A stretch of DNA of 34,045 nucleotides from an uncultured Alphaproteobacteria bacterium (GTDB taxonomy: Bacteria; Pseudomonadota; Alphaproteobacteria; UBA7985; CAJQQZ01), in NCBI GenBank assembly GCA_905480575.1, contig CAJQQZ010000126.1, forward strand, positions 1-34,045, given 5' to 3'. A program made the translations under genes and the position numbers. Shown piece after piece: positions 1-34,045 of the stretch (position 1 is its first letter; each line of letters opens with the position of its first letter). The notes below the pieces were generated by a model. The model saw only the letters and a program-made list of their open reading frames with translations, did not search any database and had not been told where the DNA came from.

Positions 1-10
1 TATATAACCT

Positions 11-100
11 CTTGTCTCTCTGGGGTGCTTTGAGAAAAGCTGAGAATCAAACCCATAGAACCTGAACCGGCTAATACCGGCGGAGGAAGCTAGAGACGAG
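11..100 (+). promoter_or_regulatory. TPP (thi-box) riboswitch
   Basis: The thi-box landmarks occur in order: the CTGAGA core at 40-45, an ACCTGAACC segment around 60-68 and a GGCTAATACCGG hairpin at 69-80. A closing stem P1 can be drawn between CTTGTCTCT (11-19) and AGAGACGAG (92-100), nine pairs including one G-T. It lies 80 bases upstream of thiB, so it should repress the thiamine transporter when thiamine pyrophosphate is plentiful. No strong intrinsic terminator follows, so control at translation initiation (SD at about 165-171) is more likely, but that is inferred. Confidence 0.93.
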
Positions 101-179
101 AACGGTCTTTTGCTGGCCGCCCTCGCCCCCTTGATTTTACCGCCGCAGCCCTTGTTGATTTACTACAGGAGCAGCGCTC

Positions 180-1187
180 ATGAAACGCTTTACGAATCTC
201 GGCCTCGCCGCCGTATTATCTCTCACGGCCAACATTGCCGTTGCCGAAGAGAAACCAACCCTCACCGTCTATACCTACGACGCGTTCGCAGCAGAATGGG
301 GACCGGCCCCAGCAATCAAAACAGCGTTCGAAGCGGAGTGTAACTGCACTCTCGAATTCGTTGCCGCGGACTCGTCCATCGGGATCCTGCGCAAGTTACA
401 GTTGGAAGGTGACAGCACCGAAGCCGATGTCGCTTTAGGTCTGGACACAAATCTGACGGCAGAAGCCGGTGCGACTGGCCTCTTTATGGAACACGGCGCG
501 GACTTGTCATCACTCGAACTGCCGATTGCCTGGGAAGACACAACATTCCTGCCTTTCGACTATGGCTACTTCTCCTTCGTTTATAATTCTGAGGCCGTTG
601 CCAACCCGCCGAAGTCTTTCGAAGAACTGGCCGCGATGGACGACGATTTCAAAATCGTGATCCAGGATCCACGCTCCTCAACACCTGGACTGGGACTAAT
701 GTTGTGGGTCAAGGCGCTGTACGGCGATGAAGCACCAGCCATCTGGTCTAAAATCGCACCGAAAATCCTGACCGTCACCAAAGGCTGGTCTGATGCTTAT
801 GGTATCTTCCTGAAAGGCGAGGCCGAGATGGTCCTCTCCTACACGACCTCGCCCGCTTACCACCTGATCGCGGAAGAAGACGCCCGTTTCAAGTCCGCCG
901 GATTTGACGAAGGCCACTATATGCAAGTTGAGGTCGCCTCCATCGTTCAATCAACCGACCAACCAGTGCTAGCCAAAGACTTCATGCAGTTCATTTTGGA
1001 AGCTGGTTTCCAAGGCGCAATCCCAACTGGCAACTGGATGTATCCAGCCACAGGTGCTGCAGGCGACCTGCCTGCCGGTTACGAGACCATGCATGTGCCA
1101 AGCAAAGCCTTGTTGCTCTCTGGTGAAGACGTCAATGCCAACCGCAGGGCCTGGACCGAGGAGTTTCTGGAGGCGATAGGTCAGTAG
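180..1187 (+). CDS. thiB: Thiamine ABC transporter, periplasmic substrate-binding protein
   Basis: A 335-residue periplasmic binding protein that captures thiamine or its phosphates and delivers them to ThiPQ. The first 22 or so residues form a signal peptide ending in AVAEE. The mature start, KPTLTVYTYDAF, is the usual ThiB beginning, and the length matches the family (about 330). The ATG at 180 is preceded by CAGGAG at a suitable distance. The riboswitch upstream and the permease and ATPase genes downstream support the assignment. The 331-base gap before thiP is unusual, because thiBPQ genes are normally packed closely; a palindromic repeat fills part of it. Confidence 0.93.
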   Translation: MKRFTNLGLAAVLSLTANIAVAEEKPTLTVYTYDAFAAEWGPAPAIKTAFEAECNCTLEFVAADSSIGILRKLQLEGDSTEADVALGLDTNLTAEAGATGLFMEHGADLSSLELPIAWEDTTFLPFDYGYFSFVYNSEAVANPPKSFEELAAMDDDFKIVIQDPRSSTPGLGLMLWVKALYGDEAPAIWSKIAPKILTVTKGWSDAYGIFLKGEAEMVLSYTTSPAYHLIAEEDARFKSAGFDEGHYMQVEVASIVQSTDQPVLAKDFMQFILEAGFQGAIPTGNWMYPATGAAGDLPAGYETMHVPSKALLLSGEDVNANRRAWTEEFLEAIGQ

Positions 1188-1231
1188 ACAAGAAGCCGAG
1201 GCGGTTTCACCTTGCTCTCACTCACCCCTCA

Positions 1232-1323
1232 CGTCATCCCGGAATTCTCAAAGAGAATATCCGGGATCTCTGTTGAGGCGGCGCTCTATGCCAACAAGAT
1301 CCTGGGTCAAGCCAAGGATGACG
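1232..1323. repeat. Palindromic intergenic element inside the thi operon
   Basis: The element begins CGTCATCC (1232-1239) and ends GGATGACG (1316-1323), a perfect 8-base terminal inverted repeat. Inside are two hairpins: TCCCGGA-ATTCTC pairing with GAGAAT-A-TCCGGGA at about 1237-1266, and ATCCTGG pairing with CCAAGGAT at about 1299-1319. A shorter relative occurs at 18565-18604. The 331-base gap 1188-1518 holds this element plus unremarkable sequence. A 104-codon open frame crosses it from a TTG at 1212, but its first part is just translated repeat. The transcript of thiPQ must pass through the element. Confidence 0.8.
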
Positions 1324-1518
1324 TTTGGGGATGGAGTCTAGTGTGCGCCGAACCAACGATAGCCTACTTCCCCGCACTTGTTGTGGGGCCTACTTTTCCT
1401 CAAACGCTATACGAACAAGGAACCGCTGAATTCGCTAATCTCTACAACTTTTCCGCCTCCCGCCTAGCTGACGAGTGGACCCCGGTCTTCCGCTACGCTC
1501 CAACCGGGGAAGCAGCTA

Positions 1519-3135
1519 GTGTTTAACCGCAAACGCTTTACCCTTTCCCTGACCCTCGGCATTCTAACCGCTGCCGTTCTGATAGGGATAATCGCACTCT
1601 TCCTCATTCTGTTGCTCATAGAAGGTGGAAGCGACCTGACGGCACCGAATAAGAAAATCTGGCGTATCCTTGGCTTCACGGCCTTCCAAGCTGGCCTCTC
1701 AACACTGTTATCATTAGCGATTGGGATCACCCTCGCCTGGGCGCTCTCTCACAAATCTCTGTTTTTCGGCAGAAGTGTTCTCATCGCTCTTCTTTCTGTG
1801 GCAATGGTCCTGCCAACTTTGGTTGCAGTCTTGGGACTGGTAACCGTTTGGGGCCGGAGAGGATGGTTCAATGAAGTTCTCTCCACTCTAGACCTGACAT
1901 CGGGCACCTGGATCTACGGCCTCGGCGGCATTCTGCTCGCCCATTCTTACTTAAACGCCCCTTTCATGGCGCGCAGCCTGCTGCAAAGATTGGAAGGCAT
2001 ACCAGCTGAGCAACGCAAGCTGTCCCAAAGCCTCGGGCTAACACCCTGGCAAAGGTTCCGCTTTGTTGAGTGGGCTGCTATCAAAGGCAGCTTGCCAGCG
2101 CTCTGTTCAACAGTGTTCTTGCTGTGCTTCACCTCCTTCGCAATCGTTCTGACTTTGGGTGGATCATCAAAATACAACACGTTAGAGGTCGCGATTTATG
2201 AAGCGATCAAACTTGATTTTGACCTACCACACGCCGTCATCCTTGCGTTGATGCAGCTCGCGGTTTGCGCTCTTTTAGTGTCGGTAGCATCGACCTTCCG
2301 ACTATCATCAAATGCCATCGACCAACGCCGTTTTAACTTGGTGTGGAAAGAACCAAGATTAACGGCTTTCGCACAAGGCCTGATCATTGTGCTTTTCGCC
2401 GCTTTCTTCCTGGCACCCTTGGTTGCTATTCTGACCGACGGGATCAACGCCGATCTGCTGTCACTGTTCAGTTCATCCTTGTTCCTTAAAACGAGTTTCA
2501 ACTCGCTCGCTCTCGCAACGGCATCGGCTTTTTTGACCATCTCGCTCGCGATGCTGTTGGTAAAAGCACGCGTCAACACCCTGGCCCCATTGAGGCTCAA
2601 ACAAAGCAAAAGCAGTTTAGCGTTGAGACAGGTCCTGTCATTTTCAGGCTCAGTTTACCTGGCTGTACCTTCTTTGGTTATGGCCTTTGGTTTCTTCTTG
2701 TTGGCCCGCAGCCTGTTCAGCTCGATCTATCTGGTTGCCCCCTTCGCACTTGTCATCGCTAATGCGCTGCTCGCCTTGCCGTTCGCATTGGCCGTGTTGG
2801 GACCAGCAATCGAGAAAGTAACAGTTAAAGACGACCGCCTCGCGTTCTCCCTCGGTTTGTCGGGTTGGTCCCGTTGGCGATTACTTGAGTGGCCCTTGAT
2901 CAAGCCTGAGCTAACCTTTGTCGCCGCTTTATCCTTCTGCTTCTCATTGGGGGACTTCGGCATCATCGCGCTGTTTGGCACGCAAGACTTTGCCACTCTC
3001 CCGTGGCTACTCTATCAAAAGATGGGCTCTTACCGCACGGATGAAGCCGCCGCTATCGCCTTGGTTTTGCTAACCATAACGCTGCTCGTATTCCTGGCTG
3101 TGCCACAAATGAGAAAGGGCAACCCCCATGCTTGA
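1519..3135 (+). CDS. thiP: Thiamine ABC transporter, permease protein
   Basis: A 538-residue inner-membrane permease, the usual ThiP length, with two homologous binding-protein-dependent transport halves (roughly residues 45-250 and 320-530). Each carries an EAA-like cytoplasmic loop, for example LSQSLGLTPWQRFRFVEW in the first half and LAFSLGLSGWSRWRLLEW in the second. About twelve membrane segments can be drawn. The start is a GTG at 1519, preceded by GGGGAAG; I see no better upstream start in frame. Its end overlaps the thiQ start by eight bases, so the two are translationally coupled. Confidence 0.92.
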   Translation: MFNRKRFTLSLTLGILTAAVLIGIIALFLILLLIEGGSDLTAPNKKIWRILGFTAFQAGLSTLLSLAIGITLAWALSHKSLFFGRSVLIALLSVAMVLPTLVAVLGLVTVWGRRGWFNEVLSTLDLTSGTWIYGLGGILLAHSYLNAPFMARSLLQRLEGIPAEQRKLSQSLGLTPWQRFRFVEWAAIKGSLPALCSTVFLLCFTSFAIVLTLGGSSKYNTLEVAIYEAIKLDFDLPHAVILALMQLAVCALLVSVASTFRLSSNAIDQRRFNLVWKEPRLTAFAQGLIIVLFAAFFLAPLVAILTDGINADLLSLFSSSLFLKTSFNSLALATASAFLTISLAMLLVKARVNTLAPLRLKQSKSSLALRQVLSFSGSVYLAVPSLVMAFGFFLLARSLFSSIYLVAPFALVIANALLALPFALAVLGPAIEKVTVKDDRLAFSLGLSGWSRWRLLEWPLIKPELTFVAALSFCFSLGDFGIIALFGTQDFATLPWLLYQKMGSYRTDEAAAIALVLLTITLLVFLAVPQMRKGNPHA

Positions 3136-3781
3136 GGTCAAAAATCTGGTGTTTCGACACCCGGGGCAATCACAGGATTACAAATTCGAGCTTTCCATTG
3201 CGGCCGGAGAAATCCTCGGCCTGACCGGCAAGAGCGGATCGGGAAAGTCAACGCTGCTGGATCTCATCGCGGGTTTCCTGATGCCGGTTTCAGGTGACGT
3301 TATGATCGGGGGTCAAAGCCTGCTGCCCCTACCACCGGAAGACCGTCCGCTGACCATTCTCTTTCAAAAGAACAACCTCTTTGATCACATAACCGCAGCC
3401 CAAAACGTCGGCTTGGGCATCAACACCAGCCTCCGGCTTACCGCTACTCAGCAGAATCAAGTCGATCAAGCTCTGGATCGCGTGGGCTTAGCAGCCGCGG
3501 CCAATCAACGAGCCAGTTCTCTCTCCGGTGGCGAACAACAACGCATCGCCCTCGCCCGTTCACTGGTCAGAAACAAACCAGTGCTCTTGCTCGACGAACC
3601 CTTCAGCGCCCTAGACGCCGACACCAGAGCGGAGATGTTGCAACTAGTCCGCGAGATCGTTGACGAGAAACAGCTGGCCACGCTGATGGTGACCCATGAT
3701 CCAAAAGATTGCGAGGCTTTAGGGGCTACGAAAACCACTCTCCTGCAGGGGAAAAAGAGCCTTACATTTGCACAAAAATGA
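3128..3781 (+). CDS. thiQ: Thiamine ABC transporter, ATP-binding protein
   Basis: A 217-residue ABC ATPase that powers ThiBP. All nucleotide-binding motifs are present in order: Walker A GKSGSGKST near residue 35, Q-loop LFQKNN near 78, signature LSGGEQQRIALARSL near 133, Walker B VLLLDEPFSALD near 156, and H-loop THD near 190. The short length, without a C-terminal regulatory domain, is typical of ThiQ. The ATG lies inside the end of thiP. No convincing terminator is visible in the 68 bases that follow. Confidence 0.92.
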   Translation: MLEVKNLVFRHPGQSQDYKFELSIAAGEILGLTGKSGSGKSTLLDLIAGFLMPVSGDVMIGGQSLLPLPPEDRPLTILFQKNNLFDHITAAQNVGLGINTSLRLTATQQNQVDQALDRVGLAAAANQRASSLSGGEQQRIALARSLVRNKPVLLLDEPFSALDADTRAEMLQLVREIVDEKQLATLMVTHDPKDCEALGATKTTLLQGKKSLTFAQK

Positions 3782-3849
3782 TGCTCCTAAAGACTCTGGT
3801 TTGCACGACCAACAGGCAAAAGGGCTCTTACCAAAAATAGGGCCAGCCA

Positions 3850-4443
3850 ATGCTAAACTTGAAGGTTACATTTTTACTCATCCTTGCAGACTTGTTGGTC
3901 GTCTTCCTATTGTTCTACCTCGTTGATCTTTGCCCAAGGAGAACCACCGACAAAGCAAGCTGGAAACGAACAAAGAAAAGGGTCTTTTGGATCTTTGTCA
4001 GCTTCGGACCTTTGGTTGGTTGCATAACGATGGTCCTTACATCCTGGACAGTTTTGGTGGCCACCGCACTCTATCAAGGCTCTGACCTTCATAGTGAAAT
4101 TTCTGAAACCCTAGGCATTTTAGTGTACATGCTCTACTTCGCACTTTTCGCCCTGCCGTTTGGTATCCCAATGGCTTATGCAACCGGCCTGATCCCCGCT
4201 ACTATCACGGCCTGTTGTGTCATGATTTGGTACAGCTACCGTGGAACAATGCCAGCATTTGCCCCCTTGTCCATTGCGCTGTTGATGGCCACCTTGACAG
4301 TCTGCCTTTTGACTGATCAGCTTGTAAGGTCTATCTTCCCAGGACAACTACTACCCAAGAAGCTAATCTCATATCCAATAATTGCTCTTACTCACTGTTT
4401 ACCTGCCTATGTTTGCTGGAGGTCGACGAGATGGATCTACTGA
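3850..4443 (+). CDS. Uncharacterised multi-pass membrane protein
   Basis: I do not recognise this 197-residue protein. Five or six hydrophobic segments are visible, at about residues 5-25, 46-70, 88-130 (probably two), 132-155 and 170-190, separated by a short basic loop (residues 29-45, rich in R and K). No catalytic motif stands out. It follows thiQ by 68 bases on the same strand and could be cotranscribed, but nothing links it to thiamine. The start ATG at 3850 has only a weak ribosome-binding site. Confidence 0.6.
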   Translation: MLNLKVTFLLILADLLVVFLLFYLVDLCPRRTTDKASWKRTKKRVFWIFVSFGPLVGCITMVLTSWTVLVATALYQGSDLHSEISETLGILVYMLYFALFALPFGIPMAYATGLIPATITACCVMIWYSYRGTMPAFAPLSIALLMATLTVCLLTDQLVRSIFPGQLLPKKLISYPIIALTHCLPAYVCWRSTRWIY

Positions 4444-4527
4444 ATAGACCTTGGCGGCTTACTATTTCGATTTCGTCAAACCATAACTGGGTCTTGAAAT
4501 TCGAGCACGAATCACCACTTTAAGCAT

Positions 4528-5088
4528 ATGAAGCGCAAAAAACTGGGGCCGTCCTTTTCCGACATTCAGGCAAACTTAAGCAAAGCCCGAAAGACCAATG
4601 GCCTGATTGGCTTATGCATAGCGGTTATCTTGGTGCCAATGGCAATCAACATCGTGACGACCGAACGCTCAAGGATTGATCCACGGTCCAATCATCCGCC
4701 TTTGCGGATCGCCAAAGAACTGGTCATCTATAAATACAATAAACGCAACTACTATTGCTCGCAAAGAATCGAAGACAAACAACAACTTCTTGATTGCAGA
4801 AAGAAGGGAATTACTTTCAATTTCCCTTACAATTCTCACAATGTAAGTTGTGAAATGGGCGGCATAACCTTGACCCAGGTCTTTAGTGCCACAAACGTAA
4901 GTTTCGATTGTTTGCCTTCAAAGAGACTGCATCCAGATCAAAATCTGGTTTTCAGGTTGCGTAGTCTGAACAATATCAACAACTATTCAATTGCTTTCAC
5001 TAGTCGAACTCAAGATCAAAATGATGAGCGATTTGAACATCGCGCTGGACTGGTTTTCTTCGATGTTGGGCTAAGGTCTTTAAACTAA
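4528..5088 (+). CDS. Uncharacterised protein with one N-terminal membrane anchor
   Basis: A 186-residue protein of unknown function. A basic N-terminus is followed by one hydrophobic helix at about residues 25-43, so residues 45-186 are probably periplasmic. That part has four cysteines (77, 90, 108, 128), enough for two disulfides, and looks beta-rich. No family motif is recognised. It starts 84 bases after the preceding membrane protein on the same strand and stops three bases before the convergent GlcG-like gene. The start at 4528 lacks a strong SD. Confidence 0.6.
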   Translation: MKRKKLGPSFSDIQANLSKARKTNGLIGLCIAVILVPMAINIVTTERSRIDPRSNHPPLRIAKELVIYKYNKRNYYCSQRIEDKQQLLDCRKKGITFNFPYNSHNVSCEMGGITLTQVFSATNVSFDCLPSKRLHPDQNLVFRLRSLNNINNYSIAFTSRTQDQNDERFEHRAGLVFFDVGLRSLN

Positions 5089-5091
5089 CCC

Positions 5092-5517
5092 TCACCCACC
5101 ATCGGCCACTAGACCAACAGCTTCAATGCCTGCAATCGCGGCGATTTCGTCGTTGTCGGAATTGTCGCCGGTCACACCGACGGCACCGATGATTTTGCCA
5201 TCTTCTTTGACGAGGACACCGCCAGGGACTGGCACGAGGGAACCGTTGGACAAAGCATTGATTGACTGCACAAAGTAAGCCTGTTGTTCGGCGCGTGCGC
5301 CCAGCGCTCTGGAACCTATGCCCATAGAGATCGCACCCTTGGCTTTGCCGATGGCAATGTCGGGGCGAAGGGTTGAAGAATTGTCTTCACGCGCTAGCGC
5401 TACCAGATGCCCACCGGCATCCAAAACGGCAACAGTCAAAGGATTGAAGCCCATTTCACTGCCTTTTGCGCGCGCGGCTGCGATCATCTTTTGTGCTGTG
5501 TCCAGTGTAAGAGCCAT
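5092..5517 (-). CDS. GlcG/HbpS family heme-binding-like protein
   Basis: A 141-residue protein of the GlcG/HbpS (DUF336) family. The family pattern is clear: an N-terminal helix, AVLDAGGHLVALAREDNSS around residues 31-48, an IAIGKAKGA helix, PVPGGVLVKEDGKIIGAVGVTG at about 97-117, and a C-terminal alanine-rich helix ending AVGLV. Members bind heme or corrinoids, or act as accessory proteins beside oxidative enzymes; the role here is unknown. The ATG at 5517 is preceded by GCAGGAA. It lies 90 bases downstream of the SDR gene on the same strand and may form an operon with it. Confidence 0.82.
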   Translation of the reverse strand: MALTLDTAQKMIAAARAKGSEMGFNPLTVAVLDAGGHLVALAREDNSSTLRPDIAIGKAKGAISMGIGSRALGARAEQQAYFVQSINALSNGSLVPVPGGVLVKEDGKIIGAVGVTGDNSDNDEIAAIAGIEAVGLVADGG

Positions 5518-5607
5518 GGTTCCTGCTTTCGCTAAATTTGTGTCTGCAGTTCCCTAGGCAGTGCATCAAGCGAGAACAAGCCCCTATCCCAGATGGCGAA
5601 ATCCTGC

Positions 5608-6414
5608 TTATTGCGCCGTCCAGCCACCGTCCAGCGGAATAGCCGCTCCGGTCATGTTGTGCGCCACGGGGCTGCACAACCACAAAGCCAAAGCACCGAT
5701 CTCATCAGGTGACGATGTGCGCTGGCTGGGCTGCTTTTCAGACAACAAATCCGCCACGCCAGCTTCCCGGTCGCCGCCATATTTTTTCGCCCTCGCCGCA
5801 ACCTGAGGCTCGATCAAGCTTGTTTCTACCCAGCCTGGGCAGATGCAATTGACTGTAACACCGCCAGAGGCTTTGTTCCCTCGGTTAGCATATTCCAATG
5901 CCGACACACGGCTGAGCCCAACGAGGCCAAACTTTGAAGCTACATAGGGTGCTTTGTTAACCGATGCCACCAGGCCATGGACCGAGGAGATATTGATCAC
6001 ACGACCATAGCCGCGCTCCGCCATCACTGGCAAGGCATGACGCATGGTGTGAAAGGCAGCTGAGAGGTTGATTGACAGAACCCGGTCCCAGATCTCTGGC
6101 GTTGCGTCTTCCATGCTGACCGTTTCCTGGACCCCAGCGTTGTTGACCAGAATATCACAACCGCCCCAGTCCTGGACTTTTGCCATCAGATTGTTGATGG
6201 CGTCACTGTCTCTCAGGTCGCCATCAAAAAACCGCGCTTCCGTCGCACCACTTTCGAGAACCGCAGCAATAGCTTCGTCCTGTTGGGCTTTATCGGCTAA
6301 ACCGTGAATAGCCAGTCGCGCACCTTCTGACGCCAATGATTTAGCAATCGCCAGTCCAATTCCCTGAGCCGACCCTGTTACCAAAGCTGTTTTACCCGTC
6401 AGTTGTCCTGCCAT
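5608..6414 (-). CDS. bdhA: 3-hydroxybutyrate dehydrogenase-like short-chain dehydrogenase
   Basis: A 268-residue classical SDR. It shows the NAD(P)-binding TGSAQGIG at residues 14-21, the structural NNAG, the catalytic serine in INISSVHG and the YVASK Tyr-Lys pair. The C-terminus IPLDGGWTAQ is characteristic of NAD-dependent 3-hydroxybutyrate dehydrogenases, which interconvert D-3-hydroxybutyrate and acetoacetate in poly-hydroxybutyrate and ketone-body use. I chose the ATG at 6414 (MAGQLTGKT) because the frame upstream of it (to 6486) has no SDR similarity. It is divergent from the flavoprotein at 6585. Another SDR substrate remains possible. Confidence 0.8.
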   Translation of the reverse strand: MAGQLTGKTALVTGSAQGIGLAIAKSLASEGARLAIHGLADKAQQDEAIAAVLESGATEARFFDGDLRDSDAINNLMAKVQDWGGCDILVNNAGVQETVSMEDATPEIWDRVLSINLSAAFHTMRHALPVMAERGYGRVINISSVHGLVASVNKAPYVASKFGLVGLSRVSALEYANRGNKASGGVTVNCICPGWVETSLIEPQVAARAKKYGGDREAGVADLLSEKQPSQRTSSPDEIGALALWLCSPVAHNMTGAAIPLDGGWTAQ

Positions 6415-6584
6415 GATGATTTCCCGCTTGATGAGTATGAAGAAGTCGGAACTATAAGCAATATGGGTCGCGGCGGCACCGTCCAAAATGCCACAGAGCG
6501 CCTACTCTCCATGAGACCAACACTTGTGATTTTCGCCCGCCAACTTATAGATAAAAGGAACGCCCCTTACAGCAGTGCCGCACT

Positions 6585-8567
6585 ATGACCGCCTACAAAC
6601 ATCTTTTTTCGCCTGTTCAGCTACGTCACAAAACGCTGAAGAATCGTGTCGTCTTTGGGGCGCACACTGCCAACATGGCAAAGGACGGCCTGCCGGGGGA
6701 CCAACATCTGGGGTACTATAGAGAGCGCGCGCTTGGTGGCGCGGGCATGATGGTGATTGAGCCTGTACCCGTTCATGAGGCCGCTATCCTGACGCGAGGC
6801 AATTTCCGGCCGAACGACGACGCGGTCATTCCAGGCTTCCGACGCATCACCGAGGCGGTGCAGGCAGAAGGCACTGTCATCCTGCAACAGCTCTATCATG
6901 TCGGTCAACACAGCGACGCCGACAATGCTTACTTCCCTGGCTGGTCACCGTCGGGCCTGCCCTCCTACCACGACAGCGACGGCAGCCACGCCATGACTGC
7001 GGCAGAGATTGAAGAAACCATCGAAGGTTTTGTCCAGTCAGCACGGCGTTGTTTTGAGGCTGGCTTTGACGGTGTCGAAGTCTGGGCAGCTTACCATTCG
7101 ATGCTCGATCAATTTTGGACACCCTGGTCGAACCGACGCGACGACCAGTGGGGCGGCACTCTTGAAAACCGCACCCGCATGTCGATGGAGGTCATCCGCC
7201 GGATCAGGAAACTCTGCGGTGAAGACTTTATCATCGGCCTGGCGATATCCTATCAACCCGGTGTCGAGGTGCATTTGCAGGAAGAAGCGCTGAGCGAGAT
7301 CATCGCGCTGCACGACGCAACCGGCATGATCGACTATGTGACCGTTGGTTACGGGTCTTACTTTGATTTCACCAAGATTATTCCGAACTTCACCACTGCA
7401 GAGAAGACAACCGTCGATCTAACAACGGCCCTCAAATCATCAGTTAAACAGGCCTTGATCACCAGCGAAGGCCACATTCGCACGCCCGATAATGCCGAGG
7501 CTGTGTTGAGTGCCGGACAAGCCGACCTGGTCTCCATCGTTCGTGGCCAGATCGCTGATCCGCACTGGGCCAATAAAGCCAAGGACGCGCGACCAGAAGA
7601 CATTCGCGGCTGCCTGTCCTGCAACCAGATGTGTTGGGGCCGGCGTTATCGCGATTACTGGATTTCCTGTGTCGTGAACCCTTCTGTTGGGCGCGAGCAT
7701 GAATGGGGCGGTGATCGCTTCACGCCGGCTGAGAAGCCCAAGAAAGTGTTGGTCGTTGGTGGTGGGCCGGCAGGATTAGAGGCCGCCCGTGTCGCCGCTG
7801 AACGGGGGCATCAGGTGACCTTAGCCGAGGCCAGCGACAAGCTCGGCGGTCAGTACAGATTGGCAGGGTTACAGCCCCGCCGTACCCAAATCACCGACTT
7901 GATGGACTGGTTTGAGCGCCAACTGACCAAGCTGCAAGTCAAGATCGATTACAACTCCTATATCGAGGTCGAGGACATCAAAGATGGCGACTGGGATGAA
8001 GTGATCGTTGCAACCGGCTCATTGCCACCAGAGACCGGCTTCCAAAAAGCCCTGCCTCACTTGGAGACTTTGCCAGGGATTGAGCACGGTAACGTCTGGT
8101 CCGCAGAAGATGTCATGGGTAAAGCCGCAAGATTGGGCGAGCGCGTCATCGTCTTTGACCAAGGCGGCAATTGGCGCGGTGGTGGCACCGCCTGGCACCT
8201 GGCCGAAACAGGCCATAAAGTCACTGTTGTAACGCCGGATGCCATGGTCGGGTTTGAATTGCAACGCACCGCAACCGACTTTCACTTGCGGCAACGATTG
8301 GCGAAACTCGGCACAGACTTCATCACCGAAAGCGTGATTCTGGAATGGACGAGCGAAGGTGCAAAAATCCGCTCTCTCCTGACGGGAGAAGAAAGCTTCA
8401 TTGAGGCCAACAGCTTGGTCATGGCCACCACCAACCACGCCGTCGATGAGCTATCGAATGAACTAACAGCCCTAGATTACAACCACCACCTAATCGGCGA
8501 CGCCTCAGCCCCCCGCCAAGCACCCTACGCCATCTACGAAGGCCGGAAGATTGGGATGGGGGTTTAG
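6585..8567 (+). CDS. FMN/4Fe-4S/FAD oxidoreductase of the trimethylamine dehydrogenase / dienoyl-CoA reductase family
   Basis: A 660-residue cytoplasmic enzyme. Residues 1-335 form an OYE-like FMN barrel, starting HLFSPVQLRHKTLKNRVVF. A cluster motif with Cys343, Cys346, Cys350 and Cys362 (CxxCxxxC-x11-C) follows, then an FAD/NAD(P) domain with VVGGGPAG at about 390-397. The architecture matches trimethylamine dehydrogenase, dimethylglycine or stachydrine demethylases and FadH. The cysteine that holds FMN covalently in trimethylamine dehydrogenase is not visible in the KNRVVFGAH segment. The active-site loop reads VEVWAAYHSMLDQFW (residues 165-178) instead of the common HGAHGYL..QF type, so the substrate is uncertain. 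N-demethylation of a methylated amine or betaine is a fair guess. Confidence 0.88.
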   Translation: MTAYKHLFSPVQLRHKTLKNRVVFGAHTANMAKDGLPGDQHLGYYRERALGGAGMMVIEPVPVHEAAILTRGNFRPNDDAVIPGFRRITEAVQAEGTVILQQLYHVGQHSDADNAYFPGWSPSGLPSYHDSDGSHAMTAAEIEETIEGFVQSARRCFEAGFDGVEVWAAYHSMLDQFWTPWSNRRDDQWGGTLENRTRMSMEVIRRIRKLCGEDFIIGLAISYQPGVEVHLQEEALSEIIALHDATGMIDYVTVGYGSYFDFTKIIPNFTTAEKTTVDLTTALKSSVKQALITSEGHIRTPDNAEAVLSAGQADLVSIVRGQIADPHWANKAKDARPEDIRGCLSCNQMCWGRRYRDYWISCVVNPSVGREHEWGGDRFTPAEKPKKVLVVGGGPAGLEAARVAAERGHQVTLAEASDKLGGQYRLAGLQPRRTQITDLMDWFERQLTKLQVKIDYNSYIEVEDIKDGDWDEVIVATGSLPPETGFQKALPHLETLPGIEHGNVWSAEDVMGKAARLGERVIVFDQGGNWRGGGTAWHLAETGHKVTVVTPDAMVGFELQRTATDFHLRQRLAKLGTDFITESVILEWTSEGAKIRSLLTGEESFIEANSLVMATTNHAVDELSNELTALDYNHHLIGDASAPRQAPYAIYEGRKIGMGV

Positions 8568-8568
8568 G

Positions 8569-8607
8569 GAAAACTTCTCTTCATTCACAAGTGATGAATT
8601 GGTTTTC
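8569..8607. terminator. Inverted repeat between convergent genes, likely bidirectional terminator
   Basis: An outer arm GAAAAC (8569-8574) pairs with GTTTTC (8602-8607). An inner hairpin TTCA-T-TCAC / GTGATGAA (8580-8598) has a single bulged T. It starts just after the flavoprotein stop and lies before the convergent end of the Rieske-like gene, which fits a shared terminator. There is no long T run, so the call is moderate. Confidence 0.45.
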
Positions 8608-8646
8608 TCTAAAGGGAAAATGCTTGCTGCTAAAGGCCTCTGGCCG

Positions 8647-9222
8647 CTACCAACTTGAATTCAATTTTGGGATTTCTGCAACGTCACTAGGGAGTAATTG
8701 CAGGGTGCTTTCGTCGATGAATTTGTAGCGTGGCACTTCAAGGTTTTTTGCAAAACCTTTTCGTGCTCGGCCTGACGTATCGAAGTGTGTTGCATAGTGA
8801 CTTTCATACCAACCGCCAAAGTCACCACGGCTTTCATTTGGCTTCTGCCCACTAACCATAAAGCCCAGGCGGTCACCAATGGCGCTAACAACCAACCACT
8901 CTGCTCTTAGTGTACGATCTTCATCGTGCTCTTTATATGGGAGATTAGAAACATCCACCGAGCGAGCTGCCGCAATTTCCCCCGGCGTGCGGTGCGCGAT
9001 GATGATCGGTTTGCGTTCCCAAACAACAAGCACCCTTTCGCCTGCATCGAGCCCTGACAAATCAATAATACCGTCGTTGGATCTATCGACTTGCTCGCCA
9101 GATGGACCAAGACTAGCGATCAACGGCCAAGCTGCTAAACAACCGCCCACCAGAAACATGATCATCATCACGGTCGTGAGAAAATCTCGTTTCTTCGGTG
9201 AAGGAAGTGTTGTTTCAGACAT
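8647..9222 (-). CDS. Degenerate Rieske (ubiquinol-cytochrome c reductase iron-sulfur subunit-like) protein lacking all cluster ligands
   Basis: A 191-residue protein that follows the bacterial bc1 Rieske subunit along its whole length: a KKRDFL motif then a single membrane helix ending AAWPLIASLGPS (residues 10-41), WERKPIIIAHRTPGEIAAAR (69-87), RAEWLVV (106-112), GDFGGW (133-138), FDTSGRARKG (147-156) and NLEVPRYKF (160-168). The canonical box CTHLGC is GDRLGF here (116-121). The box CPCHGSH is ESHYATH (140-146). Both Cys and both His cluster ligands and both disulfide cysteines are therefore gone. The twin-arginine signal is KR. No cytochrome b or c1 gene is adjacent. The ATG at 9222 has GGAGAAG upstream. 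The frame is intact, so it is probably a retained paralogue rather than a dead gene. Confidence 0.82.
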   Translation of the reverse strand: MSETTLPSPKKRDFLTTVMMIMFLVGGCLAAWPLIASLGPSGEQVDRSNDGIIDLSGLDAGERVLVVWERKPIIIAHRTPGEIAAARSVDVSNLPYKEHDEDRTLRAEWLVVSAIGDRLGFMVSGQKPNESRGDFGGWYESHYATHFDTSGRARKGFAKNLEVPRYKFIDESTLQLLPSDVAEIPKLNSSW

Positions 9223-9378
9223 GATGGCTTCTCCAACTATGGGCACCAAGAGAAGATCAATTCACGCTGTCTTCTCGGAGCCCTACGTCGTCAAGTATCA
9301 AAAATAGTGATTTTAATTCTAATTTCAATCTGTACACTGATCCCTGAGGCAAACTAACCCTGAGAACACGAGGATACT

Positions 9379-10020
9379 ATGGCACAGAAAATCTATTTTC
9401 TTATTTTTGACGAGGTTGAAGTTCTCGACTTCACCGGCCCTTTTGACGTTTTTTCAATGGCCAACGCGGCGGCAAACAGCATGAACCAACCCGACCTGTT
9501 TGAACTGCTCACCATTAGCCCAGATGGCAAAACCGTGACGGCGATGCATGGTCTGTCGATTAATCCAAACTACTCTATCGACACCTGCCCGATAGGATCG
9601 GACGACATCTTGATCGTTCCTGGCGGTACACCCCCTTCTGTTCTGTCATTTTATGACGATCATCCCGAGGTCCTGCCCTGGCTGACAGCTCAACAGGCAG
9701 AGGTGAAGGTTTTGGCTTCTATTTGTGTTGGCGCGTTGATTGCGGCACCTGCCATGGCGTTCCAAGGCAAAACGGCAACGACCCACCACCAATTCCTGGG
9801 TCAGTTGGAGACGATGCTCGCGGGACAAAACGCAACGGTTGTCCCCGGTGTTCGCTATGTCGACAATCCTGGCACCCCCACCATCATGGCATCCGCCGGA
9901 GTGTCGGCCGGATTAGATCTAGCTTTCTATTTGCTTAGAAAGCTGACCGATGCTGATATCACCAACAAAACCATGGACATCATGGAATACAACGGCACCA
10001 GGAACTGGGTTCTGGGTTAA
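9379..10020 (+). CDS. DJ-1/PfpI family protein (isonitrile hydratase-like)
   Basis: A 213-residue class I glutamine amidotransferase-like protein. Features seen are the N-terminal IYFLIFDEVEVLDFTGPFDVF, a DDILIVPGG strand near 75-83, the nucleophile elbow with Cys116 in ASICVGALIAAPA, then GKTATTHHQ and MASAGVSAGLDLAFYLL. This pattern is that of the DJ-1/PfpI subgroup that includes isonitrile hydratase and the sensor half of GlxA-type AraC regulators. No helix-turn-helix follows, so it is the stand-alone form. The actual substrate is not predictable. CGAGGATACT precedes the ATG. It converges on the MFS gene, with two bases between the stops. Confidence 0.82.
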   Translation: MAQKIYFLIFDEVEVLDFTGPFDVFSMANAAANSMNQPDLFELLTISPDGKTVTAMHGLSINPNYSIDTCPIGSDDILIVPGGTPPSVLSFYDDHPEVLPWLTAQQAEVKVLASICVGALIAAPAMAFQGKTATTHHQFLGQLETMLAGQNATVVPGVRYVDNPGTPTIMASAGVSAGLDLAFYLLRKLTDADITNKTMDIMEYNGTRNWVLG

Positions 10021-10022
10021 CC

Positions 10023-11231
10023 TCAGCCGCCAAGCTTCTTTTGCCCGGTGCGGGGATGCAGTCGTCCAGCAATGAACGCGGCGGCCATCAATCCTATGGC
10101 TGCCACCCCGAACACTGCTGGCAATGGACCAGCGAAGAGAACCAGTCTTGCAGCGCCCGGCGTCAGGATACCGGACACGTCGCGGTAGGTTGCGTAGATC
10201 GCGCTCATCTCTGTACGTTCCGACGGCTTGACCGCCATCAGGAATGGCAGACCACCACACACATCCAACAAAATGAGAAAGAATGAGGCCAAGATCAATA
10301 GCGCAACTGTCAACAAAGGAACTGCACTGGCAAGCATGGCAGCGGTAAAGAGCGCCGCCCCCAAAGTAAAACCAAAGCGAACAGCAAACCGGATAGAACG
10401 CTTCTGAACCCACCGCAAAATAAAGGGCGCGGTAAACAGCAAGCCGTTGGTGAACGAGAGTGTGATACCGCCGATCTGCTCACTCAAACCTGCTTCTACG
10501 GCATAGATCGGCAAGTACACGATGTAGAACCACCAGCCACAGGAACGCAGCACCGCGAATAACCATCCAGCCAGCAAACGCGGTTGCTCCAGAAATCTCG
10601 GCAGGAATGCTAGCGGGTTTGTCGGCTTCGATCTGGCTTTGCGGATGACTTTTCCGTCACCAAGCCGCATGATCCAAAAAACGGTCAGCAATACAACCGA
10701 TGCCCCAATCGATAGCAGGAAAGGCGCTGGGCTCCAGATATCAAAGAGCCAGATTCCAAAGTAAGGTCCAATGGTCCAGGCGGCACCGGAATAGAACAGA
10801 CGTTGGGTTTCACAAGCCGAAAGATTGTGGCGCTCTACGTAATCTAGAACGTAGGCATTAAGTGCAATGGACAGGATAGCGACACCAACCATGTTCGACG
10901 CTAACCCCAACGGGACCAAAGCTGAACTGCCGGTCATCACCATGGCAACACCGATGATATTCAACAAACCGGCAAAGGTGAAAAGGTAGCGTCTAGGAAC
11001 AGCCCGCGCCACCCAGGGTGTCAGCAAGGTCGAGGCAAGGGAGAAAACACCGATCAAGAAGTAGACTTCACTGACAGTTTCCGCATCTCCCAACGCCTTG
11101 TACATGGCAATCGGGAAAACCGAAACCAACATACCGCGCGCCATGGCCTCGATCCCGGTTAGGACTGCAAAACCACGAACTGTCGGAACTGGGTTCGGGC
11201 GCACTTGACGGGGGATACGACGCAGAAACAT
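10023..11231 (-). CDS. MFS transporter
   Basis: A 402-residue major facilitator with about twelve hydrophobic segments in two halves split by a basic loop (RLGDGKVIRKARSKPTNP, near residue 200). The N-terminal cytoplasmic tail is arginine-rich. The substrate cannot be told from sequence. It is separated by 228 bases from the TauE/SafE gene upstream on the same strand, with a perfect hairpin in the gap, so it is probably a separate unit. The start ATG at 11231 has a weak ribosome-binding site. Confidence 0.8.
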   Translation of the reverse strand: MFLRRIPRQVRPNPVPTVRGFAVLTGIEAMARGMLVSVFPIAMYKALGDAETVSEVYFLIGVFSLASTLLTPWVARAVPRRYLFTFAGLLNIIGVAMVMTGSSALVPLGLASNMVGVAILSIALNAYVLDYVERHNLSACETQRLFYSGAAWTIGPYFGIWLFDIWSPAPFLLSIGASVVLLTVFWIMRLGDGKVIRKARSKPTNPLAFLPRFLEQPRLLAGWLFAVLRSCGWWFYIVYLPIYAVEAGLSEQIGGITLSFTNGLLFTAPFILRWVQKRSIRFAVRFGFTLGAALFTAAMLASAVPLLTVALLILASFFLILLDVCGGLPFLMAVKPSERTEMSAIYATYRDVSGILTPGAARLVLFAGPLPAVFGVAAIGLMAAAFIAGRLHPRTGQKKLGG

Positions 11232-11374
11232 GACTTAAACTTCGTTTTATGACGCTCAAGCGCCGCTCGACTTTGCTCCCTCATGATCATTGGTCCTGTC
11301 CACCAAGATGAAAGCTGTCTGTGCGCCTATACCTACTTTCCCCAAACGCCTAAATTCACCCGCTGTCTAAAACG

Positions 11375-11396
11375 TTTCCGACGTGTATGTCGGAAA
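11375..11396 (-). terminator. Perfect 8-bp inverted repeat downstream of the TauE/SafE gene
   Basis: TTTCCGAC (11375-11382) and GTCGGAAA (11389-11396) flank a six-base loop. Read on the minus strand the stem is followed by CGTTTTAG, and it lies 64 bases past the stop of the TauE/SafE gene, which fits a terminator. It also sits about 145 bases upstream of the MFS start, so a regulatory site for that gene is an alternative. Nothing else is visible in 11232-11459. Confidence 0.45.
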
Positions 11397-11459
11397 GCCA
11401 CTCATCGGTAGAAATAAATTTCAAACCTCGGAGTTGCGGCGGAAAAAGCGCCCCCTCAT

Positions 11460-12221
11460 TCACACCACCCAGGTACGATAGAAATAAACAAGGCTGAGAA
11501 GGACGCCGAAAGATACAACCATGATTTTCAGAAGACGCTCGTTAACCCGTTTCGTATAGCGTCCTCCGAAGTAGCCGCCAAGAGTACTACCGGTCATCAT
11601 GACGGCGGCTTCCGACCAAGCAACGATCCCCCCAGCGCCGAAAACTAGGATCGAAATAATGGTGAAACTCGTCGCTAAAAGGTTCTTAAGGGAGTTGGCC
11701 ACATGGAAATTCGTGAATCCCATGATCTGTACAATAGCCAGCAAAATGATCCCTAACCCAGCGCCGAAATATCCGCCATAGATCGATGAGAGGAACAGCA
11801 CCACATAAAGAGGTTTCGTGAGTGAGCGCCGATTGAGCATTGCAATCAACCCACCTCTGATCTTTCCCCCAAAAGCAAAAAGACTAGTCGCCGCCAACAG
11901 CAAGAAAGGCACGAGAGCAACAAAGGTTTTGGGTTCAGAGATCAACAGGAGGCAAGATCCACAGATAGCGCCCGCACCTGACACTAGCAACAACGGCCAG
12001 ATCTCGCGCCCGACACCTTTCAATTCCTGACGGTAAGCGGGCAATGCCGCCGCATTGGATGGTAGCATCGCCAAGAAATTCGTCGCGTTAGCTACCACTG
12101 GCGGCAAGCCCGCCAACATAAGCGCAGGGAATGTGAACAAAGTGGCTCCCCCAGCAACAGCGTTCCAAGCACCACCAACGATCCCGGCAAGGATCAATAT
12201 TGCGATCGTTTCTAACGTCAT
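11460..12221 (-). CDS. TauE/SafE family anion permease (sulfite exporter family)
   Basis: A 253-residue membrane protein of the TauE/SafE (DUF81) family: an N-terminal ILAGIVGGAWNAVAGGATLFTFPALMLAGLPPVVANATN, a central cluster of hydrophobic helices, and the second-half repeat IYGGYFGAGLGIILLAIVQIMG ... NSLKNLLATSF. Members export or import sulfite, sulfoacetate and other organosulfur or organic anions. GGAGACC precedes the ATG at 12221. It is divergent from the LysR gene across 81 bases holding an inverted repeat, so it is the likely LysR target. Another family member lies on the far side of the regulator. Confidence 0.87.
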   Translation of the reverse strand: MTLETIAILILAGIVGGAWNAVAGGATLFTFPALMLAGLPPVVANATNFLAMLPSNAAALPAYRQELKGVGREIWPLLLVSGAGAICGSCLLLISEPKTFVALVPFLLLAATSLFAFGGKIRGGLIAMLNRRSLTKPLYVVLFLSSIYGGYFGAGLGIILLAIVQIMGFTNFHVANSLKNLLATSFTIISILVFGAGGIVAWSEAAVMMTGSTLGGYFGGRYTKRVNERLLKIMVVSFGVLLSLVYFYRTWVV

Positions 12222-12269
12222 CTTTTGGTCTCCTAATCATCTATGAGACCTTGGTTAGACTGATCATTG

Positions 12270-12287
12270 AATTCGATAAAACGAATT
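12270..12287. promoter_or_regulatory. Candidate LysR operator between divergent genes
   Basis: AATTCG (12270-12275) and CGAATT (12282-12287) form a perfect inverted repeat separated by six A/T bases. It lies in the 81-base space between the TauE/SafE start (12221) and the LysR gene. Its 18-base size and AT-rich centre resemble LysR-type binding sites. It would lie inside the coding region if the LysR gene started at the TTG at 12267; I consider 12303 more likely partly for that reason. Confidence 0.45.
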
Positions 12288-12302
12288 GTTATGATACTAG
12301 AC

Positions 12303-13181
12303 ATGAACAAAATCGAACGTTTGATTCCGAACAGCGATCTTCTTTCGACATTCCTGATCGTGGTGGAATGTGAAAACATCACGCATGCCTCCGATGTTTT
12401 GGGGCGCACCCAATCCGCGATTTCAGTACAGATTTCAAAACTCGAGGATTTGCTCGCTGTTCGTCTTTTCGATCGACAATCAAGAGGCATGAAGCTGACC
12501 GATGACGGCCTCAAGCTTTTGCCGGTCGCGGAAGCCGTGGTGGCTGAACTCAAGAAAATCCCTCAACTTTTCGAAGAACCATTGCAAGGCAGCATCAGGG
12601 TTGGGATCCCAGACGACTATACGGAAACCATTCTAGAAACCATCCTGATGGATTTCTCTAAACGCCACGCAGATGTTCAAATATTCGCGCGTTCCGGCTG
12701 TACCTCAAAGTTTCCAGAGGCGATTAAAAAGAATGAGTTGGACATTGCTGTCCATTCAAGCCTTTTTAGCAAAGATGGTGATTTCTTTTCATCAGAACCA
12801 AACATATGGGTCGCGTCTAAGAATTTTACATTTGATAGACAAGACCCTGTCCCTCTAGCGATCCTGGATCGGAGTTGTGAATGGCGATCCCTGCCAACAA
12901 AAGCACTCAATGAGGTCGGTCGAAAATGGTTCCAGGCTTACTCCAGTGAGAACTTCGCTAGTCTCAAAGCAGCTGTTCGTTCCGGTCTGGCCGTTGGCGT
13001 CATCCCTAAATCTGCAAAATGCGCTTCGCTGAAAGAACTGTCAGGCAAAGATGGCTTCCCAAAGCTGCCGCCTTCAAATCGAAGATTTTTGATTAATGAT
13101 AAGGCCCGCCCAGAACTCGTTGAGGCCATGGTTGATGCGCTGAAGTCTGCAGCGAACCCCTCCGCCCACTGGGCTGGTTAA
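12303..13181 (+). CDS. LysR-family transcriptional regulator
   Basis: A roughly 292-residue LysR regulator. The N-terminal winged helix is clear: LLSTFLIVVECENITHASDVLGRTQSAISVQISKLEDLLAVRLFDRQSRGMKLTDDG, with the recognition helix over TQSAISVQISKLE. An effector domain fills residues 90-285 (GSIRVGIPDDYTETIL opens it). Possible starts are TTG 12267, ATG 12291 and ATG 12303; none has a good SD, and 12303 gives the usual N-terminal length. Its last four bases overlap the end of the convergent TauE/SafE gene. It probably controls the divergent TauE/SafE gene and itself; the co-inducer is unknown. Confidence 0.85.
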   Translation: MNKIERLIPNSDLLSTFLIVVECENITHASDVLGRTQSAISVQISKLEDLLAVRLFDRQSRGMKLTDDGLKLLPVAEAVVAELKKIPQLFEEPLQGSIRVGIPDDYTETILETILMDFSKRHADVQIFARSGCTSKFPEAIKKNELDIAVHSSLFSKDGDFFSSEPNIWVASKNFTFDRQDPVPLAILDRSCEWRSLPTKALNEVGRKWFQAYSSENFASLKAAVRSGLAVGVIPKSAKCASLKELSGKDGFPKLPPSNRRFLINDKARPELVEAMVDALKSAANPSAHWAG

Positions 13182-13945
13182 ACTACAGCCTGGAACAATG
13201 TCACGATTGCCGTCAGCGCCAAGAATACCAAGATCACACCGCGCAGGTTCCAGTGGGAAAGTCGTGCGAAGAGTGTGACGCCGGTCCAGGCACCCAGCAG
13301 AATTGCTGGCGTCGCGATTGCGGCGTAGATCATGGCTTGCACAGTCACTAAGTCAAACAGAAAGAAACTGGCAGCCGTAAAAAAGATCAGTCCTCCAGAA
13401 ACAGCGGTGATGTTGGCTCGCGTCTGGGCAGCCCCTTCCCCTCTTGCCAACAAAGCTGTCGCAAACAGCGGTCCTGCCATCCCAGTCATACCCTGTGAAA
13501 TGCCGGAGAACACACCCGCGGCTAGGACACCACCGCGTGTTAGCAGGATCGCGAGCTGGTTTTGAAAAGCAATCACCACCACGAAGAACAGCACCAAAAG
13601 GGAAATGACTATTTTCATGATACCGGGATCGAAGACCTTAAGGAACAAAGTCCCAACAGGTACAAACAGAAGGAACATCAACAACATCGGTAAGACTGTC
13701 TTACGTACCGCCTTTTTAATTGCAACGGGTAACAGGCCCAAGGTAACCGGCACTTCAATCATGACTTCAATCACTACCGCCTGGACGGGGCCATAGATCA
13801 CAGCAAGAGCGGGCACGATCAAAAGCGCGGAGCCAAATCCCGTAAAGCCTCTGATAATACCAGCGATGTAAACAATCACGAGCAGCAACACCAAATTGGC
13901 ATTCAGTTCGATTGTGGCACCAAACAGATTGAGGGTATCGGGCAT
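13178..13945 (-). CDS. TauE/SafE family anion permease (second copy)
   Basis: A 255-residue TauE/SafE-type permease, clearly different in sequence from the one at 11460. The first half has VYIAGIIRGFTGFGSALLIVPALAVIYGPVQAVVI and the second has GVLAAGVFSGISQGMTGMAGPLFATALLARG, the duplicated signature of the family. Eight or so hydrophobic segments are present. It is 68 bases downstream of the DmdA-like gene on the same strand, so the two are probably cotranscribed. Export of a sulfur-containing or small organic anion produced by that enzyme is a reasonable inference, not shown. Confidence 0.85.
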   Translation of the reverse strand: MPDTLNLFGATIELNANLVLLLVIVYIAGIIRGFTGFGSALLIVPALAVIYGPVQAVVIEVMIEVPVTLGLLPVAIKKAVRKTVLPMLLMFLLFVPVGTLFLKVFDPGIMKIVISLLVLFFVVVIAFQNQLAILLTRGGVLAAGVFSGISQGMTGMAGPLFATALLARGEGAAQTRANITAVSGGLIFFTAASFFLFDLVTVQAMIYAAIATPAILLGAWTGVTLFARLSHWNLRGVILVFLALTAIVTLFQAVV

Positions 13946-14013
13946 CGTTCACTTTCACAAATGGTTCGATGTCCAATAGAGTGTTTGCTTGAACCTGACT
14001 AGCTGGTTGCGAA

Positions 14014-15156
14014 CTAAGCGCTTGTTATTTTCTTTTTGGGATCAAAGAAAGGACGCTCCACCACAGTGGCTTTCACAGAGCCTTGTGGCATCTCCACGTC
14101 CAGTACAGTGCCAATTTCTGTGCACTCGGTTGCGACCATGGCCAGGGCAATGTTCTGCTCAAGGCGTGGTGAAAATACAGCGGAAGTAACCTTGCCGACC
14201 TTGTCCCCAGCTTTGCTGATCGCCCAGAAGGTTGTGTTGGGGCCTTTGAGCGGGTCGCTTTCGATATGCAGGCCAACCTGTTTACGACTGACACCTTTGT
14301 CGCGGATGGCTTGCAACGCCGCTTTGCCGATGAAGTTGGCTTCCATATCGACATTAATCAGGCGGTCCAAGCCAAGCTCATAAGGGTTAGTATTGATATC
14401 TGCGTCCGCGTGATAGGAGAGCATACCACCCTCGATGCGTCTGATGGATGACGTGTGACCTGGCTTCAGGTTGAACGGTTTACCTGCTGCCATGATGGCT
14501 TCCCATAGTTCGTCGCCACGTGACCCATCGCGCAAGTAGAGCTCATAGCCAAGCTCACTGGACCAGCCGGTGCGCGATACAATCAAGGGAATGCCATTCA
14601 ACTCGACTTCGCGGAGCCAGTAGTAGCGTAAGTCTGAGATGGACTCCCCAAACAAAACCTTCATCACTTCGCCAGATTTAGGCCCTTGCAGCTGCAACGG
14701 AGAAACATCAGGTTCACGGATCGTGACATCCATGCCAGAATGAACCGCAACACCTTGAGCCCACAGCAGAATGTCGCTGTCAGCCAGAGAGATCCAGAAA
14801 TGGTTTTCAGCAAGGCGGAGCAAAATAGGATCGTTCAGCAGACCCCCATCAGCGTTCGTGATCAAGATGTACTTGCATTGCCCAACAACAAGCTTCGACA
14901 GGTCCCGCGGTGTCAATAACTGTGTGAATTTGGCGGCGTCTGGACCAGTGATTTCAACTTGGCGCTCAACGGCCACATCGCAAAGGATAGCGTCGTTGAC
15001 CAGGTTCCAGAAGTTCTGCTCCGGGTCACCAAAATCACGCGGGATATACATGTGATTATAAACGGAGAAGCCTTTGGCCCCCCATCGAACAGTGGCGTCA
15101 AAATACGGTGACTTGCGGATCTGTGTCCCGAAGCCAAAATCATCTGCTTGCGTCAT
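14014..15156 (-). CDS. DmdA-like aminomethyltransferase (GcvT) family demethylase
   Basis: A 380-residue tetrahydrofolate-dependent methyl or aminomethyl transferase. It follows the DmdA branch of the GcvT fold: VYNHMYIPRDF (32-42), CDVAVERQVEITGPDA (59-74), the folate-site GGLLNDP (104-110), FWISLADSDILLWA (120-133), EPDVSPLQLQGPKS (148-161), SRTGWSSELGYELYL and IRRIEGGMLSYHAD. DmdA demethylates dimethylsulfoniopropionate to methylmercaptopropionate, but this branch also contains many uncharacterised paralogues, so the substrate is open. I chose the ATG at 15156, which has AGGGGA upstream; the frame extends another 11 codons but without a good RBS. It is divergent from a DUF1801 gene and precedes a TauE/SafE permease. 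Confidence 0.8.
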   Translation of the reverse strand: MTQADDFGFGTQIRKSPYFDATVRWGAKGFSVYNHMYIPRDFGDPEQNFWNLVNDAILCDVAVERQVEITGPDAAKFTQLLTPRDLSKLVVGQCKYILITNADGGLLNDPILLRLAENHFWISLADSDILLWAQGVAVHSGMDVTIREPDVSPLQLQGPKSGEVMKVLFGESISDLRYYWLREVELNGIPLIVSRTGWSSELGYELYLRDGSRGDELWEAIMAAGKPFNLKPGHTSSIRRIEGGMLSYHADADINTNPYELGLDRLINVDMEANFIGKAALQAIRDKGVSRKQVGLHIESDPLKGPNTTFWAISKAGDKVGKVTSAVFSPRLEQNIALAMVATECTEIGTVLDVEMPQGSVKATVVERPFFDPKKKITSA

Positions 15157-15288
15157 ATTCTCTATCCCCTTTGGCCCACCGCTTACCAAGCTCTGAATAA
15201 ATTAAGTTGCGCCGTTACGACTGCGAATGGAATTTGGGAGACATTCACGACATTTTGCAATTCTGCGGATATTTGCTAATCTCGAAAC

Positions 15289-15714
15289 ATGGCTAATAAA
15301 ACGCAACGCACCGACGCCTCTGTTGAGGCCTTTATTGGGGCGGTCGAACACAAAGGCCGGCGCGAGGATTGTGCGATCCTTCTGGACCTGATGAAACGCG
15401 CCACCGGTTTCAAACCGGCGATGTGGGGAGATAGCATCATTGGCTTTGGCGAATACCACTATCATTACGACAGTGGACGGCAAGGAGATTTCTTAATGAC
15501 AGGTTTCTCGCCGCGTAAGGCCGCGATGACTGTCTATATAATGCCGGGTTTTAAGCTTTATGAGGAACAGTTGGCACGTTTGGGCAAGCACAAGCATTCC
15601 GTTTCTTGCCTCTACCTCAGTCGTCTGAACAAAATCGACCTCACGGCTCTTGAGGAAATGGTCGTTGATTCCGTCAAGCGGATGAAAGAGATCTATCCGC
15701 AATGGAAAGCTTAA
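15289..15714 (+). CDS. DUF1801 domain protein
   Basis: A 141-residue cytosolic protein with the DUF1801 (YdhG-like) pattern: an N-terminal VEAFIGAVEHKGRREDCAIL helix pair, TGFKPAMWGDSIIGFGEYHYHY near residues 39-60, FSPRKAAMTVYIMPGF near 72-87 and a C-terminal helix ending MKEIYPQWKA. Its biochemical function is not established. It is divergent from the DmdA-like gene over 132 bases and converges on the MFS gene. Confidence 0.82.
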   Translation: MANKTQRTDASVEAFIGAVEHKGRREDCAILLDLMKRATGFKPAMWGDSIIGFGEYHYHYDSGRQGDFLMTGFSPRKAAMTVYIMPGFKLYEEQLARLGKHKHSVSCLYLSRLNKIDLTALEEMVVDSVKRMKEIYPQWKA

Positions 15715-15726
15715 GCCGTGGAAAAC

Positions 15727-16965
15727 TTAAGCCGCGGCTACCGCTTCCTGTTTTGCACCCCACCATTTTCCGAAGAGCAAGAACCCAGCGATTGCCAAGT
15801 TCAACAAATTCCAGGCAATGCCATGAAGGAAGGCAGCCGTGTAGGAGCCTGTCCAATCGTAGATCTCCCCTGACAACCAACCGCCCAAGGCCATGCCCAG
15901 TACTGTTGCCATTAAGACCGTAGACACTCGCCATCCGGCTTCTCTTGATGGGAAATAATCGCGCACGATCAATGCATAAGATGGGACAATGCCGCCTTGA
16001 GACAAACCAAAGAGTGCGGAAACTAAGTAGAGAGATGCAAGACCATTGAATGGAATGTAGAGCAACAGCGCCAAGCATTGCAAAGCGGATCCCAGGATCA
16101 AGGTTCCAATGCCGCCAATGTAGTCCGCAATGAAACCTGACAACATCCGACTGATCACACCGGTAACCAGCATGATCGATAACATTTGCCCACCTGGAAA
16201 CTCGCCATACCCAAGGTCAATACAATAGGCAATAATGTGAACCTGAGGCATCGCCATCGCAGTGCAGCATGCCAAACCAGCAATCGCCAAGAGCATGAAC
16301 AAAACACGGTTTGAAATGGGCAGCTTTCCGGCAAAGCGACTGGCACTGACCGCGTTGGGAGCCGTCCCCATATCGGCGCGGCGCCTTACCAACCAAGCCA
16401 GAGGTATCATGGTCACGACACAGACCAATCCAACGATTAAATGCGCCTGCCGCCAATCATAAGTGTCGATCAGAACCTGGATGAACGGCGTCCAAACCGC
16501 ACCAGCGAGATAATTCCCCGACGCACAAATGGCGATCGCAATTCCGCGACGTTTCACAAACCAATGAGAAATGTCGGCAACAAGCGGTCCAAAGGTAGTT
16601 GAGGTTCCGATCATCCCAACGAAGACAACCTGCAACACTACATAGCCCCAAAAGGAACTGGAGTATGAGATGAGCGTGTAGCCGACCAGCATGCTGACCG
16701 CTGAAATCATCAACGGGATCATAATGCCAAAGCGATCCGCCATCCGCCCCATGATAAGAGCGCCGACCGCGAAGCCGATCATATTCGCCAAATAGGGTAC
16801 TGATGCCCAACCACGGTCGGTATTAAATTCTGCTTCGATAGACGGCAGGAAAACAATCGACGACCAGATCCCAACGCCGCCGACAGTCGCGAGCGCTATA
16901 GAAATTAGCAATCGGTACCAGGAGTAGCCGCTATCGACTTCGCTCGACGTTTCGGTGGTTTGCAT
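15727..16965 (-). CDS. MFS transporter (monocarboxylate/oxalate-antiporter-like)
   Basis: A 412-residue major facilitator with twelve predicted segments. The first helix (GVGIWSSIVFLPSIEAEF), the MGRMADRFGIMIPLMIS loop and WFVKRRGIAIAICASGNYLAGAVW are of the kind found in MFS carriers related to OFA/monocarboxylate permeases. It starts 18 bases after the ArsR-type regulator on the same strand, so the two form an operon and the regulator probably controls the carrier. Substrate unknown; a small organic acid is the default guess. Confidence 0.82.
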   Translation of the reverse strand: MQTTETSSEVDSGYSWYRLLISIALATVGGVGIWSSIVFLPSIEAEFNTDRGWASVPYLANMIGFAVGALIMGRMADRFGIMIPLMISAVSMLVGYTLISYSSSFWGYVVLQVVFVGMIGTSTTFGPLVADISHWFVKRRGIAIAICASGNYLAGAVWTPFIQVLIDTYDWRQAHLIVGLVCVVTMIPLAWLVRRRADMGTAPNAVSASRFAGKLPISNRVLFMLLAIAGLACCTAMAMPQVHIIAYCIDLGYGEFPGGQMLSIMLVTGVISRMLSGFIADYIGGIGTLILGSALQCLALLLYIPFNGLASLYLVSALFGLSQGGIVPSYALIVRDYFPSREAGWRVSTVLMATVLGMALGGWLSGEIYDWTGSYTAAFLHGIAWNLLNLAIAGFLLFGKWWGAKQEAVAAA

Positions 16966-16983
16966 GGAAGTGCTCTTAATATC

Positions 16984-17661
16984 TCAAACAAATTGAGCCT
17001 TAAAGGCCTCCGTTCCTTTTGTCGAGAAACTAACGACCCTGCTGTCCGGTTCGCGTTTGGCCCAACCGAGGTCGTAGAAACGATCTAGCAACGCAGCACC
17101 TAAGCCTCCGGCCAAATGTGAGCGGCGGTTCGACCAATCGAGACAAGCTTTGCAAACTGGTCGTTTGGATTTCGAAAGAACCGCCAAGTCGATGCCGAAA
17201 CCCTCCGCCAATCCCTGCCCCTTTTCCGTGAGTTGTGGCGTATCACCGTCCAACGCCAACCAGCCTTGGTTCATCAGTCCGTCATAGAGGGCAACACCCA
17301 TGTCACCAGCCAAGTGATCGTAGCAAACCCGTGCCTCTCGCATTGCGGGATCCTTGGGTCCAGGCCTGACACGTTGCAACCCATTGCGTGCAGCCAACCC
17401 CATAAGCCCTTCCAACACAGACGCCACTTGATCATCAGCAAGTTGGTAATAACGATGGCGACCCTGCTTATCGACTTTAACCAGGCCACCTTCTTCCAAC
17501 TTGCCGAGATGAGAAGAGGTGGTTGCAGGCGTAACACCGGCTTCCTCCGACAACTCACGCGCTGTCAGTGCATAGCCCGTCATCAGAGCGGTTAACATGT
17601 TGGCGCGCGCTGGATCCCCCACGAGTGCCGCTATTCTTGCGATGTCTGGTCCGTTTTTCAT
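16984..17661 (-). CDS. ArsR-family winged-helix regulator with an extended C-terminal domain
   Basis: A 225-residue regulator, about twice the length of simple ArsR proteins. Residues 1-90 are the winged helix (GDPARANMLTALMTGYALTARELSEEAGV, then TPATTSSHLGKLEEGGLV as recognition helix, then QGRHRYYQL as wing). Residues 100-225 hold two similar segments: RVCYDHLAGDMGVALYDGL (111-129) and CLDWSNRRSHLAGGLGAALL (173-192). Cys113, Cys170 and Cys173 could bind metal or sense redox. It leads an operon with the MFS gene and is divergent from the NIPSNAP/ABM pair. An inverted repeat next to its start suggests autoregulation. Confidence 0.86.
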   Translation of the reverse strand: MKNGPDIARIAALVGDPARANMLTALMTGYALTARELSEEAGVTPATTSSHLGKLEEGGLVKVDKQGRHRYYQLADDQVASVLEGLMGLAARNGLQRVRPGPKDPAMREARVCYDHLAGDMGVALYDGLMNQGWLALDGDTPQLTEKGQGLAEGFGIDLAVLSKSKRPVCKACLDWSNRRSHLAGGLGAALLDRFYDLGWAKREPDSRVVSFSTKGTEAFKAQFV

Positions 17662-17663
17662 AG

Positions 17664-17679
17664 TTCGACCATCATCGAA
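17664..17679. promoter_or_regulatory. Candidate ArsR-type operator
   Basis: TTCGA (17664-17668) and TCGAA (17675-17679) form a perfect inverted repeat with a six-base spacer. It lies two bases upstream of the regulator's start codon, within the 178-base divergent region shared with the NIPSNAP/ABM operon. Position and symmetry suit binding by the regulator, but five-base arms can occur by chance. Confidence 0.35.
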
Positions 17680-17839
17680 ACATGGATCGGAGTCAATAGT
17701 GTACGTTGTTGACGTGACTGCAAAGCAGCCACGCTATTGCGCTCAAGCGCCGCGCAGGCAGCGCTCCCGCTTGGTCGCTCGTTCTCATTCGGCATGGGCC
17801 TCATTCGTCCACGCTAAACTGGTAGAAAGAGAAGAACAA

Positions 17840-18184
17840 ATGTCCCTCACCTGTTTCCTACAATACGATATTGATCCCACCAAGAAGCACCATTTTGAAA
17901 CCTACGCCCGCAATTGGGGGCAGGCGATCCCGCGCTGTGGTGTTGATCTAATCGGCTATTACGCGCCGCATGAGGGTTCAACGACGCTGGCTTACGGGGT
18001 TTACAATGTTGCCTCGTTGGCGGACTATGAAGCCTACCGCGCTCGGCTGGCCGCTGATCCTTTAGGCAAAGAAAACTACGAATTTGCCATGAGTGAAAAG
18101 TTCATCCGCAGCGAAACTCGCACATTTCTGAAACTGGCCTCTGGGCCTCACGGAACATTCAATGGAGAACTGATTAAGCCATGA
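17840..18184 (+). CDS. NIPSNAP family protein
   Basis: A 114-residue small alpha/beta protein of the NIPSNAP dimeric-barrel family. It begins MSLTCFLQYDIDPTKKHHFETYARNWGQAIPRCG and continues DLIGYYAPHEGSTTLAYGVYNVASLADYEAYRARLAADP, typical for the family. Its role is unknown; relatives often sit beside oxidoreductases or monooxygenase-like proteins. I use the ATG at 17840, since the long frame upstream (from 17597) runs through the divergent promoter and the regulator's antisense. The last four bases overlap the next start (ATGA), so translation is coupled. Confidence 0.8.
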   Translation: MSLTCFLQYDIDPTKKHHFETYARNWGQAIPRCGVDLIGYYAPHEGSTTLAYGVYNVASLADYEAYRARLAADPLGKENYEFAMSEKFIRSETRTFLKLASGPHGTFNGELIKP

Positions 18185-18525
18185 TTGCTGTCATCTTCGA
18201 AGTCATACCCAAATCCGAACACAAAGATGCCTATCTGAAAGTAGCAGCTGGATTAAAGCCCCATTTGGAGAAAATGGACGGCTTCATTTCGGTTGAACGT
18301 TTTCAATCAATCACCGATCCAGAGAAGTTGCTCTCCCTGTCGTTCTGGCGCGACGAAGAAGCCGTCAAGGCTTGGCGTAATCTCGAAGTCCACCGTGGAG
18401 CGCAAGAGAAAGGTCGCGGTATCATGTTCGCCGATTACCGTCTGCGTGTTGCGTCTGTCTTGAGAGACTACGGCATGAATGAACGGGCCGAAGCCCCGAA
18501 TGATTCAAAAGGCGTGCATGGCTGA
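18181..18525 (+). CDS. Antibiotic biosynthesis monooxygenase (ABM) domain protein
   Basis: A 114-residue ABM-fold protein (YgiN-like dimeric alpha/beta barrel): MIAVIFEVIPKSEHKDAYLKVAAGLKPHLEKMDGFISVERFQS followed by LLSLSFWRDEEAVKAWRNLEVHRGAQEKGR. The FWRDEEAVKAWR segment with a following histidine is diagnostic of the family. Such proteins oxidise quinol-like compounds or bind heme, or have no assigned activity. It overlaps the NIPSNAP gene by four bases, so the two probably act together. Confidence 0.84.
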   Translation: MIAVIFEVIPKSEHKDAYLKVAAGLKPHLEKMDGFISVERFQSITDPEKLLSLSFWRDEEAVKAWRNLEVHRGAQEKGRGIMFADYRLRVASVLRDYGMNERAEAPNDSKGVHG

Positions 18526-18564
18526 GCGGTAACTCCTCCCGCTACTTTCCCGTCTCCTCCTTAA

Positions 18565-18604
18565 CGTCATCCTGGAGTCCGCTAAGAGGATATCCAGGAC
18601 GACG
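18565..18604. repeat. Short copy of the palindromic intergenic element, between convergent genes
   Basis: CGTCATCCTGGA (18565-18576) pairs with TCCAGGACGACG (18593-18604) with one mismatch around a 16-base loop. An outer TTAACG (18561-18566) faces CGTTAA (18621-18626). It shares the CGTCATCC end and the GGATATCC core with the element at 1232. It lies between the convergent ABM and AzlD genes and could act as a bidirectional terminator. Confidence 0.7.
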
Positions 18605-18633
18605 TGCGGTAGGAAGGTAACGTTAACCAAGTG

Positions 18634-18939
18634 CTAACCCAAAACAGCCCGTGCAATCACGGCCGTCAGCACACCTGCCGTTAACGCCAACAAGATCTTC
18701 TTGGTCGTAAACATCACGATCAATGCAGCGGCGGTGGCGAGTTTGACGCCTATGTCGCCTTTGTAGAAAGCGGGCACGACGAAAGCCACAAACACAGAAC
18801 CGGTCATCGCATCCAAGGCGCGCTCCATGCGTTTGGTCAAGGGGAAGAAGTCCATAACGATCAGGCCGGAGAGTCTGGTGGCATAAGTTATTAACGCTAT
18901 CCCAAGCAGCCCGAAGTAGACCGTCGATAGTTCAATCAT
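18634..18939 (-). CDS. azlD: AzlD-family branched-chain amino acid export subunit
   Basis: About 101 residues with four hydrophobic segments and the AzlD signature TYATRLSGLIVMDFFPLTKRMERALDAMTGSVFVAFVVPAF. It partners with AzlC, encoded just upstream, to export branched-chain amino acids or related compounds. An ATG at 18939 and a GTG three bases earlier are both possible; the ATG lies at the better distance from AGGAG. The start overlaps the last codons of azlC, so the two are translationally coupled. Confidence 0.87.
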   Translation of the reverse strand: MIELSTVYFGLLGIALITYATRLSGLIVMDFFPLTKRMERALDAMTGSVFVAFVVPAFYKGDIGVKLATAAALIVMFTTKKILLALTAGVLTAVIARAVLG

Positions 18940-19645
18940 CACCGCTCTCCTCTTTATAGGTCACATAACCGATCACGCCGCCCGCGACGCCACCCGCCAT
19001 AATGTGCCAGCCCGACGGCAAGAAGAAGTAACCCAGCATGGCCACCACACCCGCCGCGACCCAAGGCAACAGACTTCGCTGCTTGCCTTTCCAGAGCGAG
19101 ATCAAGAAGCAGGCGAAGAAGGTCACGATGAAAGTATCGATGCCTAGCGCCTTGGGGTCCCGAATCAACTGCCCAAACTCAACACCTAAATAAGTGCCGA
19201 CAAACCATGGCACCCAAAGCAGGAAACCACCGCCTAAAAATATGCCAAAGTCGCGATTACCTTTCTCATACTCTTGTAACGAAAAAGCCCAGTTGGGGTC
19301 GCTCATGAACGCAGCCGAGATAAACCGCCAATAAAAAGGATAGTCTTTTACCCAGGGATAGAGCGCGGCACCCATCAACAGGTGACGCGCGGAGATCGCA
19401 AACACTGCCATGAACATAGCGACCATGTTGATCGGATGGGTCCAGAAATCCATCGCCACGAATTGGGACGTTCCGGCAAAGGTTACGAAAGACAACATCA
19501 CTGCCTGGAAAGAGGTGATGCCCTTTTCCGCCGCTATAGCCCCGAAAGCGACACCAAATACCAGCGAAAAAACAGCTATTGGGCCACAGAGTTTGGCCCC
19601 ATAGACGGCTCCTTTCCAGGTCAAGGTGGGTTTGTTGTTTTCCAA
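18932..19645 (-). CDS. azlC: AzlC-family amino acid export permease
   Basis: A 237-residue permease with the AzlC pattern: GPIAVFSLVFGVAFGAIAAEKGITSFQAVMLSFVTFAGTSQFVAMDFW, then ISARHLLMGAALYPWVKDYPFYWRFISAAFMSDPNWAFSL. About six or seven membrane segments are present, and the length is typical. The start appears to be a TTG at 19645, with AAGGA upstream; no in-frame ATG is close by. It forms a two-gene operon with azlD and is divergent from the DUF3291 gene over 114 bases. Confidence 0.88.
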   Translation of the reverse strand: MENNKPTLTWKGAVYGAKLCGPIAVFSLVFGVAFGAIAAEKGITSFQAVMLSFVTFAGTSQFVAMDFWTHPINMVAMFMAVFAISARHLLMGAALYPWVKDYPFYWRFISAAFMSDPNWAFSLQEYEKGNRDFGIFLGGGFLLWVPWFVGTYLGVEFGQLIRDPKALGIDTFIVTFFACFLISLWKGKQRSLLPWVAAGVVAMLGYFFLPSGWHIMAGGVAGGVIGYVTYKEESGDD

Positions 19646-19759
19646 CTGAGAAATCCTTGCGAACTCTTAATTACTCATAATTACCAGGTGCAATTAACCG
19701 AGGCCTTTTGCCGATAAACAAAGCATCGTACAAGAACTAAAATTTTTCATGGAAAAGCA

Positions 19760-20203
19760 ATGGCCGACTATCATCTAGCGCAATTTAATGTCGCCAAGAC
19801 CAAATACGATGTCGACGATCCCAGGATCGCTGATTTCATAGAAAAGCTTGATGAGATCAACAATCTTGCTGATCAGACACCTGGTTTCGTTTGGCGTTGG
19901 ATAGGCGACCGCGATGGCGGGAAAGAGGCAATCGAAGACCAACCCCGATTACAGATCAACATCTCTGTGTGGGAGAGCTTGAAAGCACTTCACAGCTTCG
20001 TCTTCCGATCAGACCATACTCAGGTGATGGTGCGCAAAGAAGAGTGGTTTGAAACGCCGGACAAACCCATCTTTTGCCTTTGGTGGGTTGAGGCTGGCCA
20101 TCGCCCGACGGTCACAGAGGCATTTGATCGGCTAGAGTGTTTACACAAGCATTGCCCGACCGAAGCTGCCTTCATTTGGTCCAAAAGGTTTCCGCCAGCA
20201 TAG
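19760..20203 (+). CDS. DUF3291 domain protein
   Basis: A 147-residue cytosolic protein matching DUF3291: YHLAQFNVAKTKYDVDDPRIADFIEKLDEINNLADQTPGFVWRW at the start, INISVWESLKALHSFVFRSDH in the middle and CLWWVEAGHRPTVTEAFDRLECLHKHCPTEAAFIWSKRFPPA at the end. The fold is of the dimeric alpha/beta barrel type and the function is not known. GGAAAA precedes the ATG. Confidence 0.85.
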   Translation: MADYHLAQFNVAKTKYDVDDPRIADFIEKLDEINNLADQTPGFVWRWIGDRDGGKEAIEDQPRLQINISVWESLKALHSFVFRSDHTQVMVRKEEWFETPDKPIFCLWWVEAGHRPTVTEAFDRLECLHKHCPTEAAFIWSKRFPPA

Positions 20204-20315
20204 CTGCCGACCGTAGTTCCCTTGCAAACGGGGCAATGGGGAAATCGCAATATGTCCTTGTTCATCGAATTGACCTTCCTTTTTATTGTTTTTATTTCGT
20301 TGAGGGCCAAGCCCA

Positions 20316-20765
20316 TTAATCGATAAATACCTCGAAATCGACAATGCCTTGGATCTTGTTGCGCTTCGAGTTGTTGGGCGCCCCACGAGGGTCTGCACGG
20401 TAGCCAAACTCAAAATTGTTCAGCAGTCCCACACCAGTACCATCCGATAACTCTATCTTGCCCCCTCCAGGTTTCATAGGAACACCGTTTATGGTCACAT
20501 GGAATGGGACTGCTTGGCTGGTCTCAAGCCCAAGAGACTTAAAACCAGCAACTGTTTCGGCTGCTGTTGCGGCTAGAACCTTAAAGCCCTGACCGGATGT
20601 ACAGCCAAATCCCAAACTCCCCTCTTTATCGGCAGTCACGTCATTGGTCATGCGGCAAGAGGGCTTGATAGTAAGGGACGTCATGATTCTGCCGTCAGCT
20701 TGCGCCGACAGAGTCATCATAATCGTCGAATAAAAGACCATCAAAGCTAAAAGTAGCCTATGCAT
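20316..20765 (-). CDS. Secreted hypothetical protein
   Basis: A 149-residue protein with a signal peptide (about residues 1-23, ending SAQADG). The mature part is predicted to be beta-rich and has two cysteines, in KPSCRMTN and FGCTSGQG, that could form one disulfide. Its spacing of IKPSC, then LGFGCTSG, then a valine/phenylalanine-ending strand loosely recalls spore coat U/CsuA-type pilins, but I am not confident. GAAGG lies upstream of the ATG. It converges on the DUF3291 gene; the 112 bases between them hold no convincing gene. Confidence 0.6.
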   Translation of the reverse strand: MHRLLLALMVFYSTIMMTLSAQADGRIMTSLTIKPSCRMTNDVTADKEGSLGFGCTSGQGFKVLAATAAETVAGFKSLGLETSQAVPFHVTINGVPMKPGGGKIELSDGTGVGLLNNFEFGYRADPRGAPNNSKRNKIQGIVDFEVFID

Positions 20766-21206
20766 CTCTACGCCTTCACCCTGGGGAAGCTGGAGTGATT
20801 TAACGCTTTTTTTTGCTTTCCCCGTGGTCGGACACTCGCAAGGTCTGTGCCAAAGGGACCCTTAAGAAAATTCTAATTAAGGCATTTAGATTCGACTCGA
20901 ACAGTCTGGAGTCGAACTATCGATATGGTGACCCTGTCGCACAGCATTCCGGTCACCCATCCTTTCAGTGGTATGTCGCTCCAGTCTTACCTACCAAATA
21001 TCGCGCGCAGCTACTCCTTTTTGTCCAAAATTGTTAACGAGTTTGGAGCATGATTCCGAGGATGAGAAGTTGCTAAAATCAGTAATAAGATGAAACACCT
21101 TGCCGCAAAGGAGCTGATTCAATTCAGAATCCGGCATTTTTTCGCAAACCTAGGATTCAATTCAATGAAACAAGCCTGCCAACTGCCGCTCAGCAAGTTA
21201 GCGCCT
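20766..21206. other. Gene-poor stretch upstream of the decayed metal locus
   Basis: No gene with recognisable family features was found here. The notable structure is a perfect inverted repeat, TTCGACTC (20891-20898) with GAGTCGAA (20909-20916), ten bases apart. Short open frames at 20813-21037 and 21090-21278 have no recognisable domains or good ribosome-binding sites. Another frame ends at a TGA in the GGAGCATGA at about 21045-21053, with a plausible but unassigned tail (residues SIPVTHPFSGMSLQ). Confidence 0.4.
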
Positions 21207-21236
21207 GACCCTACAGTAACAGGAGGGTCTATTTTG
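21205..21236 (+). promoter_or_regulatory. MerR-type promoter and operator
   Basis: CTGACC (21205-21210, -35) and TATTTT (21230-21235, -10) are separated by 19 bases, the long spacing typical of MerR-activated promoters. Between and across them is the dyad GACCCT (21207-21212) / AGGGTC (21224-21229). It resembles promoters of heavy-metal MerR regulators such as CueR. It stands about 40 bases upstream of the DUF4396 remnant and points toward the cytochrome operon. Confidence 0.7.
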
Positions 21237-21274
21237 CTCGCATATCCTAATTTGCATTCCAGAAAGCAGCTCCC

Positions 21275-21445
21275 ATGACAACGTCAGGCGCTACCTGCCA
21301 CAAACAAAATGACACCAGCCTCCTAACCACTGCATAAGCCACCGTTCACTGCCTTACGGGTTGTGTCATCGGTGAAGTCTCAGGCTTGATCATCGGGGTG
21401 TCCCTTGGCTGGACGCCGATGGCAACTATGGCTTTGGCCGGTGAA
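21275..21445 (+). pseudogene. DUF4396 membrane protein, interrupted and truncated
   Basis: From the ATG at 21275 the frame reads MTTSGATCHKQNDTSLLTTA, then a TAA stop (21335-21337), then in the same frame ATVHCLTGCVIGEVSGLIIG and onward to WTPMATMALAG. The HCLTGC-IGE segment is diagnostic of DUF4396 proteins, small membrane proteins often found near copper genes. Only about the first third of the family remains. After about 21445 the sequence switches to MerR-like sequence, so an internal deletion fused the two genes. Confidence 0.68.
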
Positions 21446-21626
21446 CTATACCCTGCTGAAAAAGCAGATTAAAAACCATTGCCCGAGGCCATATTGAGCA
21501 GATTAACCGCAAAATCGAAGAACTTGAAGGCTTGAGATCCACACTCACAGATCTGATTGAAAACTGCCAGGTGACAATCGTCCCGACTGCCCTATTTTGA
21601 ATAAATCGGCAGGAGAGGAAAAATGA
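21445..21626 (+). pseudogene. C-terminal remnant of a CueR-like MerR regulator
   Basis: The effector-binding half of a heavy-metal MerR protein can be read as ELYPAEKAD, a one-base shift near 21470, then KTIARGHIEQINRKIEEL through LTDLIENC. A second one-base deletion at about 21568-21570 throws the frame; correcting it gives GDNRPDCPIL. The resulting C-x7-C arrangement matches Cu(I)-responsive CueR. The DNA-binding half is missing, so the gene is dead. In the corrected frame its TGA (21624-21626) overlaps the cytochrome ATG as ATGA, showing it was once coupled to that operon. Confidence 0.75.
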
Positions 21627-22099
21627 AAATCGCCCCCCACAAGATCAGAACGTGTTTTTTGGCATTGGTCATGATGACCACCCTAGGGCTTGCGCAACAA
21701 GAAAGTCTGGCGGGTGAGCGCACAGTTTTCTTCAAGTATCAAGACGCTGCCATCGTTGAACAAGGCAAAGAAGTCTACAAGCAAAACTGTGCATCCTGCC
21801 ACGGCACAGACCTGGAAGGGGATCCCCAATGGCAAGTCAGAAGAGAGAATGGAAAGTTACGTGCGCCGCCCCATGATGTGTCGGGCCATACATGGCATCA
21901 CCCCGAACAAACTCTCTTCTTTTTGGTCAAGCACGGGATCGTTAAGCTTTTGAATAATAAGCCTTATCCCAATGACATGCCTATTTTTGGAGAAAAGATT
22001 TCCGACGACGAGATCTTGGCTGTATTATCCTACATCAAGAGTACTTGGCCCGAGCACTTACAGAAAACTCATGATCAACTGAGTGCCCATACACATTAA
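21623..22099 (+). CDS. Periplasmic monoheme c-type cytochrome
   Basis: A 158-residue secreted cytochrome. A signal peptide covers about residues 1-30. The single heme motif CASCH lies in VYKQNCASCHGTDLEGDPQW, with a likely axial methionine in NDMPIFGEKISDDEILAVLSYIKSTWP, the standard class I cytochrome ending. A histidine-rich tail (THDQLSAHTH) closes the protein. The APPHDVSGHTWHHPEQTLF segment is typical of a small cytochrome group often seen beside copper-response genes. AGGAGAGGAAAA precedes the ATG. It is the first gene of a five-gene operon. Confidence 0.88.
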   Translation: MKIAPHKIRTCFLALVMMTTLGLAQQESLAGERTVFFKYQDAAIVEQGKEVYKQNCASCHGTDLEGDPQWQVRRENGKLRAPPHDVSGHTWHHPEQTLFFLVKHGIVKLLNNKPYPNDMPIFGEKISDDEILAVLSYIKSTWPEHLQKTHDQLSAHTH

Positions 22100-22115
22100 A
22101 CAGGAATGCTTCGCG

Positions 22116-22652
22116 ATGAACAAAACATTGAAACTTGGTGCCGCTCTGGGTGTTGCCTTGGGCTTGGCCGCCGTCTCTACCTCCATCTCGGCTCACGATG
22201 GTGCCACAGGTGTTGTTAAAGAGCGCATGGGTTCGATGGCAAATCTGGGCAGTGCCATGAAGGGCATCAAAGCTAATCTGCAAGCCAGCACGAAGGAGCA
22301 AAACGAAGGCCTCCTGCTCGCGGCCACAATGATCATGGAACATAGTGGTGGAAACTTGAACAAGCTCTTCCCTAAAGGTAGTACTGATGCGCCGAGCAGA
22401 GCCTTACCATCGATTTGGGAAAACAAAGCTCAATTCGATGCGATCTCTAACCGTCTTAATGACGCAAGTCTCGCCCTGGCATTGAACGCGTCCAAAGCCC
22501 TTGGCAAAGATGCCAGCGGCCTCAGAGAAGGATTGATTGGGGAGAGAGGCGAGATTATTTCCAGCCTGTCAGACCAAGCCGTTCCGGTAATCTTCAAGAC
22601 TATCGCTGGAACTTGCGGTGCCTGTCACCAAACTTACCGAGCGCCGAAATAA
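22116..22652 (+). CDS. Cytochrome c' (class II cytochrome c)
   Basis: A 178-residue protein with a signal peptide ending ISAHDG and the heme motif CGACH at the extreme C-terminus (GTCGACHQTYRAPK), the hallmark of the class II four-helix-bundle cytochromes c'. The helices contain VKERMGSMANLGSAMKGIK and FDAISNRLNDAS, as in the family. Such proteins bind NO or CO or protect against nitrosative stress; which applies here is unknown. I prefer the ATG at 22116 over the upstream frame start because the signal peptide begins there. It lies 16 bases after the first cytochrome gene. Confidence 0.88.
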   Translation: MNKTLKLGAALGVALGLAAVSTSISAHDGATGVVKERMGSMANLGSAMKGIKANLQASTKEQNEGLLLAATMIMEHSGGNLNKLFPKGSTDAPSRALPSIWENKAQFDAISNRLNDASLALALNASKALGKDASGLREGLIGERGEIISSLSDQAVPVIFKTIAGTCGACHQTYRAPK

Positions 22653-22655
22653 ACC

Positions 22656-23555
22656 ATGATCAGACTCACAAAGTGGCGCGCAATTTGGCTCGTCGTTATC
22701 CTAACAATCGTTGCAAACGTTGCGCTCTATTTGTTTACCTCTCCAGTGTCGGTCTCACGAGACTTTAGCCAACTGAAAGGTGATGCCGATCATGGGAACT
22801 ATCTGTTAAGACTGGGGGGCTGTGTAGCCTGTCACACAGATGTCGCTAAACAAGGAGCCTTTCTGGCTGGTGGTGCGCCGATCAAAACGCCTTTCGGTTC
22901 CTTCTACGCCCCTAACATTTCCAGCGATCAAACCCACGGTTTGGGGTCTTGGACCCTAGAACAGTTCGTCAGTGCCATGAGCGATGGCAGATCACCGTCG
23001 AAAGAGGCTTACTACCCGGTCTTTCCTTATGCCTTCTACCGTTCAATGACGGATCAGGATCTCTTGGATCTGTGGACCGCGTTGCAAGCAGTCCCGCCTA
23101 GCCAAGAGCCGAACAAACCGCACGAAATCGCTTTCCCCTTCTACATTCGCACGGCGATGAAACCATGGCAAAAGCTGTTTTTGAAGACCGAAGCTTTCAA
23201 GGCCTCATCTGACAAATCAGATGAATGGAATAGAGGAGACTATATCGTTAACGGCCCAGGGCATTGTGGTGCCTGTCACACGCCGCGTAACCTGATGGGC
23301 GCACGAAAGACTGACTTATCCTTATCCGGTTCTAACAGTGGCCCCGGTGGCAGCGCAATTCCATCCATCACACTCGGTGCTTTGGAAAAACAAGGTTGGA
23401 CACACTATGATCTCATCTTCAGTTTTCAAATAGGATTGAAACCTGATGGCGACGTTATGGGTGGTACGATGGCCGAAGTGGTCAATGAAAGCCTGCAACA
23501 CCTGAGTGAAGCAGACCAAGCCGCCATCGCCACCTACCTGTTAAGGGAAAACTGA
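22656..23555 (+). CDS. Membrane-anchored diheme c-type cytochrome
   Basis: A 299-residue diheme cytochrome with an uncleaved-looking N-terminal helix (residues 8-28) and two heme motifs: CVACH in LLRLGGCVACHTDVAKQG and CGACH in VNGPGHCGACHTPRNLMGA. The sequence resembles the cytochrome subunits of membrane-bound alcohol, aldehyde or gluconate dehydrogenases, which have such paired domains (AGGAPIKTPFGSFYAPNIS is typical). No dehydrogenase subunit is nearby, so it may pass electrons from another donor. It begins three bases after the cytochrome c' stop. Confidence 0.88.
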   Translation: MIRLTKWRAIWLVVILTIVANVALYLFTSPVSVSRDFSQLKGDADHGNYLLRLGGCVACHTDVAKQGAFLAGGAPIKTPFGSFYAPNISSDQTHGLGSWTLEQFVSAMSDGRSPSKEAYYPVFPYAFYRSMTDQDLLDLWTALQAVPPSQEPNKPHEIAFPFYIRTAMKPWQKLFLKTEAFKASSDKSDEWNRGDYIVNGPGHCGACHTPRNLMGARKTDLSLSGSNSGPGGSAIPSITLGALEKQGWTHYDLIFSFQIGLKPDGDVMGGTMAEVVNESLQHLSEADQAAIATYLLREN

Positions 23556-24010
23556 TGTCTGTTAGGAAGCACTTCCCAGACTTGCCACCGATTTGGACAG
23601 CTGGCTTTGCCGTCGCCCTCTACCTGGTCGCGCAATTTGTACCGGTGGTAGAGTTCGGTTTTCCTGGTTTGAATTTGCTTGCCTACGCTGTCTCTGCAGC
23701 AGGTTTGGCCCTCATCCTTTGGTCGGCCTTGTGGTTCCGTCGAAAGAAGACCACCATTGAGCCTTTCAATCGTCCCAGCAGTTTGATAGTCGAGGGTCCC
23801 TACCGCATTAACCGTAACCCGATCTATCTCGGAATGTTCATCATTTTGCTCGGGATCGCACTTTGGTTGGGCGCTGCATCTGCGGTGGCTCTTTGCCTCC
23901 TCTTCCCTGTCATCATCACAAGGCGCTTCATTGCGAACGAAGAAAAAGATCTAAGGGAGATCTTCGGTGCTGAAGCCGAAGACTACTTTTCCAAAACGAG
24001 GCGTTGGTAG
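23555..24010 (+). CDS. Isoprenylcysteine carboxyl methyltransferase-like membrane protein
   Basis: A 151-residue membrane protein of the ICMT/PEMT family. After about three hydrophobic segments it has the characteristic C-terminal cofactor region: LIVEGPYRINRNPIYLGMFIILLGIAL (about residues 83-108), then RRFIANEEKDLREIFGAEAEDYFSKTRRW. The RNPIYLG and E-E-x-L elements bind SAM in the family. The real bacterial substrate is unknown; such genes are common in metal and lipid clusters. Start and upstream stop overlap (TGATG). Confidence 0.85.
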   Translation: MSVRKHFPDLPPIWTAGFAVALYLVAQFVPVVEFGFPGLNLLAYAVSAAGLALILWSALWFRRKKTTIEPFNRPSSLIVEGPYRINRNPIYLGMFIILLGIALWLGAASAVALCLLFPVIITRRFIANEEKDLREIFGAEAEDYFSKTRRW

Positions 24011-24019
24011 GAATAAAAC

Positions 24020-24646
24020 ATGACCTGGGAAACATATTGGCTTTACTTGGCGCTCGTTGCCGCATTCTTTGCGACACCACCTGACACCAGCCAACTGCTG
24101 ATCATCACCAATTCGATCCAATATGGGGTGAAGCGTTCGGTCTTAACTATCTTCGGAGATCTAAGTGCCAACGTGCTGCAAATGACTGCGGCGGCCTTCG
24201 GGTTGGCCGCCATCATCGCAACGTCGGCGTCACTGTTTCAGGTTATCAAATGGGCCGGTGTGGCTTACCTTCTGTGGATCGGCATCCAGCTTTATCGCTC
24301 CTCCTCGAGGCAAGCAGAAGCTGGCAGCGGCAAGCAACGTTCAGATTTTTCTCTCTTCCGTCAAGGATTTATCACCTCTAGCGCCAACCCCTATGCCGTG
24401 GTTTTCTTCGCCGCGCTCTTCCCGCAGTTCATCGACCCTGCTCATGCGACCCTCCCTCAACTGGCGGTCCTAGGCGGCACCTACATCCTTGTTGATGGCA
24501 TCATCCTGTTGCTTTGGGGATGGTTTGCCGTTCACGCCGTACAACGCATCAAAGTCTTGACCTCTGGCTTGATCAACAAGGCTTGCGGGTTATTGATGAT
24601 CGGTGCCGCACTGCTCTTGGCGATCAAAGGTTTCGATAGAAGCTAG
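24020..24646 (+). CDS. LysE/RhtB family exporter
   Basis: A 208-residue permease with six predicted membrane segments and the LysE-family pattern: TPPDTSQLLIITNSIQYGVKRSVLTIFGDLSANVLQMTAAAFGLA, then IKWAGVAYLLWIGIQLYRSS and FITSSANPYAVVFFAALFPQFI. Members export amino acids or related metabolites. It is the last gene of the cytochrome operon, nine bases after the ICMT-like gene. What it has to do with cytochromes is not obvious. Confidence 0.86.
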   Translation: MTWETYWLYLALVAAFFATPPDTSQLLIITNSIQYGVKRSVLTIFGDLSANVLQMTAAAFGLAAIIATSASLFQVIKWAGVAYLLWIGIQLYRSSSRQAEAGSGKQRSDFSLFRQGFITSSANPYAVVFFAALFPQFIDPAHATLPQLAVLGGTYILVDGIILLLWGWFAVHAVQRIKVLTSGLINKACGLLMIGAALLLAIKGFDRS

Positions 24647-24709
24647 GTTCCAACAATTGGTCTGCTCAGTTCGCGAAAATTGGGCATCACAGTCAACCGC
24701 CACTGCAAC

Positions 24710-24727
24710 TACGGTTCGAGTACCGTA
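24710..24727 (+). terminator. Small hairpin after the cytochrome operon
   Basis: TACGGT (24710-24715) and ACCGTA (24722-24727) form a perfect six-base stem with a six-base loop, 64 bases after the LysE stop. No T run follows, so terminator activity is uncertain. It also stands just before the signal-peptide stub at 24748. Confidence 0.3.
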
Positions 24728-24747
24728 ACCGGTTCATTGGATCGCTC

Positions 24748-24809
24748 ATGCCGCGCCGCATTGTTTTTGCACTCTTCTTTCTCGCTATCTTTCTACAGGC
24801 CGGCGTGTG
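24748..24809 (+). pseudogene. Signal-peptide stub of a secreted or outer-membrane protein, cut by the IS110 element
   Basis: The ATG at 24748 opens MPRRIVFALFFLAIFLQAG, a typical cleavable signal peptide, and the frame meets the IS110 left end after about 20 codons. The C-terminal part of an outer-membrane protein in the same orientation follows the element. The simplest reading is that both are pieces of one gene, whose large middle part was lost. That the stub belongs to the same gene is inferred. Confidence 0.4.
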
Positions 24810-24819
24810 TGGATGCCCC

Positions 24820-25053
24820 ACTAAATGCAAGCAGTTTTTCAGACAAATTTGGCAATGTGATCAGGTGCTGACGTGTGTCCAGCCTCTTGATGCGGCTTGA
24901 CACCGCCGGCCCGTATGGAAATGCGAAGATCAGGACCAAGAACGCTTACGCGTACTACGACGTACTTGTCCGGCGACTGGTTCGCCCAATCTCATCTCTA
25001 TGATCGTTTGCCCTTACTTGTCCTCCGACCTACTCACATTACCAACCGCCACT
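24820..25053 (-). ncRNA. Candidate guide (bridge/seek) RNA region of the IS110 element
   Basis: IS110-family recombinases are known to use an RNA encoded in a non-coding end of the element to choose target and donor sites. In the IS1111 group it lies downstream of the transposase gene. Here the only long non-coding part is downstream of the transposase, so the RNA, if present, should be read from the minus strand in this interval. I see no decisive stem-loop pattern by eye; the call rests on position. Confidence 0.35.
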
Positions 25054-26076
25054 CTAGGAAGCGATTGGATCTCTATAACTGCCACCATGAGCCATGATTG
25101 CCCAGACAATTCGAGCCATTCGATTGGCCAAAGCAACAGCAACTAACATTCGTGGCTTGCGAACCAGCATTCCTGCCAACCAGCTGCCTTTTACAGGCTC
25201 CCGCCGAACAGCCCACCGGACAACCGCCATCGCACCCGTTATGAGTAACCTTCTCAGGTCTCGTTGACCCATGCGCGTTATGCGACCAAGCTTCTGTTTC
25301 CCTCCGGATGAGAATTGGCGTGGTGTTATCCCAATCCAGGCAGCAAAATCTCGTCCCTTTGAGAAGGTCTCGGGTGGCGGAGCGTAAGCAGTAATAGCCG
25401 CTGCTGTGATAGGGCCTATCCCTGGGATGGTCATCAGCCGTTTCTGTAAATCATCCTGTTTGGCTCCTGTCCTGATTTCAAGCTCTAGTTCTTTGATCAT
25501 GTCTTCGAGCTGTGCAATTTGGCCTAGAATCATTTCACAATAAAGCACGACAGCTGTTGGAAGATTGTTATCTTTCTCTTCAACAACTGCTTTCAGTTTG
25601 TCTACGTGAGAAATACCTTGCGGAGCGATGACGCCGTACTCCGATAAATGACCCCGCAAAGCATTGATCAATTGGGTCTTCTGGCGAACGAACAAATCGC
25701 GTGTTCGGAAGGCCATGCAAGCCGCTTGCTTATCCACTGTCTTCACGGCCACAAACCTCATGTTGGGCCTTGAAGCTGCTTCTGATATTGCTTCTGCATC
25801 AGCAGCGTCGTTCTTTTGCCGTTTTACAAAGGGCTTCACATAAGCTGGAGGAATTAACCTCACATCGTGACCAAATGTTGCAATCTCACGAGCCCAATAA
25901 TGAGCACTGGAACAAGCCTCCATTGCGACCAGGCATGGCGGCTGTGAAGAAAAGAACTTATGCATCCTTGAGCGAGTGATCTTCTTATTGAACTGACGCT
26001 CACCTTGTGCGGTAGCTCCATGAACCTGGAACACGTTTTTGGCCAAATCTAATCCGATTATGCTAACTTCTGACAT
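25054..26076 (-). CDS. IS110-family transposase (DEDD recombinase)
   Basis: A 340-residue recombinase. The RuvC-like DEDD residues can be placed at Asp10 (IIGLDLAKN), Glu53 (AMEACSSAHYW), Asp90 and Asp93 (KNDAADAEAI). The C-terminal half has PGIGPITAAAI and the ITPRQFSSGGKQKLGRITRMGQRDLRRLL block that carries the serine used by the family. The frame is intact, so the enzyme may be active. A perfect 9-base inverted repeat lies in the short upstream region. Confidence 0.93.
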   Translation of the reverse strand: MSEVSIIGLDLAKNVFQVHGATAQGERQFNKKITRSRMHKFFSSQPPCLVAMEACSSAHYWAREIATFGHDVRLIPPAYVKPFVKRQKNDAADAEAISEAASRPNMRFVAVKTVDKQAACMAFRTRDLFVRQKTQLINALRGHLSEYGVIAPQGISHVDKLKAVVEEKDNNLPTAVVLYCEMILGQIAQLEDMIKELELEIRTGAKQDDLQKRLMTIPGIGPITAAAITAYAPPPETFSKGRDFAAWIGITPRQFSSGGKQKLGRITRMGQRDLRRLLITGAMAVVRWAVRREPVKGSWLAGMLVRKPRMLVAVALANRMARIVWAIMAHGGSYRDPIAS

Positions 26077-26091
26077 GGACGTTCCTTTTTG

Positions 26092-26113
26092 ATAATGGTG
26101 ATCACACCATTAT
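26092..26113. promoter_or_regulatory. Perfect inverted repeat upstream of the IS110 transposase
   Basis: ATAATGGTG (26092-26100) and CACCATTAT (26105-26113) are separated by four bases. It lies 15 bases upstream of the transposase start on the minus strand, inside the 68-base leader, where it could form a hairpin in the transcript or bind the transposase or a repressor. Confidence 0.5.
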
Positions 26114-26144
26114 TGGCACAAAGATGCCGATAAAGGGGCGTCCA

Positions 26145-26994
26145 CCCCATCGCTTACGGTGTAACCTATACTCCGAATGATCGGTGGACCATGGGATTGT
26201 CGGGTGAATACGGCGATGTTTCCGACGGTGTTGGCGGTCCATCATTAGAGCGTGTTGCAGTAACTGGTGAAGTTGGTTACGGCGTTCCAGGCATGTCAGC
26301 TGGTGCTGCTTTAGAAGCTAGATTTGAAGAAGATTCACTAGGTAATACAAGAGACACCTACCTGGCTCGCGGTACACTTTCTTACAAGATGAACCCAGAC
26401 TGGCGTTTGCAGGCGAAGATCAACGCTGCTTTCTCTGAGTCGTCGATTACGACTTCTTTTGAAAATGCGGAGTTCATTGAAGCCTCGCTTGGCTTTGCTT
26501 ACCGCCCTGTAAAAAATGACAAGCTCAATGCATTGGTCAAGTACACAGGCCATTACGATTTGCCAACCAGCGTTGCGACAAACGCCACATCGGGTGCTGC
26601 TGCAAACTACAAACAGCGTAGTCACATTTTCTCAGGTGATGTTATTTATGACATCAACGAGTTCGTGTCCGTCGGTGCAAAATATGGTCTGAAGATCGGT
26701 GAAAGAACGACATCACGCAGCACGAACGACTTCTATAAATCCACTGTTCATCTCGGTGTATTGAGAGCCGATATGCACATTGTGAAAAACTGGGATGCTC
26801 TTGTTGAAGCACGGATGCTTTATGAACAAGAGAGTGACACCGTACGCTACGGTGCTTTAGCAGCGATCTACCGCCACTTCGGTGACAATTTCAAAGTTGG
26901 TGTTGGGTACAACTTTGCAAGTTTCACGGATGATCTCACCAACACAGATGCAGATGCTCATGGCTTCTTCATCAATGCGATCAGCAAGTTCTAA
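26145..26994 (+). pseudogene. C-terminal fragment of a large outer-membrane beta-barrel protein, 5' truncated by IS110
   Basis: The frame continues without a stop from the IS end through HPIAYGVTYTPNDRW into MGLSGEYGD (ATG at 26191) and on to the end. The last residues, FKVGVGYNFASFTDDLTNTDADAHGFFINAISKF, and the internal ADMHIVKNWDALVEARMLYEQESD and AAIYRHFGDN match the barrel that ends very large outer-membrane proteins in marine proteobacteria, where the terminal phenylalanine is the BAM signal. Signal peptide and N-terminal domains are missing. A shortened 267-residue product could be made from 26191, but it would lack export. Confidence 0.75.
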
Positions 26995-26997
26995 GCT

Positions 26998-28569
26998 TTA
27001 TTGCAATTCGGTAGGTTTTGTTTGCGGGAGAGGGGGAAACCACTTTCCCGCTATTCTTTTGTAGACCTGTTTCAACAATCTGTCTTTCCATCTACTGTCT
27101 GACGCTTCATCCACAAAAAAGACATTGGGTTTGAAAACCTCTGGCTTTTTGTTGAGTTTCTCAATGTTGCAGTTCCAAGCAACTTGCAGCTTGAGCCCGC
27201 TGTGGGGCAGGGCGTAAGCATGGTGTGGTGAGGAACAATTGCGGTTGGGTGCTCCACCAGCAATGTCACCATAGAACGTTACTTTGCGTTTCAATCTTAA
27301 CTGAGCGGCTAACATGCTGGCAGCAGAATAGGTGCCACCGTCGATCAAGACGTGGAGCTCTCCATTGTAGGCCTTTTTCCCCCAAGCTTGTGATCTCGCA
27401 AGTGCGTAGAGACCTTTAGGAAAGGCCCTTTTTCTTCCTCGGAAACGTTTTATTCTTCGAATGAAACTGTTTGCATCTTCCAATAGTTCCTTTTTGTCTT
27501 TGGAAATTTTCCGGTTAGAAAGGACAGGTGCAAGCGAAGCCAGTTTTTGGTTAGGCACATGAAAATAGTGCGGAAAATGATGCCGAGAATTGAGCAAGTA
27601 AGCGAGCATTAGGGATGCATTCGCGACCCAACCGCCACCGTTGCCGCGCAAATCAAGTATGAGGTGCTTGGCCTTCTTTTCGCGAATGTCTTTGAAAACA
27701 CGATCAATGCTTCGGGCAAATCGTTCTTTTCCAACTAAAAAAGATCGGAGCTTTATGTAGTAGGTTTCCTCATTCTGTTTCCATCGGGTTTTGATGAAGC
27801 TGCGGAGCGAGTCGGATGGTGAGTAAATCGAACTCATAGCGTTCAGCGGATAACTTTCAACGTCGACACTTGTTGTTTCACCCATTTGGTTCACCGTGTT
27901 TACCGAAAAATTCACGCTCTCTCCAAAAGCCCTTTGGTAAAGCACTGGGAAGTTTTGATTGATGCGGTGGAGGGTAGCGCTGACGTTTTTACCATCCTGG
28001 CAGCTGTAGTCCGCTAGAGCTTCAATTATCTCAGGCACGGTTCGGTCGTTGATTTCGAGGATTTTGGTTCCTGCAGCAATCATTGGATGTGTGCGATTTA
28101 AGACAGCAAAATCTTCATGGAAAGTAAGGAGAAGAGGTAGCGCCTTTTTATTGTAGTCAAAGTACTGGCGCCTAATTTCAAGCGGGGCGGAGAGACAGGT
28201 GTGGCTGTCTTTCACCTGAGCTACGAGTGGAAAGGCAAGATCGAAAAATGCCTGTCTGGAAAGAGGCTGGGTTTGGCTTTTTCTCACTTGGGCGAAGGCG
28301 TTTTTGACATCCGCCGTAGGTTTATAGAAACCGAAATTTGGATGCTGCTGTTCGAGTAAATTTTCAATGAGAAGAAGCTCTTCTTTGATTTGCTCGACGG
28401 TTAGTAAGTCTTTGTTTTCGCTCTCTTTAGACCAGGCGTGAGAGTTGCAAATTAGGAGGAAAGGGCTGGCCAAAACTAGAGTTTTTGCATTGCGCAAAAC
28501 TAATTTTGGCTGTCTCCTTGCGACTCCTTTTTTGGGCATGACAAGACATAAGAGCTGGCTAAAATTCAA
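26998..28569 (-). CDS. Secreted S41 peptidase-like protein
   Basis: Up to 523 residues, with an N-terminal signal or anchor segment (LVLASPFLLICNSHAWS). The S41 fold is suggested by KHLILDLRGNGGGWVANASLML (about residues 305-326) and LHVLIDGGTYSAASMLAAQLRLKRKVTFYGDIAGGAPN, in which the serine of TYSAAS is the expected nucleophile. The lysine of CtpA-type enzymes is not evident, because the usual TFGK segment reads TFYGD, so tricorn-type or degenerate catalysis is possible. The frame opens with a TTG at 28569; an ATG at 28539 or a TTG near 28494 (with AAGGAGA upstream) are alternative starts. It converges on the barrel fragment. Confidence 0.72.
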   Translation of the reverse strand: MNFSQLLCLVMPKKGVARRQPKLVLRNAKTLVLASPFLLICNSHAWSKESENKDLLTVEQIKEELLLIENLLEQQHPNFGFYKPTADVKNAFAQVRKSQTQPLSRQAFFDLAFPLVAQVKDSHTCLSAPLEIRRQYFDYNKKALPLLLTFHEDFAVLNRTHPMIAAGTKILEINDRTVPEIIEALADYSCQDGKNVSATLHRINQNFPVLYQRAFGESVNFSVNTVNQMGETTSVDVESYPLNAMSSIYSPSDSLRSFIKTRWKQNEETYYIKLRSFLVGKERFARSIDRVFKDIREKKAKHLILDLRGNGGGWVANASLMLAYLLNSRHHFPHYFHVPNQKLASLAPVLSNRKISKDKKELLEDANSFIRRIKRFRGRKRAFPKGLYALARSQAWGKKAYNGELHVLIDGGTYSAASMLAAQLRLKRKVTFYGDIAGGAPNRNCSSPHHAYALPHSGLKLQVAWNCNIEKLNKKPEVFKPNVFFVDEASDSRWKDRLLKQVYKRIAGKWFPPLPQTKPTELQ

Positions 28570-28601
28570 AGGATAAACACCTTAACGGAAAGAAAAACAG
28601 A

Positions 28602-28763
28602 ATGAAAATTTTGGCTTCGACTTTATCTCTTGCACTGCTCTCCCTTTCACTTTTAGCCCCGGCTCAAGCGAGTGATTCCAATTCGACAGACCTGGCTTCC
28701 ATGCACAAGGCGTCGACCATTGGACCTCATACCATAACGTTCGACGGAGTAAGACGTCCATAG
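28602..28763 (+). pseudogene. Short secreted-protein remnant
   Basis: A 53-codon frame from the ATG at 28602 with a clear signal peptide (MKILASTLSLALLSLSLLAPAQA) followed by about thirty residues ending TIGPHTITFDGVRRP. The last part looks like the first beta strand of an alpha/beta hydrolase, but nothing follows; the frame stops at 28761 and the permease gene ends 15 bases later. It may be the 5' end of a deleted gene or a genuine short secreted peptide. It is divergent from the S41 gene. Confidence 0.4.
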
Positions 28764-28777
28764 CCTAATCGACCTGT

Positions 28778-30544
28778 TTAGAGGGGCCAGACCAGGGCAA
28801 TCAAAGGAACGGTAAGAGCAACGATGACGACTTCCAACGGAAGCCCCAATCGCCAATAGTCACCAAACCTATAACCCCCTGGCCCCATAACCAACAGATT
28901 GTTTTGATGACCGATTGGCGTGAGGAACGCACAAGAGGCACCCACGGCAACGGCCATCAAGAACGGATCCGGATGGACGCCGATCTGTTGCGCAACTGTC
29001 GCAGCGATGGGTGCCATAACGACAGCGGTGGCGGCGTTGTTCATCATATCCGACAGAGTCATGGTCACCACCATGATCAGTGTTAACAGCAGGAGTGGTG
29101 GCACAGTGTCGGCCAAACCAGCAACGCCGTTCGCGATCAGGGTCGTACCCCCTGTACTTTGCAGAGCGTTACCGATGGGTATCATGGCGGCCAACAAAAT
29201 GATGACTGGCCAGTCGATTGCCTGGTAAACTTCCCGGGCAACGATCTGCTTGGACAGAATCATCAGCGCCAGCGCAGCGGCGAAAGAGATATGGACAGGA
29301 GCGAGACCTGTGGCTGTTGCTAAGATAGCGCCCGCGAATAAGATGATTGGTAAGAAATTGATCTTCCTTTCTGGCAGTAAATCAATCTCTCGCTGCCCGA
29401 TTGGCAGGAGACCCAGTTCCTGCATGGTTTCGGGCAGGTTCTCTGTTTCACCCTGCAGCAACACAACATCACCGGCTTTTAGCCTGAGATGCGCAATGCG
29501 CTCTCTAAATGCCTGCCCTTCGCGCGCGACTGCTAGCAAGTTGGTGTTGTACCGACGACGCAGGAATAGGCTCTTAGGGCTGCGGCCATCAGATTTCGAG
29601 CCAGGAGCAACCACGGCCTCGACTGTTATTAGATCGTCGTCTTTCAGGTGTTCTTCCACGAAATCTTGCGCTGCGAGTTGCAAGCCTTCTTTTTCCATGA
29701 AGGACTTAAGTGCTTCTGGGCCGGTACGTACGATGAGTAAATCACCGGGCTCGAGTGCTACAAATCTAAGGTTACCCAGCAAACGGCGACCTCCGCGGAT
29801 CAAACCGGCGATGAGAACGTCTTTGCCACAATCTTCTTCCATCTTGTGAAAGGCACGGCCGATGGCAGGAGAGTTTTCTTGGACTTCCAGCTCGACGATG
29901 TAGTCCTTAATTTCAAAGAACTTATCGCTGCCGCCCTTCTTGTCTGCGCTTTTGGGTAAGAGGAAATGCCCAACGAGCCAAATGAAAATCAATCCAACAA
30001 CAGCTGCGGCTGCGCCAACAGGTGAGAAGTCAAACAGGCCGAAGGGCTCACCGCTAAGCTCGGCACGATAACTTGCCACCACGATGTTGGGCGGTGTGCC
30101 GATCAATGTCGCCAAACCACCCAGAATTGTGCCGAAGGAAAGAGGCATCAATATTCGCGCAGGATTGGGGCTCATTTGTAAACACAGCGGCATCAACAAG
30201 GCCAATGCGCCAACATTATTCATGAATGCGGAAAGCACAGCGCCCAATGAGGTGATAGCAATCATAAAGAGTAGTGGGCGGTCCGACACAGATGCGATTG
30301 GGGCTGCTAGCCTGTCAATGACACCAGAGTTTTGGAGGGTTCTAGAGATCACAAGAACCAAGGCGACGGTCACAACAGCGGGATGGCCAAATCCAGAGAA
30401 GGCTAGGTCAGTGCCCACGAGACCTGAGATGACCGCGATCACAAGCGCTGTGAAGGCCACTAGATCGTAGCGGATCTTCCCCCATATGAAGAAAATCATC
30501 GCCAGTACCAACAGGCCGAAAATCAAGCTTTGATCGAGCGTCAT
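28778..30544 (-). CDS. SLC13-family permease with TrkA_C (RCK_C) domains
   Basis: A 588-residue carrier of the DASS/SLC13 type. N- and C-terminal membrane halves (about residues 1-195 and 410-588) have the paired hairpin motifs AFMNNVGALALLMPL, LIGTPPNIVVA, DMMNNAATAVVMAPI and TPIGHQNNLLVMGPGGY. Between them are two TrkA_C regulatory domains (about 215-300 and 320-400, e.g. EVQENSPAIGRAF and LEPGDLLIVRTGP). Relatives move sulfate or dicarboxylates. GGAGG precedes the ATG. It is divergent from tag over 109 bases. Confidence 0.88.
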   Translation of the reverse strand: MTLDQSLIFGLLVLAMIFFIWGKIRYDLVAFTALVIAVISGLVGTDLAFSGFGHPAVVTVALVLVISRTLQNSGVIDRLAAPIASVSDRPLLFMIAITSLGAVLSAFMNNVGALALLMPLCLQMSPNPARILMPLSFGTILGGLATLIGTPPNIVVASYRAELSGEPFGLFDFSPVGAAAAVVGLIFIWLVGHFLLPKSADKKGGSDKFFEIKDYIVELEVQENSPAIGRAFHKMEEDCGKDVLIAGLIRGGRRLLGNLRFVALEPGDLLIVRTGPEALKSFMEKEGLQLAAQDFVEEHLKDDDLITVEAVVAPGSKSDGRSPKSLFLRRRYNTNLLAVAREGQAFRERIAHLRLKAGDVVLLQGETENLPETMQELGLLPIGQREIDLLPERKINFLPIILFAGAILATATGLAPVHISFAAALALMILSKQIVAREVYQAIDWPVIILLAAMIPIGNALQSTGGTTLIANGVAGLADTVPPLLLLTLIMVVTMTLSDMMNNAATAVVMAPIAATVAQQIGVHPDPFLMAVAVGASCAFLTPIGHQNNLLVMGPGGYRFGDYWRLGLPLEVVIVALTVPLIALVWPL

Positions 30545-30653
30545 GGAACCTCCGTTTCAATTGGTTGCAGTTTATTCTTTCTAGAGTCGAATGAGAAGTC
30601 TTGACTTTAGTAGCTGAGCGACGAATTCTCCCTAAAGCACAAGGGAGAACTCT

Positions 30654-31280
30654 ATGACGGCTATGATTGGATCAGATGGTAAGAGCCGCTGTTGGTGGCA
30701 AGGAGGTGACGACCTCTACCAACATTACCATGATCAAGAATGGGGGCGGCCCGTCACCGATGATGTCAGGTTGTTTGAGAAAATTTGTTTGGAGGGTTTT
30801 CAAGCAGGCTTGAGCTGGTTGACCATTCTAAAGAAACGAGAGAACTTCCGCGCTGCCTTCGATGGTTTCGATTTTCACATGGTCGCCCTCTACGGCGATG
30901 AAAAGGTTGAGGAGTTGGTGATGAATGCGGGCATCATTCGACATCGTGGCAAGATTACTTCAACGATTAACAACGCGAAAAAGGCGATAGAACTGCAAAA
31001 AGAGTTTGGGGCTTTGTCGAACTATTTTTGGTCCTTTGAACCAAAAGCAGAGAACAGGCCGGATAAGTTTGATCAGGAAACTTTGGGGCCAATCGCGATC
31101 ACTGAGGAATCTAAAAAACTCAGCAAGGATTTGAAGAAGCGTGGTTGGTCTTTCGTAGGGCCAACAACCGTCTACGCCTTTATGCAGGCCATGGGTATGG
31201 TTAATGACCATATTGAGGGGTGTTTCCGTAGGCCAGAAGTAGAGGCACTGCGGGACCAGTTGCAACGTCCCGAGGTCTGA
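30654..31280 (+). CDS. tag: DNA-3-methyladenine glycosylase I
   Basis: A 208-residue DNA repair glycosylase that excises 3-methyladenine. The start CWWQGGDDLYQHYHDQEWGRPVTDDVRLFEKICLEGFQAGLSWLTILKKRENFR is diagnostic of Tag, including the Cys and His zinc ligands; the other ligands lie in the MVNDHIEGCFR segment near the C-terminus. The FVGPTTVYAFMQAMGMVNDH block is also typical. AGGGAG precedes the ATG at 30654. It heads a tight three-gene operon with a methyltransferase and a GST. Confidence 0.95.
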   Translation: MTAMIGSDGKSRCWWQGGDDLYQHYHDQEWGRPVTDDVRLFEKICLEGFQAGLSWLTILKKRENFRAAFDGFDFHMVALYGDEKVEELVMNAGIIRHRGKITSTINNAKKAIELQKEFGALSNYFWSFEPKAENRPDKFDQETLGPIAITEESKKLSKDLKKRGWSFVGPTTVYAFMQAMGMVNDHIEGCFRRPEVEALRDQLQRPEV

Positions 31281-31286
31281 CGACAA

Positions 31287-32060
31287 ATGACGAAATACAC
31301 ATCAGACTATCTACGCGTTTCGCAAACAGCCTTCGGCCAAGGGGCACTGTCACCAGGTGGCCCGCAAGAGCTGAGTGAGATACTACAGGGCCTTGATCTA
31401 ACTGGGAAACGTGTTCTGGATATAGGCTGTGGTTTGGGTGGCTTTACTTGTTTGTTGTCAAAGAATTTTGGTGCCGCTTATGTCGAAGGGCATGATGTTG
31501 TGCCATTGCTCGTCGAAGAAGCACAAAGGTTGGTTAAATCACACGGTTTGGCAGCTGAAGTTAGTTGCAAGCTGGTCGCTGCTGACGGCAACATTGCAGC
31601 ACTAGACGATAGTTTTGATGTCGTGTTCAGCAAAGATTCCATCATTCACATTCCAAACAAAGCACATTTCTACAGGGAAATCAGAAGAGTGCTAAAAGCA
31701 GAAGGATTGTTTGTTGCCAGCGATTGGTTACGATCTGATGAACCGGAAAGTGAAGCTATGATTAAATGGCGCAAAGGCTCGGGGCAGCCGGAACCGATGG
31801 TCAGCCAAACGGAAGCGAAAACATTCTTGAGCCAAGCTGGATTTGAGCAAATCGAATTGAGAGATAGAAATCCGTGGTACGCTGACTTCATTCCCCAAGA
31901 GATAGCAGCTGTCAAACGCGCTTTAGAAAATGAACAAATGAGTTCAGAGGTTCGAGAACTCTTCGAAGACCGCTTATCATCGACACTGCTTAAGCTAGAT
32001 TTAGTTAAGGCTGGTGAACATCGTCCAACACATTTGAGGGCATTTAAACCCAACACTTAG
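31287..32060 (+). CDS. Class I SAM-dependent methyltransferase
   Basis: A 257-residue methyltransferase. Motif I is VLDIGCGLGGFTCLL (about residues 43-57), the acidic end of strand 2 is VEGHDVVP, and the FDVVFSKDSIIHIPNKAHFYREIRRVLKAEGLFVASDW stretch is typical of small-molecule N-methyltransferases such as those acting on phosphoethanolamine or glycine. The acceptor is not known. It starts six bases after tag and ends eight bases before the GST, so all three are cotranscribed. Confidence 0.85.
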   Translation: MTKYTSDYLRVSQTAFGQGALSPGGPQELSEILQGLDLTGKRVLDIGCGLGGFTCLLSKNFGAAYVEGHDVVPLLVEEAQRLVKSHGLAAEVSCKLVAADGNIAALDDSFDVVFSKDSIIHIPNKAHFYREIRRVLKAEGLFVASDWLRSDEPESEAMIKWRKGSGQPEPMVSQTEAKTFLSQAGFEQIELRDRNPWYADFIPQEIAAVKRALENEQMSSEVRELFEDRLSSTLLKLDLVKAGEHRPTHLRAFKPNT

Positions 32061-32068
32061 GAGGCTCC

Positions 32069-32707
32069 ATGGCTGAATATAAACTCCACTGCTTCGCACA
32101 ATCTGGCAATGCTTACAAACCCGCATTGATGCTCAGCCTTGCAGGTGCCGATTGGGAATCGGTCTTCGTAGATTTCTTTAATGGCGTGACCAGAGGGGAT
32201 GAATACCGAGGATCCACAAATGAGATGGGTGAGGCGCCCGTTCTGGAACATGCCGGGAAGTCAATGAGTCAGTCAGGTGCCATTTTGCATTACCTAGTGA
32301 AAAGGTTGAACCGTTTTGGTGGCAAGACTGAAGAGGAAGAAATCGAAATTCTTCGCTGGATCTTGTTCGATAACCACAAATTCACTTCATACATCGCGAC
32401 TTATAGGTTCCTCACTCACTTCATGAAAACCGGTGAGACACCTGTGACTGAATTTTTCAAAGCTCGGATGATGGCAGCGATTGCCGTGTTGGAAAAACGA
32501 CTGACGGGTCGGAAATTTGTAGCAACCGATGAGCTGACAATCGCCGATATCTCGCTGTGTGGTTACTTGTTCATGGAGGATGAATTCGGGGTTTCGTGGT
32601 CTGATAACCCCGCTATTGGTGCTTGGCTGGAACGCGTTAAATCGCAGGCAGGCTGGCAACATCCCTATGAAATGATGCCAGGGCACCCTTTACCATCCAA
32701 GACCTAG
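32069..32707 (+). CDS. Glutathione S-transferase family protein
   Basis: A 212-residue GST. The N-terminal thioredoxin-like half has KLHCFAQSGNAYKPALMLSLAGADWESVFVDF and the glutathione-site motif SMSQSGAILHYL (about residues 68-79). The C-terminal helical half ends with LTIADISLCGYLFMEDEFGVSW. It conjugates or reduces electrophiles with glutathione. AGGAGG precedes the ATG. With tag and the methyltransferase it forms an operon that suggests handling of alkylating or electrophilic compounds. Confidence 0.88.
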   Translation: MAEYKLHCFAQSGNAYKPALMLSLAGADWESVFVDFFNGVTRGDEYRGSTNEMGEAPVLEHAGKSMSQSGAILHYLVKRLNRFGGKTEEEEIEILRWILFDNHKFTSYIATYRFLTHFMKTGETPVTEFFKARMMAAIAVLEKRLTGRKFVATDELTIADISLCGYLFMEDEFGVSWSDNPAIGAWLERVKSQAGWQHPYEMMPGHPLPSKT

Positions 32708-32753
32708 GCGGAATAAAGGATCAATGTGTCGGGGAACTTTCAGTGGTTCTTGT

Positions 32754-32807
32754 ACCAAAATGTGATATCCTTTTTCGTGAAAAACCAAAAATGTGACATA
32801 AGTCTCA
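32754..32807 (+). promoter_or_regulatory. Direct repeats upstream of the Crp/Fnr gene
   Basis: ACCAAAATGTGATAT (32754-32768) and ACCAAAAATGTGACAT (32784-32799) are near-identical and lie 30 bases apart, about three helical turns. The second runs into TGTGA-CATAAG-TCTCA (32792-32807), which fits the Crp half-site spacing with one mismatch. They sit 60-113 bases before the regulator start and could be autoregulatory sites. Confidence 0.4.
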
Positions 32808-32866
32808 ACAGCTTAGACGGGCATGTGAGAAGGTGAAGCTGTTATTAATGAAGTGGAGTAAGGCAA

Positions 32867-33556
32867 ATGCGGCTTACTAAAGGGCTATTTGAACGAAGTT
32901 ATTTCTTCAAGGAGTTGGACAGTGAATTGGTCGACTCTCTCTCTGCGATTGCTCGTTTGACGCGGATGACGAAGAACCAGGTTTTGTTCATGGAGGGCGA
33001 AGAAGCGGACGGTTTCTATGCGATCCAAGATGGTGTTTTGAAGGTTTCGCACATCTCACAGCTTGGCGACGAACGGGTGATTGCGATCCTGGAGCGCGGC
33101 GATATCGTTGGGGAGATGGGGCTTCTGGATGGCGGTGTCAGGTCGGCGACGGTGACTGCGGCTTCTGAAGCACGTTTGATCTTTATCCGAAGTTCCGAGT
33201 TCTTTGCACTCGCCGATTCAAAACCAGCGATCTTCCGCCATATGCTGACGGTGATGAGTCGCCGTTTGAGAGAAGAGACTCAGGCGCAAACCGCACAGTC
33301 ATTCCTCAATATGGAGGGGCGTTTGGCTAAGGTCTTTTCACAACTTGTACTCAGTTTTGGCGAAGAAGACGGCCAGGGTGGCTTCATTATTTCTCATAAG
33401 ATCACGCAGAATGACCTGGGGTCTATGGCAAGAGTGGCACGTGAAAATGTCAATCGAACGCTGAAGGATTGGAAAGAGGAAGGGTGGCTTTCAAAAGAAG
33501 GTCGGTTTTACAAGATCAGTGATATGCGTTATCTTGAGCGCCTTATGAAGACGTGA
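32867..33556 (+). CDS. Crp/Fnr-family transcriptional regulator
   Basis: A 229-residue regulator. Residues 15-125 form a cyclic-nucleotide-binding-type beta roll (FMEGEEADGFYAIQDGVLKV, then LERGDIVGEMGLLDGGVRSATVTA). A long dimer helix follows (about 126-150) and then a winged helix with KITQNDLGSMARVARENVNRTLKDWKEEGWL (about 178-208). The protein has no cysteine, so it is not an iron-sulfur FNR. Whether it binds cAMP is not clear. GGAGTAAGG precedes the ATG. Confidence 0.92.
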   Translation: MRLTKGLFERSYFFKELDSELVDSLSAIARLTRMTKNQVLFMEGEEADGFYAIQDGVLKVSHISQLGDERVIAILERGDIVGEMGLLDGGVRSATVTAASEARLIFIRSSEFFALADSKPAIFRHMLTVMSRRLREETQAQTAQSFLNMEGRLAKVFSQLVLSFGEEDGQGGFIISHKITQNDLGSMARVARENVNRTLKDWKEEGWLSKEGRFYKISDMRYLERLMKT

Positions 33557-33693
33557 AGCTGCTGCCCATCTATTTGATGCTGCGTGAGCTCTGTTTTTAT
33601 GGTGTTTCAACAAAAACCGTTCTAACATTTTCGTGATAACTAGGTAAAATTTTATTAAGTTCTTTGCACCGGTGGCAAGAAAAGGCAGACTGC

Positions 33694-33714
33694 CTCCTTC
33701 CATAAAAGAAGGAG
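33694..33714 (+). promoter_or_regulatory. Hairpin that pairs the dodecin Shine-Dalgarno
   Basis: CTCCTTC (33694-33700) is exactly complementary to GAAGGAG (33708-33714), leaving a seven-base loop CATAAAA. GAAGGAG is the dodecin ribosome-binding site, six bases before the ATG. The stem would hide it, so translation may depend on temperature or another factor. A second palindrome, AGGCAG-A-CTGCCT (33683-33695), overlaps its left edge. Confidence 0.5.
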
Positions 33715-33720
33715 AAAATC

Positions 33721-33909
33721 ATGGCGATTATGAAAATCGTAGAAATAATGGCAGATTCCAGCAAATCCTGGGAAGATGCAACACGTCGTGCCGTTAAAGA
33801 AGCTTCTAAATCAATCAAGAATATTCGCTCTGCTTGGGTAAAAGACCAGAGCTGTAGCGTAGAAGACGGCGAAGTTGACCGTTATCGTGTGACTGTTAAG
33901 ATGAATTAG
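33721..33909 (+). CDS. Dodecin family flavin-binding protein
   Basis: A 62-residue protein matching dodecin: KIVEIMADSSKSWEDATRRAVKEASKSIKNIRSAWVKDQSCSVEDGEVDRYRVTVKMN. The SWEDA and the final RV-V-K strand are typical. Dodecins form hollow dodecamers that store or shield flavins (riboflavin, FMN or FAD). The GAAGGAG ribosome-binding site is strong in sequence but sits in a hairpin. The gene stands alone after the Crp/Fnr regulator. Confidence 0.92.
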   Translation: MAIMKIVEIMADSSKSWEDATRRAVKEASKSIKNIRSAWVKDQSCSVEDGEVDRYRVTVKMN

Positions 33910-33921
33910 AGCATGTTGCGT

Positions 33922-34045
33922 TTAATTGTTTCCATATCCAGCCGCCTTTAGGAAGTTGTGACATTCTTCGTCCGAGAAGAGATCGCAGACTTGTCCAAGC
34001 CTCTTCCATAGTTCTTCATAAGTTCTTGCGGCTGCCTTACGCATC
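33922..34045 (-). CDS. IS630-like transposase, C-terminal part (runs off the window)
   Basis: About forty codons on the minus strand end at the stop 33922-33924. The peptide RKAAARTYEELWKRLGQVCDLF followed by SDEECHNFLKAAGY resembles the C-terminal helix pair that ends IS630/Tc1-mariner transposases. The catalytic domain would be outside the window, so completeness cannot be judged. No end of the element was identified between here and the dodecin gene. Confidence 0.6.
   Translation of the reverse strand, partial: MRKAAARTYEELWKRLGQVCDLFSDEECHNFLKAAGYGNN

Follow-up and report, generated by a model that had tools for sequence, protein, structure and literature searches.

The window, by which we mean the whole 34,045-nt stretch that was analyzed (contig CAJQQZ010000126.1 of an uncultured alphaproteobacterium), carries at 8647-9222, on the reverse strand, a gene for a bc1-type Rieske paralog of 191 amino acids in which none of the four cluster ligands is left. 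The reading we favor, at a probability of roughly 0.5, is that a duplicate of petA has moved stepwise out of electron transfer and has been retained, alongside a normal petABC operon, as a Rieske domain that is anchored in the membrane and holds no cluster.

The open reading frame (8650-9222, reverse strand, with its stop at 8647) starts behind a good Shine-Dalgarno sequence (TTGGAGAAGCCATC-ATG), as a preliminary description of this DNA had noted; promoter and terminator scans gave chance-level results. TIGR01416 matches the protein with E=6e-26 (91.5 bits, slightly below the curated cut-off of 97.4), and the closest PDB chains are bc1 iron-sulfur proteins (ISPs), with E about 1e-24. Such scores place its relationship to the bc1 ISP well outside what chance would give. 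A Pfam scan up to E=10 returned neither the Rieske domain PF00355 nor the Rieske_2 profile, and its sole ISP-related match was the N-terminal anchor PF10399 (26.7 bits; cut-off 24). This anchor comprises a KRDF motif and a transmembrane segment (residues 11-39; 9106-9192, reverse strand), modeled as a helix over residues 11-38. The preliminary description had treated the KR form of the Tat motif as a change in this copy, but the canonical PetA of the genus and of several other Alphaproteobacteria also reads KRDFL; as far as these sequences go, KR is ordinary in the group and not particular to the window gene.

Alignment with the PetA of the same genome (41% identical) shows the extent of the loss (coordinates on the reverse strand throughout). 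Former cluster loop 1 has changed from CTHLGC to GDRLGF (residues 116-121; 8860-8877) and loop 2 from CPCHGSH to ESHYATH (residues 140-146; 8785-8805), so that the ligand positions are now G116, R118, E140, and Y143 and the disulfide positions F121 and H142; the complete loss of ligands and disulfide cysteines first read from the sequence thus stands. The former proline loop, GPAPK, has become GFAK with one residue deleted (residues 156-159; 8746-8757). A C-terminal extension ending in NSSW (residues 177-191; 8650-8694) is shared with an ortholog in a sister species (G001, described below) and is not found in canonical PetA. It is established chemistry that a Rieske center needs its cluster ligands for redox work and, because all of them are lost, Rieske-centre redox is excluded for the window protein, in line with the non-redox role initially proposed. 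Compared with PetA as defined by TIGR01416, the window protein retains the N-terminal anchor motif, a predicted Rieske fold, and the GDFGGW and DTSGR-RKG segments. It differs in lacking the ligands, the disulfide cysteines, and the proline loop, in its diverged hinge, in its C-terminal tail, in its position outside petABC, and in scoring below the family cut-off.

The fold itself was also claimed to be retained, and the prediction agrees. An AF2 model built from a 38-row alignment, which includes canonical sequences that bias the model, has a pLDDT of 87, and its head matches bovine Rieske 1RIE with a TM score of 0.90 (1.4 A, Z 20). The model made from the two paralogs alone is too poor for use (pLDDT 42). 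Retention of the Rieske fold by the head thus remains a prediction, one that homology supports well.

The genome is 99.8% complete and has an intact, canonical petA-petB-petC operon on a separate contig (C121), as well as a single cytochrome b, with its heme His pairs and PEWY motif present. The gene is therefore away from cytochrome b and c1, as the preliminary description had it, and has no operon link to bc1. The canonical operon rules out that the window gene is the sole petA copy or that petA has been lost genome-wide, and the single cytochrome b rules out a second bc1 complex served by the paralog. Also present in this genome are 14 further open frames with Rieske domains (384-476 amino acids), a rich set of what are probably ring-hydroxylating oxygenases. 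Elsewhere in the window, an open reading frame at 25054-26076 (reverse strand) resembles an IS110-family transposase, as judged by eye.

Next to the paralog lie a gene for an NADH:flavin oxidoreductase on one side and, on the other, a divergent DJ-1/PfpI-family gene (9379-10020, forward strand) followed by an MFS transporter gene (10023-11231, reverse strand). Comparison of gene order shows that the latter two are part of a conserved block, of which the MFS gene is the third member. In G001 (CAJQQJ010000384.1), an uncultured alphaproteobacterium and the other genome examined in the genus, an ortholog with 49-51% identity is accompanied by the same series of genes (PfpI, MFS, TauE, MFS, ArsR). 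One could imagine that the partner of the paralog is the divergent DJ-1/PfpI protein, or some other system of the periplasm or membrane that has no connection with bc1. The divergent pair is indeed present in both species, and no relative of this PfpI was found in the nine other genomes of the order. However, the entire block is syntenic, so adjacency by itself says little, and the usual location of such PfpI proteins is the cytoplasm; we consider a partnership of this sort quite improbable.

The G001 copy is informative regarding how the cluster site was lost. Its loops read CPRLGC and CPCSGAH, with all four Cys kept and both His ligands absent, and the disulfide cysteines that are lost from the window protein are present. 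The preliminary description had proposed looking for orthologs with the same losses, and this ortholog shares the loss of the histidines but not that of the cysteines. The two proteins share derived features: His1 replaced by Arg, Tyr replaced by Phe in the HYD motif by the cluster site, several other replacements, and the NSSW tail. They form a clade (SH-aLRT 98) for which an origin from the petA of the genus itself is not rejected by the sequences. Given the shared Arg, the loss of His1 predates the separation of the two species, and that of the cysteines came later, in the window lineage; on the alignment, then, loss of the cluster is stepwise, His before Cys. The open frame, together with an independent MAG that has the same synteny and shared-derived residues, makes a sequencing error or chimera unlikely. 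Only two orthologs are available for comparison. A contig search with a single protein as query gave no match, and one with both paralogs as query recovered the G001 contig and canonical relatives. Additional Rieske matches in one family of the order (f2) are ligand-bearing Rieske proteins and not orthologs. Four relatives in the order (G002, G004, G006, and G008; L192-L195) encode separate Rieske proteins that keep their ligands (CLHRGC, paired with CPCHRT or CPCHRA) and start with a Tat-like segment.

Because synonymous sites are near saturation between the two species, omega needs timing from outside the gene. Pairwise dS was estimated from five flanking genes, four of which give values of 1.4-2.0 and the fifth a poorly bounded 3.9; for canonical petA it is 0.85. 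In free-branch codon fits without a clock, dS was unidentifiable and ran to its bounds, so we used fits in which the flanking genes set the branch times, and the omega values are thus dependent on a clock assumption. At a dS of 1.0 per branch, the window copy has an omega of 0.35 and the G001 copy one of 0.10, and a model with omega=1 for the window branch is rejected (2dlnL=82). If dS is lowered to 0.4 per branch, in line with canonical petA, the window copy would come out nearly neutral (omega 0.95), although the fit then worsens by 14.5 lnL units. Under neutral simulation, the frame stays free of stops with a probability of about 0.01 once 0.28 substitutions per site have accumulated, and of no more than 0.0015 from 0.7 upward. 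The calibrated fits thus show purifying selection on the window copy, as averaged over its branch and with a clock-dependent omega of about 0.35, and a long-dead gene is ruled out by the stop simulation and omega together.

Average constraint is not the whole story. In the tree, the window branch is about five-fold longer than that of its sister, which means that a recent relaxation or a change of function is real. The duplicate might be decaying, having been under selection until recently and now being unconstrained in the window species, with its frame still unbroken; the G001 form may, on this account, bind something through its four cysteines. The acceleration is what such decay would give, as are 36 window-only changes against 10 sister-only changes and the loss of 34 of 75 family-invariant positions in the window protein (15 of 75 in the sister), and visibly decayed petA copies exist in other genomes (see below). 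Against decay stand the average omega of 0.35 with flank-calibrated time and the intact frame, which has a probability of only about 0.01 if at least a quarter of the branch was neutral. The base fold, moreover, is still 62% identical to that of the ortholog, paralog-specific residues included. We regard decay as unlikely, but as deserving of serious consideration.

Where the constraint falls is also telling. The two paralogs are 62% identical over the base fold (residues 53-113) and 40-42% identical over the cluster loops, whereas the canonical PetA pair shows the opposite pattern (84% and 100%, respectively); constraint is thus shown, at the level of sequence, to have shifted to the base fold and away from the cluster loops. 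The hinge residues are 0% identical between the orthologs and the tip that docks on cytochrome b is gone. What was found is neither a lone decaying copy, nor a neutral dN/dS (neutrality being rejected under the flank-calibrated times), nor a lack of petA combined with sequencing errors, the three outcomes that the preliminary description had named as counting against it.

A second bc1-type Rieske gene occurs in few of the 385 alphaproteobacterial genomes that we sampled (a second class-wide search, centered elsewhere, drew an almost identical sample and yielded nothing further). One genome, G157, which belongs to another genus, has an intact ligandless paralog (L145, C11:166561-167199, reverse strand; CGPFGS/CPVRGAH) that adjoins a transposase-like open reading frame. 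The paralog recurs in a sister species, G407 (L159), with 96% identity and an omega of about 0.25 over 180 codons, the G407 copy being split over two contig pieces. This paralog is probably independent of the window pair and under purifying selection, to judge from the sequences. In G314, an in-frame petA paralog (L141:1444-2016, forward strand) reads CTYRGA/CPVCTSR and was not found in ten other genomes of its family. A further MAG (L067:4975-5703, forward strand) has a tandem petA copy immediately upstream of the normal petA, with a C-terminal extension and the loops CTHLPC/CVCCSSH; the replacement of His2 by Cys possibly gives it a site of three Cys and one His. Second copies have decayed in G219, where L143 is a fragment, and in G103, where L048 is without its anchor, and these two present a picture of plain petA decay. 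All of these degenerate copies sit apart from the window pair in the tree, on long branches that make their placing unsure. Overall, loss of cluster residues following petA duplication looks recurrent in these sequences, with the product kept in two genera.

Some of these loops bear on whether the cofactor could have been switched rather than abandoned, with a four-Cys metal or Fe-S site in the G001 form and a mononuclear metal held by E140, H142, and H146 in the window form. G001 retains four Cys with both His gone, His2 has become Cys in the tandem copy and in the G314 copy (CPVCTSR), and the window protein has an E-x-H-x3-H arrangement at the former site. However, the candidate residues differ between the two orthologs, leaving no single conserved site, and the window protein no longer has the proline loop, the cover of the cluster; we hold such a switch to be improbable.

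Returning to a cluster-free Rieske domain that has been kept, the sequence of events would be that a petA duplicate was retained alongside the normal petABC operon and gave up electron transfer in steps. The inner-membrane anchor would have been kept, with the head in the periplasm, and the protein would act not by redox but by protein contact, through its base fold and tail. That it is a selected non-redox protein we put at about even odds, and that it is directed at bc1 at roughly half of that. Because the protein descends from a bc1 subunit, bc1 is the natural first candidate for a partner, and we would more tentatively name the only bc1 complex of the cell, or its supercomplex. There, a redox-dead ISP homolog might serve as a placeholder or competitor, lowering or stabilizing bc1. 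The preliminary description had suggested a structural or regulatory partner of bc1, or an inhibitor, and each of these is a candidate role only. The loss of the hinge and docking tip, as read from the sequence, argues against the usual ISP docking on cytochrome b.

There are partial precedents. NirD (Rieske_2) has a Rieske fold without cluster ligands and is a non-redox subunit, soluble and cytoplasmic; it resembles the window protein in being a ligandless Rieske fold, but belongs to a different subfamily, for which the window protein has no Pfam match. Graham and Trumpower (1991, cited in PMC3119413) reportedly found that a yeast ISP lacking its cluster still undergoes import, processing, and assembly into bc1, which suggests that a redox-dead ISP can occupy the bc1 site, although these were engineered mutants and not a natural paralog. 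The statement in the preliminary description that no function is known for such a protein was too strong, because ISPs without three or four ligands have been described in degenerate bc1 operons of Acidocella, and their retention was proposed to be structural, for stabilizing Complex I (Degli Esposti et al. 2023, PMC10715153). Like the window protein, these are bc1 ISPs retained despite loss of the cluster ligands. However, the Acidocella ISP belongs to a petABC with a degenerate cytochrome b and keeps its disulfide cysteines, whereas the window protein comes in addition to a petABC that is intact, and its disulfide is gone as well. Among open-licence papers, our search turned up no description of an additional, ligandless ISP beside an intact petABC.

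It is conceivable, although we consider it doubtful, that petA duplicates in Alphaproteobacteria repeatedly give rise to selected, cluster-free, membrane-anchored Rieske pseudo-subunits that tune or scaffold bc1, the window gene being the most fully de-metallated. The Rieske ISP is among the most conserved redox subunits, and a ligandless paralog retained in a genome whose petABC is intact would amount to a respiratory pseudo-enzyme, with the two species showing the loss at two stages, His before Cys. Should it bind bc1, it would act as a naturally occurring dominant-negative or placeholder ISP and would offer a handle on bc1 dimers with one active ISP.
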